From positions 372,001-436,000 of the forward strand of contig NZ_CP023278.1 in the NCBI RefSeq assembly GCF_002896875.1: 64,000 nt of DNA. The letters are read 5' to 3'. This document shows positions 1 to 64,000 of the stretch, piece by piece. The stretch's first letter is position 1, and every line of letters starts with the position of its first letter. Origin of the DNA: Nostoc sp. CENA543. Lineage in GTDB: Bacteria; Cyanobacteriota; Cyanobacteriia; Cyanobacteriales; Nostocaceae. The position numbers and the translations under genes are program-made. A model generated the notes under the pieces. The model saw only the letters and a list, made by a program, of their open reading frames with translations. It made no database searches and had not been told where the DNA came from.

Positions 1-1834
1 GTAACTTCTGCAACTGCTGTGCCATAAATGCCACCACATCATCGGTGAGAGATAGGGCATTGATTTGGGCAATATCACATTCCCAATAACCATGCTGACG
101 GTTAAAAGTAATTTGCCCGTCTTCGTATAATGCTTTGAGAAATTGAGTGATAAAAAAGGGATTACCCTTGGTCTTACGAAAAATTAATTCTGTCAAAGGC
201 AGCGATCGCTCAATTAGACAATGTAATGTATCAGCAACCAACTGATTTGTATCACTTAAGTTTAAAGGTGCGAGGGTAATTGTACTAACGATTTTTCCAG
301 TTTGTTGGAGTTGATCAATAGTCAACATCAAAGGATGTGTAGGGGAAACCTCATTATCACGATAAGCCCCCAATAAAAGCAGATAATTCTTATCCGCCAT
401 TAACAATTTCATCAACTGTAAAGAAGCAGAATCTGCCCACTGCAAATCATCCAAAAACATCACTAACGGATGTTCTTTAGTGGTGAACACTGCAATAAAT
501 TTCTGGAACAATAAATTAAAGCGATTTTGGGCAGCAGTGCCAGAAAGTTCCGTGGCAGGTGGTTGTTGACCAATCAACCTTTCAAGTTCTGGCATGACTT
601 CAATCAACACTTGCCCGTTGTCTCCTACGGCCGCTAAAATCTCACTGCGCCATTTTTGTAGTTGACTATCGGATTCGGAAAGTAACTGTCCAATCAAATC
701 GCGTAAAGCTTGGACAAAGGCTAACAGAGGCAAATTGCGATTGAATTGGTCAAACTTCCCTTTGATGAAATATCCTTGTTGGCGAGTAATGGGTTTGTGA
801 ACTTCATTGACAACGGCAGTTTTTCCAATCCCCGAAAACCCCGCCACTAGCATCATTTCTGTGCTGCCATTGGCGACTCGCTCAAATGCTTGTAGTAATG
901 TTGTGACTTCTGTTTCTCTACCGTAGAGTTTTTCGGGAATTAAAAAGCGATCGCAAATATCCCGTTTACCAATTTTAAAGTCAGTGATTTCGCCTGTTTG
1001 TTGTAATTGTGCAAGACAAATTTCTAAATCAAATTGTAATCCTAAAGCACTTTGATATCTATCTTCGGCATTTTTCGCCATTAATTTCATCACTATATCT
1101 GAAATTACCTGGGGAATTTCTGCATTTGCCATTTCCTTGACTGGTTTGGCAATGTGACAATGTAATAACTCCATTGGGTCATCACAAATAAATGGTAAAT
1201 TCCCGGTGAGTAATTCATAAAATGTCACGCCTAAAGAATAAAAATCACTACGATAATCAATACCGCGATTCATTCTCCCCGTTTGTTCGGGGGAAATATA
1301 GGTGAGTGTGCCTTCTAAGACATTAGGACTTTTGATTTCTGGGGTTTCTTTGGGTAGGAGTGAGGCGATACTAAAGTCGATGAGTTCTATTTGTTGGCTG
1401 TGGGTATGGATGAGAATATTGGCAGGTTTGATGTCTTTATGAATGACACGATTTTGATGTAAGTTGTGCAGAATTTGACTAAGTTGAATGGCGATAGTGA
1501 GAAATTCTTTTAGGGATAATCGGTGGTATTTGATGTATTCGCGCAGGGCAATGGCACCTGTATCTGGCATGACTAAAATGTAGCCATGTCCGTAGGTTTC
1601 TAGGGCTAAGGGTTGGATGATTCCGGGAATTTGCAGATTTTTACTGATGGTGTATTGATTACGAAACTGTAGTAATTCTTGAAAATTGGGATATTCTGAG
1701 GTCAGTAGTTTAATGACTACTGATTGTTGCGATTGTTGGCGGATGGCTCGATACACTCTGGTTCTTGAGCCTGCATATATTTGTGAGATGATTTGATATC
1801 CAGGAATCAACAGTTTTGTAGTCTCATTAGCCAT
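1..1834 (-). CDS. Ser/Thr protein kinase with AAA ATPase domain (partial, runs off the left edge)
   Basis: About 611 N-terminal residues are visible, read leftward from an ATG at 1834; the frame stays open to base 1. Order: a Ser/Thr kinase domain with the ATP lysine in VVIKL, the catalytic loop [13 protein letters not shown] in place of the usual DFG, and [27 protein letters not shown]-like ATPase follows, with Walker [14 protein letters not shown] and a [12 protein letters not shown] Walker B. The arrangement is almost the same as in the 1,893-residue kinase at 37758-43439, so the missing part probably holds a helical repeat region, a GAF domain and a histidine kinase end. These cytoplasmic multisensor kinases are typical of Nostoc/Anabaena. 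The gene lies 96 bases downstream of a GAF sensor gene on the same strand and may be co-transcribed with it. The family call is secure; the signal sensed is unknown. Confidence 0.9.
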   Translation of the reverse strand, partial: MANETTKLLIPGYQIISQIYAGSRTRVYRAIRQQSQQSVVIKLLTSEYPNFQELLQFRNQYTISKNLQIPGIIQPLALETYGHGYILVMPDTGAIALREYIKYHRLSLKEFLTIAIQLSQILHNLHQNRVIHKDIKPANILIHTHSQQIELIDFSIASLLPKETPEIKSPNVLEGTLTYISPEQTGRMNRGIDYRSDFYSLGVTFYELLTGNLPFICDDPMELLHCHIAKPVKEMANAEIPQVISDIVMKLMAKNAEDRYQSALGLQFDLEICLAQLQQTGEITDFKIGKRDICDRFLIPEKLYGRETEVTTLLQAFERVANGSTEMMLVAGFSGIGKTAVVNEVHKPITRQQGYFIKGKFDQFNRNLPLLAFVQALRDLIGQLLSESDSQLQKWRSEILAAVGDNGQVLIEVMPELERLIGQQPPATELSGTAAQNRFNLLFQKFIAVFTTKEHPLVMFLDDLQWADSASLQLMKLLMADKNYLLLLGAYRDNEVSPTHPLMLTIDQLQQTGKIVSTITLAPLNLSDTNQLVADTLHCLIERSLPLTELIFRKTKGNPFFITQFLKALYEDGQITFNRQHGYWECDIAQINALSLTDDVVAFMAQQLQKL

Positions 1835-1930
1835 GTGTACAACCTTATGGTGTGAGTTAGTTCCGGCCTTTCATGACAAAGCCTTGCAGAACGCGTCTAC
1901 ATAAATTTAGTATTCCCAATGTTAAGAATT

Positions 1931-4816
1931 TTATTTACTTACTAGAGGTAAGAGTAAGCGACTAACTACACGATGATCAGGTAACTGATAGAGGTTTAAT
2001 TCTCCTTTTAGTTGCTGCATTAGCTGTTGACAGATGAGTAAATGTAACCCTGGAAGTTGGTCGAGATGACTGTAAGTTAGCAAATCTTTACGAGTTTTCT
2101 GTTCTAGTTCCGTTAATAATTCTGGTGCAATTACGCCGTTGTCTGTAATCGATACCTCGACAAATTGTTCATCTAAGCGACGACACCAGATATCAATTCT
2201 GCTGCCATGAGGGGAACGTTCACAAGCAGCAAGCAAGACTTCATGGAGGATTAATTCAAATTTCATCAAATCGCCAGTAATCACCATTGGGGCAGAATGG
2301 GTGGCGGTGACTGTATTCTTGACTAAGGGAGAACTATGATGAGATTCTGAGTCAGAATTATTTGCCCCCAAACCATGAATCCCAATCCACATTTTTTGGC
2401 TTTGGAGTAAATTGTCTATGCGTTCGAGCGATCGCTTTAATAAACTGGCAATAGGCATAGTCTCCCCACCCATAGACAATTGCCACTGTTCTTGTTTCAA
2501 TAATCCGGTAATTGCTGTATTGGCGTGATCTAACTGTCGTAACAATAATTTGTAGCGTGTCTGTGTCAATTCATTATTGGGAATCCCCACATCATGAATT
2601 TGACCAAGTAGTTGTGCTGTAGTTCTGTGGACTTCTTCTAACCGCCGATGTTTATACCAATTGAGTTGTCGTAATTCTTCAATTTTCGCTTCCTGAATAG
2701 TGCTAATTTGCTGTTGACGACGCAACCAAGCCAATTGCTCAATCAGTGTTTCTATGGCGTTGAGAGTTTGTTGTGGCCAGTAGCGTTCTGCATGGTCTGC
2801 TAGAACAATTACGGATGTAGGTTGATGATGAGCCGCCGTCCGTAAAGCGATGATTAATACTTTACTCGTAGCCGGACAGTTTAACCATTTTTTGGTTTCC
2901 GGTGGTAAATCTTCAACTTTCAAGTTTAGATAACCATCTTTAGACAATGCCCACTGAATTAACGCTTCATACTGCACAAATACTTGGGAATCTGCACGAA
3001 TACTAAAATGACTATCAGCACAAACTCCAGGGATAATCTCTGCTGTTTCTTGTTCCTCAGACCAAGTCAACATTAATGATAAAGGACAACCAAGAATCGC
3101 CGCAATTTGCTTGAGTGTGGTAATTTCTAGATAATTTTCTTCAGTCTCAGCATTGTCGCTATGGGCTTCTTCTAAAATACAGAGTGATTGTTGAATACTC
3201 TGCAAAATCTTTTGTTGTTGTTCATTACTGGTAAGTAGTCGCCACTGACGTAAAACTACACCAATTTGCTGACTGACAATCCACAACAATTCTTTTTCGG
3301 CGTTACTCCAGGTACGATGTTGAGTATGGGTAATCAGGAGAATGGCTTCTGGCCGATGACCTTGAGTACAGTTACAAACTAAGAGCGATCGCACACCGTT
3401 GTCAATTAACGGCGGTCGCCAATTAAAAAAGCGTAAATCTTCGTCTAAATTCTCCACCTCTACAGTAGTTTGCGCCGACTTGAGCATTTGTCTATCGGTT
3501 TCGGTTAATAAACTAAAAGCGAAGGTTAAAGGACGGCGATTGTGAGGTTGGGTTTGATAAATTACCTGATAGTTATTGCGATCAGCGTCATATTGTAAAA
3601 CTAAAAAACGGGTGGCATTGAGCCGATTTAAAACTTTAGCCGCACAAACTCTTAAAGTTTCTTTGAGGTCTTGGTGAGTATAGATAGCTTGAGCTACTTG
3701 ACTTGTCAGGTGCGAATCTTCTTGAATTTTTTCAACGGTAGTTTCCATTTTTTCCGTTGGAGTGACCAAAGAAATGAAACCCGCCGCACCTTGAACAAAA
3801 TTTTTGTCTGCTTCTGACCACATCCGGGGTTGAACATCTTCTACAGCCAAAAAACCCAAGAGGTCTTTTTGCCAGATAATAGGAGCTGCTAACAGCGATC
3901 GCACCCGCCAGCGTTGCAACAACTTGGCTGTAAAATGGCTACTGAGAGAACTACGCGCATCACCAATCCAGACAATTTGATTGGTTGACAAAGCATAGTA
4001 AAAATCACTCAATTCTTGTACAGTCATCCCCACAGCCTGCTGTTGCTGCTGTGCATCTCGACTCATTTTCACCAATTGATTACTAATGCGACACCAAAAA
4101 TAGCGTCCCGGCCGATCAAACCAATAGATGTTGGTGCGACTTGGAGACACGAATTCATGAGTTGCTTCTACTGCGGCTTTGAGTCTTTCTTCTAAGTTAT
4201 TGAGGTTATGTAAATTATCGAGTAATTCTAATAAAGGCTGATCAGGACGTTTAGTTTGCTTTTGCTGCAACCGAATTTCATTTTGATGCAGAATAGAACC
4301 CAATTCCCCCAAGACAATCGTCACACTGGTTTTCGCCTCTTCTGGAATTAAATAACCCCAGCGTTCAGAAGCTATTAACAGCAATCCTAAACAAGTTTCC
4401 TTGTAGCGGATGGGAAAAATGATTGTCCCTCGGACATTGTGTCTTGTACCGAATTCCTGCCACTCACTCAGTCTAGTTTCCGTGCGAATATCCGGTACAC
4501 CCAAGGGACGCTGTTGAATCACCACTTGTTCTAACAAATCACCAGGACGGATGATCAAGCGTTTGCGTAAAAAATTATCATCACCGCTAGGAGTGATACC
4601 GCCTTGGCCTGATAAAGAGTGCTTGAGGCGATCGTAAGTAGCAATCCACACTAAATTGTAATTAAACTGTTTTTGAATATAAGAAGTAGTAATTTTAATC
4701 AGAACCTCGACATCATCTTCTTCCCTCAGACTTTGCAAGACACGTCCCAAGGCAACAATTTGTTGTTCGGCAGCTATCGGTGGTTGTGGCAGCCCCATCT
4801 GATTCTTAGTCAACAT
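1931..4816 (-). CDS. Multi-GAF sensor protein with degenerate histidine-kinase ATPase end
   Basis: 961 residues from ATG at 4816. Three to four GAF-like regions occupy about residues 20-700; phrases such as GTIIFPIRYKETCLGLLLIASERWG, split over the first GAF, and LLAAPIIWQKDLLGFLAVE in the second are typical of GAF cores. The C-terminal 110 residues resemble a HATPase_c domain (SITDNGV as G1 box, LPGLHLLICQQLM as G2-like), but the N box is poor (HEVLLAACERS, no clear catalytic Asn) and no HisKA histidine motif such as AHEINNP precedes it. I infer a sensor that may bind rather than hydrolyse ATP, or act without autophosphorylation. It is followed on the same strand by the Ser/Thr kinase gene at 1834, a possible partner. 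No membrane segment is seen, so a cytoplasmic place is likely. Confidence 0.8.
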   Translation of the reverse strand: MLTKNQMGLPQPPIAAEQQIVALGRVLQSLREEDDVEVLIKITTSYIQKQFNYNLVWIATYDRLKHSLSGQGGITPSGDDNFLRKRLIIRPGDLLEQVVIQQRPLGVPDIRTETRLSEWQEFGTRHNVRGTIIFPIRYKETCLGLLLIASERWGYLIPEEAKTSVTIVLGELGSILHQNEIRLQQKQTKRPDQPLLELLDNLHNLNNLEERLKAAVEATHEFVSPSRTNIYWFDRPGRYFWCRISNQLVKMSRDAQQQQQAVGMTVQELSDFYYALSTNQIVWIGDARSSLSSHFTAKLLQRWRVRSLLAAPIIWQKDLLGFLAVEDVQPRMWSEADKNFVQGAAGFISLVTPTEKMETTVEKIQEDSHLTSQVAQAIYTHQDLKETLRVCAAKVLNRLNATRFLVLQYDADRNNYQVIYQTQPHNRRPLTFAFSLLTETDRQMLKSAQTTVEVENLDEDLRFFNWRPPLIDNGVRSLLVCNCTQGHRPEAILLITHTQHRTWSNAEKELLWIVSQQIGVVLRQWRLLTSNEQQQKILQSIQQSLCILEEAHSDNAETEENYLEITTLKQIAAILGCPLSLMLTWSEEQETAEIIPGVCADSHFSIRADSQVFVQYEALIQWALSKDGYLNLKVEDLPPETKKWLNCPATSKVLIIALRTAAHHQPTSVIVLADHAERYWPQQTLNAIETLIEQLAWLRRQQQISTIQEAKIEELRQLNWYKHRRLEEVHRTTAQLLGQIHDVGIPNNELTQTRYKLLLRQLDHANTAITGLLKQEQWQLSMGGETMPIASLLKRSLERIDNLLQSQKMWIGIHGLGANNSDSESHHSSPLVKNTVTATHSAPMVITGDLMKFELILHEVLLAACERSPHGSRIDIWCRRLDEQFVEVSITDNGVIAPELLTELEQKTRKDLLTYSHLDQLPGLHLLICQQLMQQLKGELNLYQLPDHRVVSRLLLPLVSK

Positions 4817-4904
4817 AACTTGTAATATATAAGATGCCCATAAAATAGCCCTGACTAATATTGTTACGATTGTTTACCGAGAAATTCAGGATAAAAATTG
4901 GGGA

Positions 4905-4964
4905 TTGGGGACTGGGAGAAGAAGGCAGGGGCAGGGGGCAGGGGGCAGGGAGCAGGGGGAGACA
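4905..4964. repeat. G-rich degenerate tandem repeat (GGGGGCA units)
   Basis: A low-complexity tract of GGCAGGG/GGGGGCA heptamer-like units lies between the divergent sensor gene and pyrD, followed by short copies of a TTGACTA heptamer that reach the pyrD start. Similar G-rich tracts recur at 16023-16075 and 45501-45540, as expected of the short tandem repeats common in heterocystous cyanobacteria. Confidence 0.7.
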
Positions 4965-5003
4965 AGGTAGACAAGGTAGAAAAATTGACTATTGACTATT
5001 GAA

Positions 5004-6155
5004 ATGGATATCTATCAAATCGCTGTTCGTCCGGTTTTATTCAACCTATTAAAAGCAGATCCAGAGTGGTCACATCACCAAGCAATCAGCATTCTTCGTT
5101 GGCTATCTCATCAGCCTGACAATAGTTGGATGCACAGCCTGCTAGCGAAATCTTTATGTTTACAAAATCCCCGCCTGGAACAGAATCTATTTGGTTTACG
5201 TTTTCCTAACCCGGTAGGTTTGGCTGCTGGTTTTGATAAAGATGCTGTAACGTCGGGTATTTTGTCAAGTCTGGGTTTCGGTTTTGCTGAACTGGGAACT
5301 GTGACATTTGTAGCACAACCGGGAAATCCTCGCCCTCGTTTATTTCGCTTGCTTCCTGATCAAGCTGTTCTCAATCGTATGGGGTTTAATAATAGTGGTG
5401 CAGCAGCAATGGCAGCACGACTAACTCAAGACCAACAAGAATTTACGCCATCCATACCCATAGGTATTAATTTGGGTAAATCAAAGGTGACACCTCTAGA
5501 GTCAGCCGCCGATGACTATTTAGGTAGTTTTAGGCTACTCAAAGATTTGGGAGATTATTTTGTTGTCAATGTTTCTTCACCCAACACTCCAGGGTTGCGA
5601 TCGCTCCAAGATGCCTCTATGCTTAGTTCTATCTTGGATGTACTACAAAAAGAAAACAATTCACATAAACCAATATTTGTCAAGATAGCACCTGATTTAG
5701 AATGGGAAGCGATCGCCGACATTATTACCTTGGCGAAAACCTACCAATTAGCGGGGATGATTGCCACTAATACAACTATTAGTCGTGAGAGACTAAAAAC
5801 TCAGGTGATTGACATAACGGGTAAATCACCTGAGCAAGAAGCCGGAGGGATTAGTGGCGCGCCATTACGCGATCGCTCCACAGAAGTCATCAGATTTATT
5901 TGGCAGCAAACCCAAGGGCAGATTCCAATTATCGGGGTAGGTGGCATATTCTCCCCTGACGATGCTTGGGCAAAAATCACTGCGGGTGCTAGCCTCATTC
6001 AAGTGTATACAGGCTGGATTTACGAAGGCCCAATGATGGTACGCCGCATTTTAGAAGGTTTGCTCACCAAATTAGAACAACATGGACTCAATTCGATCTC
6101 GGAAGCAGTGGGTTTAGACTTTCGGAGTCGACAGTCAACAGTCAACAGTCAATAG
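5004..6155 (+). CDS. pyrD: Dihydroorotate dehydrogenase (quinone), class 2
   Basis: 383 residues. It oxidises dihydroorotate to orotate in pyrimidine synthesis with FMN, passing electrons to quinone at the membrane. Visible family signatures: [13 protein letters not shown] near residue 70, [30 protein letters not shown] carrying the class-2 catalytic serine, GMIATNTT, and the FMN-phosphate region PIIGVGGIF followed by [10 protein letters not shown]. The N-terminal helix of the membrane-bound class 2 enzyme is present. An in-frame TTG lies 12 bases upstream inside a TTGACTA repeat; the ATG at 5004 gives the natural start. The last residues (SRQSTVNSQ) are encoded by a GTCAACA tandem repeat that runs through the stop codon, so the C-terminus seems to have been extended or replaced by repeat DNA. 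It stands alone, divergent from the sensor gene. Confidence 0.95.
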
Positions 6156-6164
6156 TCAACTGTC
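6129..6164. repeat. GTCAACA heptamer repeat overlapping the pyrD 3' end
   Basis: Four imperfect copies of CAGTCAA/TAGTCAA units span the last codons and stop of pyrD. This is a short tandem heptamer repeat like those at 19898-19926 and 23778-23833. Confidence 0.75.
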
Positions 6165-6168
6165 CGCA

Positions 6169-6208
6169 CTTAGCACGGGCTAAACGCCCCGCTTCCGCTA
6201 ACAGCACT
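6169..6208 (-). repeat. Dispersed GCTGTTAGCGG hairpin repeat, one unit
   Basis: On the minus strand this reads GTGCTGTTAGCGGAAGCGG and continues GGCGTTTAGCCCG, one unit of a repeat found again at 7826-7900, 21252-21313 and 50027-50171. Each unit pairs with itself through short GC-rich arms (GGGCG/CGCCC type and TTAGC/GCTAA). Confidence 0.75.
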
Positions 6209-6210
6209 CC

Positions 6211-6954
6211 CTAACTCTCCTCCAGTGGAAAGAACTCCTTAGTTTTTTCTGAAAAAGTCCAAGCAATTCCATCAGGATCGCGGCTGCGAGTCCATTCAGG
6301 AAAGTCAGGATCATTCCGACGTTTATAAACAGTGCTGGAATAAACATTGAGCCTTTTAGCCAGTTCTGACTGAATTAAAGAGCCAAATAATAGCTGTTTT
6401 GCTAAATTTTGTCTCGCTTCTTCAGTTGCTACTGGTGGCGGTAATTCAGCTTCTGGTTCTGTCTGTGGCTCTGGTTCTGCTGCAACAGGTTCTGGTGGTG
6501 GCGGTGCTAAAAGCGATCGCGCCTCTTTGGTGACAGTTGGTGCAGTTAGTTGCTTAACAGGCTCACTACTGTCAAGAATGTTACCTAAAATACTACCTGT
6601 AATGAAGTAATAAACTTCACCACTCTCTCCAGCTGGTAGTATGCTTGCGCCGAATTCAGAAGCTTTACTATCTAGATAGCGTTTTGCTTGTGTACCGGGA
6701 AAATTTCCCCGAATTGCCAAATCTACAGGTGTAATTTTGCCTTGATTTTCTCTAACTAACTGACTAAAAATCGGGTTAACTCGCTGACACCACTGTTGCC
6801 ATTGGTATTGTTGCCAAACATTTAACCCAATCAGCAAAACCAGAAAAGCCAGCAAAAATTTCCAGGTAGTAACCAGGACAATAATCACAAACGATATTGG
6901 CAAAAGGAGAACGAGAAAGCCTTTCCCGCTACCTTCTATGGTTTTTTCACTCAT
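6211..6954 (-). CDS. Membrane-anchored hypothetical protein with C-terminal HTH-like segment
   Basis: 247 residues from the ATG at 6954 (a TTG at 6969 would add five). Residues about 15-50 form one or two hydrophobic segments (FLVLLLPISFVIIVLV, FLLAFLVLLIGLNVW). A Pro/Glu-rich linker follows near residues 145-180 (PPPPEPVAAEPEPQTEPEAE). The C-terminal 65 residues look like a helix-turn-helix or small DNA-binding module (LIQSELAKRLNVYSSTVYKRR) ending in WTRSRDPDGIAWTF. I do not recognise a named family. A cluster of TTTGGCAAA-like motifs covers its upstream DNA, one copy spanning the start region, which would suit autoregulation by a membrane-tethered regulator. The function is unknown and this regulatory idea is inference. 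Confidence 0.6.
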   Translation of the reverse strand: MSEKTIEGSGKGFLVLLLPISFVIIVLVTTWKFLLAFLVLLIGLNVWQQYQWQQWCQRVNPIFSQLVRENQGKITPVDLAIRGNFPGTQAKRYLDSKASEFGASILPAGESGEVYYFITGSILGNILDSSEPVKQLTAPTVTKEARSLLAPPPPEPVAAEPEPQTEPEAELPPPVATEEARQNLAKQLLFGSLIQSELAKRLNVYSSTVYKRRNDPDFPEWTRSRDPDGIAWTFSEKTKEFFPLEES

Positions 6955-6956
6955 GC

Positions 6957-7116
6957 CGATTTTTGCCAAGCGATTTTTTTGGGAAATAATATATTATATT
7001 GGCAAAAATCGAGACACATAATTGTATAGTTTGGCAAAGTTAGGGAAAAACAGGCAAAAATATCATTAACTTAAATTTGCCAAACCTCCAAACCCTTATA
7101 AATAAGGCAAAAACCA
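6957..7116. promoter_or_regulatory. Array of TTTGGCAAA-like motifs, possible operators
   Basis: Near-palindromic 9-mers occur at 6962-6970 (TTTGCCAAG), 6998-7006 (ATTGGCAAA), 7030-7038 (TTTGGCAAA) and 7076-7084 (TTTGCCAAA), with GGCAAAAA half-sites near 7053 and 7106. The first two lie within a perfect 13-base inverted repeat, CGATTTTTGCCAA at 6957-6969 and TTGGCAAAAATCG at 6999-7011, centres 42 bases apart. The motifs sit just upstream of, and over, the start of the gene at 6954. The repetition is seen directly; a binding role is inference. Confidence 0.45.
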
Positions 7117-7173
7117 GGGAAAACTTTTTGCAAATTATTTAGTGGTCTGAAAAAGCAGCTTTACTGGGTGAAT

Positions 7174-7211
7174 AAGTTCGTAGTAAGGACTAAAGTCCTT
7201 ACTACGAACTT
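7174..7211. repeat. Perfect 18-bp inverted repeat (palindromic element)
   Basis: AAGTTCGTAGTAAGGACT at 7174-7191 is exactly complementary to 7194-7211, with AA between. A related phrase (GTAGTAAGGGCTTCAGCTCT) occurs near 54862, so this is probably a dispersed palindromic repeat rather than a gene-specific terminator, although it could form a strong hairpin on either strand. Confidence 0.75.
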
Positions 7212-7330
7212 GCCAAGAAAATCAGCAAAAAATTTATCTTGACTCTTGACACTACAAAATACATATACTACATTAATACTACAAGCTGACGTTCCCAAAG
7301 GAGTTAAGCAAGACTTTGAACCAACTTATG

Positions 7331-7469
7331 TAGTGGATAGTTCAAATACTAGAACGCCCACCTTGCCTGAAAAGGCTGACCTATCGAGGGTTATCGAAAC
7401 AACTAATAACTTATTTCCCATACCCTTGATTAAACTCCTGGAAGTGCAGGTGTAAATCCTGTTCCACTA
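7331..7469 (+). ncRNA. tRNA-like RNA with inserted Y-RNA-like module, copy 1 (diverged)
   Basis: Acceptor arms TAGTGGA (7331-7337) and TCCACTA (7463-7469) pair over 7 bp. TA and a 4-bp D stem GTTC/GAAC follow; the T arm is GCAGG-TGTAAAT-CCTGT. In place of an anticodon arm is a long insertion containing the shared core TTGCC-TGAAAA-GGCTGACC and then GGGTTATCG (7363-7396). This is the most diverged of four copies: the D loop lacks the GG pair, the T loop starts TGT instead of TTC, and no clear anticodon-type stem is seen. A 69-codon open frame at 7246-7455 crosses it but has no other support. It may be a decayed or specialised copy. The Y-like reading rests on the core motif and on the TROVE gene downstream. 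Confidence 0.6.
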
Positions 7470-7501
7470 CATCAATCTAAAATTAATAAAAAATTTTTAT
7501 C

Positions 7502-7623
7502 TGGTGGGTAGCTCAATTTGGTAGAGCAATGAAAATCCTTAGTTCAGCAATTTGCCTGCAAAGGCCGACGAATCAAAGGTTATCGTTAATTCATGAGTTG
7601 TAGGTTCAAATCCTATCCCACCA
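7502..7623 (+). ncRNA. tRNA-like RNA with inserted Y-RNA-like module, copy 2
   Basis: All tRNA landmarks are present: acceptor TGGTGGG/CCCACCA (7502-7508 with 7617-7623), TA at positions 8-9, D stem GCTC/GAGC with a GG-containing loop, T arm GTAGG-TTCAAAT-CCTAT. The anticodon stem is ATGAA/TTCAT, but it encloses about 56 bases instead of a 7-base loop, so no anticodon is available. The insertion holds TTTGCC-TGCAAA-GGCCGACG followed by AAAGGTTATCG (7552-7585). GGYYGA and GGTTATC resemble the Ro-binding strand of Y RNAs, and TTGCC its partner strand. No CCA is encoded after base 73. Transcription on the plus strand toward the TROVE gene is inferred from orientation. Confidence 0.75.
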
Positions 7624-7657
7624 GACAAGCAACTATTTTAAAGTTTGAGTTTTCATG

Positions 7658-7789
7658 TAGCGGGTGGCGGAATTGGTAGACGCGCTAGACAAAAAACCTT
7701 GATCACAACTTGTCTGCAAAGGCTGAAGATTTGAGGATTACCGGGATCTTGTGACTAACTGTCTTGCAGGTTCGACTCCTGCCCCGCTA
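7658..7789 (+). ncRNA. tRNA-like RNA with inserted Y-RNA-like module, copy 3 (Leu-type D arm)
   Basis: Acceptor TAGCGGG/CCCGCTA (7658-7664 with 7783-7789), then TG and a D arm GCGGAATTGGTAGACGC, which is the form usual in tRNA-Leu. T arm GCAGG-TTCGACT-CCTGC. An AGACA/TGTCT stem stands where the anticodon stem should be, and an inner TCACAA/TTGTGA stem (7703-7708 with 7749-7754) closes the insertion. The core is CTTGTC-TGCAAA-GGCTGAAG then GAGGATTACCG (7710-7743), differing from the other copies in the last block. CCA follows the acceptor strand directly in the DNA. The insertion removes any anticodon loop. Confidence 0.75.
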
Positions 7790-7825
7790 CCAATATTTAG
7801 TGCTGAGTGCTGAGTTCTGAGTAAT

Positions 7826-7900
7826 GAGTGCTGTTAGCGGAAGCGGGGCGTTCAGCCCGTGCTGTTAGCGATAGCGCGGCGTTTAGCCGATGCTGAGTTG
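7826..7900 (+). repeat. Dispersed GCTGTTAGCGG hairpin repeat, two units
   Basis: Two consecutive units, one with GGAAGCGGGGCGTTCAGCCC and one with GATAGCGCGGCGTTTAGCCG, are flanked by GAGTAATGAGTGCTG and TGCTGAGTTG. The same family occurs at 6169-6208, 21252-21313 and 50027-50171. Confidence 0.8.
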
Positions 7901-7901
7901 A

Positions 7902-7933
7902 AATTTTGAATTTTGAATTTTGAATTTTGAATT
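7902..7933. repeat. TTTTGAA heptamer repeat
   Basis: About four tandem copies of a TTTTGAA/GAATTTT heptamer lie just before the fourth tRNA-like element. Confidence 0.7.
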
Positions 7934-7939
7934 GTTATG

Positions 7940-8062
7940 TGGCAGGTAACTCAGTCGGTAGAGTGCCTAAACATCCTTGTTCACCCCTTGCCTGCAAAGG
8001 CCGAAGAATGAGGGTTATCGCCTTCCATGCGGGATGTCGCAGGTTCGATTCCTGCCCTGCCA
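7940..8062 (+). ncRNA. tRNA-like RNA with inserted Y-RNA-like module, copy 4
   Basis: Acceptor TGGCAGG/CCTGCCA (7940-7946 with 8056-8062), TA, D stem ACTC/GAGT with loop AGTCGGTA, T arm GCAGG-TTCGATT-CCTGC. An ACATCC/GGATGT stem stands where the anticodon stem would be. The insertion carries ACCC-CTTGCC-TGCAAA-GGCCGAAG then AATGAGGGTTATCG. CUUGCC can pair with GGCCGAAG with single-base bulges, and ACCC with GGGU, giving a bulged two-part helix much like the Ro-binding helix of Y RNAs. It ends 38 bases before the TROVE start codon, so it may be processed out of the same transcript or expressed apart. An open frame that would extend the protein upstream through this element (from 7927) is rejected. 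Confidence 0.8.
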
Positions 8063-8100
8063 CCTTTCATTTTTGCCCGCAAGGGCTGGGAGATGCAGCG

Positions 8101-9702
8101 ATGAATTATAATTTTTTTACCAAAAACAAAACAACCACACCACAAAATCAACCCATCCCCGGAAGAGAAGCGGAAATGATCAAAGGCCGTTCCGGTGGTT
8201 GGATGTTCAATGCTGGTATTTGGCAGATGCTGCGCCGTTGCCTTTTAGTTGGTACAGCCCAAAGCACTTACTACGCAGGTAAACAAGAACTCACAGAAGA
8301 CTTTGTGGCGGTTGTAAAACAAGCTGTTGCAGAAAATCCCAGCCGTGTCGCCGAGGAAATTTTATACGCCAGCGATGGACGCGCCATCAATAATAGCGCA
8401 CCTATATTTGCTTTAGTGTTGCTGTCAATGGGTGAAACCCCAGAAGCAAAACAGGCTTTTGGTGAAATCTTTCCTCAAGTTGTCCGCACAGGTAGCCATT
8501 TCTATGAATGGTTGAACTATACCAAATCTCTGCGGGGTTTCGGTAAGATAGTGCGGGAAGCTGGTAAAACCTGGTTATCTCGTGAAGATGTCAAAGGTTT
8601 GGCTTATCAACTTTTGAAATACCAACAACGTCAAGGCTTTACTAACCGCGATGCTTTACGGTTGTTTCATGTTAAACCACCTACAGAAAATCACCGTCAG
8701 CTCTACGAGTGGGTAGTGAAAGGTTGGGCAGAATTACCCAGCGAAATACCCTCACAAGCGTTAGCGCAGATTTGGTGGTATGAATGGTTAAAACGCAACC
8801 CCAGCGAAACCCACCAAGCCATTTTGCAAGGGCGTTTAACCCACGAAATGGCTGCGCCTGTGGGCAACATGGATAAACAAGCTTGGCAATTACTATTTCA
8901 GGAAATGCCCATTGGTGCAATGTTGCGTAACTTGGGTTCATTAACTGAACTAGGTGTGTTGCGGGCTGATGAAACTACCAACTTGTCGCGGATAGAAGCT
9001 GTTCTCAACAACAAAGAACATCTGCGTAAAGGTCGTATTCATCCCATCGATGTTTTGAAAGCACTCAAAACTTACGAGTCTGGGGGCAGACTAGGACGCA
9101 GTAAGAAAACCTGGAGTCCAGTTCCCCGCATCGTAGACATCTTAGAAAAAGCCGTTGAGTTGTCTTTTGATGTGGTAGAACCCACAGGTAAAGTGTTCAT
9201 GCACGCTGTAGACGTTTCTGGTTCTATGGGTAGCTTGGTTGCAGACATGGGACTTAGCTGTTGTGAAATAGCCACCACAATGGCATTAGTTACAGCTAAA
9301 GCTGAGAAAAACTATATGATTCGTGGCTTTGCTACCGAATTCCGGGAATTAAATATCACTGCTAAAGATAGTTTTAGTTCTGCGGTGCAGAAAGCCAGCA
9401 ACCAAAACTTCGGCGGTACAGATGCTTCTGTAGCTTATGACTGGATGATTAAAAATAAGTTCAAAGCTGATGTCGTCTGCTTCTGGACTGACTCCGAAAG
9501 CTGGGCGGGTTATAAACATCCCTCTCAAGCTTTGGCAGAGTACCGTAAAAAAGTAAATCCTGATGTTAAGGCTGTGTATGTCACCTTGACACCTTACCGA
9601 ATTACCTTAGTAGATCCTCAAGATCCACTGTCTTGGGATTTGGCAGGATTTGACCCTGGTACACCTCGCATCATCCAGATGCTAGCTCAAGGCGAGTTGT
9701 AA
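8101..9702 (+). CDS. rsr: TROVE-domain Ro60/Rsr-type RNA-binding protein
   Basis: 533 residues, about the length of bacterial Rsr. The N-terminal two thirds (about 20-350) form the TROVE/HEAT-like ring that in Ro60 binds Y RNA outside and misfolded RNA ends in its hole. A von Willebrand A-like domain follows with a complete MIDAS start, DVSGSMGS, at about residues 369-376, plus GGTDAS and WTDSES downstream. In Deinococcus and Salmonella, Rsr with Y RNA helps exoribonucleases such as PNPase in RNA decay and repair; that role is expected but not shown here. ATG at 8101 has GGGAG a few bases upstream and matches the family start; a longer frame from 7927 runs through a structured RNA. Four tRNA/Y-like elements lie immediately upstream on the same strand, which strongly suggests cognate RNAs. 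Confidence 0.93.
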   Translation: MNYNFFTKNKTTTPQNQPIPGREAEMIKGRSGGWMFNAGIWQMLRRCLLVGTAQSTYYAGKQELTEDFVAVVKQAVAENPSRVAEEILYASDGRAINNSAPIFALVLLSMGETPEAKQAFGEIFPQVVRTGSHFYEWLNYTKSLRGFGKIVREAGKTWLSREDVKGLAYQLLKYQQRQGFTNRDALRLFHVKPPTENHRQLYEWVVKGWAELPSEIPSQALAQIWWYEWLKRNPSETHQAILQGRLTHEMAAPVGNMDKQAWQLLFQEMPIGAMLRNLGSLTELGVLRADETTNLSRIEAVLNNKEHLRKGRIHPIDVLKALKTYESGGRLGRSKKTWSPVPRIVDILEKAVELSFDVVEPTGKVFMHAVDVSGSMGSLVADMGLSCCEIATTMALVTAKAEKNYMIRGFATEFRELNITAKDSFSSAVQKASNQNFGGTDASVAYDWMIKNKFKADVVCFWTDSESWAGYKHPSQALAEYRKKVNPDVKAVYVTLTPYRITLVDPQDPLSWDLAGFDPGTPRIIQMLAQGEL

Positions 9703-9720
9703 AAATAGTTAAATAGCTTC

Positions 9721-9752
9721 AGGATAAGGGGTGATCACCTCTTATCCTGTTT
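9721..9752 (+). terminator. Hairpin terminator after the TROVE gene
   Basis: AGGATAAG at 9721 pairs with CTTATCCT ending at 9748 and the centre GGTGATCACC is itself palindromic, so the stem is nearly perfect over 28 bases. A short TGTTT follows. It lies 18 bases past the stop codon. Confidence 0.65.
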
Positions 9753-9893
9753 CCTGACTAATTCCAGAAAATAAATTATCCAATGTTGATAGCAAAGGCG
9801 ATGAGAAGATTTTTCTCCCTCTGCTTCCCTGCATCCACCTTTTAATATCATAATAATTGTTAGAATACCTATAAAATAAGCATTGGCTTTGAT

Positions 9894-10313
9894 ATGTCAG
9901 CCAAAGATCAATTCCATGAGGCTGTAAAAGTAGCACTCCAAAAAGATGGTTGGGTAATTACGGATGACCCTCTACATATTCGTATTAGTTCTACAACAAA
10001 GCTTTACATTGATTTGGGAGCGAAAAAGATTCTTGCTGCTGAAAGAGATGGAGAAAAAATAGCAGTGGAAGTCAAAAGTTTCTTGGGTGCTTCTACTATA
10101 AATGAATTTCACTTAGCGATAGGTCAATATATTAACTACCGTTATGCCTTAGCAGATTTTGGTTATGAACAAACCTTATATTTAGCAGTACCGTTGAGTA
10201 TTTATGATGATTTCTTTACACAACCATTTATTGAAGCAGTCATTGAACGGAGTCAAGTTAATCTCATAATTTTTGATGATGAAAAAAAAGAGGTTGTAAG
10301 ATGGCGAAGTTAG
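9894..10313 (+). CDS. xisH: XisH family protein (fdxN-element excision factor type)
   Basis: 139 residues starting MSAKDQFHEAVKVALQKDGW, the typical XisH N-terminus. A core IDLGAKKILAAERDGEKIAVEVKSF has the look of a PD-(D/E)XK nuclease fold (D, then ExK). In Anabaena PCC 7120, XisH and XisI are needed with XisF for excision of the fdxN element during heterocyst development; many cyanobacteria also carry extra xisH-xisI pairs of unknown role, and no fdxN or XisF gene is in view. The stop overlaps the xisI start by 13 bases, indicating translational coupling. Confidence 0.9.
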   Translation: MSAKDQFHEAVKVALQKDGWVITDDPLHIRISSTTKLYIDLGAKKILAAERDGEKIAVEVKSFLGASTINEFHLAIGQYINYRYALADFGYEQTLYLAVPLSIYDDFFTQPFIEAVIERSQVNLIIFDDEKKEVVRWRS

Positions 10314-10636
10314 AAAAATATAGAGATTATATTCAGCAATTACTGAATAAATACGCAGCAAGTGACTCTGGTGAAGATGGTGTGGAATTGCAAACCATTT
10401 TTGATATTGAACATGACCATTACCAACTTTTTTATGTTGGTTGGCACAATCGCAGGCGAGTTTATGGGCCTGTAATCCATTTAGATATTAAAAATGAAAA
10501 GATTTGGCTTCAGTGGAATGGTACAGAAGATGATATCGCTGCTGATTTAGTAGAAATGGGTGTTCCGAAGCAGGATATTGTATTGGGATTTCACTCGCCT
10601 TATATGCGTCAGTTTACTGATTTTGCAGTTGGTTAA
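10301..10636 (+). CDS. xisI: XisI family protein
   Basis: 111 residues, full length for XisI: MAKLEKYRDYIQQLLNKYA, then DIEHDHYQLFYVGWHNRRRVYG, HLDIKNEKIWLQWNGTEDDIA and the conserved end PKQDIVLGFHSPYMR. The start lies inside the end of xisH, so the two are one operon. The family is known as a partner of XisH in fdxN-element excision; outside that element the pair may form an independent regulatory or toxin-like unit, which is only a hypothesis. Confidence 0.92.
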   Translation: MAKLEKYRDYIQQLLNKYAASDSGEDGVELQTIFDIEHDHYQLFYVGWHNRRRVYGPVIHLDIKNEKIWLQWNGTEDDIAADLVEMGVPKQDIVLGFHSPYMRQFTDFAVG

Positions 10637-10748
10637 GGTATTAATCCTAACTTATTTGCTTCGTGTCCTTGTTTCAATTTCAGCTATTGGTAGTAGTAGG
10701 GTATTTTCAATATGCGATCGCACCTTGTCTTCCATCTTATTGCCTGAT

Positions 10749-11081
10749 TTACAAAGGCGGAGGAAAGCGAATATCGGCACTGAAACTCTCTACATTAGCA
10801 CTTTGATGAATGGGTAAGACATATTCTAAGTTTTCATGGGGACGAGGAATAATGTGATCAGCTAGCCACTCACCACCATTAACTCGTTTGATGGCATCTA
10901 GTCCAGCTTTCACGGCAACATTAACTTCCCCTACTTCTCCGCGAATCAGGACTGTAATGCGTCCTAAATCAGTATTTTCGTATCCGACTAAAGTGACACG
11001 GGCAGCTTTACACATGGCATCACCCACTTCTACTGCTGTGGGAACGCCGTAAACTTCAATCATGCCTAGTGCCAAGGTCAT
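10749..11081 (-). CDS. ccmK: Carboxysome shell protein, CcmK family (BMC hexamer)
   Basis: 110 residues from MTLALGMIEVYGVP (ATG at 11081); a longer frame to 11147 is unlikely because it adds an unrelated hydrophobic leader. One BMC domain is complete: VEVGDAMCKAARVTLVGYE, ITVLIRGEVGEVNVAVKAG, and a C-terminal tail HIIPRPHENLEYVLPI. These subunits form hexamers that tile carboxysome facets and allow bicarbonate and RuBP passage. The gene stands alone, away from other ccm genes, so it is likely one of the satellite CcmK paralogues that tune shell permeability. Which paralogue cannot be decided without alignment. Confidence 0.9.
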   Translation of the reverse strand: MTLALGMIEVYGVPTAVEVGDAMCKAARVTLVGYENTDLGRITVLIRGEVGEVNVAVKAGLDAIKRVNGGEWLADHIIPRPHENLEYVLPIHQSANVESFSADIRFPPPL

Positions 11082-11255
11082 AGAAAATTTAACACTGAAA
11101 AAGAATAGGATTTGCAATTGGGATGAATACAATTCAAATCCTATCAAGAATGAGGAATGAGTAATGCAGCTTTTGTGAGAAGAATCTCATCATGGTGAAC
11201 AGTGAGTCACTTCAACTTGATAAAATTCTCAAGCACTAGAGCGAACTTCATTCCC

Positions 11256-12089
11256 ATGCAAATCAACTGGCAATCTGTCAAAACCTACGAAGATATCCTG
11301 TATCACAAAGCTGACGGTATCGCTAAAATCACCATCAACCGTCCCCATAAACGTAATGCTTTTCGACCGAAGACTGTCTTTGAACTTTATGATGCTTTTT
11401 GTGATGCTCGTGAAGATACTAATATTGGTGTAGTTCTTTTTATGGGTGCAGGGCCTCATACTGATGGTAAATACGCTTTCTGTGCAGGTGGCGACCAAAG
11501 TGTCAGAGGTCAAGCAGGTTACGTTGATGATGACGGTGTGCCTCGCTTGAATGTGTTGGATTTGCAACGTCTGATTCGTTCGATGCCTAAAGTTGTCATT
11601 GCCCTTGTCGCTGGCTACGCCATTGGAGGTGGGCACGTTCTTCATTTAATTTGTGATCTGACTATTGCGGCAGATAATGCGATTTTCGGGCAGACAGGCC
11701 CAAAAGTCGGCAGTTTTGATGGTGGTTTCGGGGCTAGTTATCTGGCTCGCATAGTCGGACAAAAAAAGGCGCGAGAAATTTGGTTTCTCTGTCGTCAATA
11801 TGATGCTCAACAGGCTTTAGAGATGGGTTTAGTAAATTGTGTGGTGCCTGTAAATGAACTGGAAACAGAGGGAATTAAATGGGCGCAAGAAATTTTGGAG
11901 AAAAGTCCGATTGCGATTCGTTGTTTAAAAGCTGCATTTAATGCCGATTGTGATGGGCAAGCGGGTTTACAAGAATTGGCTGGTAATGCCACTTTGTTAT
12001 ATTACATGACAGAAGAAGGCTCGGAAGGTAAGCAGGCTTTCTTGGAAAAACGTCCACCTAATTTCCGTAATTTCCCTTGGTTGCCTTAA
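11256..12089 (+). CDS. menB: 1,4-dihydroxy-2-naphthoyl-CoA synthase
   Basis: 277 residues of the crotonase fold. MenB closes the second ring of o-succinylbenzoyl-CoA in the pathway to phylloquinone, the photosystem I cofactor in cyanobacteria. Seen: [15 protein letters not shown], the long MenB-type insertion [34 protein letters not shown]-like core [34 protein letters not shown] and the C-terminal [17 protein letters not shown] at 11256 (MQINWQ) is chosen because it fits the family; the frame reaches 11202 but the added residues look non-coding. It is divergent from ccmK. Confidence 0.95.
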
Positions 12090-12338
12090 GGTGCTTGGCG
12101 GTGATTTAAATTAGGGTGCTTGATGGTTAACAGTTGGATGGTTGACTGTTAACCGTCAACTTAAAAAAAGATCCCAAGACCTCACTATTCCCTGTTCCCG
12201 CTCACAAATCCAACTAAAAAATCGCACCCTGCCTAGAGTGCGATCGCTAAAGACTATGAACTTACAGCACAAGAAATTTTAAAATCGGATGTTAATTTGA
12301 TGCAGAATGGACATTAAGTTAGGTAATATGGTGGATGA

Positions 12339-12653
12339 TTAGATGAATACTGTCTCAACTTTTGTTTGTTCAGAAGTGGAGGCAGTGTTTTCCTGGGCTA
12401 AAACAAAAGCAGAATCTTCTAAAGCAGATATTTGACAATCAGATTTATTTAAAACTGGTGTAGCATCAGGTAAGCTCCAAGCATCTTCCAACGTTTCCCA
12501 AGAAGGCGCAAAAGGTGGTAATGCTAAAGAACAAGCCTTCCAACTAGCTTGGACAGGTACGCCCAATTGTTGGCAATTTCCACCACGACGACCTTCTGGT
12601 TTGTAGTGGCGACAATAGCGACAGGCAGATGTCAAACAATTAATGGGTTTCAT
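12339..12653 (-). CDS. Cys-rich small conserved-type hypothetical protein
   Basis: 104 residues with a dense N-terminal cysteine/histidine pattern: CLTSACRYCRHYKPEGRRGG, then NCQQLGVPVQASWKACSLALPPFAP. Six cysteines in the first 45 residues suggest a metal- or cluster-binding knuckle. The C-terminal half is acidic and low in conservation signals. It reads as a real gene by composition and by the strong motif. I recall similar short proteins in filamentous cyanobacteria but no function. No clear operon partner. Confidence 0.6.
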   Translation of the reverse strand: MKPINCLTSACRYCRHYKPEGRRGGNCQQLGVPVQASWKACSLALPPFAPSWETLEDAWSLPDATPVLNKSDCQISALEDSAFVLAQENTASTSEQTKVETVFI

Positions 12654-13201
12654 TTGGGTTCATCTTTGATGCCGAGTTAGGGCAAATTTCTGTCTTTATA
12701 TTTTCCGTCTAGATATAAATACGTAGTGATCCCATAACCCGTGATTATATATAGGTTATAGCCTTTTAATGGCTAAATATGCTTTAGATTATTTTTAGAT
12801 TCTTGTTATATTTTTAAATGTTTATTGTAGTGATCACATAGAAATTATTGCCTATAACCAGTTGGGGATCAACGGTAAAGATAAAGTTTTTAATGTAGGG
12901 AAAATTTTCAATTAATTTCTAAAGTGTGACTTTATAGACTATTATTGTGTCATTTTTATGATAATGACAAGTAAGTTTCCGTACAAGAATCAAATATAAT
13001 CGACAGCAAAAATTAAATCCAGGTTGTTGGGGTTGACTGGATGTAATTTAATCGATATTCAGACTGGCGGTACAGAATTTACCATCAAAAGAGTAGATGG
13101 TATTCTACTTGCAGATAGAGAAATCAACTAATTTTGGATTTTGGATTTTGGATTTTAGGCTTTAGATTGACCCCAACCACCTTAGCGTAGCGGGATATAC
13201 C
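12654..13201. other. Intergenic region with a possible short reading frame
   Basis: AT-rich DNA with no long gene. A TTG-started frame at 13024-13131 gives about 35 residues, MLGLTGCNLIDIQTGGTEFT and onward to ADREIN, which has coding-like composition and may be a gene remnant or a very small lipoprotein; support is weak. Repeats of GGATTTT precede the DciA-like gene's end near 13135-13160. Confidence 0.35.
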
Positions 13202-13756
13202 TCATTGTCTGAGTGATTGTTTGACACTACATAAAGCACATACACCCCACCGCAGCAGTTCTCCGGATGGTGTAGGACATTGACATTGAGGGCAGAGGGG
13301 TAAACCTTGCGATCGCGCCTGTGTCACTTTCGCCCAAGACTCAAATACATGATTGACATTCTGTTGAGTAGGCTGAGTCACTGTGTAATGGTGATGGCTA
13401 TCTCCTAAATAACTGGGATGTTCCTGCACTTTAAAGCCAGTTGGTGGCGGTGATAAATCTGGAGCCTTGTGCCAACCAGCCGTAGAAAAGCGGATATCTA
13501 CCAAAGACATAGACAACTTGCTATTTAACTTGAGCAGTAGTGTCTGACGGCTAAATGTCAAATTCTGCGCCCACGCCGCGCTAGAGGTAGCGACGCGCAA
13601 AACATCACGCTGCATGGATAAGGGGCGAGAATGATGAGCAGCTACAGATCCCACAACTTCTGCCCAGGATTTAAGTATCAATGCCAACGGGTCGGCTTGC
13701 CAATTAGCTTGCTGTTCTAAAACACCTAAAATATCATTAATTGGTTTAAGTGACAT
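13202..13756 (-). CDS. dciA: DUF721/DciA-like protein with C-terminal zinc ribbon
   Basis: 184 residues from MSLKPINDILG at 13756 (six more if the upstream ATG at 13774 is used). The N-terminal 90 residues match DUF721: LALILKSWAEVVGSVAAHHSRP, LRVATSSAAWAQNLTF and LLLKLNS. The last 35 residues add a CPQCQC...CALC pair that could bind zinc. DciA is the ancestral bacterial loader or activator of the DnaB replicative helicase, so this gene may serve chromosome replication. The zinc-ribbon tail is not part of the minimal family. It is divergent from the SPOR-like gene at 13880. Confidence 0.75.
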   Translation of the reverse strand: MSLKPINDILGVLEQQANWQADPLALILKSWAEVVGSVAAHHSRPLSMQRDVLRVATSSAAWAQNLTFSRQTLLLKLNSKLSMSLVDIRFSTAGWHKAPDLSPPPTGFKVQEHPSYLGDSHHHYTVTQPTQQNVNHVFESWAKVTQARSQGLPLCPQCQCPTPSGELLRWGVCALCSVKQSLRQ

Positions 13757-13879
13757 TTCGCCTAAGAGTAGCAAAAATCAAGATTAGTTCTGGGATCTAT
13801 ACTAATCAACAATTTTCGTTACGATTAGCACAAAATTATCTACAGTTAATCCAGCAGCCCCAGTTGGAGGTACGAGGCC

Positions 13880-15109
13880 ATGAGTCAAAATCCCCTGACG
13901 GATTCCGGTACGCGATCGCCTAAAATATCTGGCTTAAACCCAGCATTAGCAACAGCATTAGGAAGTTTAGAAGTACAGTTAGACCAAGAATTAGCTCGTT
14001 ACCGACGCTCACGTATGGGAATACGAGCCACCAGCAAGCCTTCAGTACATAGCTATGTCAGTAGTCCTTCCCCAGAAGTGACTACCCATCCTAGCCCCAT
14101 CACCGATACTCCATTCCCAACCTTAGAGATTAGCAACTATCTAGCTACTATCCCTGTTCCAGAAACCCCAAAAGCACCACCAGCTAACCCACCTAGCATC
14201 AAAGAAACATCGGAACATCACGCAGTTGCTATCAACTCCGAGTCTCACAACCAAATTCCGCTACCTCCACCCCAAGCTGCTAGCAGCCTAGTGCCGGCGA
14301 CTACCCAGACAACCCCACAGGACAAACTTTTAGCTAATGATGCTCCTAGCCAACCAGATGACTATTTAGAATCGAGTGAAGCTCTGTTGCGTAGTTTAAC
14401 AGACGAACGATCAGCAGATAATCAACCCAATAATTCTGGTGATAGCCTGTTATCACCCTTGGGTATAGGTTCGATACTACTGTTGTTATTAGCAAGCTTG
14501 ACCTTGGGCTATGTGGTGTTTAATCCCAAAAGTCTACCCCAATTCAATTTGAGCAAGTTACTTAACAATAATCCACCCGCCAATAACACTAATTCCGAAA
14601 CTGTCAGCAATCAGTCCCAACCCCAACCAGAACTCACACCTATACCCAAATATCCCAACTTAGCCGCCAAGGAATTTCCAGAAGTCAAAGATCCCAATGA
14701 CATAGTTGGCTTACAACCAAAAATTGCCCCCATACCCGTAGCACCATCAAATCCCTTAGTAGTTTCTACACCCTTGCTTCCCCCTGCTACTAATCCTCTC
14801 AACCAAGTACAGCCTTTACCACCTGCGGATTTATCACCCACTCTAAAACCTTCGCCATCAATTACCACTACTACACCCACCCAGACAAACGTAGAAATCA
14901 AACCCGCAGCAGATGGACGTTACTATATAGTGGCTGAAAATCAAGATGCTAGTACCTTAGCAGCAGCCAGACAGGTAGTTGCTGATGCTTACTTATCAAG
15001 CAATCAAAAATTAATTTATCTGGGTGCGCTCACTAGCAAGGAAGAAGCTCAACAAAGAATCAAACAGTTACAAGCTAAAGGAGTCAAAGCCAGGGTGCAA
15101 CAGCCATGA
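13880..15109 (+). CDS. Single-pass membrane protein with Pro-rich regions and SPOR-like C-terminus
   Basis: 409 residues. Residues 1-190 are Pro/Ser/Thr rich with an ELARYRRSRMG segment near 50; one transmembrane helix follows at about 195-217 (IGSILLLLLASLTLGYVVF). A second proline-rich stretch covers 225-335. The last 65 residues (RYYIVAENQDASTLAAARQ ... LGALTSKEEAQQRIKQLQ) resemble a SPOR fold, which binds denuded peptidoglycan at division sites. A periplasmic or cell-wall role is inferred. GAGG precedes the ATG. Confidence 0.6.
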   Translation: MSQNPLTDSGTRSPKISGLNPALATALGSLEVQLDQELARYRRSRMGIRATSKPSVHSYVSSPSPEVTTHPSPITDTPFPTLEISNYLATIPVPETPKAPPANPPSIKETSEHHAVAINSESHNQIPLPPPQAASSLVPATTQTTPQDKLLANDAPSQPDDYLESSEALLRSLTDERSADNQPNNSGDSLLSPLGIGSILLLLLASLTLGYVVFNPKSLPQFNLSKLLNNNPPANNTNSETVSNQSQPQPELTPIPKYPNLAAKEFPEVKDPNDIVGLQPKIAPIPVAPSNPLVVSTPLLPPATNPLNQVQPLPPADLSPTLKPSPSITTTTPTQTNVEIKPAADGRYYIVAENQDASTLAAARQVVADAYLSSNQKLIYLGALTSKEEAQQRIKQLQAKGVKARVQQP

Positions 15110-15323
15110 ATGGTAGAAATTAATTTAGGATAGGATTGGGGAAGCTTACCAATTCAAAATTCAAAATTCAAAATACCCTACGGAAAGCAAGCTACAAAAT
15201 TAAAAATTAGGAAATCCATATTTTGCAAGGGTTTCTGGATTTGGATATGTTTCATAATTTTAGTGAATTGGTATTACCCAAGGGGATTTTGCATTAATAT
15301 CATGCTCTGCAACGGAGAGCCAC

Positions 15324-16022
15324 ATGGAATTGATCAAGCGGATCGTGCGTGTAATCAACGCTAACGTTAACAGTTTCTTAGACAGTGCAGAAGATCCAGA
15401 GAAAGTGCTGGAGAAAACTGTCATGGAAATGCAGGAAAATTTAGTTTTGTTACGACAGGGAGTCGCCCAAGCGATCGCCACTCAAAAACGCACGGAACGC
15501 CAAGCCGCATCGGCTCATTCCACAGCAGAAGAATGGTATCGTCGCGCCCAACTAGCCCTCAATCAAGGTAATGAACCGCTAGCCAGAGAAGCCCTCACCA
15601 AACGCCACGCCTATCTAGAAACAGCTACCGCCTTAAATAACCAAATACAACAGCAAAATCAAGTAGTAGCCAGGCTCAAACAGGATATGCGAACCTTAGA
15701 GTTAAAAATAGCGGAAGCCAAAACAAAAAAAGATATGTACATCGCTCGCGCTCGTGCAGCCCAAGCTTCCTATAAACTCCAGGATATGCTGAGTGAAGCA
15801 TCCGCCACCAGCAGCAAAAGTGCGTTTGAGCGGATGGAAGAAAAAGTTTGGCAACTGGAAGCGCAATCAGAAGCGATCGCGCAATTGGGTAATGATAACT
15901 TAGAAAAACAATTTACGGCTTTAGAAGCTGCCCAAGACGTAGAACAGGAACTAGCAGCTATGAAAGCAAATCTCTTAGAGAATACGGAACAAACACCAAG
16001 ACAGCATTTACCCCCTAGTTAG
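15324..16022 (+). CDS. PspA/IM30 family protein
   Basis: 232 residues, nearly all coiled coil. Family marks are the amphipathic N-terminal helix (MELIKRIVRVINANVNSFLD), AEDPEKVLEKTVMEMQENL, LRQGVAQAIATQKRTERQ and AFERMEEKVWQLEAQSEA. It stops soon after helix 6 with a short Pro/Gln tail and lacks the extra C-terminal helix of Vipp1, so it is the PspA-like paralogue of the gene 283 bases downstream. These proteins form ESCRT-III-like rods and rings on membranes under stress. GGAG stands about seven bases before the ATG. Confidence 0.88.
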   Translation: MELIKRIVRVINANVNSFLDSAEDPEKVLEKTVMEMQENLVLLRQGVAQAIATQKRTERQAASAHSTAEEWYRRAQLALNQGNEPLAREALTKRHAYLETATALNNQIQQQNQVVARLKQDMRTLELKIAEAKTKKDMYIARARAAQASYKLQDMLSEASATSSKSAFERMEEKVWQLEAQSEAIAQLGNDNLEKQFTALEAAQDVEQELAAMKANLLENTEQTPRQHLPPS

Positions 16023-16075
16023 AGCAGGGGGCAGGGGGAATGAGGCAAGGGGGCAGGGGGCAGGGGGCAGGGGAG
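16023..16075. repeat. G-rich GGGGGCA tandem repeat
   Basis: GGGGGCA heptamers with one interruption begin at the stop codon of the PspA-like gene. The rest of the 283-base gap to the Vipp1 gene shows no reading frame of note and probably holds the Vipp1 promoter. Confidence 0.7.
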
Positions 16076-16305
16076 AAAGAATATAATGGTCTTCTACTGT
16101 ATCAAAAGGCCATTCATCTTTGGCGGTTCATCATCAATTGAACAATTAGGTAATCTTCTAGTTCAGGGGATATTTTAGTAGTTAGATGAGTTTCGGTATG
16201 TACTAAGCCAGACCGGAAAGATTACATTAAAAATGGAAGTTATTAAGTAGTAAAAAAGCGAACTACCCAAGCTAGCGCGTAAACTTTACAAGGAAAAACA
16301 AAGTT

Positions 16306-17103
16306 ATGGGACTATTTGATCGGATTAAGCGAGTTGTTAGTGCTAACCTCAATGATTTAGTGAATAAGGCTGAAGATCCAGAAAAAATGCTGGAACAAGC
16401 CATTCTAGAGATGCAGGAAGACTTAGTACAGTTGCGTCAAGGGGTAGCTCAGGCGATCGCTGCTCAAAAACGCACAGAGAAGCAATATAATGACGCTCAA
16501 AACGAAATTAATAAATGGCAACGCAACGCTCAACTAGCAGTACAAAAAGGGGATGAAAACCTAGCTAGACAAGCCCTAGAACGGAAAAAAACCTATACCG
16601 AGACTGGTACCGCCCTCAAAACTAGCCTAGATCAACAAAACATCCAAATCGAAACCCTCAAACGCAATTTAATCCAGTTAGAGAGCAAAATCTCGGAAGC
16701 CAAAACCAAGAAAGAAATGCTCAAAGCTCGGATTACCACCGCCAAAGCCCAAGAACAACTCCAAGGCATGGTGCGGGGTATGAATACTAGCAGCGCAATG
16801 GCAGCTTTTGAGCGTATGGAAGAAAAAGTCCTCATGCAAGAAGCGCGCGCCCAATCAGCCGCCGAACTAGCAGGAGCAGACTTAGAAACCCAATTTGCTC
16901 AGTTAGAAGCAGGTAGTGACGTTGATGATGAATTAGCTGCTCTCAAAGCCTCCTTAGCTCCTGCAACCCCACCCAACCAACCCCAACTACCCCCCCAACA
17001 AGAACAGCAACAATCCCCCCCTCCTGCTCAATCTAACCCTCAATCTAACAACGTGGTTGACAGTGAGCTGGAAGCCCTACGTCGCCAATTGGATCAAATG
17101 TAA
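16306..17103 (+). CDS. vipp1: Vipp1 (IM30), thylakoid membrane biogenesis protein
   Basis: 265 residues. The first 215 match PspA/IM30: amphipathic helix MGLFDRIKRVVSANLND, AEDPEKMLEQAILEMQEDL, AAFERMEEKVLMQEARAQ. A Pro/Gln-rich linker at about 220-248 leads to a final helix, VVDSELEALRRQLDQM, which is the C-terminal extension that separates Vipp1 from PspA. Vipp1 assembles into rings on thylakoid and plasma membranes and is needed for thylakoid upkeep. The tandem PspA-like/Vipp1 order suggests duplication. A hairpin terminator follows. Confidence 0.92.
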   Translation: MGLFDRIKRVVSANLNDLVNKAEDPEKMLEQAILEMQEDLVQLRQGVAQAIAAQKRTEKQYNDAQNEINKWQRNAQLAVQKGDENLARQALERKKTYTETGTALKTSLDQQNIQIETLKRNLIQLESKISEAKTKKEMLKARITTAKAQEQLQGMVRGMNTSSAMAAFERMEEKVLMQEARAQSAAELAGADLETQFAQLEAGSDVDDELAALKASLAPATPPNQPQLPPQQEQQQSPPPAQSNPQSNNVVDSELEALRRQLDQM

Positions 17104-17129
17104 TCATTGCGAAATATCTCAGTATAAAT

Positions 17130-17164
17130 AATCCCACACCTCCTGGTAGTGGGATTTTGTTTTT
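17130..17164 (+). terminator. Rho-independent terminator of vipp1
   Basis: AATCCCAC at 17130-17137 pairs with GTGGGATT at 17149-17156, followed by TTGTTTTT. Confidence 0.8.
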
Positions 17165-17218
17165 AGTCAATACACAAAATGTCTGTCCCTGGCTTCCCCA
17201 TCTAATTAAATAAAACCA

Positions 17219-17248
17219 ATTCGCAATTCGCAATTCGCAATTCGCAAT
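17219..17248. repeat. TTCGCAA heptamer repeat
   Basis: Four copies of TTCGCAA in tandem; the same heptamer recurs at 50223-50257. A further inverted pair GCCAGT/ACTGGC encloses a GGGCGGGTTTCCCG phrase at 17273-17313. Confidence 0.75.
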
Positions 17249-17323
17249 TAATTCAGCCACCCACAAGGGGGAGCCAGTCTCGTGGGCGGGTTTCCCGACT
17301 TGAGAGAACTGGCGTTGGGGTTT

Positions 17324-17872
17324 TTACCTACCTTGGGAAACAAGGATTTTTTCGCCCACCAGGGGCGAGGTTTTGAACCTATCTTTTTCCAATAAAAATG
17401 GCTTGACAGATAAAATCATGCGCTCTAACTCATTTTTATTGTGTCTAAGAAGATGATGATCCCAAAAGTGATTCGTGTTTTGAGAGCAATCTAATGCTAG
17501 AGCTTCGCCAATACCTTCAAAATCCTTTTTGGCATCTCTCTTTAACTTTTCTGGTTCAGACAGCACCCCAATAACGAATACTCTCTCAATGAGATCCTCT
17601 GGAATTTGACTTTGTATATAACTCAATCTTTCTTGTGGCTGATTATCAAAATCAACTAACAAAATCATCATTCTTTTGGGGAATTTCCGCATTTCAGCAA
17701 TATGAACTGAGGCCAATATCTCCAAAACCCTCTGCCATCCCCCAGCAGGTGTCAGCACTTGAATTGCTCGGTTGTTAAGGTTGGAATCAAGAATAAATCC
17801 GTTAGCTATTTGGCGATTAGCATCGTCTTCAGGTAAGACAAAAACGTGAGGTTGATATTTATTGATGCTCAT
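17324..17872 (-). CDS. Toprim-like protein partnered with an ABC-type ATPase
   Basis: 182 residues. VFVLPEDDANRQIANGF near the N-terminus and MMILLVDFDNQ at about 68-77 place a Glu (E15) and a DxD pair (D74, D76) at positions expected of a small Toprim-like nuclease fold. The rest has no motif I recognise. Its ATG overlaps the TGA of the ATPase gene in an ATGA, so the two are translationally coupled. AAA ATPase plus Toprim pairs occur in OLD nucleases, where they are fused, and in PARIS (AriA plus DUF4435 AriB), where they are separate; this protein is shorter than those partners. A defence role is inference from architecture alone. Confidence 0.55.
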   Translation of the reverse strand: MSINKYQPHVFVLPEDDANRQIANGFILDSNLNNRAIQVLTPAGGWQRVLEILASVHIAEMRKFPKRMMILLVDFDNQPQERLSYIQSQIPEDLIERVFVIGVLSEPEKLKRDAKKDFEGIGEALALDCSQNTNHFWDHHLLRHNKNELERMILSVKPFLLEKDRFKTSPLVGEKILVSQGR

Positions 17873-18978
17873 AATTCTATGTCGCCACGAATCAAGGCAT
17901 CTACAAGATCCCCTTGTACAGACAGATCACTGAGTAATCTAATTAAGGTTGGTTCTAGGTGGGTTTTGCGCTGGAGAACTAAGGTATTAGTATCGGAAAA
18001 TTTGCGGATGGCTTCAGGATTATGAGATGTTACTAAAATTTGCCCATGAGGTTTAAATGAACGGCGCAGGGATGTGACAAAATGTCCAACCTCCGATAAA
18101 GATAGATAGTTATCAGGTTCATCCCAAAAGCATAAAAGTGGCCCATAGAATTTGTTAGCAGCTAAGACTACAGCGCAAAGAAAAAAGCATTTTTCTCCGT
18201 CAGATAAATCTTTAAATTCAACGTTCAAATTCGCATTGTTGGCTGCAAATCGAACTATCATACTTTTAGATTCCTTGCCAATCTGTTCATTCAGGAAGTC
18301 CTGAATGTCAGGCATAACTTCTCGCAGATATTTGTCAATTTGTGTATAAGCAGCAGGATAACGACTGAGTAATCCAGAAATCCATTCTCCAAAGTTGGTA
18401 GCATCTCGCTTCGGCTCTAAAGTTTCACCATTGGAATCTCCACTCATCAAGCTGGGGATTGGGGCTAAAATAATCATGCGAGCTAGCCAAGTCTTAAAAA
18501 TGCGGAGGGGATCTGTTTCCGATTGCTCCTGAATTACTGGCAGGGCGACAAGATGCCAGTCTACTAAAAATTGAGCTTCTCGGTTGTGTAAACTATGATG
18601 AAGGGTAACTTGGGCTGCTTGGCGTGAGTATATTGGTTCTCCTGCAACGAGTAATTGCTCTTCTAAAACTCGCAGTTCTTTAAATTTTTCTGGTAAATCC
18701 AAAGCCAAGATATATGTATAAACTTTTTCATTGAGTAATACTTCTATTTCCAAACGCATCGGAACATCCGATCTACCACGCACAAAATCTTTTGATTGTA
18801 CAAGTTGCCCAACTCTATTTATACCTCGACCGATGGACTGAAGTATCTCTAACGCAATTGCAACAGTTGATTTACCTGTACCGTTTTTTCCAATCAAGAG
18901 AGTAGATGACATCCCTTTTACGGGTAATTCAAAGTTTTCTAGGCATCTGAAGTTGTGTATGTATAGTCTTTGAAGCAT
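17869..18978 (-). CDS. AAA/ABC-type ATPase (OLD/RecF-like), first gene of a two-gene module
   Basis: 369 residues: MLQRLYIHNFRCLENFELPV as the usual opening strand, Walker A LIGKNGTGKSTVA at about 28-40, ABC signature LSDGEK near 260, Walker B LLCFWDEPDNYL and the H-loop TSHNPEAI. A helical insertion lies between Walker A and the signature, as in AAA_15/AAA_21 proteins. No nuclease domain is fused, but a Toprim-like protein is coupled by a 4-base overlap. Such pairs are often anti-phage systems sensing invasion and cutting nucleic acid. The ATPase call is firm; the biological role is inferred. Confidence 0.82.
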   Translation of the reverse strand: MLQRLYIHNFRCLENFELPVKGMSSTLLIGKNGTGKSTVAIALEILQSIGRGINRVGQLVQSKDFVRGRSDVPMRLEIEVLLNEKVYTYILALDLPEKFKELRVLEEQLLVAGEPIYSRQAAQVTLHHSLHNREAQFLVDWHLVALPVIQEQSETDPLRIFKTWLARMIILAPIPSLMSGDSNGETLEPKRDATNFGEWISGLLSRYPAAYTQIDKYLREVMPDIQDFLNEQIGKESKSMIVRFAANNANLNVEFKDLSDGEKCFFLCAVVLAANKFYGPLLCFWDEPDNYLSLSEVGHFVTSLRRSFKPHGQILVTSHNPEAIRKFSDTNTLVLQRKTHLEPTLIRLLSDLSVQGDLVDALIRGDIEL

Positions 18979-19234
18979 AGGAAAATAATTCCAAGGAGTG
19001 GAACTGACAGAATTTTTGGGACTGCCTCATTAGTGGTTGAGCATTGCCACGAATGTCTAGAAAATTAGAGTGCTTGGCTGATATAGAGGGGAATTGCTAC
19101 ATACTAAAGCATTCTGCTCAATCATCGTTAACATAAGAAAATATCTATGCAATATAGACTATGGACTGTTGACGACTTTGGGATACAGTATTTTGTGTGC
19201 CAATTTTGATCGATGCTAACTAATGGAGACTGCA

Positions 19235-19570
19235 ATGAGTAAGGGTGTAATCACCATCACCGATGCTGAGTTTGAAACTGAAGTGTTGCAAGCCGAGCAG
19301 CCTGTATTAGTTTACTTTTGGGCTTCTTGGTGCGGGCCTTGTAAATTGATGTCGCCAGTGATTAATCTAGCGGCTACATCTTATAGCGATCGCCTAAAGG
19401 TCGTCAAACTAGAAGTTGATCCTAACCCGATCACGGTGAAACAGTATCAAGTAGAAGGCGTACCAGCTCTGAGACTACTTCAAGGAGGACAACTCCTAGC
19501 GTCTACAGAAGGAGTAATCAATAAAGATAAACTCCTCAATCTTCTCGATACGCATTTAAATAATAATTAG
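19235..19570 (+). CDS. trx: Thioredoxin
   Basis: 111 residues with the thioredoxin fold: VLVYFWASWCGPCKLMSPV (active-site CGPC), KLEVDPNP, and GVPALRLLQGGQ with the cis-proline. Start taken at ATG 19235, preceded by TGGAG at a good distance; an in-frame ATG 12 bases earlier overlaps that site. The charged Asp/Pro after VDPNP instead of VDENP-type and the short C-terminal helix make it a divergent paralogue rather than the main TrxA. It is likely cytoplasmic, reducing disulfides with a thioredoxin reductase not in the window. Confidence 0.88.
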   Translation: MSKGVITITDAEFETEVLQAEQPVLVYFWASWCGPCKLMSPVINLAATSYSDRLKVVKLEVDPNPITVKQYQVEGVPALRLLQGGQLLASTEGVINKDKLLNLLDTHLNNN

Positions 19571-19943
19571 TCCATAGTCTATAGTCTATAGTCCATAGTG
19601 AAGACCATTGACCAGGGGAGGCAGGGGAGAAGAGAGCAGGGAGCAAGGGGGAAATTCGCTTTTCCCTACCAACAGGGATTCAAGCAACATTATTTATTTA
19701 TGCTCGCAAGTAAAAATATTTATTTCAAGGCGCGTAAGCACGAGAAATAATACCTCCTTATTTCCAGCCCTTACATTTATGTATGGGGTTCTTTCCCCCT
19801 GCCCCCTGCCCCCTGCCCCTTGTCCTTTTCGTTAACCCGCCGAGTTTTAGATTTGGGATTGGTTTGTCCTCAAATCACTAATTTAAAATCTAAAATCTAT
19901 TGACTATTGACTATTGACTATTGACTAATAGCTGATAACTACT
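19571..19943. other. Repeat-filled intergenic region
   Basis: Holds tandem CTATAGTC-like units right after the thioredoxin stop, a G-rich AGGGGAG tract near 19612-19650, CCCCCTG units near 19795-19820, and TTGACTA heptamers at 19898-19926 just before the aminotransferase. A 75-codon open frame at 19608-19835 is a by-product of the low-complexity DNA. Confidence 0.7.
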
Positions 19944-21125
19944 ATGCAATTTGCCCAACGGATACAACCCCTGCAATCTAACGTGTTTGCTGATATGGAC
20001 AAAGCTAAGTCTTTGGCTATAGCCGCAGGGAAAGATTTAATTGATTTATCTCTAGGTTCTTCTGATTTACCTGCCGAAACTCATGTGATTGCAGCGATCG
20101 CTCAGTCACTTTATGATCCTAGTACCCACGGTTATTTACTGTTTAACGGTACGAGGGAATTTCGAGAAGCGGCGGCTAAGTGGTATGCACGAAAGTTTGG
20201 CATTGAAGTTGATCCAGAAACTGAGGTGTTACCTCTAATTGGTTCTCAAGAGGGTACTGCTCATTTACCTTTAGCTTTACTCAATCCAGGAGATTTTGCC
20301 TTACTTTTAGATCCTGGCTACCCTTCCCACGCTGGCGGAGTTTACTTAGCTAGTGGGCAAATTTACCCTATGCCATTAACCGCAGAAAATGGTTTTTTGC
20401 CTGTGCTGAGTGACATTCCTGCTCATATTGTGGCGCAATCACGCATGATGGTATTGAGTTATCCTCATAATCCCACAGCCGCGATCGCACCTTTATCTTT
20501 CTTTCAAGAAGCCGTCGCCTTTTGTCAGCAACACAATATCGCCTTAGTTCACGATTTCCCTTACGTTGATTTAGTATTTGAGGAGACTGAGAACTCCGAG
20601 AAATCCCTTGTACCTTCGATTTTACAAGCTGACCCAGATAGAAGCGTTTCCATAGAGTTTTTCACCCTTTCTAAGTCTTATCATATGGGTGGCTTCCGTA
20701 TTGGTTATGCCATCGGTAATGCCCAATTAATTCAAGCTTTACGACAAATTAAAGCCGCCGTCGATTTTAACCAATATCGCGGAATTTTAAATGGCGCGAT
20801 CGCAGCTCTTTCCGGCCCCCAAGCTGGAGTTAAAGTTGCTGTCGATAGGTTTCGTCAACGTCGTGATGCGTTCATTAATGCTTTACACCGCATAGGATGG
20901 TATGTTCCCACACCCAAAGCCACGATGTACATTTGGGCGCAATTACCATCACCTTGGAGTCAAAATTCTGTAGAATTCTGCACCAAGTTAGTGCAGCAAA
21001 CTGGTGTAGCCGCTTCCCCTGGTGCTGGTTTTGGCAAATCCGGTGAAGGATATGTCCGTTTTGCTTTAGTTCATGAACCCGCATTATTAGAAACCGCCGT
21101 CGAGAGAATCGCTAAGTTTCTTTAG
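19944..21125 (+). CDS. Class I/II pyridoxal-phosphate aminotransferase, LL-DAP aminotransferase-like
   Basis: 393 residues, full length. Seen: IDLSLGSSDLPAETHV at the substrate loop, GYLLFNGTREFREAAAKWY, IGSQEGTAHLPLALLNPGD, SYPHNPTAA for the cofactor ring, VHDFPYVDLVF, and the lysine region TLSKSYHMGGFRIGYAIG, followed by the carboxylate-binding arginine in VRFALV. The pattern is that of aminotransferases close to LL-diaminopimelate aminotransferase or N-succinyl-DAP aminotransferase. The true substrate cannot be settled from sequence. It stands alone, flanked by repeats. Confidence 0.85.
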   Translation: MQFAQRIQPLQSNVFADMDKAKSLAIAAGKDLIDLSLGSSDLPAETHVIAAIAQSLYDPSTHGYLLFNGTREFREAAAKWYARKFGIEVDPETEVLPLIGSQEGTAHLPLALLNPGDFALLLDPGYPSHAGGVYLASGQIYPMPLTAENGFLPVLSDIPAHIVAQSRMMVLSYPHNPTAAIAPLSFFQEAVAFCQQHNIALVHDFPYVDLVFEETENSEKSLVPSILQADPDRSVSIEFFTLSKSYHMGGFRIGYAIGNAQLIQALRQIKAAVDFNQYRGILNGAIAALSGPQAGVKVAVDRFRQRRDAFINALHRIGWYVPTPKATMYIWAQLPSPWSQNSVEFCTKLVQQTGVAASPGAGFGKSGEGYVRFALVHEPALLETAVERIAKFL

Positions 21126-21192
21126 TAGGGGTGTAGGGGTTTGAGGGTGTAGGGGTTTGAGGGTGTAGGGGTTTGAGGGTGTAAGGGTGTCC
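21126..21192. repeat. GGGTGTAGGGGTTTGA tandem repeat
   Basis: Three to four copies of a 16-base unit GGGTGTAGGGGTTTGA directly follow the aminotransferase stop. Confidence 0.75.
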
Positions 21193-21251
21193 TATGAATT
21201 CCCCATTAAAACCCACCCTTCACCACTCATTACTCATTACTCAGCACTCAT

Positions 21252-21313
21252 CACCGGCTAAACGCCGCGCTACCGCTAACAGCACGGGCTGAACGCCCCG
21301 CTTCCGCTAACAC
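21252..21313 (-). repeat. Dispersed GCTGTTAGCGG hairpin repeat, two units
   Basis: Two units in the minus orientation; the right-hand unit supplies the TAG stop codon of the HNH gene (the TGTTAG phrase of the repeat). Confidence 0.75.
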
Positions 21314-21849
21314 CACTCACCTTCACTCAAACGTTGAGTATTCCAAAACTGTTCTGCAAATGCCACAGTTGGATGAATTGGAGCTTTAGGCTTGTTTTTC
21401 AGTACCATTCCTGCTTCATGGGGTAAGCGATCGCTTTTCGTTGAGTTACACTTTTCACAAGCTGTAACAACGTTATCCCAAGTATGCTGTCCACCTTTAG
21501 AACGGGGGATTACATGGTCTAGTGTTAGACGCTTGGTGCTACCACAGTATTGACAGGTGTGGTTGTCTCGTCTCAACACCTCACGACGATTTACAGGCGG
21601 TACTTTCCAATGTCGTTCGGGATTGCTCACAGTCAAGCGGATGTGTTCTGGTACTTGTAGTACAAAACTGGGTGAACGAACTTCCCACTGTTTTGTAGTA
21701 CCAAAACTCAAAGATTCTGCTTGGCCTGTAACTAACAGCACAATTGCGCGCTTGATGTTGACGCGTGCTATTGGTAAGTAGTTCTTGGAGAACACTACGA
21801 CAGAATTTTGTAGTATGTGTGGCTGCTGAAAAGGTGGTCGAGCTTCCAT
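21307..21849 (-). CDS. HNH endonuclease family protein
   Basis: 180 residues from ATG at 21849, preceded by AGGAGTG six bases upstream; a longer frame to 22023 runs back through a terminator and is rejected. An N-terminal region (SVVVFSKNYLPIARVNIKRA) typical of cyanobacterial HNH proteins precedes the nuclease core: CQYCGSTKRLTLDHVIPRSKGG, then VVTACEKCNSTKSDRLP, with two CxxC zinc pairs and the catalytic DH. It probably cuts DNA, yet these stand-alone proteins are very common and their roles are little known. The final residues and stop come from a dispersed repeat. Confidence 0.85.
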   Translation of the reverse strand: MEARPPFQQPHILQNSVVVFSKNYLPIARVNIKRAIVLLVTGQAESLSFGTTKQWEVRSPSFVLQVPEHIRLTVSNPERHWKVPPVNRREVLRRDNHTCQYCGSTKRLTLDHVIPRSKGGQHTWDNVVTACEKCNSTKSDRLPHEAGMVLKNKPKAPIHPTVAFAEQFWNTQRLSEGEWC

Positions 21850-21861
21850 GTAATTCACTCC

Positions 21862-21903
21862 TAAAAAAATAACCCCCGCCTCTGGTGAAATAAAGCGGGG
21901 GTT
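21862..21903 (-). terminator. Rho-independent terminator between the 75-residue gene and the HNH gene
   Basis: On the minus strand AACCCCCGC (21903-21895) and GCGGGGGTT (21879-21871) form a 9-bp stem, followed by ATTTTTTTA. The HNH ribosome-binding site begins just past the T run, so it separates two minus-strand units. Confidence 0.85.
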
Positions 21904-21935
21904 AGGTAGTTGGTACTTTCTGCCTGATATTGGTG

Positions 21936-22163
21936 CTATACAACATTTGCACCCCCACTGTAGATAATTGGATTGCGATCGCTCATAATTGCGTTTACAA
22001 TGCTTGCCGCAGGAATTGCCCAAAAGGTGTATTCTTTACAGGATAAACCACTAAACAATTGACGTGTTTTCTCAAAGAAGAACAGCACAATTCCTCTACC
22101 TGAACCCCGTGCGGAGTATGGACGAACTGCACTATTAATATTTGAGAAGAATTTGTGGTTCAT
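21936..22163 (-). CDS. Small hypothetical protein, 75 residues
   Basis: MNHKFFSNINSAVRPYSARG then GRGIVLFFFEKTRQLFSG, ending in IIYSGGANVV. I do not recognise the family. Support for a real gene: a clean terminator 33 bases after its stop on the same strand, and protein-like composition. Against: no clear Shine-Dalgarno sequence before the ATG. The phrase SARGSGRGIVLFF is faintly like small phycobilisome linker domains but this is too weak to name. The IS element begins about 180 bases upstream and may have changed its promoter. Confidence 0.5.
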   Translation of the reverse strand: MNHKFFSNINSAVRPYSARGSGRGIVLFFFEKTRQLFSGLSCKEYTFWAIPAASIVNAIMSDRNPIIYSGGANVV

Positions 22164-22635
22164 TGTTTTTTGTAGTATTTGTAGTTACGACCTGATCTTA
22201 TGTTACACGCGTATTACAAATCTGTCTATAGGTGGTTGGAGTGAGTTTTTTGCATACTTAAGACCGAGTCGGAAGTTCAGCACAGAGATAATATTGAGAA
22301 AAATTGCTAAAAGTCAACTAAAAGTGATGAATTACAAAGTTACGCCTAATGTGAATTAAAGAGATTGAGACTGGAAGGTGAGAACATTGATACCAAAACG
22401 GCGGCGAAGTAATAAACGTAGTGTATGCGATGCAATTTTGGCAGCAATGTGTACACAAAAGCCATCAACAGTTTTGTTGAGTAAGCGTTCGGGATTACGT
22501 CCGGTGTTTTGAATTTCGTGAAAAACGCCTTCGACACGCTGGCGAACACGACTAATAAAACGCTTGAGTGCATGAGAATGTTGAAGATGTTGGTTCTCAC
22601 GGGTGAGTGTCCAGATCCGATGACCTGTGCGACGA

Positions 22636-22664
22636 GCGTAGGCGTAGCCCGCCGAAGGCATCGC
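22636..22664. repeat. Small dispersed repeat inside the transposase, in frame
   Basis: A 29-base element beginning GCGTAGGCGTAGCCCGCC and ending GGCATCGC, a form very common in Nostoc genomes (small dispersed repeats described by Elhai and colleagues). It adds about MPSAGYAYA to the transposase without breaking its frame. Confidence 0.7.
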
Positions 22665-22829
22665 CAGTTGCCAATCAGCAGAGATAAAGCCCTTATCTGC
22701 GTAAATATCACTATGACTAACCGTTTCTAAAACACCTTCAGCAACAGTTCTCTCATCTGTATTAGCAGAGACAATATCATAAGAAATGGGGATTCCATTC
22801 CATGTTGAAAGCATAACTAGCTTGTAGCC

Positions 22830-22903
22830 TGTCTTGAAAAGTTCAGATGCCTGCGGCAAGCCGCAAAGCGTCTACGGCGGAAACCGCCGCTCCGACTTTT
22901 CGC
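22830..22903. repeat. 74-base palindromic small repeat breaking the transposase
   Basis: Sequence absent from the expected IS982 protein. It has a 7-base inverted pair GAAAAGT/ACTTTTC near its ends (22836-22842, 22895-22901) and inner hairpins TGCGGCAAGCCGCA and GGCGGAAACCGCC. Length 74 causes a frameshift. Confidence 0.75.
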
Positions 22904-23417
22904 AAAATAACGCATTTCTCTGGTTGCACACCAACCAGGGGTGGCATTACCCGAAAAGTCACTATATCGCTTGTCTCGCTTGAGTCCCAATACTGGTAAG
23001 GGTTTGGTGTCAACAATAAAATATTTTTCACTTAGCCCACCCAATTGCTCTACCCAACTACGACGTAACTTCTCTAACATTCCATCCAATTTGCGTAACC
23101 GACGATTGAATTGGCTTTGCTCAAGTAAATTGGGAAACCAGTCTCTGTAGTTTCCCCGGATAAAACCAAGAAATTGTGTTTCTCCAGGAAATGGCAGGTA
23201 ATCCATGACTAGTGATAGTGTCATGATTTCACTATCGCTCATACTTGCCTTTACTCCTGGTTTTATTAATGTTGTCTTGTTTACTTGCTTTTGATGCCAA
23301 TCATCTACGATTACAAAGATTGTTGTTAATAGCGTTCCAAAGTCTATGCTATTCATGGGGGGAGGTTTGAGTTGAAAAGCTGGTAACTTTCATCTTCTTA
23401 CTTCTCCCGCCTTTTTT

Positions 23418-23771
23418 CTAATTCACATTAGGCGTGATTCTCAATATCTGTTTCGTAGCTGTAACTTGAGAGGCCGGCCCGGCAATTCCAGAAATAGCTT
23501 GACCAGACTGTGTTACAGTTGCTTGCACCACGGCTTCTAAATAGACAGGTGCTTGCACCACTAGCATACCGTTCCAATAATGAGCTGCGATCGCAACTAT
23601 CTGATGATCTACAATAGCAGCTACATAGGTTCCCTGAAATCTTCTACCTTGGTTAACTAGTCCTGCATTGTGACAATTTGAACGCAAAAACATCGATGTA
23701 TCAATATGTTGCAAAAGGAAGTTTTCCAATAACACTTCGTCTCCAGTTTGTAGGGTTTTTAAGGTATACAT
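23418..23771 (-). pseudogene. GNAT-like acetyltransferase, truncated by the IS element
   Basis: The frame starts MYTLKTLQTGDEVLLENFLLQ, a GNAT-like opening, and continues TYVAAIVDHQIVAIAAHYWNG, but it runs into the inverted repeat of the IS at 23435 and its last codons (TPNVN) are IS sequence. The acetyl-CoA binding motif (Q/RxxGxG/A) expected further on is missing, and no remainder is found beyond the other end of the IS. It is therefore an N-terminal fragment and probably inactive. The family call is moderate. Confidence 0.7.
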
Positions 23772-23777
23772 AGTTGA

Positions 23778-23833
23778 TTAGTCATTAGTCATTAGTCATT
23801 AGTCATTAGTCATTAGTCATTAGTCATTAGTCA
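23778..23833. repeat. TTAGTCA heptamer repeat, eight copies
   Basis: Eight perfect head-to-tail copies of TTAGTCA start seven bases upstream of the truncated GNAT start codon; single copies recur near 23899 and 23979-23990. This is a short tandem heptamer repeat. Confidence 0.9.
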
Positions 23834-23913
23834 TCTCCAGAAATGAGGTTTTCATCTATACAGCATAAGGGTTTGAGATTCTTTTTCGGAGATGTCTATT
23901 AGTCATTAGTTAG

Positions 23914-23977
23914 TAGGGGCGGGTTCAGTGAGAGATTCACATTGTCGAACAGATATTTTGGTTAAACCCGCCCGTAC
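23914..23977. repeat. Inverted-repeat element with GGGCGGGTT/AACCCGCCC ends
   Basis: GGGGCGGGTT near 23916 pairs with AACCCGCCCG near 23965-23974; inner GTGAGAGATTCAC forms a small hairpin. This looks like a MITE-type dispersed element, set into the TTAGTCA repeat. Confidence 0.6.
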
Positions 23978-24086
23978 ATTAGTCATTAGCCTATTACTCT
24001 ATCTTTTGCTAGAGGTATTAATCATCATCATTTTCTAAGCTTTTGGTGATTTATTGTTATCTTTTACTCTCAGGTAAAAGTAAGTT

Positions 24087-25214
24087 ATGCAAGGGTTTCG
24101 CTTAGGCTCTATTTTCGGGTTTGAAATCCGAATAGACTTATCTTGGTTGTTAATTTTCTTCCTGGTTCTGTGGACTTTAAGCGCGGGGTTATTCCCTACC
24201 AATTATCCAGGACTTGACAATATTACTTATTTGGGAATGGGTATAGTAGCAACTTTGCTATTTTTTGCATCTTTACTAGCTCATGAAATTTCTCATTCTT
24301 TTGTTGCTAGGTCAAAAGGAATTCCGGTTGAGGGTATTACTCTGTTTATTTTTGGTGGTGTTTCCCGCACGCGTGTGGATGCTTCAACTCCTGGAGATGA
24401 ATTTCAAATAGCAATTATTGGCCCTGTTACCAGTTTGATACTTGCTGCCCTATTTGGCTTGCTCTGGTATATTGGTCACATTGCTGGTTGGAGTGTGGTA
24501 GTTAATGGTGTGACTTCTTATTTAGCATCTATTAACTTAGCTCTAGCTATATTTAATATGTTGCCAGGGTTTCCTTTAGACGGTGGTCGTGTATTTCGTT
24601 CTTTGTTGTGGAAGTACACCAATAACTTAAAAAAAGCTACACAAATAGCTGCCACGGGTGGGAAGTGGCTTGGTTATTTACTGATAGCTTTAGGTTTGTT
24701 GCAGATGTTTGGTGGTGCTGTTATCGGTGGACTGTGGTTAGTTCTGATTGGTTGGTTTTTGTACACTGCGGCTGAGGCTAGTTATGAAGAAATTTTGCTC
24801 CGTACCAGTTTACAAGGAGTACGCGCACGGGAAATTATGACACCCTATCCAGAAACTGTGGATGCTAATTTGACGCTACAGGAATTAGTGGATAAATATT
24901 TCCTCAGTCGTCGTTATCAGTCTTTTCCAGTGATGGCAGATAGTCAACCAATAGGTATGATCACTTTAAATCAAGTTAGGGATATCCCGCGAGATGAATG
25001 GACTCACCGCACTGTCCGAGAAACGATGATTCCTACAGAACAGGGTTTAAGCGCAAATCCTGAAGAGCCAATGCCTCAAATTCTCCAGAAAATGCAAGAA
25101 TCTGGCGTGAGACGAGTGCTAGTGACTCAAGATGGTTTACTTGCCGGGATTATTACCGCTAACGACATAGCAAACTGGCTACAGCGACGACGAGAGTTGG
25201 GTTCAGTTGGTTGA
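24087..25214 (+). CDS. Site-2 protease-like (M50) membrane metalloprotease with CBS pair
   Basis: 375 residues. Five to six transmembrane segments fill the first 220 residues. The zinc site is complete: HEISH at about residue 67-71 and NMLPGFPLDGGR at about 158-169. Two CBS repeats fill the C-terminal 130 residues (AREIMTPYPETVDANLTL, MIPTEQGLSANPEEPM). This is the CBS-containing S2P group, which cleaves substrates within the membrane and may be gated by adenosine nucleotides bound by the CBS domains. The substrate is unknown; in bacteria these often release anti-sigma factors or other regulators. Confidence 0.92.
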   Translation: MQGFRLGSIFGFEIRIDLSWLLIFFLVLWTLSAGLFPTNYPGLDNITYLGMGIVATLLFFASLLAHEISHSFVARSKGIPVEGITLFIFGGVSRTRVDASTPGDEFQIAIIGPVTSLILAALFGLLWYIGHIAGWSVVVNGVTSYLASINLALAIFNMLPGFPLDGGRVFRSLLWKYTNNLKKATQIAATGGKWLGYLLIALGLLQMFGGAVIGGLWLVLIGWFLYTAAEASYEEILLRTSLQGVRAREIMTPYPETVDANLTLQELVDKYFLSRRYQSFPVMADSQPIGMITLNQVRDIPRDEWTHRTVRETMIPTEQGLSANPEEPMPQILQKMQESGVRRVLVTQDGLLAGIITANDIANWLQRRRELGSVG

Positions 25215-25246
25215 GGTAGAGGTCACAAGGTCGGAAGCATCATCAC

Positions 25247-25642
25247 CTACGAGGGAAAAATGTTTTTATGAGAGTTTTTCTTTTCTTTCTCAGGTGAATA
25301 ATCAGAACATTCCTTTGCTTCTTCTGTCATGACGATGCCAGGATTTACTGCACATTTTAAATAATGATTATTAGAATAAAACTTACATTTTTGGCAAGGT
25401 AGTCGATGTGAGCCTCTCACAGATATGACCATCTTGTCTTCTAAAATAGTCCGAATCTTTCGCAACATAATAAAGAAGACAATCCAGCTAAAAATTAAGC
25501 CAATAGGAGTTAGAGATATAGCTATTTCAGGAACTCCTATAGCGTATGCTGGTGATGATTGAGATTGAATTTCGTTGGTATTTCTGGGAGGAAGATTTTG
25601 ATTTAAAGTTAGTTTATTCTGCAATACTTTAGAAACGGTCAT
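25247..25642 (-). CDS. Small hypothetical membrane protein with C-terminal cysteine cluster
   Basis: 131 residues. A hydrophobic segment at about 40-62 (ISLTPIGLIFSWIVFFIML) is followed by a basic stretch and CQKCKFYSNNHYLKCAVNP, then CSDYSP. Four cysteines could bind a metal on the cytoplasmic or lumenal face. The end is lysine rich. I do not know the family; the Cx2C...CxxxP pattern is seen in other short cyanobacterial proteins. Convergent with the S2P gene. Confidence 0.55.
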   Translation of the reverse strand: MTVSKVLQNKLTLNQNLPPRNTNEIQSQSSPAYAIGVPEIAISLTPIGLIFSWIVFFIMLRKIRTILEDKMVISVRGSHRLPCQKCKFYSNNHYLKCAVNPGIVMTEEAKECSDYSPEKEKKNSHKNIFPS

Positions 25643-26346
25643 ATTACATACCCTGGGATATTTTATGAATAAAGATGATATTTGTTAATATTTTTTGAAC
25701 ATTAACATCAGAATTTCTGACTATATTAAATACAATCTTTATGCTAATTTGGAAAACCAATAGCATTTTGATGCAATAGGTGATAACTGGTTTATGCTAA
25801 TTCCATGCAATGAATTGACATATTTAGCTTAATCAGTTATGTCGGCTCAAGCCCGTAGTTAGTCACTTAATTATATGTTTAGCAAAAGAAAATTTCTTCC
25901 ATCTCTGCCAATAGTTTTGCTTGTATTTTTTTACTCTATATCCAAAGTTATAGATTCAAGACTTTAAATGTGAATATATATTTTTGTGGTAAAATCCATG
26001 AATAAAAAATAGCTATTTCCATAAATGCAGACAAAATAATTGCGATTTGTAGGAATTAAAGTGCGGTAGTTTATAGATTTAAACAAATACTAAATTATTT
26101 GATGATTAAATGAATTATCAATCACTTATCTGATTTTTTAATGAATAAATTTTAACAATAGATTTATATATAAAATATTAATTATCTAAAATTAAAAAGT
26201 ATAAAATAGGTTATTATTTGGGATATAAACTGCAATAACTGCGGATTTAGTGACATTTTTAAAACCAGATGATTGCGGAAATTTGGTAAAAGAACAAAAT
26301 GCAAATAGTTGATTTAGTAGTTAAATACATCTTGAGGTAAAAGTTT
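25643..26346. other. AT-rich intergenic region upstream of the superoxide dismutase gene
   Basis: About 700 bases with no reading frame of note, no repeat array and no RNA gene seen. The right end, AGATGATTGCGGAAATTTGG then CTTGAGGTAAAAGTTT, should contain the sod promoter and ribosome-binding site. Confidence 0.6.
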
Positions 26347-27117
26347 ATGTTTGTGTTCTTGCAAAAGACATTGGCGTTGCTGTTGACGGTAATTTTGTTG
26401 GTTGCTTGTGGGACAATGCCATCAGCTGAGTCACAGTCTCTCCAAGATACAAAATCTAATGCTAAGTCTTCTTTACCTGTGGCTTATGTTGATCAAGAAT
26501 TAAGTGCTGCGCCTGCTAAGTTGCCACCATTACCCTATGATTACTCTGCTTTGAGTAAAGCGATTGATGCGGAAACCATGAAACTGCATCACGACGCACA
26601 TCACGCTAGTTATGTCAATAACTTGAATGATGCCCTCAAGGACTTCCCAGAATTACAGAAAAAGAGTGTGGAAGCGATACTCAGAGATTTAAATAGTGTA
26701 CCGGAAAAAATTCGGACGAAGGTACGCAATAACGGTGGGGGACATTTGAACCACACTATTTTCTGGCAAATTATGAGTCCTGATGGTGGTGGTGAACCTA
26801 CAGGGGAACTAGCTAAGGAAATTAACCAAACTTTTGGCAGTTTTGAGGCTTTTAAAAAAGAATTTAACGCAGCTGGTGCTGGTCGTTTTGGTAGTGGTTG
26901 GGTGTGGTTAGTGCGTAATGGTCAAGGTAAGTTGGAAATTACGACTACTGCTAATCAAGATAGTCCGATTATGGAAGGTTTATATCCAATTATGGGGAAT
27001 GATGTTTGGGAACACGCTTATTATTTGCGATATCGTAACCGTCGTCCTGAGTATTTAACTAATTGGTGGAATGTGGTGAATTGGGCGGAAATTAACAAGC
27101 GAGCCTCCGTTCGGTAG
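26347..27117 (+). CDS. sodA: Lipoprotein superoxide dismutase, Mn/Fe type
   Basis: 256 residues. A lipoprotein signal ([14 protein letters not shown]) anchors it to the outer side of a membrane. The dismutase part starts [20 protein letters not shown]; metal ligands are H in [10 protein letters not shown] in [11 protein letters not shown] and H in [20 protein letters not shown]. It turns superoxide into peroxide and oxygen. The body fits the membrane-targeted Mn enzyme known in Anabaena. The C-terminus (NKRASVR) departs from the family and is made by a small repeat at 27099 which supplies the last codons and stop. GAGG lies about ten bases upstream of the ATG. Confidence 0.93.
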
Positions 27118-27132
27118 GAGCTACGCTAACGC
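27099..27132. repeat. Small dispersed repeat at the sodA stop codon
   Basis: A 34-base element beginning GCGAGCCTCCGTTCGG and ending AGCTACGCTAACGC, of the small dispersed repeat type frequent in Nostoc. It replaces the natural C-terminal codons. Confidence 0.6.
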
Positions 27133-27163
27133 AAGCTTCATTAAAATCATAAATTAAGAAAGT

Positions 27164-27203
27164 TGTAGGGTGTGTCAGTGTTCTGATACTGACGCACCCT
27201 ACA
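27164..27203. terminator. Bidirectional hairpin between sodA and ureC
   Basis: TGTAGGGTGTGTCAGT at 27164-27179 pairs with ACTGACGCACCCTACA at 27188-27203, 16 pairs including one G-U. The convergent position suits a shared terminator, but the same sequence type is also a dispersed repeat in cyanobacteria. Confidence 0.6.
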
Positions 27204-27230
27204 GGGTAGATATTTTTGATGTGGAAGTTT

Positions 27231-28937
27231 CTAAAACAAAAAGTATCTTTGCGCCATCGGTAGAACTGTGGCGGGTTCACAGGTTAATAATTCGCCATCG
27301 GCTTTCACTTCATAGGTTTCGGGATCTACTTCTATGTGAGGTAAAGCGTCATTGAGTTTCATATCCTGTTTAGTTAATTGACGCGTCCCGGAAACTGCAA
27401 GGGCTGATTTTTTCAACCCCAATTGCTGGGGAATGTCTCTAACTAAAGCCGCTTGGGACATAAAGGTTAAAGATGTAGTGTGTTTCGCACCAGCAAAACT
27501 ACCAAACATCGGTCGCATATGCACAGGTTGGGGTGTGGGAATACTGGCGTTAGCGTCTCCCATCTGTGACCATGCAATCATCCCGCCTTTAATGACTATC
27601 TCTGGTTTAACTCCAAAAAATGCCGGTCGCCACAAGCATAAATCTGCCAGTTTACCTTCCTCTACAGAACCGACATACTCCGCAATTCCATGTGCAGTGG
27701 CTGGATTTATTGTATATTTAGCCACATACCTTTTAGCTCGTAAATTATCTGCTGCTGTTTCTCCTACAAGGCTTCCCCGTTGCACCTTCATTTTATGGGC
27801 TGTTTGCCAGGTGCGAATAATTACTTCTCCCACCCTTCCCATCGCCTGGGAATCGGAGGAAATCATACTAAACGCGCCTAAATCGTGGAGAATATCTTCG
27901 GCGGCGATGGTTTCGCGACGGATGCGGGATTCTGCAAAGGCCACATCTTCAGGGATGCTGGGGTCGAGGTGATGGCAGACCATCAACATATCTAGATGTT
28001 CGTCTAAGGTGTTGAGGGTATAGGGACGAGTGGGGTTAGTGGAAGAGGGGAGGACGTTGGGTTGACCGCAGACTTTAATGATATCTGGTGCGTGTCCACC
28101 GCCTGCGCCTTCGGTGTGGTAGGTGTGAATGACGCGATTTTTAAAGGCGGCGATGGTATCTTCGACAAATCCGGCTTCGTTGAGAGTGTCGGTATGAATG
28201 GCTACTTGTACATCATACTCATCGGCGACGCTGAGACAAGTATCTATAGTTGCGGGTGTAGTTCCCCAGTCTTCATGAAGTTTTAACCCCATTGCGCCGG
28301 CTAAAACTTGTTCGACTAAGCCTTGGGGTTGGCTGGCGTTTCCCTTACCTAAAAAGCCTAAGTTGATGGGGAAAGCATCAGCCGCTTGTAGCATTCGATA
28401 GATGTTCCAGGGGCCGGGGGTGCAGGTGGTGGCGTTGGTTCCGGTGGCGGGGCCTGTACCACCGCCAATCATGGTTGTAATACCGGAGGCGATCGCAACT
28501 TCAATTTGCTGGGGACAGATAAAATGAATATGGCTATCAATCCCCCCAGCCGTGAGAATCATGCCTTCACCGGCTAAGGCTTCTGTACCAGGGCCGATAA
28601 TAATATCGATGTTGTCTTGAATATAGGGATTCCCAGCTTTCCCGATTTTAAATATTTTGCCGTCTTTAATGCCGATATCTGCTTTGACTATTCCCCACCA
28701 GTCGAGAATTAAGGCGTTGGTGATGACTAAATCTACTGCACCATCGGCGTTAGAAATCGGGGATTGTCCCATCCCATCACGGATGACTTTCCCACCACCA
28801 AATTTTACTTCGTCGCCGTAAGTGGTAAAGTCTTGTTCTACTTGTATAAATAATTCTGTATCAGCCAAACGGATGCGATCGCCTAATGTGAGGCCGTAGG
28901 TTTCTGCGTAGGCGCGGCGAGACATTCTATAACTCAT
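27231..28937 (-). CDS. ureC: Urease alpha subunit
   Basis: 568 residues, the family length. All nickel-site residues can be placed: H136 and H138 in SHIHFI, carbamylated K219 in [11 protein letters not shown]248 in VAIHTD, H274 in [13 protein letters not shown]362 in MISSDSQ, and the flap histidine in [13 protein letters not shown] (H322). It hydrolyses urea to ammonia and carbamate, feeding nitrogen assimilation. Last gene of a minus-strand operon ureD-ureA-(Uma2)-ureB-(nuclease)-ureC; its ATG overlaps the stop of the preceding nuclease-like gene by four bases. Accessory genes ureE, ureF and ureG are not in the window. Confidence 0.98.
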
Positions 28938-29956
28938 ATTGTATTACTCCTATATTCATTTAATTTTTTGAGAAAGTAATTAGCCAATTCCTCACTTTTA
29001 AAAAATCCTTGCACAACTAAGCCAGACCACTCTTCTTGCAAAATCGGCTCAATATTTGGTAAAAATTGAGTTATTATTTCTTCAGGTTGGTTTAAATATT
29101 CTGACAACCTAGTGAGATAAATTTTAAATTTTAGACCTAATTCTTGATTACTTTCAATAGGTATTAAATTAAATATTGCTCTTTTATTTTTGTTTGCTCC
29201 TGTAAAAGTGATACAACTCCTTGTAGTTTTTGTCCAAAACGGATAATCAATCAGTCCTTGATAAATTATTTTATAGATATTACCAACACCATTATTTTCT
29301 GCTATTTCCTCCAATTCTTCATATGTTATGTTTGCCTTTCGCAATGATTGGCTAATCTTATTTTCTTTAACTTTATTGGGATCAACTAAAAATTTTCTAG
29401 CTAATAACTCATGCTCATTATTATTAAAGTAATGAAAATTAGCGACATTTATAGGAACTTGATATGTTTCTGATAAATAATTAATAATTCTTTCAGTGCT
29501 AGAATCTATCTCTGAGGCAACTATAAAAATTTTGTGTTGACTATTTATGGCTTCTGGCAATTCTCTCTGAAACTTTAACTGAAACATCTCTTCTAATGTC
29601 TCTTGCTTACCAATATAATTAAAATAATTAACAGCAATACTAATTACCTGTTCAGTAGATAAATTTTTCACCCATGAGGCATAGTCTAAGGCTTGAGAAG
29701 TTACTTCCCTAGAGGTTTTATCCCGTTTTAGCTCTACAATGACAACATTGCCTCCAGCATCTAAACAAAGTAGATCAATGATGCCGTTATAATCTGTAAT
29801 TACCTGCCTACCAATTACTAATAAGTCTGGTGAAAGAATAGAAATATCTCTTTCTAACCACTTTTCTATACGCTCTTCTAAATTCAATTTAGTTTTGTTG
29901 ATTTCCGTAAGTTTATCTTCAGCAGATACTTGCCATATTTTGAGGTCTTCTTGCAT
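28934..29956 (-). CDS. PD-(D/E)XK nuclease-like protein inside the urease operon
   Basis: 340 residues. The N-terminal 120 residues carry a nuclease-like core: [41 protein letters not shown], given here in parts, with D of GIIDLL and the ELKR motif forming the D...ExK set, as in DUF91/NucS-like endonucleases. The remaining 220 residues have no motif I can name. It sits between ureB and ureC and its stop overlaps the ureC start in an ATGA, so it is translated with the urease subunits. Nothing in urease maturation needs such a nuclease; it is most simply an inserted selfish or defence gene that kept the operon intact. Confidence 0.7.
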
Positions 29957-30000
29957 ATCACTGCTTCACTTTCTCTCCAACAACACATACCAGAACTGGA

Positions 30001-30309
30001 TCAACCGAGCTTTCCGTTAATTTTGGCATTGAAACCGTAGATTTGGCGAGAACCGACGAGAGGGACAAGAGTTATTTCCTTTTCATCCCCTGGTTCAAAC
30101 CGCACTGCTGTACCGGCGGGAATATCTAAACGCATTCCTAATGCTTGTTCCCTATCAAAAATCAAGGCGTTGTTAACTTCATAAAAGTGAAAATGTGAAC
30201 CTACTTGAATCGGGCGATCGCCTGTATTTGCTACAGTTAATTTCACAATGGGACGACCTGCATTGAGTTCAATTTCTCCGTCTGGTGTGATGATTTCCCC
30301 TGGTATCAT
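30001..30309 (-). CDS. ureB: Urease beta subunit
   Basis: 102 residues: [55 protein letters not shown] and [13 protein letters not shown], the whole family core. It packs with UreA and UreC in the trimeric urease. It follows the Uma2-like gene by 16 bases and precedes the nuclease-like gene by 44 bases on the same strand. Confidence 0.97.
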
Positions 30310-30325
30310 ATGTAATCTGAATTCC

Positions 30326-31099
30326 TTATTGATTTGGTAAGTTATTGGGGTCGATACCTTGCGATATTAAATAAGCAAGTAATTGTTCTTTTTCCTGTTT
30401 TTCCTGTTCTGCGCGTTGGCGTTCTTGTTCTGTGCGTTGGCGTTCTTGTTCAATTTTTTCCACCGCCCAAGGTAACAAATTTCCATCTTGCTCCCACCAA
30501 CGTAGCCAATAGCATGTATGGGCTTCTTTTGTTCCTTGCCATGTTCCTAAATATAAGCCCATTGCATCTATCCAATGACGACCATTTTCATCAGGTAATT
30601 GCAGTTCATACCGCCCATTTTCTAGTTGATAATATTCTAATAATCCGCTAATAGGTTCAAAAATAATGTAGATGGGAACTTGCAATATTTGCTCATAAAA
30701 AAACCATCTTCCTGGCGGATAAGTGCGTTTAACAGAATATTCACCACCATCATTATCTGAGAGAAATTCCATCACTATTAGAGGAATTTCACCTTCTAAA
30801 ATCGGTGTGTAACTTTTGCGATTACTAATTACTTCCTTTACTGACGGCACATATACCCAATCTGGGGCTTTAATCACCAGTTGTTCATTAATAGTTGCAC
30901 ACAATCCAAAGTTTGATGCTATCAGCATTTGCGGTTGAATAAAACCACTAATTTCTAAACTTTCACGCAAAGCACCAGCCAAGATAGGCTGACCTGTATT
31001 TTCCACCGGTTCATCCTCTAGTTTGAAGTCTTGGGGTAAGGCTTCCCACTTGATATTCAGTTCAGTTTGGGGTTTAGTTTGGCTGAGTTGGGTTGCCAT
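30326..31099 (-). CDS. Uma2 family (DUF820) nuclease-like protein
   Basis: 257 residues from ATG at 31099 (a TTG two codons earlier is possible). It has the Uma2 layout: [39 protein letters not shown], and [21 protein letters not shown], a PD-(D/E)XK-like fold whose members are very numerous in cyanobacteria. The end is a charged coiled coil of EQERQR-type repeats (about 210-245) and [10 protein letters not shown], a common tail of this group. It lies within the urease operon between ureA and ureB. No function has been proved for Uma2 proteins to my knowledge. Confidence 0.85.
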
Positions 31100-31174
31100 A
31101 ATCAATTCACAATTCCAAATTAAGAAACTGATTCTTTAATTCTCTACAACTATTCTGACTTAAAAATCATCTTT

Positions 31175-31477
31175 TCATCGAATTGGATTATGGACTGTAA
31201 CTAATTTTGTACCATCAGGAAATGTTGCTTCTACTTGGACTTCATGCACCATTTCCGCTATACCTTCCATCACATCATCTCTGGTTAATAATGTTGTACC
31301 GTAACTCATTAATTCAGCTACGGTTTGACCATCTCTTGCACCTTCTAAAATTGCTGCGGAAATATAAGCCACGGCTTCGGGATAATTTAATTTCAATCCT
31401 CGATTTTTGCGTCTTTCTGCTAATAAAGCAGCAGTAAAAATCAATAATTTATCTTTTTCTTGTGGCGTAAGTTGCAT
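31175..31477 (-). CDS. ureA: Urease gamma subunit
   Basis: 100 residues: [52 protein letters not shown] and the end [12 protein letters not shown]. This is the small structural subunit of urease. It follows ureD by 24 bases in the operon; AGGAG occurs before the start. Confidence 0.97.
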
Positions 31478-31501
31478 TTTATTTTCTCCTTTACAAGTTG
31501 A

Positions 31502-32341
31502 TTAAACTTGCCACACTCTAGGTATGCAATGACTGCGATTGAAGATATCAAATCGTAGCATTTGCCACACGGACGTAAACCAGTTTCTCACCTCGGCTGT
31601 GGAAGTACCACGGTATCGACACAAAAATCCATTTTCTAAGTTAGTAACGCCTGTTTGGGAGTGGGGAGTAAAAAGAGAACGTGCTTTTTCAATAGTTTCT
31701 TGGGTAACTGGACTACCTACGTAGATAAAGTTAGCGGCTATGGGTTGTCCTGATAAGCCGTGGGGACTGTGGAAAACTGCTTCACTACCAGGGAGATACT
31801 GACGATCTATCCATAATGGCACACCATTTTGCCAAATTTCGGTGTGCGATCGCCATTCTCCTTGGACAAATTTCTCTCCTCTGGTACTGCGGCCAAAGCG
31901 GGTAATTTCCCAGCCTATGAAATTAGCCCCAGTCGCTAATTCTATCCGTAAATCTTGGCGATAAATTGCCCCGTTAAATAAAATTGTTTCTTGGGGTAGC
32001 CACTCTAAACAAGCACCCGCATCTATTTGGATATTAATAGTTTGTCGAGCCTGTAAACCATTGCTGCGATATATCTTAGAGGCTGCGGCGGTAGTAATTA
32101 CAGCTTGGGTTTGGGGTTGGAGGTGAATATCAGTAGATAGGCGATCGCCTCCCACAACTCCCCCGGCTGTGTGTAAAATGACGCTATGGCAAACTTTTTC
32201 CCCTTCTGGATAAAACGGACGTTGTACTTTTAGCGGTGCTTGGTGATGGTTATAAATTAAATCAGTTTTACCGATGCGATTAGCATAAACTAAATTAAGT
32301 TTGCCGCACCAGCCTGTTTTAATATCTAAATTAGCAGTCAT
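31502..32341 (-). CDS. ureD: Urease accessory protein UreD (UreH)
   Basis: 279 residues. UreD is the scaffold that with UreF and UreG delivers nickel and carbon dioxide to apo-urease. Visible: ILHTAGGVVGGDRLSTDIHL, ITTAAASKIYRSNG, LEWLPQETILFNGA and GWEITRFGRSTRGE, all standard. First structural gene of the ure operon as seen here; only about 50 bases separate it from the TPR gene on the same strand, so the operon may begin further upstream. Confidence 0.95.
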   Translation of the reverse strand: MTANLDIKTGWCGKLNLVYANRIGKTDLIYNHHQAPLKVQRPFYPEGEKVCHSVILHTAGGVVGGDRLSTDIHLQPQTQAVITTAAASKIYRSNGLQARQTINIQIDAGACLEWLPQETILFNGAIYRQDLRIELATGANFIGWEITRFGRSTRGEKFVQGEWRSHTEIWQNGVPLWIDRQYLPGSEAVFHSPHGLSGQPIAANFIYVGSPVTQETIEKARSLFTPHSQTGVTNLENGFLCRYRGTSTAEVRNWFTSVWQMLRFDIFNRSHCIPRVWQV

Positions 32342-32394
32342 TATATCTAAAGTTTCTTCTCTATCTTTTGCCTTTTCCCTTTTGCCTTTTCAAT

Positions 32395-33009
32395 TCACCA
32401 TCCTCTAACTTTTTTATGTACTTGCGCCAAATACCACATATAATCTTCGACTTGATATTTATCAGCCGCTTTAACTATATAATCTTTGGCTAACTCTACA
32501 ATATTCTCCGCTTCATAATATAATCCCAGGTAAAGATGAGCATAAAATTGACTGCGATTTCCACCTGAACCTACTTGCAAAACATCGTCTATTGTACAAT
32601 TACCCGCGTATAAATCATAAACACAGCGCATAATTTCTCTGGGGTCATTTTTGACTGGTAGAAGAGATTTTTTTGCCTCACTCACACCCTTTAACTGTGC
32701 TATGCAAAGATATCGCCAGACTGTTTCTTCCACATCTTGGGAGTTGACAGTCAGATCAATTTCAAACTGTTGCGCGCCTTCTGCAAATCTTTCAGCATAA
32801 TAATAAGATAGACCACGCTGCCATAAATAAGGTGTTAAGCGTCTATCTAATTGCTCGGCTGTGTCAAAATCTTGAATAGATGTTGTAATTTCAGCTAACT
32901 GAAATTTGACCATACCCCGACGAATATAAGCATTAGGGTTTTGCGGTTGCTTACTAATAACTTCGTTCCAGTGTTGGAGTTGATTTTCTAGAGAATTGCT
33001 AAACCACAT
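32395..33009 (-). CDS. TPR-repeat protein
   Basis: 204 residues with TPR-like helices: NPNAYIRRGMVKFQLAEI, LWQRGLSYYYAERFAEGAQQF and HLYLGLYYEAENIVELAKDYI. It has no signal peptide and probably acts as a protein-interaction adaptor in the cytoplasm. It is next upstream of ureD on the same strand, 53 bases away, and may share its transcript. Its start overlaps no other gene but lies 77 bases from the divergent MEKHLA gene. Confidence 0.75.
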   Translation of the reverse strand: MWFSNSLENQLQHWNEVISKQPQNPNAYIRRGMVKFQLAEITTSIQDFDTAEQLDRRLTPYLWQRGLSYYYAERFAEGAQQFEIDLTVNSQDVEETVWRYLCIAQLKGVSEAKKSLLPVKNDPREIMRCVYDLYAGNCTIDDVLQVGSGGNRSQFYAHLYLGLYYEAENIVELAKDYIVKAADKYQVEDYMWYLAQVHKKVRGW

Positions 33010-33085
33010 TATATTAATAAGTAATTTTTATGTGATACTAATATATTTGTTGTCACTCAATCATGATTTACCTCTGCATAATATT

Positions 33086-33550
33086 ATGGAATTTCCTTGG
33101 CAGCAAGAGAAAATTATTCTTCACAGTCAATGCTTAATTAGAAGTTTTCAACATTGGATTGGAAAACAATTACTAGATGTAAATGGTTCACCAATAGAAA
33201 TAGCACAAGCATTATTTTACGCACCATTTGTTTTGGTTTCTCATGGTACGGAAGCAGATCCAATTTTTAATTATGGCAATCATCAAGCTTTGGCATTGTG
33301 GGAATTATCTTGGGACGATTTTACCAAAATGCCCTCACGAAGAACTGCTGAAGAAATAGTACAACAAGAACGCGATCGCCTTCTAGCAGCAGCAACAACT
33401 CAAGGCTTCAGTTACTTTTCTGGTGTTCGGCTAACTAGCACTGGTAAACGCTTCCACATCCAAGACGGTATCCTTTGGAATCTCATCGATGAACAAAATC
33501 AATATTGTGGTCAAGCGGCAGTATACTCCCAGTGTACGTTTATTACATAA
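33086..33550 (+). CDS. MEKHLA (PAS-like) domain protein
   Basis: 154 residues from ATG at 33086 (MEFPWQQEKIILHSQCL); a frame extending to 32996 adds a hydrophobic leader that overlaps the TPR gene start and is rejected. The whole protein is one MEKHLA domain: FVLVSHGTEADPIFNYGNHQ, ALWELSWDDFTKMPSRRTAE, RDRLLA and a final FHIQDGILWNLIDEQ. The family is related to PAS sensor domains; in cyanobacteria stand-alone copies have no proven role. Confidence 0.85.
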   Translation: MEFPWQQEKIILHSQCLIRSFQHWIGKQLLDVNGSPIEIAQALFYAPFVLVSHGTEADPIFNYGNHQALALWELSWDDFTKMPSRRTAEEIVQQERDRLLAAATTQGFSYFSGVRLTSTGKRFHIQDGILWNLIDEQNQYCGQAAVYSQCTFIT

Positions 33551-33625
33551 TGGATCGCGCTCTTAAATTCCCCAAGTATTGTAAATACATGAGAGTGACA
33601 GTCTGCCAATAGAGGTTTAGAAGCA

Positions 33626-34363
33626 ATGCTACGTGTTTATCATCTACTAATCGCTATTATCTTATTAATTTTCATCCCCATAGGAGCTAGATTCTTTTTA
33701 CCTCAGTTTACTGACAAGAAACCCACCACACCCACGCCAACTGTCAAATCTACAAGCACTGCACCAGTCAAACCTACCGTTAAGACAGAAAATATTTGGC
33801 AAAAACTCTTAAGTAAAACCACTGTCCCCAATGGTTGGAGTGTTGTACCTTGTCCCGATAAAGCTACGTTACTATGTATTTCTGACCAAGGCAAACCCGT
33901 TGGTACAGTAGAAATTCAAGTTGAACCAGTCAAAAATAACTCAGAATTTCAACAACATTTAACCGCCGCAGGTATTCCTCTGGGTTCACCAACAGAGTTT
34001 CAAAATCCCGAATATCAAACTAAACTCACCACCGCCCTGCAAGCCTGGGTAGCAGATTTCTACACCAGCTTGGCGAAAAACCGTCAGAATGTCTCTACCT
34101 ACCCCCCACAGCCAGTAAAAATCGGAAAACTTCCTGGTGTGCGTTATGGTTTTGTCGAACTCACATCAGCTGGTGATGTGAAAGAACAGTACATCAGCCA
34201 TGTTACTTACGATGGCACACAACTATATATAATCTCTACTTCCTTTGCTCCAGATACCGGTAAATTTACCAAGTTGGAACATTTTGCAGCCTTTCAACCA
34301 TATCTCGATGCGATCGCAGAAAATTTAAACTTACCTATCCAGCAAGCCCCTACTAAACCCTAA
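33626..34363 (+). CDS. Hypothetical protein with N-terminal membrane anchor
   Basis: 245 residues. A hydrophobic helix at about 5-26 (LLIAIILLIFIPIGARFFL) is followed by a Thr/Pro linker (KPTTPTPTVKSTSTAPVKP) and a soluble domain of about 185 residues outside the cytoplasm. That domain has CPDKATLLC, a cysteine pair that may form a disulfide, and TYDGTQLYIISTSFAPDTG. No family recognised. No close partner. Confidence 0.6.
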   Translation: MLRVYHLLIAIILLIFIPIGARFFLPQFTDKKPTTPTPTVKSTSTAPVKPTVKTENIWQKLLSKTTVPNGWSVVPCPDKATLLCISDQGKPVGTVEIQVEPVKNNSEFQQHLTAAGIPLGSPTEFQNPEYQTKLTTALQAWVADFYTSLAKNRQNVSTYPPQPVKIGKLPGVRYGFVELTSAGDVKEQYISHVTYDGTQLYIISTSFAPDTGKFTKLEHFAAFQPYLDAIAENLNLPIQQAPTKP

Positions 34364-35336
34364 TACCAATTTTGGATTTTAGATTGAAAGCTGACATTCA
34401 TAGGCTATTTCAGAAGCTCAAAACGGTACTAACCAAGCTATTCCAATTTGGTATAACTCTTGATTAACAAGATAATTAAGTAATCTTACTGTCTTTTACA
34501 TAAATCTTGAAAATTTGTCATCTATATTCAGGATGAATATCCGTAGATTTAAATTCGTCTTTAGATACTTGTGTGATTTATTACATTATTTTTAGATAGC
34601 TACTTGCCTGATATTTGTATGATATGCAACAGAAAAATTTGCGTAATGGCAGGACTTTGAACAATCGGATGCAGTTATTTGACAATTTTTATTAAAATCG
34701 CTATGTCAAATTTTCATGACAAAACAGCATAAATACTGAAGTAACTACTTTTCACAATCGATAAGTCTTGTAAAGATACGTAGATATTTACCTAATTTGT
34801 TTTAAACAAGCTTAAAACTTTACTTAGTTATATGGATATATTGTAATTTTTATGTAAAAAAACTTACTTGTGCCAAAAATTTTTAAGTATTAACCAAGTA
34901 ATATATATGACATTGTATCAATAAAACTCCAAATTTCTTTGTAATTAGATATAAGTACAGTTATGTTTTATTGAAAAATATAAAAAAATACTTAAGTATG
35001 GAAATAACAGTTCTTTTAACACTAGTGAAATTTGGCATAAGTAAGTAGACATTTATTGGCTATCTATCGTTTTTGATCATAGTTCCGGTAATACCAAAGC
35101 ATAAACCTTAAATCAAGATAAATTCTCAATTTTTGACCCTGTAATTTATCAGTATAGTGCGTCAGATATAGGTAGATTTATTTTGTATTTAGGAATATCT
35201 TTGTCACAATTATTCTGTTATTAAATAGCAAATTAAGGCTGTTTTGATCGCATGGCAGGCTTTTATATTGCTGCCTATTTTTAGCTGTCAAAATCTACTT
35301 TTTCTCCATATCTTTATTACCAATAAAGGAATCACC
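34364..35336. other. Long AT-rich intergenic region upstream of the terpene synthase gene
   Basis: Nearly 1 kb with no coding frame, repeat array or RNA gene that I can support. It should hold the promoter of the terpene operon. AATAAAGGAATCACC before 35337 is the ribosome-binding site. Confidence 0.6.
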
Positions 35337-36335
35337 ATGCAGAACAATATCACTATCCCAAACCTATATTCCCCCTTTCAGCATCAATTTAATCCTCATG
35401 TAGAAGTATTAGAAGCAACCGTTTTTGATTGGGTGCTGCGTTTCAATCTGATTGCAGATGATTCGGCATTTAAACGGTTTTCTAAAGCTAAATTCTATTT
35501 ATTAATAGCTAGTTGTTATCCAAATTGCCCGCTTGCAGAACTCCAGATTGCCAATGATTGGTTAAGTTGGATGATGACTTGGGATGATGAGTGTGATATT
35601 TCCCACTTATCAACCCAGCCAGAAGTCATGGAAAGATTACATCAGAGATTTATCGAAGTATTAAATGGGGCAGAACTCACAAGTGAAGATTCCCTGCGTT
35701 CTCATGCCTTAGCAGATTTAAGACAAAGAATGTTTCAAAGAGAATGGGCGGCTAATTTTCATTACTTTGTCCATAGTGTAGAAGACTACTTACATGGATG
35801 TATGCAAGAGGCAATCAATCGCTCGCAAAAGAATGTACCTGACATCGATACATATATTCAACTTCGTAGATCAACAGGAGCAATGGAGCCTTTATTTGAA
35901 TTAATAGAATTTACCAATCATTTAACAATTCCCAAAATTTTAAAAGAATACGAAAAACTCAAGCGATTAAAGGACATGACTAACAATATTGTCTGTTGGT
36001 GTAATGATATCTTTTCAGCACCAAAAGAAATGGCTAGTAATGATGTCCATAATTTAGTATTAGTATTGCACTATCAACAAGGGTTATCATTAAACGAAGC
36101 TTTTCAACGTGCAGCAAAAATGCACGATGAAGAAATTAGAAATATGTTAGATATAGAAGCTGCTATCCCCACCTTCAGCACTAGCGCAGATGCTGAATTA
36201 GCCAAATATATATCGGGACTACATAGTTGGATTGGGGGTCATCTTAACTGGTATTCTCTCTCTAAACGCTACAAAACAGCAGAAACAGCAGAGGTATTTG
36301 CCTTACCAGAACTACAATACTCAACTTCTCATTAA
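35337..36335 (+). CDS. Class I terpene synthase (sesquiterpene type)
   Basis: 332 residues from ATG at 35337 with AAGGA ahead; 31 further residues up to 35244 would be non-family. Both metal-binding motifs are intact: DDECD at 83-87 and NDIFSAPKE at 223-231 (NSE/DTE type); the pyrophosphate sensor arginine sits in LRRSTGAMEP near 177 and an RY pair ends the fold (SLSKRY). It should ionise farnesyl diphosphate, making a sesquiterpene such as the germacrene or selinene types known from Nostoc. The product cannot be read from sequence. The flavoprotein gene begins 8 bases past the stop, so the two form an operon. Confidence 0.9.
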   Translation: MQNNITIPNLYSPFQHQFNPHVEVLEATVFDWVLRFNLIADDSAFKRFSKAKFYLLIASCYPNCPLAELQIANDWLSWMMTWDDECDISHLSTQPEVMERLHQRFIEVLNGAELTSEDSLRSHALADLRQRMFQREWAANFHYFVHSVEDYLHGCMQEAINRSQKNVPDIDTYIQLRRSTGAMEPLFELIEFTNHLTIPKILKEYEKLKRLKDMTNNIVCWCNDIFSAPKEMASNDVHNLVLVLHYQQGLSLNEAFQRAAKMHDEEIRNMLDIEAAIPTFSTSADAELAKYISGLHSWIGGHLNWYSLSKRYKTAETAEVFALPELQYSTSH

Positions 36336-36343
36336 GAATTACA

Positions 36344-37711
36344 ATGGAAATTAATCATTCAGTACGTATTGGTATTGTAGGTGCAGCTTGTGCTGGGTTA
36401 ACTGCTGCTGAGGAATTGCGCGATTTAGGATATCAGCACATTACTCTCATTGATGCGAAAAATCGTGCAGGCGGTAAGACATATTCCATTCCATATGCAC
36501 ATAGAACAAAGCAAACACGGGGCATTTATGAAGGTGGAACCGTCTGGGTATTACCCAGTCCTCTCTATAAAAAGTACAAAAAGCGGTACGGTATTTCTGC
36601 CAGCCAGCATATAATGCCCCCAGTGCAAGTGTTTGACTTAAGCAGTGGCAAAATTTCCAGTCCGTTTTTAGTTCAGTCGCAATATTCTGTAGTCAGTCGA
36701 ATCAAACAGGTAGTGAAATTTTTCGGAAAGTTAAAGAAATATACTCGGTACGATGATCCTGGGTATATTAACACTGCTTACCGAGAGATGAGCGAATTTT
36801 CACCGCAATGGTTTGCTAATAACGATTTAGGTTTTATTCGAGAAGCATTAATTCCCATTGCTAATGCTGCACAGTTTGGCCATATAGAGGAAGACGTAGC
36901 AACTGCTTATGTAATCAAACTACTGGCATTGCTCAACCGATGCGATTTACCAAAGAAATTGCTGCTCAATATGCCTCAGTTGCAAGAAGGCAATCAAGAA
37001 TTGTGGAATCGAATTGCGGCAAATCATGATGTCCGTTTGGGACAGACTATTACGCGCGTGACTCGTTCTCAAACAATTCTTGTAGAAACCACCTCCCAGC
37101 AGTGGGAATTTGATCATTTAATTTGGACTGCTCCTGTAGAGGAGTTTCTGAGCCTCGCTGATGCTTCACCTGAAGAAAGAGATATTTTTTCTCAAGTTCG
37201 CACAATTAAGCGAGCAGTTATTACCTGCAAAGTAGAGGGTTTACCTAGCAACATTTTTTACTGTGTCAGAAATACTTCTCAGCAGCCTTTGCCAGCTAGT
37301 TATCCATTGGCAATGTATGAAGTTGATCCTGGCAGCAAGATTTACAGTTTCTATCCATTTATGGATGAGACAACAACTGTAGAGGAACTGGAAAATAGTG
37401 TGCTTGATTTGGTGAAAAGATTGGGAGGTAGTCAAGTCGAATTTTTAACTAAACCTCTCATCTGGAAGTGGTTTGCTCATTTTTCACCTCAGAACCTTCG
37501 TGAAGGAATTTATGAGCGATTAGATATGTTGCAAGGTTGTCAAAATACATACTTTGCCAATGAGTTAACTGCTGGGGTAAGTGTACCCTACGGTATTGAG
37601 TATGCTGCTGATATCGTGCAACGCTTCTTCCCACCACAGGCATCTAGTATAGGGAAGATGTTACAAAAACAAGAGCTTTCTACAGCTTCCAATCAACTAG
37701 CCAGACATTAA
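36344..37711 (+). CDS. FAD-dependent amine oxidase-type flavoprotein
   Basis: 455 residues. A dinucleotide fold begins RIGIVGAACAGLTAAEELRDLG, in which the usual GxGxxG is GAACAG, then ITLIDAKNRAGGKTYS with the ribose-binding acidic residue. A C-terminal FAD segment FANELTAGVSVPYGIEYAAD fits the amine oxidase/phytoene desaturase superfamily. It probably oxidises or desaturates the terpene made by the enzyme 8 bases upstream, in place of the cytochrome P450 found in some Nostoc terpene clusters. That substrate link is inference from the operon. Confidence 0.82.
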   Translation: MEINHSVRIGIVGAACAGLTAAEELRDLGYQHITLIDAKNRAGGKTYSIPYAHRTKQTRGIYEGGTVWVLPSPLYKKYKKRYGISASQHIMPPVQVFDLSSGKISSPFLVQSQYSVVSRIKQVVKFFGKLKKYTRYDDPGYINTAYREMSEFSPQWFANNDLGFIREALIPIANAAQFGHIEEDVATAYVIKLLALLNRCDLPKKLLLNMPQLQEGNQELWNRIAANHDVRLGQTITRVTRSQTILVETTSQQWEFDHLIWTAPVEEFLSLADASPEERDIFSQVRTIKRAVITCKVEGLPSNIFYCVRNTSQQPLPASYPLAMYEVDPGSKIYSFYPFMDETTTVEELENSVLDLVKRLGGSQVEFLTKPLIWKWFAHFSPQNLREGIYERLDMLQGCQNTYFANELTAGVSVPYGIEYAADIVQRFFPPQASSIGKMLQKQELSTASNQLARH

Positions 37712-37757
37712 AACCTATCTTCACTAGTAAAGGCTAATTTCTACTACTTGAGGTTTT

Positions 37758-40700
37758 TTACTTGAGTAGTGGAATTTCAATGAGCAACTCAGTGCCGACT
37801 CCTGGAGTGGAATTACAGATTAATTGACCTTTATGTTTTTCCACAACAATTTGATAACTAATAGATAATCCCAAGCCTGTACCACTGCCTACAGGTTTAG
37901 TAGTGAAAAAGGGATCAAAGATTTTTTCCCGTACCTGCTCTGTCATCCCCAAACCATTATCAGCAATGGTAATTCTTACAGTATTTGAGTCGGTTAACTC
38001 TGTACAAATGCGAATTTCTGGTTGTGTTAGTAGTTGGGTACTGTTGATGGTTAAGCCTTCTAAAGCATCAATCGCATTATTCAGAATATTCATAAACACC
38101 TGATTAAGTTGACCAGCATAACAGTTGACTGGCGGTAGTTTGGCGTATTGTTTATTAATAATAATTGCAGGTAAATCTCGTTTTTCTTGGAGTCGATGCT
38201 GCAAAATCATGAGTGTATTATCAAGACCTTCATGGATATCTACAGGCTTCATGTCTGATTCATCTAGACGAGAAAAGTTACGTAGACCCAATACGATCTG
38301 ACGAATTCTCGCACTTCCTACCATCATTGATTCCAGAGTTTTTGGTAGGTCTTCTGCTATAAAATCTAGGTCGATTTCTGCGGCTTTAGCTGTTACAGCA
38401 GATGAAATATTAGGCAATTCTTGTTGATATAAAAATAATAAGTCCAGCAAATCTTGTACATATTCACGAGTATGGGTAATGTTGCCGTGAATAAAGTTTA
38501 TGGGATTATTAATTTCATGGGCAATACCTGCAATCATTTGACCCAACGAAGACATTTTTTCACTTTGAATTAGTTGAGTTTGTGTACGCTGCAATTCTTG
38601 TAGGGTTTGTTGTAAGCGTTGATTTTGATTATGTAGTTCCTGTGTTCTGGCTTCTACCTTGGCTTCTAAGCTGTGGCTATATTCCTCTAAACTTTGATGA
38701 GCCTGCGCCAAATTATTGTAAAGTATGGCATTTTCTATAGAAATTGCTGCTTGGGTAGTGAGGAGCTTGAGAACTTCCACGCGATCGCAGGTAAAGGCTT
38801 CTGTCAATAAATTGTTTTCTAAGTACAAAATACCCAGAAATTTACCTTGATTGATAATTGGAATACACAATATACTCTTAGGACGCTGCTCTGTAATGTA
38901 GCGATCGCCTGCGAGAAAAGCTACATTTTTAACATTATCAACCACTAAAATATCTCTGTTTCTTTTGACGTAGTTAATCAAGGTTACAGGTACATCGTTA
39001 CTGGATTCTAAATTAGTTGAGGGAAAAGATGTAGAGATAGAAGTCAAATTTGCACTGTGGCTAATTGTGGTAACTGTTAACGCCGATGTATTCTCTTCGC
39101 TTAAAATTAATGCAGATTTAGAAGCTCCAGCATTTTCCATAACTACTTGCATTAATATAGCCAGTAGTTTCTCTATCTCTATCTCGCCAGAGAGAGCTTG
39201 TGAAGCTTTAATGACAGATGCCAAATCTAGAAATTGGGAGGTGCTAGTTTTAGAAGCAATAGCAGTCTGTTGCTCGATTTTATTGGAGATACTTTGATGA
39301 ATAGAGAATGTAATTTTTCCACTGGTGATTTTATCACTTATTTGAAGACTAAGTTTTTCCTGATGAATAACAGGGGCAAGTAATTGCGGATAGCGTTTTG
39401 CCAAATCATCAACTTTAGCTTTGGCTCCCCAGCGACTGTAGTTATAGTAAGCATCTGTTAGATAGGTTTGGGCTATTTTTTGTTTACCCCATTCTAGATA
39501 AAAATTAGCTGCTAGCTCATTAGCTAATGCTTCTTCTTGAATGTACTCATTTTGGTGAGCTAAAGCAATGGCACGATCATAATAATCTATCGCTTCTAGA
39601 TATTGCTTGGACACACGATACTTTTCTGCTTCTACAAGATAATACTTATGCAAATAATTCATGGGTGCATGACGCGCCCAATGCTGCATTTTTTCTTGGT
39701 TGGCGATTACATATTGAAAAATTTGTTCTTTTTCATTTTCTGGACTAACTGAATAGATTGCTAAACGAGTCAGTGAATCATAGAAATATAGTTGCGGAGT
39801 TATCAACATTCCTATGCCACCATATAAATACTGCTTGGCATAATTTGTATATGCCAAAGCATTATTGTATTCACCAAACAAATAACATATTATAGTTTTG
39901 CATAAATGCAAGTGTAAAATTGCAATCCCATCATTAGATTTAAGATGGATAGAGAGATTGTTATCTTCATCATAAGCATCGCCAACTAATCTACAAATTT
40001 GTTCCGTATTACCTAATAGATTTAATACTGTTTGCCGATAAATCTCGTTCCAGTAAAATACTCTTTCTTGTTTAATTTGATGAATTGAATTGCTATGTTT
40101 CTCTAATTCGGGGAGTAGGCTACTTAATTCTGCACCTTTAAAAAACAGGAAGTAGGAATAAGCATTAATAGCGTAACTAGCAAATTCCAAATCTCCAGTT
40201 TCTATGCCTGATAAATAAGCATCTAAAAATGAGTTTATGCTTTCTCTAATATGCTCTTTCCAATGTCTAATATGGGCATTGAATGAGTGACAAATTTTCG
40301 CTGTAACTGCTTGTGTTTGGAATTTATCTGTTAATTCTGTAGCAAGTTTGCCAAACTGATAGCCATCTTCAATATTATCTACAGAACCACACAGGATTAA
40401 ACCATACACAACATATGCAAAAGCAGATAACAAATTATTGCCATATTTGAGTGATAAATGAATTTGCTTGAGCGCAATTAATATAAATAAATTAGGATTA
40501 GATTGATAAGCAAAAACAATGATGTTTGATAATAAACGCATGACCGCTAGTGGTCTTTCTGCAACCATTTCTGGCAAATCAATTAAAGTTTTAATACTCC
40601 GATTAGCCAGATTTGAATTTATTTGTTGCATTTCCTGCTGAATATCAAGCTCAGTGGGATTTTCAGGAAATTCCACTCCCAGCGATTGTAAAAATACTAA

Positions 40701-43439
40701 TCCAGTATTTACAGCCTCTATAGCTTTATTCTGCGCTCCATAGGCTTGAATTTTAATTTCATAAACTTTGACTTTTTCTAGCAAGGTTTTGGCATTTAAC
40801 AAAACTATCTGAACCAATGTTTCCATCTGGTCAAAATCACCAGCCAAGTAGGCTGCCTCTGCTGCTGTCTCGTATAATGCTAGAGTCAGTTCATATTTTG
40901 TTTCCCATTTGTCGTCTGTAAGCAGTTCAATTCCGGTCTTTAAATATTTAACTGCTGCTGTATAAGCTGTGGAAGTTAAAGCTTTCCGTCCAGCAAGTAA
41001 ATTCATGGCGGCTAGTTCATCGCGCTGAGTATGATCTGTGATTAATTCCACAGATATATTGAACTGATTCACTAGCTGAAAAATATTAGCTTCTCGTTCT
41101 TGAATGGGAATATTATTTAACAATAATGTGCCAATCTTTAAATGAATTTCTTTTCTTTCTGTTTCTGGAATTAAGCTATAAGCAGCCTGTTGGACTCGGT
41201 CATGAATAAATTTATACTTAGGTATGGGAAAATTACAATTTTTTACATTATTCTTTGCACTCTTATCTATAGAAAAATCATTACTATCTTGAAATAATTT
41301 ATAAACGTCTGTTTGTGCTAAGATGATGCCCTCATGTAATGAATGCCAGATATCAGATGCAGTATCTACTACCGATTTCTCGCGAATAATTGCTAATGTT
41401 TTCAAGTCAAATTCATTACCAATACAAGCTGCCAATTTTAAAACATTTTGCGTCATTTTTGGCAATTTTTCTATCTGCATTGCCATGAATTGTACGACAT
41501 CATCTGTAAGAGCTAATTCCTGTATTTTATTAATGTCGTACTGCCAATATCTCAACTCAAAGTTAAATTTAACTATGTTATCTTGATGTAAAAATTTTAA
41601 AAACTGGGTAGCAAAGAAAGGATTACCTTTAGTTTTAGCAAACACCATTTGAGTCAAGGGAATAGCTATTGCTTCTTCACAATGTAGAGTATCAGCAATG
41701 AGAAGATTTAAATGACTTTGATTTAAAGGCAATAGGTCTATGGAGTTGATTTTAGTTCCTGTTTTAGAGATTTCTTGGATTGTTAAAGCAAGCGGATGAG
41801 TTGGACTAACTTCATTGTGACGGTATGCACCGATTAAGAGTAAACTACCTGCGGCTTGATCATCGGTGTCTGTTGTATCGACTAACCAAGGTTCTCCATC
41901 AAAGATGGGTGTCCAAACATTTTCCTTAATTTCTGGATGGGATGAAGTAGAATTTTCTTGTATTCCATGACTTTGACTCATCAGGAATTGAATAAATTTT
42001 AATGAAGCTGTATCTGCCCATTGCAAGTCATCTAAGAAAATTACTAAGGGATGGGACTTAGTATTAAATACTTGAATAAATCTTTGGAATAAGAGATTAA
42101 AGCGGTTTTGAATAGCCATCCCAGAGAGTTCTGACACTGATGGCTGTTTACCAATAATTTTTTCTAGTTCAGGAATGACATCAATAATTACTTGAGCTTG
42201 TTCGCCTAAAGCTGACAGAATTTTAGTCCGCAATTGCTGAATTTGGGCATCATTTTCTAATAGTATTTGCCCAATTAAATCACGAAAAGCTTGTACTAAT
42301 CCTGATAGGGGAATATCCCGTTGAAATTGATCGAACTTGCCTTTAATGAAGTAACTTTGTTGCCGGACAATGGGTTTGTGAATTTCATTAACAACTGCTG
42401 TTTTACCGATACCAGAAAATCCTGCGACTAAAATCATCTCTGTCGCGCCCTTAGTGACACGTTCAAAAGCTGCAAGTAAGGTAGCAACTTCTTGTTGACG
42501 ACCATAAAGTTTTTCTGGGATGAGGAATCGGTCAGAAATATCTTTTTGCGCTAATTCAAAGGGAGCAATTTCGCCATTTTGTTGCCATTGGTGATGACAA
42601 ATTTCTAGGTCATATTTAAGTCCATAGGCACTTTGATAACGGTCTTCGGCGTTTTTCGCCATCAATTTGGCGACAATATCACAAATTACCTGGGGGATCT
42701 CTTCGTTAATACTCAAAAGCGGTGGTTCTTTGGCAATGTGGGAGTACACCAACTCCATTGGATCTTGGTTGGTAAATGGTAAGTGTCCATTGAGAAGTTC
42801 AAAAAATGTCACGCCCAAAGAATAGAAATCACTACGGTAATCAATACCTCGGTTCATTCTTCCTGTTTGTTCAGGGGAGATGTAAGCTAATGTTCCTTCT
42901 AAGACATTGGGATTGGTAATATTTTGAATTTCTCTGGGTAATAGAGTGGCGATACTAAAATCAATTAGTTTAATTTCTTGGGTGTTGGGGTTGATGAGGA
43001 TATTGGCAGGTTTGATGTCTTTATGGATGATGCGATCGCGATGTAATTCTGCCAAAATAGACACTATGGCTATTGCTATCGGTAAAAACTCCGTGATGGT
43101 TAATCGATATTCTTGTATGATTTTATACTGTTTTACCCAGTCACTTAATGAGGTACTGTTAAAGTCCTCCATAACTAGAGCATAGCCGTTACGATAGTTT
43201 TCTAAACACAGAGGTTTAACTATCCCTGCAATATCTAGATTTTTGGTAATGGTGTACTGATTACGGAATTGAGCAATTTCATTAAACGTAGGGTATTCAT
43301 TCCGCATCAATTTAATGATCACAGGTTTTCGGTCTTTTTCTCTAATAGCTCGATAAACCAGGGTTTTGCTGCCAACATAAACTTGTTCTATGATCTGATA
43401 TCCAGATAGAGGAAAAAAAGTATTTGATAAGGCTATCAT
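37758..43439 (-). CDS. Ser/Thr-His multisensor hybrid kinase
   Basis: 1,893 residues. Order: Ser/Thr kinase at about 10-275 (VIIKL lysine, [11 protein letters not shown] near 141, DFS for [21 protein letters not shown]); STAND/AAA ATPase with [13 protein letters not shown] near 346 and FLDDLQWAD; a long helical, TPR-like region (about 750-1380); GAF domain (about 1410-1575); coiled coil; HisKA with the phosphorylation site [14 protein letters not shown] near 1640; HATPase with [24 protein letters not shown] and [13 protein letters not shown]. Both catalytic ends look complete, and no receiver domain is fused. It converges on the terpene operon with 46 bases between stops. A hybrid sensor protein was also noted near Nostoc terpene genes, so a regulatory tie is possible but unproved. 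Confidence 0.93.
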
Positions 43440-43730
43440 TGCAGGGATTTTTATATTTTTATTGATCGATTTAATTTTATTATTCCCTCAAATTTATTAT
43501 TATCCAAATATTCTTTAACAAAAAATATATTTAAAAAATAAAAAAAATGAATAATTTTTGCTTCAGTATTACCACTTAATTAATGCTTATTTCCCAATAA
43601 AAATCAATTCTAAATTCCACTGAATTAATATTTTCATATCTAGATATTTTATAAGTAATAGCACTGAAATATGCAATTCATACCAATTATTTATGAAGCT
43701 GCATATAATTTGATCCCTACTAGAGCATCG

Positions 43731-43836
43731 ATTCAGTAATCAAAAACCTAACTTCCCTGCGAGGGAAGGGGGAGCCAAACTCCCCTCTCATCTTAGGAGA
43801 GGGGTAGGGGGAGAGGTTCTTTCAAGATTACTGAAT
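43731..43836. repeat. MITE-like element with 11-base terminal inverted repeats
   Basis: ATTCAGTAATC at 43731-43741 is exactly complementary to 43826-43836. Inside are hairpins CTTCCCTGCGAGGGAAGG and CTCCCCTCT/AGAGGGG. There is no coding content. Confidence 0.7.
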
Positions 43837-43850
43837 TGGTGTTTAGGCAC

Positions 43851-43917
43851 CCTTAAAAAAGGGGGAACAAAAAACAAAATTAAAGTCCCCTTAAAAAGGA
43901 GACTTTAGGGGGAGCTA
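43851..43917. repeat. CCTTAAAAAAGGGGG-type dispersed repeat
   Basis: Two related blocks, ACCCTTAAAAAAGGGGGAAC and GTCCCCTTAAAAAGGAGAC, with inverted pairs AAAGTCCCC/GGGGGA; typical of dispersed cyanobacterial repeats. Confidence 0.55.
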
Positions 43918-43932
43918 AATATGTGTAAACTG

Positions 43933-44820
43933 TTAAATCTCTGCCACTGCACGTTCAATTAAACGGCGTGCTAGGGTTTGAGTACCTGTGTGTTCGTAGT
44001 AATTGGTAGATACATCTAAAAATGCTGCTAGATAATCTAACTTGTCATCAGAAAATTGAATAAAACTTTGCAAATTACCCGCAACTTTTTGGGGACTTAA
44101 ATTATTGGCAGCGACAATGCCACCCATCCAACCTTTGACTGAATCTAAGCTGTTACCAATAAAATCGAGTTTACTGCCAACATTATTACCAGGAATTAAA
44201 TCTTTAATTCCTTGGAAAGTAGAATTTTTATCTAACTCATTGGGGTTGGTTTGACTTAATCCAGATAAAGCTTTATTAATAAAGTCTGGCCCCAAGGGTA
44301 TCAAACCATCAACGCAGACTAAAGCCACCATACGAATTAGGGATTCGCCACTGTATTCTCCTAAAGAAGCGACAAAATCACCGATACTATCACCAGGAAT
44401 GCCATTAATTTGACAAAAAGCGACTAATTCCGCTACTAATTTCAAAGATAAATCGATGACTTGAGCCTTATCTGGTTTGGGAGTAATTGAGTTGAGAAAA
44501 CCTAAAAGTGGAATGCTCTCACCAACTTTATTAGCTAAAGCTGCTGCACCTAAAGCCTTATCTGTATTGTCAACCGTTTGATAAAGCCACATTGCTGTTT
44601 GATATCCTTGGGAGCGATCATTGTAAAGATAGATTGCTCGTTCGCCAATTTGCTGAATTAAGCTCTCATCAGTTTCCCCAGTAACAGTCTTAATAGTATT
44701 GACAAAGCCGACTGTATTTTGCCACTCACCAGGAGCGACAAAATCTAAAGCATTTAACATGGAAATCGTCAATCCACTGGTTGGTAATTGATCAACCAAC
44801 TCAAAAATTGGTTTGCTCAC
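43933..44820 (-). CDS. Hypothetical all-helical protein
   Basis: 295 residues from a GTG start at 44820, with AGGAG seven bases upstream (the next in-frame ATG is well inside). Mostly helical and soluble, with no signal peptide or membrane segment. Phrases such as FVAPGEWQNTVGFVNTIK, QTAMWLYQTVDNTDKALGAA and TNYYEHTGTQTLARRLIERA do not match a family I know. The lipoprotein gene is 76 bases downstream-to-upstream of it on the same strand, so they could form an operon in which the lipoprotein is first. Function unknown. Confidence 0.65.
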   Translation of the reverse strand: MSKPIFELVDQLPTSGLTISMLNALDFVAPGEWQNTVGFVNTIKTVTGETDESLIQQIGERAIYLYNDRSQGYQTAMWLYQTVDNTDKALGAAALANKVGESIPLLGFLNSITPKPDKAQVIDLSLKLVAELVAFCQINGIPGDSIGDFVASLGEYSGESLIRMVALVCVDGLIPLGPDFINKALSGLSQTNPNELDKNSTFQGIKDLIPGNNVGSKLDFIGNSLDSVKGWMGGIVAANNLSPQKVAGNLQSFIQFSDDKLDYLAAFLDVSTNYYEHTGTQTLARRLIERAVAEI

Positions 44821-44896
44821 AAAAATCTCCTAATTTAGATTTGATTATTCTTGATGACAAAGTATTTTCCACTCTGTTCTTGAGTGTGAATACAGA

Positions 44897-45406
44897 CTAT
44901 TTAAGTTTGGCTAGTCCATCTAGATTAAATTTGGCAATCCAATCAGCGCGATCGCTAGCTTTAAATGATGGGGAACGCGATAATACTTTTACCTGATATT
45001 TACCCACTAACACCGCAGTTTGGGTATTACCTACTTCCACAGCCGGATAACCAGCGATATTTTTCGTACTATTAGAAAACTTCGCGGCTGCGCCTGGTGT
45101 ACTGCTAGTATCCGAAATCGATAACACCGCTACGTCTTTACCAGCTTTCTTTAATTTAGCTTCAGCAAAACCCTTTTTCTCTTGAGTGTAGACTCGTTGA
45201 TAATCAGCTTCCTCACTGGGGAAAAATTTATTGAACTCACTCCCTTGAGTTGCATTTTTCGCAACCGCCTGACCACTTTTTTGACGACTGCTTTCTTGTT
45301 GTACTTGATCAAAGCGACCTGGTGCTTTGGCAGTACAACCTGTAGTCAGTAATAACACTGACAGCAACACAGCAGCTAAGACCCTACGCGCACGAGTAAA
45401 AATCAT
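44897..45406 (-). CDS. Putative lipoprotein
   Basis: 169 residues. A lipobox ends the signal sequence (LLSVLLLTTGC, cleavage before Cys at about 24), so the mature protein is lipid anchored outside the cytoplasm. The rest is a small basic domain, with VAVLSISDTSSTPGAAAKF, YPAVEVGNTQTAVLVGKYQVKV and a DWIAKFNLDGL end. No family recognised. AGGAG lies nine bases before the ATG. It is followed 76 bases on by the GTG-started helical gene. Confidence 0.75.
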   Translation of the reverse strand: MIFTRARRVLAAVLLSVLLLTTGCTAKAPGRFDQVQQESSRQKSGQAVAKNATQGSEFNKFFPSEEADYQRVYTQEKKGFAEAKLKKAGKDVAVLSISDTSSTPGAAAKFSNSTKNIAGYPAVEVGNTQTAVLVGKYQVKVLSRSPSFKASDRADWIAKFNLDGLAKLK

Positions 45407-45500
45407 CTCTAGCTTCTCCTAATAGTTGAGCTTTGAGGCAATTATCTGTGCTGCTGCCAGTTTCTACCCAGAAACTTTACCTTTTGATAAGTATTTGGCT

Positions 45501-45660
45501 TAGGGGTGTAAGGGTGTAGGGGTGTAAGGGTTGAAGGGTGGGTTTCAATCCCCACCCAACACGGTTGCACTAAAGAGCAAAGTTTCTAACCCTTGCGTTA
45601 GGTTGGGTGCTAGTTTTTCCCCCTACACCCTCACACCCCTATACCCCTACACCCCTACAT
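45501..45660. repeat. GGGGTGTAA tandem repeats and their inverted copies
   Basis: GGGGTGTAAGGGTGTAG units at 45501-45540 are followed about 80 bases later by inverted-type ACACCCCTATACCCCTACACC units (split) at 45621-45660. The two tracts could pair into a long imperfect stem between the lipoprotein gene and the end of the ATPase gene. Confidence 0.6.
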
Positions 45661-45662
45661 CC

Positions 45663-48600
45663 TCATATCCCTCTCACTACCGAGAAGTTAAGAGTATACG
45701 GCTCATCCCAAGACTGCTGAGTGCTGGCTTTAACAGCATCCAGATAGCGATGGAAAGTTTGCAGTTGGGTGAAGTCGGGACGATAGCCGAGATTTCCTTG
45801 TTTGGTAAATAGAGGTGTGGTAGCGATCGCCTGATAATCAGAATTAGTTTGCGATTGTTGTGTTAACCAAGTTGATTCAGGATTTAGAGGAATTAATCCT
45901 GGTGGAATTTCCCCTTCTAAAAATGCCAAAAGTCTCTGCTGACAAGTGCTGGTATTAATACCGCGCGCTTCAAATAGTTGCAGAACTTCCCCAAACATCA
46001 AAGTTCGGTTGGGCAGCAGTCGCAGCAATTCTGTAAACAGGAAGTAATCTGTATACTGATGGCGAGATTCTTCTAAAACTTGGGGATGTAGTGGTAATAA
46101 AGCTAAACCATAGGCCACACGGCTACAGTTGGGAATGCCATTTTCACCAAGGTATGCGTCCTGAATAATCCTGGCGTTGGGAAGTTTCTGACGCAACCAA
46201 CGATTAACCACGGCTAAATTTGCTACTCCCCCAGTCAAAATTGCTTGATTAATTGCTTCTGTGGGAATACCACGGGCTACCAATAGCTTATTCAATTCCC
46301 GATTTAACCGTCGCACAAAGGGAACAAAGACTTGAGTTTCTAAATCTCGACGCTGTAAAGTCCACTTTTGATCAGCTAATTCAAAACTAAAGGATTCTTG
46401 ACGTTGCAAAATCAGCTTTAAAGCTAAGGCTGCATCTAAGACAGCTTGACCGAGTAGAGAACTTTCTAAGCGTTGCTGCAACAAAATTCTGGCTTGAATG
46501 TCAGGTTCGCCTACACGGGGTAATTCTAAATCATCTAAATTCAAACTTTGCCACTCTACGCCATCTAAATTGGGAAAGGCTGATTGCCATTGTGAAGGAG
46601 AATGATGAGTTTGCTGGCTATCTTCTGGATTTTGCCAGCGAGATTGGCGGTATTTGGTCGGTAATAACAATTGACAGATAATGTCTTGTTCTATGCCTTT
46701 GCCTGCATAGGCAAAACCATGCACCATAAAATCATTATGGGTGAGTGGCTGTATATTCTCTGGGACATCCACTAGCCCCATTTCCGTAGCAGTTGCACCG
46801 ATATTTATCACCAAGGTATTGCCCATCATCGCCCCATCGTGGCTTTGTACTGGGGTCAAACCTTCGTAGGTGCTAAATTGTACCGTCTCACCGTTAGCCC
46901 CATTCAGGACACTGAGCAGACTAGCGATCGCTTCTTCTATAAAAAATACTTGCTGTGGGTGCTGCACGAGTCTACTTGTCAGTAAAGCTTCCCGCACATT
47001 AAAGCGATATTGTTCAGACCATGTAGAAGGACAGTTACAAATTACGCCAGCAACTTGACTGACAATCTGATGAAAGTTACTATCATCCAAACCCACGGCC
47101 GTCGCAATTAATCCTTGGGTGGTACTGTCGCGGTCGGCTTTGAGAGTCAAAAGTAACTTCGAGAGCGATCGCACTACCCAAATTAACGGCCCTGCCGAAA
47201 ATTCATTGAATTGCAGTACAGGTTGCCATTTTTGCTGGTCATTTTTGTAGGGAATTGCAACCTGTAAATAAGGTTTTAACTGTGCTGAGTACAGATGATT
47301 TTTCAGATGTGATCCTTGATTTTCTCCATGACTCTGTACTGGTGGTGCAGAAGCATTCGGCAAATACACCTCTGCGGGTAAACGGAACGATTGCTGAAAG
47401 GTATTAGTTCCTGGTTGCTGTTCTGCTGACCAACAAATCGGATAAACAACGCCTGTAGAACGGTTTAATAAAGTTGCAGAAATCCCCGTTGTTCCTAAAT
47501 CAATGCCCAAATACCAAACTGAGTCTAAAGTTGCTGGTGCAGTTTCTCTATGATCAACGGGAGTGTCAGGAGTGATTACAGAACTCTCGTAATCTGTAGT
47601 TGTGGCTTCCTTTTTTTTTTCAGCAGGGCTAAAGTCAAAGGCGGATGCTGTTTGGGGTGAAGCAATCGGCCGTGATGGGGTAACATCGAAACTTGGTGTA
47701 TTTTCTTTTGCTTCTTGCTCTAATTGTTGCCGATCCTTTGCCCAAAACTCGGCACTTTCCAAGCCAATGACTGGAGACTGGGGACTGGATGCTTCTAGTT
47801 TGGCTAAATCTTGATGTAGTTTCAGCCATTGTTCTTCATTCAGGGAAATTTCTGGGAGATTGGCTAAAGAATTGACTTCCGGCGAGAGTAAATTTTCCTG
47901 GGGTGAAGCGGGAATAAATTGTTCTGGTAATGATTCTGATGGTTTTGGCGTTAATGGTAATGGTTTTGACTCAACTTTCTCCTCAACCACAGATGGCTCA
48001 TCCATTACCGCAGGGTTGACAGCTAAAGGTTCTGTAATTGGTTGTGATATTGGCGGTGTGGTATGGGCGGTAGTGACTTCTAATGGCTGCACTGCCAACG
48101 CTTCTGTAATATTTACATCCCCAAATAAATCAGTTAAAGATGTAATCGTATCTTCAGTAGCCGGTTGTAGTTCTGGCAAAGCTAAATCATCATCAACACT
48201 CTGGGCTGGTGCAGTATCTGCAAACAGAGTTTCCAATCCCATTGGTTGTGAGTCGTCTGCTTCCTCCTCTAACTGGAGTGGCGATTCTTCCCAGGGTAGA
48301 GAGTCTATAGTCTCTAGTGACGCATCTGTGATTTCTGGGGAGTCAGGCTGATCCAAAAAATCTGTATCTGATTGATCAAACCAAGCATCCGGCATCATTG
48401 CGGCTGTATCAACCTCTGCCAGTACATTTTGCGGTGCTACAGATACACTATTAGCGGCATCTTCCTCTGATAAATCTGCTATGACTGACTCAGAAGTCAA
48501 TTCCAGAATGGCAGTGAAATTGTCCATGCCAAACAAGCTGGCGTAAATTAGATCAACCTCATCATCTGTTGATTGCCCACTTTCTGGAGACAAGATATCT

Positions 48601-49733
48601 GGTGTAGTCAAATTGTCAGTAGAAATAGATTCATCAATACCCAATTGCAAAAGCATCTCATCTAGTTCATTTGTCATCAATGCTTCAAATTCCGGCGTTT
48701 CAGACTCGTCTAGAACGTTAAACACTGATGCTGTTGCCACTGGCTGTGACTCTTCTATTGTTAATGTATCAAATATATCAGTATTATCTGACTGCGATAA
48801 ATTAGTAGTAGCTGTAGTAGTTGATAATATCGGCGTAGTCAGAGGTTGAGTTTCTAATTTAGGAGTATTTACAGAGAAATTTGCTAGATTTTGTTGTATA
48901 TGTTGTGTCAAATTATTTAAGAGGTTTACTAGTAATTGTTCACCTTGTAAACCTGTACTGTGCATTCTCGTCAATGCTTGTGATAAAGAATCATGATAAG
49001 TATTAATATTGCGCTGTAGGGCATCAAAAACAACATTTACAGTCCCATCTAAAGATAATAAACGTTGATCCAATTCCTGGGCTAGCTGTGTGAGGCGTTG
49101 TGTTTGCTCTGGGGCTTCCCACAGGCTTTGATGCTGGTTGGGCTGAATTTCTAGACTATTTTGATAATTTTGCGGATCACTAGAGTGATTTGTCGTCGCT
49201 TCAATCATTTTGGGTGTTAAAGCAGGGACAAGGCGACTCATTAAAACTTGTAAAAATTCACTAATAATTTGTTCTTGATTTGCCAGTTGTTGGCTGAGAG
49301 AGTAATTGTGTAATCGCTTCTGCTCTAACTGTCGAATTTCTTGCGCCAAAATCGCCCGTTCTTGCAATAGGGCTGTCACTTCTCCTTGTAAGGGTTGGAT
49401 ACAGGCGGACAAATCATTTTGCAGCTGTGCAACTAGGGTGTGAGTGTATTCTTGAACATCGGGAGTGGGTGTGGTGGGGGGATTTTGCCCTTGGTCGATA
49501 AACTTTTCTAACAAAGGCGATCGCAAAGAAACTGCACTAGTGGGATTATGTTCAGAATTCTCGGATATTTCTGATGCTTGTAACTGGATTAAAAAATCGC
49601 GGGTTCTTTCTAAAACTTCCTTTGGCTCTTGCGCTTGACTAGACAAAAGCTTAGGTAAGCGTTTACCACTGCTGTTAAGCAAGTTGTCAATATCTGCAAT
49701 TAGTTTTTGAAGTTCATCTTTGCGGGAAGTCAC
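45663..49733 (-). CDS. Giant Hsp70/actin-fold ATPase-like protein with long N-terminal region
   Basis: 1,356 residues from a GTG at 49733. Residues 1-300 are helical/coiled coil, 300-735 acidic and low complexity, and from about 738 an Hsp70-type ATPase starts with the phosphate-1 motif WYLGIDLGTTGISATLLNR. Later parts include LVINIGATATEMGLVD (phosphate 2-like) and AILTGGVANLAVVNRWL (adenosine-like). A C-terminal 120-residue tail has no known motif. This is not a standard DnaK: no substrate-binding domain is evident and the N-terminal half is unusual. A scaffold or cytoskeletal role is possible. No partner gene is adjacent. Confidence 0.75.
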   Translation of the reverse strand: MTSRKDELQKLIADIDNLLNSSGKRLPKLLSSQAQEPKEVLERTRDFLIQLQASEISENSEHNPTSAVSLRSPLLEKFIDQGQNPPTTPTPDVQEYTHTLVAQLQNDLSACIQPLQGEVTALLQERAILAQEIRQLEQKRLHNYSLSQQLANQEQIISEFLQVLMSRLVPALTPKMIEATTNHSSDPQNYQNSLEIQPNQHQSLWEAPEQTQRLTQLAQELDQRLLSLDGTVNVVFDALQRNINTYHDSLSQALTRMHSTGLQGEQLLVNLLNNLTQHIQQNLANFSVNTPKLETQPLTTPILSTTTATTNLSQSDNTDIFDTLTIEESQPVATASVFNVLDESETPEFEALMTNELDEMLLQLGIDESISTDNLTTPDILSPESGQSTDDEVDLIYASLFGMDNFTAILELTSESVIADLSEEDAANSVSVAPQNVLAEVDTAAMMPDAWFDQSDTDFLDQPDSPEITDASLETIDSLPWEESPLQLEEEADDSQPMGLETLFADTAPAQSVDDDLALPELQPATEDTITSLTDLFGDVNITEALAVQPLEVTTAHTTPPISQPITEPLAVNPAVMDEPSVVEEKVESKPLPLTPKPSESLPEQFIPASPQENLLSPEVNSLANLPEISLNEEQWLKLHQDLAKLEASSPQSPVIGLESAEFWAKDRQQLEQEAKENTPSFDVTPSRPIASPQTASAFDFSPAEKKKEATTTDYESSVITPDTPVDHRETAPATLDSVWYLGIDLGTTGISATLLNRSTGVVYPICWSAEQQPGTNTFQQSFRLPAEVYLPNASAPPVQSHGENQGSHLKNHLYSAQLKPYLQVAIPYKNDQQKWQPVLQFNEFSAGPLIWVVRSLSKLLLTLKADRDSTTQGLIATAVGLDDSNFHQIVSQVAGVICNCPSTWSEQYRFNVREALLTSRLVQHPQQVFFIEEAIASLLSVLNGANGETVQFSTYEGLTPVQSHDGAMMGNTLVINIGATATEMGLVDVPENIQPLTHNDFMVHGFAYAGKGIEQDIICQLLLPTKYRQSRWQNPEDSQQTHHSPSQWQSAFPNLDGVEWQSLNLDDLELPRVGEPDIQARILLQQRLESSLLGQAVLDAALALKLILQRQESFSFELADQKWTLQRRDLETQVFVPFVRRLNRELNKLLVARGIPTEAINQAILTGGVANLAVVNRWLRQKLPNARIIQDAYLGENGIPNCSRVAYGLALLPLHPQVLEESRHQYTDYFLFTELLRLLPNRTLMFGEVLQLFEARGINTSTCQQRLLAFLEGEIPPGLIPLNPESTWLTQQSQTNSDYQAIATTPLFTKQGNLGYRPDFTQLQTFHRYLDAVKASTQQSWDEPYTLNFSVVRGI

Positions 49734-50026
49734 TTTAAATTACCTTAGCTAAAATTTTAGGTTAACTGGGTGTGTAAATTAATTTACAATCAATTTTTGA
49801 AATGGATAACTGAAAATAGTAGCGTTGTGTCAATTTGCCGGGGATGATAAACTCCGCCCCACCGGAGTTAATCGCCATTGGGCAATGATTTAGAGCTAGT
49901 GCCAGTCTCAGAACATCAAAATATTTTGAAACTGCTAATATGAGGTAGTTTACTAGGCGATATTACAGTTTGAAGGACTTCATAGTATAAAAACACAAAA
50001 AAATTCAAATCGCCATGTTGAGTGCT

Positions 50027-50171
50027 GAGTAATGAGTGCTGTTAGCGGAAGCGGGGCGTTTAGCCCGTGCTGTTAGCGGTAGCGCGGCGTTTAGCCGGTG
50101 CTGTTAGCGGTAGCGCGGCGTTTAGCCGGTGCTGTTAGTGGTAGCGCGCTGTTTAGCCGATGCTGAGTTGG
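50027..50171 (+). repeat. Dispersed GCTGTTAGCGG hairpin repeat, four units
   Basis: Four tandem units of about 31 bases, each GTGCTGTTAGCGGTAGCGCG followed by GCGTTTAGCCGG-like sequence, the last unit slightly altered. The block is framed by TGCTGAGTAATGAGTGCTG and TGCTGAGTTG, the same frame seen at 7826-7900. Confidence 0.85.
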
Positions 50172-50195
50172 GAAATAAATTCTACCTTGTCTACT

Positions 50196-50257
50196 TTCCA
50201 ATCCCCAATCCCCAATCCCCAATTCGCAATTCGCAATTCGCAATTCGCAATTCGCAA
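50196..50257. repeat. CCAATCC and TTCGCAA heptamer repeats
   Basis: Three CCCCAAT units run into five TTCGCAA units; the second heptamer is the one also seen at 17219-17248. Confidence 0.75.
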
Positions 50258-50412
50258 AAATTAACAACCTCGAATACCATAGGTTGTGTAAAAATCCTCT
50301 AATATACTTGCTTTTGCCACATACTGAGTTCTCTTTTAAAATGAAGTGTAAAGCGATCGCTTAGGCTAGATATAGCGTTTAGTTTCCCTTTAGCCGCTTG
50401 AATAATGTCGTA

Positions 50413-51087
50413 ATGGAAGACAATCCCTGGATAAACTCAGCTCCCTTTTTTCAAGGTTTACCAGAAACCTCTGTAGAAATAGCTCTTAACCATCTCGTAA
50501 CGCGCACCCACCCAGCTAATCAAGTCATCCTACTAGAAAATGACTGGGGAGGTTCTGTATATTTTATATTTGAAGGTTGGGTAAAAATTCGTACATATAA
50601 TTTGGAAGGGAAAGAAGTAACACTAAATATTATTGGTAAAGGGGAATTGTTCGGTGAAATGGCGGCTTTAGACGAAGTACCCCGTTCTACAGATGTTATT
50701 ACTCTGACACCTACAGTAATTGGCAGTATGCCAGCCCAAGATTTTGTTAAATTACTCCATACAGAACCTTTAGCGGGAATTCGTCTATCACAATTGATGG
50801 CGCGACGATTACGCCAAGTAAATCGTCGTCTACGGTTGCGAGAATCCGATAGTCAGTCACGAGTAGCAGATACATTATTATTTTTGGCAGATGGTCAAGG
50901 TAAACAAGGACAAACCGGAACAGAAATCCCTAATTTACCCCATAGAGAACTCAGCAGTTTGAGTGGACTAGCACGGGAGACTGTCACTAGAGTATTGACA
51001 AGATTGGAAAAAAAAGGCTTGATCAAGCGAGATCAAGACAATATCTGTATTCCCGATTTGTCGGCTTTAGAAAAAAGAATCGTTTAA
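50413..51087 (+). CDS. Crp/Fnr family transcriptional regulator
   Basis: 224 residues from ATG at 50413 (a TTG at 50398 would add five). An N-terminal cyclic-nucleotide-binding-type barrel carries GEMAALDEVPRSTDVITLTP, with the PRS stretch at the phosphate-binding cassette, then a long dimer helix and a winged helix with the DNA recognition helix in ELSSLSGLARETVTRVLTRLE. The RETVTR recognition helix is that of the Fnr/NtcA type. It is not NtcA. It could be one of the Nostoc Crp-like regulators such as DevH, but I cannot decide which. The DUF2232 gene follows on the same strand. Confidence 0.9.
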   Translation: MEDNPWINSAPFFQGLPETSVEIALNHLVTRTHPANQVILLENDWGGSVYFIFEGWVKIRTYNLEGKEVTLNIIGKGELFGEMAALDEVPRSTDVITLTPTVIGSMPAQDFVKLLHTEPLAGIRLSQLMARRLRQVNRRLRLRESDSQSRVADTLLFLADGQGKQGQTGTEIPNLPHRELSSLSGLARETVTRVLTRLEKKGLIKRDQDNICIPDLSALEKRIV

Positions 51088-51200
51088 TCTAGGTTAAAGT
51101 TTACAGAGCTATGCTGTAAGGGTTTAGGGGAAAAATTTTAGATTTTAGATTTTGGATTTTAAATTGAATTTCAATCCAAAATTCACTCATGCAATTGCCC

Positions 51201-51256
51201 AATCCCCAATTCCTAATCCCCAATTCCCAGTCCCCAGTCCCCAGTCCCCAATTCCC
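51201..51256. repeat. CCCCAGT/CCCCAAT heptamer repeat before the DUF2232 start
   Basis: Seven to eight CCCCAAT and CCCCAGT units end at the start codon of the DUF2232 gene. Confidence 0.75.
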
Positions 51257-51988
51257 ATGAGTATTTTAAATTCCCTACCTTCTGAACCAGAGGAAAATTC
51301 CGCTTCCGATTCTCAATCTTCAACCCAGAAGTGGTCAGATCATCCAGCAGAGTTAAAACAACCACAATTAAAGGTTGATGCGCCGTTAAGAATGGTAGAA
51401 ACAGCGTTTTTAGCTAGTACGGCTAGTTTGATTTGGTTTATTAATTTTTACTTTCCTTTGGGGCCAGTGTTACGGATATTTTTCCCTGTCCCCATTGCTT
51501 TAGTTTATCTCCGGTGGGGTAAACGGGCTGCATGGATTGCTGCTGTTACCTCTGGGTTACTTTTGTCGGTACTCATGGGGCCAGTTCGCAGTTTATTATT
51601 TGTTATGCCCTTTGCCTTTATGGGTGTGCTACTTGGGGCTACTTGGTATCGTCGTGTTCCTTGGCTAGTTTCTATCACTTTGGGGACATTATTAGCAACT
51701 TTGGGAAACTTTTTCCAGTTGTGGTTGCTGTCTATCTTGTCAGGAGAAGACCTTTGGGTTTACACCATTAATCAAGTCACTAGATTAACAGATTGGATAT
51801 TTTCGCTATTTGGATTGTTATCTAGTCCCAATGCGTTGTTCATTCAAGTAGGTGCAGTGGCTTTATTTATTGTCCATAACTTCATTTACTTATTTGTAGT
51901 ACATTTAGCCGCTTGGTTATTGTTAGATAGATTAGGCAATCCCATCCCTCGTCCACCACATTGGGTGCAAGTCTTGATGGATTATTAA
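51257..51988 (+). CDS. DUF2232 family membrane protein
   Basis: 243 residues from ATG at 51257. A TTG-started frame from 51152 only translates a CCCAATTCCC repeat and is rejected. About six transmembrane segments follow residue 45: TAFLASTASLIWFINFYFPLG, FFPVPIALVYLRWG, and so on. The LRWGKRAAWIAA phrase and overall layout fit DUF2232, whose bacterial members are multi-pass proteins, some resembling ECF-type substrate-specific components. The substrate is unknown. It is 170 bases after the Crp gene and upstream of the cobT-like gene with a pseudogene between. Confidence 0.75.
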   Translation: MSILNSLPSEPEENSASDSQSSTQKWSDHPAELKQPQLKVDAPLRMVETAFLASTASLIWFINFYFPLGPVLRIFFPVPIALVYLRWGKRAAWIAAVTSGLLLSVLMGPVRSLLFVMPFAFMGVLLGATWYRRVPWLVSITLGTLLATLGNFFQLWLLSILSGEDLWVYTINQVTRLTDWIFSLFGLLSSPNALFIQVGAVALFIVHNFIYLFVVHLAAWLLLDRLGNPIPRPPHWVQVLMDY

Positions 51989-52092
51989 AACAGTCATTAG
52001 GTGTATGGTCTGGAATTCATACCCGTTGTTAACTCTTTATACTGTTCAATCTTAAAAGCTACTGAAAAAATAGTATGAACTGTTCTAAATTT

Positions 52093-52527
52093 TCAACTTT
52101 GAATTGGATCATCTGGTGGTGGATGTCTGTCAATTTCTTGATCAGCACAACGAATATTAATTCTTCTGGCTCGGTTAAATGCTAATTCTGCAATTGTGGC
52201 GCGCCCTGTTGGTGTCATACCGATAATCAAGAGTGCATCAGTTGACCAAATAAAGTGTTCTTACCAACTATCAATGCGTGGGTTAAATAAAGGTAATTCT
52301 GATGAAGATTATTCATCAAAGGCTTTAATTTTATCTGATTTTTGGCGATTGCAATGAAAACAGGCTAAAGCTAAATTATCTATTGAATTCGCACCACCTT
52401 TGGTAAGAGGAATTATATGGTCTACAGTGAAGGACACATATTGCCACTGTTCTGGTGCGTGACAGTATTCGCACAAAAACTTAGCTCTTTGTCGATCATG
52501 AGCTAATAATTGTACTGAAATCTGAAA
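52093..52527 (-). pseudogene. HNH endonuclease pseudogene with two in-frame stops
   Basis: One minus-strand frame keeps the whole HNH protein: QLLAHDRQRAKFLCEYCHAP, then FTVDHIIPLTKGGANSIDNL, ALACFHCNRQKSDK, PLFNPR, EHFIWSTDALLIIGMTPTGR and a final HPPPDDPIQ. Two TAA codons interrupt it, after AFDE and after IDSW, and no ATG stands at the natural start. Both stops could have come from CAA codons by one C-to-T change each. All metal and catalytic residues are still recognisable, so decay is recent. No frameshift is needed. Confidence 0.85.
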
Positions 52528-52709
52528 CTAATAAAATCATTTTGTCATTTTATCCTGAAAACTATAAGTCTCATTTTAATTACTACTAATTATTGTTAAC
52601 CACTGAGATTAAATTAGTTTTTCACAGAAATTTCTACTGTATACTTTGCAGTTTGTAAATTTTGCACTGATTTAACTTGTTCTATAGTTAAACTTTACTC
52701 TTAAAGTTT

Positions 52710-53885
52710 ATGATTAACATTTATACCGAAAAAGAACAGGGCGAAGCGTGGCTAGAAAAATATCGTAGTCGTTTACCTTTGTTTACCTGTGTTCTAGGTT
52801 TTACAGAAACTGCTTTAATCCCAGGAATATCCGCAGCTGGTTTAACTCCAGAGGATCGGAAATATACTGCTTGTGCTGATGCTGAGTTTTTATACTACGG
52901 TGCAAATCACAAACCCCAACACTCTCTCCCTCCTCTGACGGCTGGAGCTTCACCTGTGCTGATTTCTCGTGCTGTTTTAGAGTCATTAAATATACCATTA
53001 TATTTATTTAATGCCGGATTAATCCAAAGTTTATCTTTACCAGCAATTGATTTAGGTGGTTGTCCGGCTCAGTGTTTAAGTACAGGTGCAGCAATGGATT
53101 TAACGACTGTACATAAATTATTGCAGCAAGGGTTACTTTGGGGCGATCGCCTCGCCACTCAAACACGCGAAAGTTATCTAATTTTGAGTGAATGTGTTGT
53201 AGGTGGAACAACCACAGCTTTAGCAATTTTGACTGGTTTGGGTATAGATGCGATTGGCAAAGTTAACAGTAGCCACCCAGTTTGTAACCATGAACAAAAA
53301 TGGCAAGTGGTGCAGCAAGGTTTGGAGAAGATGCGCCAAAAAAATCAGGGGGACAAGGTGGAAAAAACTTCCTTGTCTCCCCAGTTTTCTAACTCTGCTG
53401 TTGATCCTTTGGAACTAGTTGCGGCGGTGGGTGATCCTATGCAAGTAGTAGTAGCGGGAATGGCGATCGCAGCTAGTCGCCGTTGTGGTGTGATGTTAGC
53501 AGGTGGAACGCAAATGCTAGCGGTTTATGCTCTCATGAGTGCGATCGCTGAAACTTACAATTTATTTTGGCAGCCAGCAGCAGTAGTTGTGGGAACAACT
53601 CGCTGGGTAGCAGAAGATCCCACAGGTGATACAGTGAATCTCGCTCTCAGTTTAGGTAAAAATAGCCAGTATCCTAGTAGCCCTACACCTCCTTTACTTG
53701 CTACTCAGCTGAGTTTTGCTCATTCAGCTTATCCTCAACTCCGAGCCTATGAACAGGGATTTGTAAAGGAAGGCGTGGGTGCAGGTGCTGCTTGTATCGC
53801 CGCTAGTCTCAGTCACAATTGGCAACAATCAGAACTTTTACTAGCGATTGAAACCCAAATTAAAAAACTCAGCCAAATTATTTGA
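52710..53885 (+). CDS. cobT: CobT-like nicotinate mononucleotide phosphoribosyltransferase
   Basis: 391 residues, of the length and layout of the cyanobacterial TIGR00303-type family: LFTCVLGFTETALIPGISAAG, SLPPLTAGASPVLISRAVLE, DLGGCPAQCLSTGAAMD, ECVVGGTTTALAILTGLG and the glycine-rich GVMLAGGTQMLAVYALMSAI. It is expected to activate the lower ligand in cobamide (in cyanobacteria, pseudocobalamin) assembly. A variable low-homology loop is near 215-230. No cobalamin riboswitch is apparent upstream. It stands alone. Confidence 0.85.
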   Translation: MINIYTEKEQGEAWLEKYRSRLPLFTCVLGFTETALIPGISAAGLTPEDRKYTACADAEFLYYGANHKPQHSLPPLTAGASPVLISRAVLESLNIPLYLFNAGLIQSLSLPAIDLGGCPAQCLSTGAAMDLTTVHKLLQQGLLWGDRLATQTRESYLILSECVVGGTTTALAILTGLGIDAIGKVNSSHPVCNHEQKWQVVQQGLEKMRQKNQGDKVEKTSLSPQFSNSAVDPLELVAAVGDPMQVVVAGMAIAASRRCGVMLAGGTQMLAVYALMSAIAETYNLFWQPAAVVVGTTRWVAEDPTGDTVNLALSLGKNSQYPSSPTPPLLATQLSFAHSAYPQLRAYEQGFVKEGVGAGAACIAASLSHNWQQSELLLAIETQIKKLSQII

Positions 53886-53979
53886 GCGTCAGTTAGAGAA
53901 GTTAGACCACAATAAATGATGTAGAGACGTTGTGTAAAACATCCCTACATAGCAGAATCAAGTGCATCTTCATCAATAC

Positions 53980-54106
53980 AGGACTTACGCAACGCCGATA
54001 ATGTCATTGCGATCGGAACGAAGTGTAGGGAAGCAATCCCAGCATCAAGGGAATTACTTCGCTATCGCTCGTAATGACGAAGTTAAGTTATTTTTACGTA
54101 AGTCCC
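53980..54106. repeat. MITE-like element with GGACTTACGCA ends
   Basis: GGACTTACGCA at 53981-53991 is inverted at 54096-54105 as ACGTAAGTCC (one mismatch). Inside, GTCATTGCGATCGGAACGAAG and TTCGCTATCGCTCGTAATGAC (split) form a long imperfect palindrome around AGCAATCCC. These ends are typical of non-autonomous elements moved by IS630-like transposases in cyanobacteria. No coding frame of its own. Confidence 0.75.
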
Positions 54107-54244
54107 GCAATAAACACTATCACTATCACTACTCATTACTCACCACTCACCACTCATTACTCCGCATCACTTTGCCATAACAACAAAATACCGGACTCAT
54201 AACTTCCGGCAAATTTTCATCGGAGTAAATTTAACTATCCAAAC

Positions 54245-54619
54245 TTAATGTATTCTTTCTCTCAGTAATTGTTCTTCTAAAGCCGCAATCCGATTGTAGG
54301 CTGCTGTCAGTTGGGCTGTAAGTCTCTGTATTTGAATTTCTGGTGATAAGCTCTTTTCTCCACTTTGGCTGCTTGTATCTAAATAAATGCCATCTATTAA
54401 TACATCCTTGTGTTCTAATTCTGAATTGATGCTGAATTGTCCTTTGAACTGAGAATAGCTAATCTCTCGATTTTCCTGAAAACTTTCGTTGGCTTTTGTT
54501 TTGGCTACAGAACATTCTGAAATAGCTTGTGCTACTTTTGTGTCAAGTTGCTCAATAAACTGGTAGAGGGCATCCAGTTTATGACTTACAGTTAGGATTT
54601 GTTGTTGTAATGGCTCCAT
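54245..54619 (-). CDS. Small coiled-coil hypothetical protein
   Basis: 124 residues. The first 45 (QQQILTVSHKLDALYQFIEQ) and the last 30 (RLTAQLTAAYNRIAALEEQL) are amphipathic helices likely to form coiled coils, joined by a Ser-rich linker with VLIDGIYLDTSS. No signal or membrane segment. The family is not recognised. It is separated by more than 800 bases from the polysaccharide cluster. Confidence 0.55.
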   Translation of the reverse strand: MEPLQQQILTVSHKLDALYQFIEQLDTKVAQAISECSVAKTKANESFQENREISYSQFKGQFSINSELEHKDVLIDGIYLDTSSQSGEKSLSPEIQIQRLTAQLTAAYNRIAALEEQLLRERIH

Positions 54620-55425
54620 TTAATACCCTCGTCTGCACATTTTCTATATGTTATTCAATTTACTGGCAATGTTAAACATACTTATGAATTATTTAATTAT
54701 TCACATTTTCCTTGGGAATGGGATACACAGTTAATCATTTCTATATATCACTCAACATTTTTCTCATTTAATGCTCATTTTTATATTGAGATTAATTAAC
54801 TTTCTGGCTACAGTGAAGCGATAATCGGCTTATCGTCATTAATTTTTTCAGCGTAATTCCTCTGTAGTAAGGGCTTCAGCTCTGCTGTTATGCAATTTAA
54901 ATGCTGATTAGCTTCATCGAGAAACCAACATCATCAATTTTGGTTTCTGATATGAATGAGACATCATTAGCTTTGTATCCCATCTCTAAAATAGTTGATT
55001 AATAAATGAAATTTAATTGTTCAGTCTGCATTAGATGCAGACTGAACAATTGACAAAAGTCTGGCAATTGTTGTTAGGTCTTGGCGATCGCGAGACCACA
55101 AGTTGATATAGTCTGATAGTTGCTCAAGACTTGCTGTGAGGTACGTAGGTCTTTTTAGTTGACTTTTCTAGAGTTGTGTGGTTATAAAGAAATTAATATT
55201 TCCTGACAAATAATGTTAGGAACTAACCGACAAAGAAACGAGTCTGGCGGGATGTAATAATTTGGTAATCTATGGTAGCTACGAGACAAGACTGGATGAA
55301 CCTGGCTGACGCTCAGTCATGATGGGGAAAATATAGTTTAAGTCCTAGTCTCATGTAACAATAGACTCGCTAATAGGATAAAATGCCCGAATGACTGATG
55401 TGTGCTGTGTGGTAGTGGAGTGCGA
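54620..55425. other. Intergenic region before the polysaccharide exporter
   Basis: About 800 bases with no coding frame that I can support. Holds a GTAGTAAGGGCTTCAGCTCT repeat remnant near 54862, a strong palindrome at 55015-55051, and the promoter of the exporter genes. Confidence 0.6.
55015..55051. repeat. Perfect 17-bp palindrome with 3-base loop
   Basis: AATTGTTCAGTCTGCAT at 55015-55031 is exactly complementary to 55035-55051; the loop is TAG. No T run follows on the plus strand beyond TTGACAAAAG, so it is not a classic terminator. It may be a transposon remnant or a structured regulatory site. Confidence 0.75.
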
Positions 55426-56232
55426 ATGACGCTTTCAATTCAAAAGAGTTTAAATTGGCTACAAGTGCGCCGCTACTGGGAGTTGCTGCAAGTCTTGGTC
55501 ATGCGGAATCTCAAAGTGCGTTACAGAGGTTCTTTATTAGGCGTGTATTGGTCACTATTGAACCCCTTGATTATGACAGCACTGTACAGTGCAATTTTTG
55601 GTGCGACATTCGCATCTTATTACGGCAATTCCATCGTCAACTACGTGCTAGCCGCCTTTACTGGCTTAGTGGTGATTAACTTCTTTTCATCCTCCACATC
55701 CCAAGCTTTATCCAGTGTTGTCAATAATGGGGCATTACTAAATAAAATTCGTCTACCTGTGAGCGTCTTCCCCGTCTCAATGGTAGTAGCCAATATTTTT
55801 CAGTTTGCCGTGGGAGCATTTCCCTTATTGGCGGTGATCGCACTCATCAATTCTAAAAATATATTCAATGTGTTAGCATTGCTATTCCCATTGCTGTGCC
55901 TAAACCTAGTGTGTGCAGGGGTGGGGTTCTTAGTTAGTGCGCTTTATGTGTTTTTTAGAGATTTACCTTACTTCTATGAGTTAGTCGTATTCGTACTGTG
56001 GGTTAGCAGTCCTGTATTTTACCCAGCGGCCATTGTACCACCCCAAGTCAAACCGTTTTTAGGATTAAATCCACTATCCCCAATCATTGAAAGTCTACGT
56101 CAAATTACTTTATCTGGGAATTTACCAGATTTTAATTTAATTTGGGGGGCTTTACTCAGTGGCATCATAATTTTTACCTTGGGATTGACTTGTTTTCATA
56201 TGTGGCGACATCAGTTTATGGATTTACTCTAG
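55426..56232 (+). CDS. wzm: ABC-2 type polysaccharide export permease (Wzm-like)
   Basis: 268 residues from ATG at 55426, preceded by TGGAG; the frame reaches 55402 but that start is weak. The opening LVMRNLKVRYRGSLLGVYWS is the hallmark of Wzm/TagG/KpsM permeases, followed by six membrane helices and the end SPVFYPAAIVPP, PLSPIIESLRQITLSG. It forms the channel that exports a lipid-linked O-antigen or other glycan across the inner membrane. Its stop is directly followed by the ATPase start. Confidence 0.93.
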   Translation: MTLSIQKSLNWLQVRRYWELLQVLVMRNLKVRYRGSLLGVYWSLLNPLIMTALYSAIFGATFASYYGNSIVNYVLAAFTGLVVINFFSSSTSQALSSVVNNGALLNKIRLPVSVFPVSMVVANIFQFAVGAFPLLAVIALINSKNIFNVLALLFPLLCLNLVCAGVGFLVSALYVFFRDLPYFYELVVFVLWVSSPVFYPAAIVPPQVKPFLGLNPLSPIIESLRQITLSGNLPDFNLIWGALLSGIIIFTLGLTCFHMWRHQFMDLL

Positions 56233-56979
56233 ATGGAACTTATTCGATTAGAACAAGTATCTTTGTGGCGGCGGACGCAAGAAGAATTTTCCTATGATTT
56301 AAAAAAAACAGTTCTATCCCTGGTTGAAGGTAAGTACCGGAAGCCTGCACGCAAATTAGTTCTGGATCAGATCAATCTGGTTGTTAATTCAGGTGAAAAA
56401 GTAGGAATTATTGGCGCAAATGGTTCAGGTAAATCAACAGTGCTGAAAGTGATTTGTTCTATTTTACAGCCAACCAGTGGTACAGTCAGAGTTAGGGGAC
56501 AAATTGCCCCTTTGATTGAACTCGGTGCTGGTTTTGATGCTGAGATTTCTGTAATGGATAATATTGTCCTGTATGGAGTTCTCTTAGGTTTTTCCAGGGC
56601 GGAAATTCAACAAAGAGCCTCTTCGATATTAGAGTTTGCAGAATTAGAGGATTACGCTTTAGTACCAGTTAAAGGTTTATCTTCTGGTATGGTGGCTAGG
56701 TTAGGATTTGCGATCGCTACGGATGTACAACCAGATATCTTGATTCTCGACGAAGTTTTATCTGTAGGAGATGAAAAATTTAGAAACAAGTGTAAGCAGA
56801 GAATCGATAAGTTTTGGGACGAAAACGCCACAGTATTAGCAGTTTCCCATGATTTAGAGTTTATCAAAAATTCGTGTAACCGAGCAATTTGGTTGCACAA
56901 GGGACAAATACAGTTTGCAGGTAATGCAGAAGAAACTGTAGATTATTATCTACAAGCGGTCAGAGAAGGTAACACCTAA
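56233..56979 (+). CDS. wzt: ABC transporter ATPase for polysaccharide export (Wzt-like)
   Basis: 248 residues. Walker A IIGANGSGKSTVLK near 79-92, a Q-loop region APLIELGAGFDAEISV, signature GLSSGMVARLGFAIA, Walker B ILILDEVLSVGDEKF and H-loop VSHDLEF. It lacks the C-terminal carbohydrate-binding domain of longer Wzt proteins, so substrate choice probably rests with other steps. The ATG is the base after the permease stop. Confidence 0.94.
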   Translation: MELIRLEQVSLWRRTQEEFSYDLKKTVLSLVEGKYRKPARKLVLDQINLVVNSGEKVGIIGANGSGKSTVLKVICSILQPTSGTVRVRGQIAPLIELGAGFDAEISVMDNIVLYGVLLGFSRAEIQQRASSILEFAELEDYALVPVKGLSSGMVARLGFAIATDVQPDILILDEVLSVGDEKFRNKCKQRIDKFWDENATVLAVSHDLEFIKNSCNRAIWLHKGQIQFAGNAEETVDYYLQAVREGNT

Positions 56980-57059
56980 ATTTTTATTTTTCAGTAACAA
57001 CTTTTACTAAAAAGCTCTTTTAGTTGTAAAATCTCACTCAGAGTAAGCTAGGAGTGAGT

Positions 57060-57992
57060 ATGAAAGTATTAATTACTGGAGGTGCTGGTTATATTGGGTC
57101 AGTATTGACACCAACTTTATTAGCTCATGGTTATGAGGTGACTGTACTAGATAATTTCATGTTTCACCAAAATAGCTTGGCTGATTGCTGTCAATATGAC
57201 GGGTTTCAAATCGTCAGAGGTGATTGCAGAGATGAAAATACTATTAAACTTCTGCTCAAAGACGCTGATGTCATTATTCCCTTAGCAGCATTAGTAGGCG
57301 CGCCATTATGTAAAAATGATGCGATCGGGACTCAAACAATTAACTCCAATGCTGTTAAAATGTTGTGTAGGTTAGCCAGTAAGGAACAGCGCATTCTCAT
57401 GCCAGTCACAAATAGTGGTTACGGCATTGGTGAACCAGGAAAGTTTTGTACAGAAGAAACACCTCTACGCCCAATTTCTTTATACGGAATAACGAAAGTA
57501 GAAGCAGAGCAAGCTGTTTTAGAAAGAGAAAATAGCATTACTTTTAGATTAGCAACTGTCTTTGGTATGTCCCCCCGTATGAGGGTTGATTTGTTAGTCA
57601 ATGACTTTGTTTATCGGGCTGTCCATGACCGAGCGGTGCTAGTATTTGAAGGACATTTTAAGAGAAATTATATCCACATTCGTGATGTGACAAAAGTATT
57701 TTTGCATGGCATTGCTAATTTTGAAACCATGAAGGGTAAACCCTACAATGTTGGATTAGAAGATGCAAATTTATCCAAATTAGAACTGTGTGCTGAAATT
57801 AAAAAACATTTACCCAACTTTGTATATCTAGAAGCTCCCATCGGTGAAGATCCAGATAAGCGCGATTACATAGTTTCCAACGCCAGAATTTTGAATACTG
57901 GTTTTGAACCAGATTGGTCTTTGAGTCGAGGTATTCAGGAATTGATAAAAGGTTATACAATCTTACGCAACACCATATATTCTAACGTCTAG
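57060..57992 (+). CDS. NAD-dependent epimerase/dehydratase (SDR family)
   Basis: 310 residues from ATG at 57060, five bases after AGGAG; a GTG two codons before is less likely. The Rossmann start MKVLITGGAGYIGSVLTPTLL and the catalytic YGITKVEAEQ (YxxxK) place it among extended SDR sugar-nucleotide epimerases/dehydratases, and NYIHIRDV is typical as well. It resembles enzymes acting on NDP-sugars in surface glycan synthesis; the substrate is open, though the heptose-like neighbours suggest a GDP-heptose derivative. Confidence 0.88.
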   Translation: MKVLITGGAGYIGSVLTPTLLAHGYEVTVLDNFMFHQNSLADCCQYDGFQIVRGDCRDENTIKLLLKDADVIIPLAALVGAPLCKNDAIGTQTINSNAVKMLCRLASKEQRILMPVTNSGYGIGEPGKFCTEETPLRPISLYGITKVEAEQAVLERENSITFRLATVFGMSPRMRVDLLVNDFVYRAVHDRAVLVFEGHFKRNYIHIRDVTKVFLHGIANFETMKGKPYNVGLEDANLSKLELCAEIKKHLPNFVYLEAPIGEDPDKRDYIVSNARILNTGFEPDWSLSRGIQELIKGYTILRNTIYSNV

Positions 57993-58004
57993 TAGAGTCA
58001 ATAA

Positions 58005-58751
58005 ATGTCATTTTCCTCAAACGGGATCACAGGCATAATCTTAGCTGGTGGTTACGGCACACGCATCAAGCATCTGTTAAATGGTGTGCCTAAACCGATG
58101 GTATCAGTTGCAGGTAGGCCTTTTGTTGAGTGGGTTGTACGTTACTTCCAAACACAAGGAATTACAAAGTTCATTATTTCTACAGGCTATCTGGGAGAAG
58201 TGATAGAACAGCATTTCCAAACACAACCCATTGAGGGTGTGCAGATTATTTGTTGTAGAGAAACAACCCCTCTAGGAACTGCTGGGGGTTTTTTAAATGC
58301 TATACAACAAAGTGGAAAATCATCCAATAATTGGCTAGTTGTCAATGGCGACTCTCTCGTTTTTGCCAATTTGGCTTTACTTACTAAGCATCTTTCTGAT
58401 AAGAACACTAGTGGTGTAATTCTAGGCTTGTCAGTAAAAGATACTTCACGATATGGTTCCTTAGTTTACAATCAATCAGGTGAACTAGAAAATTTTGCAG
58501 AAAAGCGTCCTGGTGCTGGGATAATCAGCACGGGCGTATACCTATTCAAAAATTCTTTATTAAAAGAATTTCCACATAGACAACCTTTGAGTTTTGAAAA
58601 TGAAGTCTTCCCTTTATTTTTAAGCAAAAAGTTATCTATACAAGTAGCTATTACTGAAGCTGCTTTTTTGGATATAGGCACTCCTGAATCTCTGCCGCAG
58701 TCCGAATCATTTATTATCCAAAACTTAGATAGATTTGAGTTATCATACTGA
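58005..58751 (+). CDS. hddC: Sugar-1-phosphate nucleotidyltransferase (HddC-like)
   Basis: 248 residues: ITGIILAGGYGTRIKHLLNGVPKPMVSVAGRPF, here split, has the GxGTR and KPM nucleotide-binding motifs; WLVVNGDSLVF holds the metal-binding D; the final FLDIGTPESLPQSE is standard. The short length and GRPFVEWVV phrase are like D-glycero-D-manno-heptose-1-phosphate guanylyltransferase. It lies 12 bases after the epimerase gene, and a heptose-kinase-like gene follows two genes on, which supports the heptose reading. GTP versus CTP/UTP use cannot be fixed here. Confidence 0.8.
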   Translation: MSFSSNGITGIILAGGYGTRIKHLLNGVPKPMVSVAGRPFVEWVVRYFQTQGITKFIISTGYLGEVIEQHFQTQPIEGVQIICCRETTPLGTAGGFLNAIQQSGKSSNNWLVVNGDSLVFANLALLTKHLSDKNTSGVILGLSVKDTSRYGSLVYNQSGELENFAEKRPGAGIISTGVYLFKNSLLKEFPHRQPLSFENEVFPLFLSKKLSIQVAITEAAFLDIGTPESLPQSESFIIQNLDRFELSY

Positions 58752-59016
58752 GATTTTTTTGTCCATATACCTATGAGAATATAAGTTTCACAGATCATTT
58801 TTGCTTTTTATACCTCAGTTTTTCAATTACTTGCAATCATCATTACACTAGAATCTGGTAAGCTATATTTTATTGACAAAGTCATAACTTATTTAAAGAT
58901 GTTAGATACTTTTATACTTACATATGTTTAAATAAGTTGTGCTAAATAATAGCTTTTTGTTTGCTGGAAAGCTATTTCAGTGAAAATTCATCATTCCTAT
59001 TCAGGAGATTAAAAGG

Positions 59017-60240
59017 ATGATTTACTCTGGGATAAAGAAAATAATACCCCAGTATTTACGCTCGATGCTACGTGACTTAGACAGTGCATATCAGGAGAGA
59101 TTACAGGAAATTGCAATAAAAGAACGACAATTTGCTGAATTGCAACTCAAATATCAAGAAGTCTTGCAAAAATTGGAAGTATATCAAGAGCAATTCAGGC
59201 TTGAAATAGATAAAATTTATCAAGAAAATTTAGCAAATATTGAGATAAAAAATCAACAATTCTCCATTTTAGAAAGTAATTATCAGACAGCACTACAAGA
59301 ATTAGACAATCAAAAAAAACTTATTCAAGAATATGTGGGTTATCAAAATAATAATAAGAATAATTTTTTAATTAATGATGAAGAATACGAAATTCTAAGT
59401 AAATCAGGTCTTTTTATTGTAGGTAATGCTAGGTCTGGAACATCCATATTATGCGATTGTTTAAATCTTTCTCCAGATGTGTTTCTATTAGGTGAAGCTA
59501 ATTTATATTTGCACTATAATCTTGATAATTTCGTAGAATTTTTCAATACCCAGCATATTCAATTTAAAAACCGCAGGTGCAAGGGAACATTTATACCTTC
59601 ATCTAGGCTTCCAGAAAAAGGTGGATTCGCTTTTTTATCAAGGATGCACAAAAATTATAAATTTGTAGGGGAGAAAATAGCATTTGGCCCTCATGGTGAT
59701 TTTAATAATCAATCCCGTCAAGAACTATTTTTTCATTTTCATGCAACTTATTTCTATTTTTCCAACTATATTCTAATTATGCGAAGGCCTACTGAAGCAA
59801 TATGGTCAATGCTAAAAATGTTCCCCGATAGAAAATTGTATCTGTTATTTGAATCATGGTTAAGAACCATTCAAATTCAAATTGATGTGTTTCATTCTTT
59901 TCCTAATTCATATGTAATTTTTTTTGAAAATATGAATAATGAAAAGGTTCTAAACTTATGTTCTTTAATGGGCATTAACCTTCACATACCAGAAGCTATG
60001 TTCAGAGAAAATAATAAATATTCACTACTAGCGCGCAATGAAATACCAAATGAATTATCTCCATATGCTGATACCCTCTTAGCATATGAAGATATTTATC
60101 AGAAAATTCAAGATGAATTTGACCCGAAAACATTTAAACTAAAAGAAACGGCATCAAATTACGGGTGTGCAAGATATGGATTTAGCTCTAGTATTCAGGA
60201 AAAAATAGAAGTATTACTCCATGATTTAGCACATTTTTAA
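59017..60240 (+). CDS. Sulfotransferase-like protein with N-terminal coiled coil
   Basis: 407 residues. About residues 15-105 form a coiled coil (ELQLKYQEVLQKLEVYQEQ). Then FIVGNARSGTSILCDCLNLS gives the PAPS 5'-phosphosulfate loop (GNARSGTS) and YILIMRRPTEAIWSM the 3'-phosphate region. A conserved ELSPYADTL follows. The layout is that of sulfotransferases in cyanobacterial polysaccharide clusters, which would sulfate a sugar in the exported glycan. AGGAG stands before the start. Low GC (many AAT, TTT codons) compared with neighbours hints at horizontal transfer. Confidence 0.75.
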   Translation: MIYSGIKKIIPQYLRSMLRDLDSAYQERLQEIAIKERQFAELQLKYQEVLQKLEVYQEQFRLEIDKIYQENLANIEIKNQQFSILESNYQTALQELDNQKKLIQEYVGYQNNNKNNFLINDEEYEILSKSGLFIVGNARSGTSILCDCLNLSPDVFLLGEANLYLHYNLDNFVEFFNTQHIQFKNRRCKGTFIPSSRLPEKGGFAFLSRMHKNYKFVGEKIAFGPHGDFNNQSRQELFFHFHATYFYFSNYILIMRRPTEAIWSMLKMFPDRKLYLLFESWLRTIQIQIDVFHSFPNSYVIFFENMNNEKVLNLCSLMGINLHIPEAMFRENNKYSLLARNEIPNELSPYADTLLAYEDIYQKIQDEFDPKTFKLKETASNYGCARYGFSSSIQEKIEVLLHDLAHF

Positions 60241-60347
60241 TTAATTTATATAAACTGCGTTATATTCCGCAGTAAAATTAACCAATAAAGACACATATAT
60301 ACAATTGATTTGCCAATAAAAAAGTCACTTTTTTCTTCATTTAACCT

Positions 60348-61328
60348 ATGCTAATATCTCGCGCTCCTGTTCGTATTAGTTTTTTCGGTGGTGGAACTGA
60401 CTACCCTGAATATTTTATTCAACACGGAGGTGCTGTATTAGCAACAGCAATTGATAAATTTTCCTACATTACTGCTAGTCCTTTTTTTAGCCGCTTATTT
60501 GATTATTCAATTCGACTTTCCTATCGCAAAGTTGAATTAGTCAAAAACGTAGATGAAATTGAACATCGTGTCTATCGTGAGTGTTTAAAATTTTGTGGTT
60601 TAGACAAAGATATTGAATTACATAATGTGGCAGATTTACCAGCGTTTACAGGACTAGGTTCTTCTTCAGCATTTACAGTTTCTCTACTGCACGCCCTCCA
60701 CAGTTTTAAAGGAGAATTTGTCAAACCTCTCGACTTGGCCTATGAAGCAATTTATGTAGAACGTCACTTAGTTCAGGATAAAGTGGGCTGTCAAGATCAA
60801 GTGTTAGCCGCAGTTGGTGGTTTTAATTTGGTTGAATTTAGGACTGAAGATGACATTATTGTAAACCGTGTACCTATATCGCCACAACGCTTACAGGAAT
60901 TTGAACAGCATCTTTTCATCGTTTTTACAGGTATTAGACGCAAGGCAGCTGATGTTGTTGCCCAACAGTTGCAAAAAGTTGGAGATAACACAGCCACTTT
61001 GAAGGAGATGCGATACATGGTTGATGTAGGATGGGATATTTTAACTAACAATAGACCATTATCAGAATTCGGCGATTTATTACATCGTGCATGGTTAGCT
61101 AAACGTAGCCTTGATGGAAGTATTTCTAATACGGAAATCGATCAAATTTATCAGATGGGGATAGAAGCTGGGGCTTGGGGTGGTAAGTTATTGGGAGCAG
61201 GGGCAGGTGGGTTTATGTTATTTTTTGCACCTCCAGAATGCCACAAAAACTTATATATTCGCTTTAATAAGCATCATATTTTAAGTGCCAAAACTAATGC
61301 ACCTGGGTCGCAAATAATTTTTTCTTAG
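60348..61328 (+). CDS. hddA: GHMP kinase, HddA-like heptose 7-phosphate kinase
   Basis: 326 residues. MLISRAPVRISFFGGGTDYP opens the fold, GLGSSSAFTVSLLHALHS is the GHMP ATP-binding loop (PxxxGLGSSxA type), and KLLGAGAGGFMLFF closes it. The GGGTDYPEYF and VGCQDQVLAAVGG phrases are those of D-glycero-D-manno-heptose 7-phosphate kinase. With the HddC-like gene it would make an activated heptose; gmhA and gmhB are not seen in the window. The gap to the glycosyltransferase gene is 28 bases. Confidence 0.85.
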   Translation: MLISRAPVRISFFGGGTDYPEYFIQHGGAVLATAIDKFSYITASPFFSRLFDYSIRLSYRKVELVKNVDEIEHRVYRECLKFCGLDKDIELHNVADLPAFTGLGSSSAFTVSLLHALHSFKGEFVKPLDLAYEAIYVERHLVQDKVGCQDQVLAAVGGFNLVEFRTEDDIIVNRVPISPQRLQEFEQHLFIVFTGIRRKAADVVAQQLQKVGDNTATLKEMRYMVDVGWDILTNNRPLSEFGDLLHRAWLAKRSLDGSISNTEIDQIYQMGIEAGAWGGKLLGAGAGGFMLFFAPPECHKNLYIRFNKHHILSAKTNAPGSQIIFS

Positions 61329-61356
61329 AAATGTCTTTAAAAAAACTAAAAAACAT

Positions 61357-64000
61357 ATGAAAGTATTAATTGTAGATTTTGATTTATTTAATAAGATTGG
61401 TGGTGGACAAACATTTTATCGCAATTTAATTGAGAAGAATCCCCAAATTAACTTTTATTATTTCATAGTTTCCGAACGTTTAGAAAACACTCGTCCTAGC
61501 AATGCACATCCTATTGTTTATCGAGAAAGATATCATCTTTCTGATTATGTAAAATTCTTGGATTTGACCCCACCAAAATGGATTTACCGTGCGTTTATCT
61601 TAGCTAGCAATATAGCTGCTTCGGTAGCTGAACAGCGTTTTGATGTTGTAGATTTACCAGATTATGAACAGTTGGGTACTATGCTCAGACCTGCGCTCAT
61701 ACATCATAAAGTGGACTTTGAGCATCTTGCTTTGTCAATGCACGGCAATATATCTACATCTATTCAGATGGATTGGTTTTATGGTGGAAAAGTTGATCAA
61801 ACCTTAATTTGGCAAGAGAAAATACAATACAGTGTGGTTGATATTCGCTATGGTATCAGTCAGTCTTATTTAGACGAGTGGCGAGAGGTTTTTGATTTAA
61901 AATCTTGTTACCTTAATCCTTTGTCGGTGATATCACTACCTAAACCTAAATTAGCTACCAATTTAGACGAATTACCAGACCTGAATTTTGTCGGTCGTAC
62001 GGAAAGGCGTAAAGGCCCCGATATTTTTGTCGATTTGGCTTGGTGGCTACCTCGTTCTAAGTTCAAAACAGCTAATATTATTGGCCCTGACAGTTTTGAT
62101 TATAAAGGTGAAGTAGGCTCAGGACTACTGCTTTATCAAATGGTGAATAATCGCATCAAAGATGAATTTAAATTATTGCCATCTATGAGTCATGAACAAT
62201 TATATGAACAGGTGTTTTCTAGAAAATCTGTAACTTTATTGCCTTCTAAATACGACACATTTAATTTAACTGCTCTCGAATCATTATTCTCTGGCTGTCC
62301 GACTGTGATCGGAACTGGGGCTGGGGTTGTGAGATTTTTACAAGAAAATTATCCTGATTTACCTTTAATAATTATAGATCCGAATGACATTTATTCATGT
62401 ATTCCTTCTCTGATTGCATTATTAGATAATTATGATAACTATCGTTATCAATTAGTCGAATATTTATCTCATGCTAAACCAGAAATATCTGGCTTATCTG
62501 TAGAAGCAATATACGAAAGTCAGCCAATATATGATAAATCTATGCGTAGTGAAACAGAAGACTGGTATTCTAGACTAATAAAACTTCAGGATGAACGCAG
62601 ATTTTTGGCTACGACTAATTATATAAAAAAAGATATAGTAAGAAATTTGAAAAAGCAAATTAGCCCAGAAATTAAACGAGGATTAAAAAATATCAAATCT
62701 TGGCGCATTAATCCTCAAAAATTTCTCAAAGAAAAGGTAAGGGCTATTTTAAGCAAGGATAATTATGAAAACCTCAAAATTGTGGATCAAGGGCTAAAAG
62801 CACTATCTTTAGTTGATAGTTATCAATATATCTTCAATTTAGGTGAAAGCAATCAAAGCGAGTTAGCTGGTAAAGTTAGTAGTTGTTGGAATTTTGCTTC
62901 TGAGCATCGGATTGACCGTGTGAGAATCTGGAGAGAGATTGCCAGATTAGAGATGCTCCAGGGTAATGATATAGTTGCTGCAACTTATCAGATTAGATGT
63001 ATGCGATCGCTTGGCTATGATTATTTTAATGATCTACCCAATGTCGTATCCATACTACAAGCCAATGGCTTTAGTCGAGAAGCACTAGCGGCTGAAGCTA
63101 TGTATGGAAACTCTCCAGATCAACATGAACGTTGTCAAGCAATAATCAATCAGGCTTTAGCAGACAACAAATTTAATCAAAAGTGGGAGTACGAATTTCT
63201 CGATGATCGGCGGACTTCTTCCAGCTATCGAGTTTCTATTATAGTTTCACTATACAATGCTGCTGCCAAACTCCCCTTATTTTTGCAAACACTAAAATTG
63301 CAAACGTTGATTCAAGCTGGTGCTGCTGAAGTAATTCTGGTTGATAGTGGTTCTCCTGGTGATGAATATCATGTATTCAAGCAGGTGATGGAATGTTTAG
63401 ATATTCCTATCCTGTATGCGCGATGTGCTGAACGAGAAACCATACAGAGTGCTTGGAATCGCGGAATTGACCTTGCTCGTTCACCATATTTGACTTTTTT
63501 AGGTGTTGATGAAACCATACTGCCTGAGTGTTTAGAAATCCTAGCAGCAGAATTAGATGCAGATCCGACATTAGATTGGGTACAAGCAAACAGTTTAGTA
63601 ACAAATGTTGATCAGCATGGCTCATGGATGAGCGATGTGATGGTTTATGATCGGACAGGTTATCAACAACATTTAGTTTATTTAGAAACATGTTACCTAT
63701 CGTGGGTAGGTGCGCTTTATCGTCGGTCTATTCATGATAGGTTCGGTTTCTATGATGCCACTTTTAGAGCAGCAGGAGACACAGAATTTAAGAGTCGCAT
63801 TTTGCCATTCATTAAAACTAAAGCCATACCTCAAACTTTGGGAGTTTTTCGTAACTATCCAGATGAGCGAACTACACAACATCCGAGAGCAGAGATAGAA
63901 GATTTACGCGCTTGGTATTTGCATCGGACTCTAGCTGGAGTTGAATATGCTTTTGCTAATCATAATCCCAAAGAAGCAGAGGACTTATTCTATCATTGTT
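61357..64000 (+). CDS. Two-domain glycosyltransferase (GT4 plus GT2), partial at the right edge
   Basis: At least 881 residues, with no stop before the window ends. An N-terminal GT4-type half begins MKVLIVDFDLFNKIGGGQTF and contains DLNFVGRTERRKGPDIFVDL and the donor-site ExxxxxxxE pattern in YDTFNLTALESLFSGCPTV. From about residue 625 a GT2/GT-A domain starts, SYRVSIIVSLYNAAAKLP, with EVILVDSGSPG and FLGVDETI for the metal-linked acid pair. Between them lies a helical region (about 400-600). Such bifunctional enzymes build repeat units of surface glycans. It is the sixth gene of the plus-strand polysaccharide cluster. Confidence 0.87.
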   Translation, partial: MKVLIVDFDLFNKIGGGQTFYRNLIEKNPQINFYYFIVSERLENTRPSNAHPIVYRERYHLSDYVKFLDLTPPKWIYRAFILASNIAASVAEQRFDVVDLPDYEQLGTMLRPALIHHKVDFEHLALSMHGNISTSIQMDWFYGGKVDQTLIWQEKIQYSVVDIRYGISQSYLDEWREVFDLKSCYLNPLSVISLPKPKLATNLDELPDLNFVGRTERRKGPDIFVDLAWWLPRSKFKTANIIGPDSFDYKGEVGSGLLLYQMVNNRIKDEFKLLPSMSHEQLYEQVFSRKSVTLLPSKYDTFNLTALESLFSGCPTVIGTGAGVVRFLQENYPDLPLIIIDPNDIYSCIPSLIALLDNYDNYRYQLVEYLSHAKPEISGLSVEAIYESQPIYDKSMRSETEDWYSRLIKLQDERRFLATTNYIKKDIVRNLKKQISPEIKRGLKNIKSWRINPQKFLKEKVRAILSKDNYENLKIVDQGLKALSLVDSYQYIFNLGESNQSELAGKVSSCWNFASEHRIDRVRIWREIARLEMLQGNDIVAATYQIRCMRSLGYDYFNDLPNVVSILQANGFSREALAAEAMYGNSPDQHERCQAIINQALADNKFNQKWEYEFLDDRRTSSSYRVSIIVSLYNAAAKLPLFLQTLKLQTLIQAGAAEVILVDSGSPGDEYHVFKQVMECLDIPILYARCAERETIQSAWNRGIDLARSPYLTFLGVDETILPECLEILAAELDADPTLDWVQANSLVTNVDQHGSWMSDVMVYDRTGYQQHLVYLETCYLSWVGALYRRSIHDRFGFYDATFRAAGDTEFKSRILPFIKTKAIPQTLGVFRNYPDERTTQHPRAEIEDLRAWYLHRTLAGVEYAFANHNPKEAEDLFYHC

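Follow-up and report, generated by a model that had tools for sequence, protein, structure and literature searches.

Four tRNA-like elements upstream of rsr

The window (the whole 64,000-nt stretch of Nostoc sp. CENA543 DNA that was analysed) carries an rsr gene preceded on the same strand by four tRNA-like elements (Table 1). The initial annotation had placed a full TROVE gene downstream of the elements, and Pfam matches to vWA_Ro60 (7e-38) and TROVE (3e-16) confirm that its product is a full Ro60. A profile match connects this protein to Deinococcus radiodurans Rsr (2nvo, 3e-79), the other PDB relative being Ro60 (1yvp), and its closest relative in a tree of 50 TROVE proteins is that of Nostoc sp. 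CMAA1605.

As initially described, the parts of each element follow one another as in a tRNA, with a 7-bp acceptor stem, a D arm and a T arm, and an eighth acceptor pair (-1:73) extends the spans. The shared inserted core, TTGYCTGMAAAGGCYGA, is exact in all four (starts at 7363, 7552, 7710 and 7988) and has no other exact copy in the genome, where two more places match it with one mismatch. Element 1 represents a divergent subclass (type A) that is conserved as such in relatives and stands first in several of their arrays; neither the D loop nor the T loop of type-A elements is normal, and the tRNA elbow would therefore not be formed by all copies. The four elements share one upstream promoter-like site, whose TTGACn-N17-TACA pattern is found in 39 of 40 loci with a type-A first element (window included).

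Table 1. Features of the rsr locus, in positions of the window.
Feature	Position	Strand	Details
Predicted sigma70-type promoter	7246-7274	+	TTGACA 7246-7251, 17 nt, TACATT 7269-7274; before the array
Element 1 (type A)	7330-7470	+	R1 50.4 bits, E 7.6e-9; acceptor GUAGUGGA/UCCACUAC; D loop without GG; T loop TGTAAAT; Ro hairpin 7363-7379; no standard anticodon arm
Element 2	7501-7624	+	R1 89.2 bits; Rfam tRNA 47.9 bits; -1:73 is C-G; 5-bp anticodon stem AUGAA/UUCAU; Y module within anticodon loop; position 33 is C, not U (ARAGORN reading); Ro hairpin 7552-7568
Element 3	7657-7790	+	R1 70.0 bits; tRNA(Leu)-like D arm; anticodon stem with one mismatch; Y module before loop CUUGUGA; Ro hairpin 7710-7726
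Element 4 (standard type)	7939-8063	+	R1 141.4 bits, E 4e-28; T arm 8039-8055
Element 4, anticodon arm			27-28 at 7966-7967; 29-31 at 8019-8021; loop CUUCCAU 8022-8028; 39-43 at 8029-8033
Element 4, Y module	7968-8018		51 nt, between 28 and 29
Element 4, upper Y stem			7975-7982 pairs with 8006-8013
Element 4, predicted Ro-binding hairpin	7988-8004	+	UUGCC, U-GCAA-A, GGC, bulged C, GA
Ro hairpin copy in rsr leader	8073-8089	+	UUGCCCGCAAGGGCUGG; runs into Shine-Dalgarno GGGAG 8088-8092
rsr	8101-9702	+	533 aa

The elements are a conserved structured RNA

A covariance model (R1) was built from 21 diverse copies, comprising element 4 and 20 copies from the loci of other genomes. It matched the four elements with E-values from 8e-9 to 4e-28, and nothing else in the 64-kb window reached an E-value of 1. 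When the best 150 of 1628 first-look candidates from the whole genome were scored, the other 43 matches remained at or below 47 bits and spanned 72–98 bases, and the four elements are therefore the sole full-length R1 matches in the genome among the candidates scored.

Pairing in the 21 copies holds in 96.9% of cells, compared with at most 51% when the alignment is slid, and 20 of 35 pairs show two-sided changes (70 cells, versus 17.9 in shuffled and at most 12 in slid controls). An alignment of 146 distinct copies fitted to the model gave 97.2% paired cells and two-sided changes in 25 of 35 pairs, with 400 two-sided cells versus 107.6 in shuffles. This covariation excludes chance. The initial annotation had called for compensatory changes in the inserted helices, and these were present in 7 of the 13 inserted pairs among the 146 model-fitted copies, mostly in few copies each. 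Folding of each element, which had likewise been proposed, gave energy z-scores of -4.0, -1.7, -1.7 and -2.1 for elements 1–4, and the minimum-energy folds miss parts of the cloverleaf, badly so in element 3; energy folding is weak proof here. ARAGORN with default settings reported no tRNA, and hence no uninterrupted cloverleaf, among the four elements; with introns allowed it reported a tRNA in two of them, and element 2 alone exceeded the cut-off of the Rfam tRNA model.

A predicted Ro-binding hairpin in the elements and in the rsr leader

Searches for the core across the window and 80 named loci gave 311 matches, of which 261 had a frame score of at least 13. We kept 229 copies that lie on the + strand upstream of rsr with a score of at least 16; 224 of these are unique. 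The Ro hairpin comprises UUGCC, a GNRA-type tetraloop, GGC, a bulged C and GA, with a second helix and GGUUAUCG above. The conserved Ro-binding helix of Y RNAs includes a bulged C, and this occurs in 218 of the 224 copies, as does a GNRA tetraloop in 204, closed by U-A in 192 and C-G in 23, while the five helix pairs hold in 208, 213, 223, 224 and 224; since the copies were found by their core, these counts are partly by selection. A Y RNA-like Ro-binding module set in a tRNA frame, as initially proposed, is thus what the sequences point to. Human Y1 presumably resembles this module, with a GGUCCGA strand, a bulged C and a facing UUGACC, as well as a GUUAUC motif. Vertebrate Y RNAs are not known to have a tRNA module and carry the strands in the opposite order to the cyanobacterial elements; phage Y RNAs, among them plain ones that lack a tRNA part, are also flanked by these strands in the opposite order.

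A further copy of the hairpin lies in the rsr leader. Hairpins of this kind were detected by pattern in 72 of 77 leaders (three more loci, for which no start was found, were omitted) and by a stricter pattern in 70 of 81, where one miss reflects a wrong start coordinate and the rest, examined by eye, are mostly loop variants. Their closing pair is C-G in 40, U-A in 27 and U-G in 3. The overlap of the hairpin with the rsr Shine-Dalgarno sequence suggests, by position and by analogy, that rsr is autoregulated through its leader.

The elements as probable circular permutants of YrlA

According to an excerpt of PMC11472068, the YrlA structure 6CU1 can be superposed on tRNAs if a circular permutation is allowed for. 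YrlA has its 5' and 3' ends at the Ro-binding stem: a first Ro strand is followed by the T arm, by the acceptor stem, which a loop closes, by the D arm and by the second Ro strand. In the cyanobacterial elements the acceptor strands are outermost, so that the ends lie at the acceptor stem, and between them come the D arm, the Ro stem and the T arm. Here a GNRA-type tetraloop closes the Ro stem and the acceptor is open, which restores normal tRNA order. YrlA (RF02553; 6CU1) and the elements have in common a gene beside rsr, a Ro-binding stem and D, T and acceptor parts, the tRNA-like module of a bacterial Y RNA. Phage and actinobacterial YrlA RNAs also share GGYYGA and GGUUAYC with the elements, and an anticodon-like hairpin can be seen by eye in several.

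The Rfam YrlA model (RF02553) scored 23.3 bits on the window against a cut-off of 69, in a match that runs from the T arm of the first element to the D arm of the second and nowhere else. None of 244 genomes of the phylum passed its gathering score, and phage YrlA RNAs also fall below the cut-off (34–52 bits). Weak matches occurred in 13 of 14 control genomes at E 10 and in 6 of 14 at E 0.001, so RF02553 was not used alone for detection. A permuted model (R2) was compared with R1: R2 was constructed from 17 elements, each opened at its Ro loop and with its two acceptor strands linked. Matches in the phage, viral and plasmid searches are not by construction.

In 10 phage Ro loci, R2 matched six places in five loci at full length (E 7e-15 to 2e-9) and scored 17–35 bits in the remaining five, while no R1 match there exceeded 43 bits, these being spans of tRNA length and stretches in a shifted register. 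In 31 viral Ro loci, R2 gave 13 matches at E ≤ 1e-5 in seven loci (best 84 bits, 2e-17) and none at E 1e-5 in the other 24; R1 gave three matches in two loci: one covers 74 nt, and the other two fall within a tandem YrlA array, in shifted register. Two of the seven R2-positive viral loci look identical. Among 14 further loci, one of Nonomuraea has YrlA order (R2 77.6 versus R1 49.6 bits), as has a Rhizobium locus (R2 49.0, no R1 match), whereas two Picosynechococcus plasmids have tRNA order (R1 85.5 and 83.4 versus R2 49.5 and 47.4), with three R1 matches on plasmid pAQ7 of Picosynechococcus PCC 7002. Several of the 14, such as L194 and L198, match weakly or partially.

At the level of sequence, the permuted model finds the YrlA of phages, viruses and actinobacteria, and the unpermuted model finds no such unit there. 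Read in this way, the elements and YrlA are one molecule in two circular registers. The initial annotation was right to relate the elements to YrlA, but it set them apart as distinct, and the R2 matches place them closer than claimed. As the best explanation of the data as a whole, we consider it very likely that the products of the array are cyanobacterial Y RNAs, related to YrlA by circular permutation.

Distribution of the elements and phylogeny of TROVE proteins

To survey the phylum, the best 14 first-look candidates per genome were scored in 244 genomes. At E ≤ 1e-8, R1 matched 22 of 30 genomes with TROVE and none of the 214 others (Fisher 5e-25), matches in the few genomes whose organisms are shared with the named loci (G010 and G013) being partly by construction. 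All 48 R1 places in these 22 genomes lie within 1.7 kb of a TROVE match, which bears out the linkage to rsr noted initially. At E 1e-6, R1 matched 79 of the 80 named loci, partly by construction because 20 training copies come from these loci; the exception, L082, had no match at this threshold, and a T arm-like stretch and a leader hairpin were seen there. The number of framed copies per locus ranges from one to five across 78 loci (window included), with one copy in eight of the 78. The window's set of four, initially presented as special, is therefore ordinary, while the observation that an array holds several different bodies is upheld.

Eight of the 30 TROVE genomes lack R1 matches. One (G064) has a TROVE fragment, another (G154) has a phage-like TROVE with YrlA order, and the remaining six belong to other branches of the phylum, with weak YrlA matches beside TROVE in three. 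In the tree of 50 TROVE proteins, the 29 rows with tRNA order form one clade (99/99), and 98% of bootstrap trees require one change of order. Seven of the eight R1-negative TROVE genomes fall outside this clade and the eighth is the fragment. Order was labelled unclear for the phage loci L145, L147, L148, L149 and L152 and likewise for L194, L197, L198, L199 and L202, and L200, L201 and L203 were labelled as YrlA order from weak, partly partial R2 matches (32–39 bits) and sub-threshold Rfam YrlA matches beside TROVE. The root and deep order of the tree are unsure due to long branches. Since YrlA order surrounds the tRNA-order clade, tRNA order is probably the derived state. It perhaps arose by re-registration of a tandem YrlA array; such arrays occur in Nonomuraea, a Gordonia phage and a viral contig.

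The tRNA frame and the anticodon arm

The seven acceptor pairs 1:72 to 7:66 are present in 221–224 of the 224 copies, although selection contributes to these rates, because the frame score rewards pairing in the acceptor, D arm and T arm. Frames were chosen without regard to the anticodon stem or the -1:73 pair, and the latter is present in 216 copies, followed by A and CCA in 75. The first acceptor pair is U-A in 206.

In 105 of the 224 copies, termed standard, the module ends exactly before position 29, and the anticodon statistics cover these copies or the 47 last copies among them. In standard copies the module interrupts the anticodon stem on its 5' side, where it separates position 28 from 29. 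Pair 27:43 forms in 104 of 105 and 28:42 in 103 (C-G in 62, U-A in 40); 31:39 is C-G in 53, A-U in 40 and U-A in 9, and 29:41 fails in 23. The loops are of 7 nt, with U33 in 104 of 105, a purine at 37 in 101 and variable positions 34–36. All five pairs 27–31/39–43 form ahead of the module in 23 of the remaining 119 copies; U33 is found in 5 of these 23, and element 2 of the window is among those without it. Elements 2–4 thus keep the anticodon stem, which has one mismatch in element 3, and so do at least 128 of the 224 copies (the 105 standard copies plus these 23, by strict counts). The initial proposal that the module replaces the anticodon arm was rejected on these grounds, and the module is better described as inserted in the anticodon arm.

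The 47 standard last copies are positional orthologues with similar bodies, yet they carry 13 anticodons, and 34–36 are the most variable positions measured, while G-1, U1, A72 and C73 are invariant. Because the anticodon varies freely between positional orthologues, decoding is unlikely, in keeping with the initial statement that the elements cannot decode. The 8-bp acceptor stem together with the freely varying anticodon suggests that these RNAs mimic tRNA without serving translation.

If the RNAs served mainly as bait or decoys for enzymes that act on tRNAs, anticodon nucleases for example, the varied anticodon loops would be the functional point, and Ro and PNPase would clear whatever product is trapped. 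The 7-nt loops of standard copies, with a fixed U33 and free 34–36, speak for such a role, but neutral drift would also vary 34–36, U33 is mostly absent from the non-standard copies with full stems, including element 2, type-A elements have no anticodon loop and no nuclease partner was identified. We regard this role as unlikely. The same low probability applies to a broader version in which the permutation is itself functional, the elements forming a near-complete tRNA panel with drifting anticodons that is matured, CCA-tailed and modified as tRNAs and serves, coupled to Ro, as bait for tRNA-attacking or tRNA-modifying enzymes, with the leader hairpin making the level of Rsr follow free Y RNA; that U33 is not kept in the element-2 type makes this version less probable.

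Considerably less probable is that these are tRNA genes with a short intron that is excised to give decoding tRNAs. ARAGORN does recognise a tRNA in 104 of the 105 standard copies once the module is removed in silico, and U33 and a purine at 37 are nearly universal in these copies, but an intron would leave unexplained the 13 anticodons beside invariant acceptor positions, and the elements are confined to TROVE genomes among the 244 surveyed. An ordinary tRNA-Gly(TCC) is also encoded elsewhere in the genome, and there is no group I intron among the Rfam matches. A group I intron was rejected as a candidate, as no catalytic core and no Rfam intron family was found and the module of element 4 measures 51 nt. 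The tRNAs with 'group I introns' that a 2017 paper (PMC5733544) reported are probably such genes: the text examined describes introns of 22–49 nt in the tRNA-Gly(TCC) gene of Nostoc PCC 7107 and the tRNA-Lys(CTT) gene of Gloeocapsa PCC 73106, which share CTTGxCT, AAGxC and GAAGAAT, and calls the intron element yet to be elucidated. Compared by reported motifs, these are the motifs of the Y module, so the introns are very probably the elements described here, which were read there as introns, with a link to Ro60 or Y RNA absent from the text examined. Earlier annotation probably took the elements for tRNA introns.

The probable register of the RNAs

An array transcript could also be cut in the Ro-hairpin loops to yield classical YrlA RNAs, each composed of the T arm of copy n and the D arm of copy n+1, with the tRNA register as a by-product. 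R2 reaches up to 118 bits across neighbouring copies in some arrays, as neighbouring bodies are alike, which means that folding alone is compatible with processing in the YrlA register, and one viral locus has a tandem array in that register. The acceptor stems argue otherwise. Their strands pair on average in 7.93 of 8 positions within an element (n = 229), more than in any other combination; the mean is 6.62 for neighbours separated by under 200 nt (n = 136), much as for non-neighbours (6.57, n = 230). From this we infer that selection acts on the tRNA register. In addition, single-copy loci exist (L119, L121 and L125, with one R1 match each of 134–138 bits), and linkers between copies vary from 13 to 713 nt (median 54, at least 200 in 15 of 151). 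Cleavage in the hairpin loops is thus very improbable. That the elements are decaying tRNA pseudogenes with a mobile insert is hardly credible: seven copies in seven loci match a pattern for a short repeat in the T loop, but the paired and two-sided cells of the 146-row alignment contradict decay, as does the linkage to TROVE.

A model for cyanobacterial Y RNA function

If the elements are permuted Y RNAs, the array and rsr would be expressed as a single transcript, from which RNase P and tRNA 3' processing would free RNAs of 120–140 nt at their acceptor ends. Rsr would bind each RNA through its Ro hairpin, with the tRNA-shaped body pointing away and tethering or gating Rsr for PNPase or other tRNA-binding partners, as in the D. 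radiodurans RYPER. Rsr free of Y RNA may then bind the leader hairpin and block its own translation. PNPase is encoded in the genome, so the RYPER model, in which Rsr is tethered by Y RNA to PNPase (excerpt of PMC8394870), can apply; tethering of Rsr to PNPase by the elements would follow by analogy and from their position.

Discussion

Other RNAs depart from canonical tRNA in comparable ways. tmRNA is a tRNA-shaped RNA with an insertion in place of decoding, and tRNA-Sec has an 8-bp acceptor stem, as do the elements. The elements differ from both in carrying a Ro site, and no reading frame was noted in them. A literature search, with the main Wolin-group work outside its reach, retrieved no paper that identifies the elements as Y RNAs and no match that joins 'permuted tRNA' with 'Y RNA'; among the matches listed, co-mentions of YrlA and cyanobacteria were all by chance, as judged by title. 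In the part of PMC8058203 (Y RNAs, Ro60) that was retrieved, cyanobacteria occur in the reference list only.

One and the same RNA would thus occur naturally in either of two circular registers, of which one follows tRNA order and carries the Ro site; this links the worlds of Y RNAs and tRNAs. The two registers amount to a natural experiment on the ends, the processing enzymes and the tRNA features that a Ro ribonucleoprotein needs. Genes that were probably misread as intron-bearing tRNAs are explained, and a simple autoregulatory switch on rsr is predicted. Recognisable Y RNAs would also be extended to many cyanobacteria, including the genetically tractable Picosynechococcus PCC 7002.

A Y element without a D arm

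An additional type of Y element, found in 55 of the 80 named loci, has no D arm and runs from acceptor through Ro module, hairpin and T arm back to acceptor; it is a tRNA minihelix bearing the Ro module. This element lies downstream of rsr in 54 of these loci and upstream of it in L132, and inspection by eye revealed none in the window.

Variation within the tRNA-ordered elements

A pattern search identified seven loci in which the T loop of a Y element carries short repeat-like inserts, such as CCCTACGGGAAGCAAGC, and others (L066 and L096) were recognized by eye. These are possibly small mobile repeats that tolerate insertion in that loop. In the type-A first element of the array (window 7330-7470), the partner of the upper Y stem seems to be a downstream strand (AUCGAGGGU with ACCCUUGAU) rather than an upstream one, and the same arrangement was also read by eye in relatives.

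Coordinates of additional features
Feature	Location	Remark
D-arm-less Y element, example	L054 5656-5764	
T-loop inserts found by pattern	L042, L068, L070, L085, L089, L094, L101	
Long inverted repeat, TTCGTAGTAAGGACTAAAGTCCTTACTACGAA	window 7168-7217	5' of the array's predicted promoter
XisH and XisI gene pair	window 9894-10636	directly 3' of rsr
5_ureB_sRNA match	window 28496-28785	Rfam, 100 bits

The 5_ureB_sRNA match may be nothing other than urease-gene coding sequence.

YrlA-type RNAs in phages, viruses and other genomes

One viral contig (L236) carries about five YrlA RNAs in a tandem array (5880-7040), downstream of its Ro gene. A phage-like TROVE gene accompanied by an RNA in YrlA order is also present in a genome from the window's own family (L204, G154:C31), and may have entered it from a phage or from some other bacterium. 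Whereas the Rfam YrlA consensus is drawn without an anticodon-like hairpin, phage and actinobacterial YrlA RNAs (L143, L144, L146, L150 and others) also seem to have kept one, and U33 could be read by eye in this hairpin in several of them.
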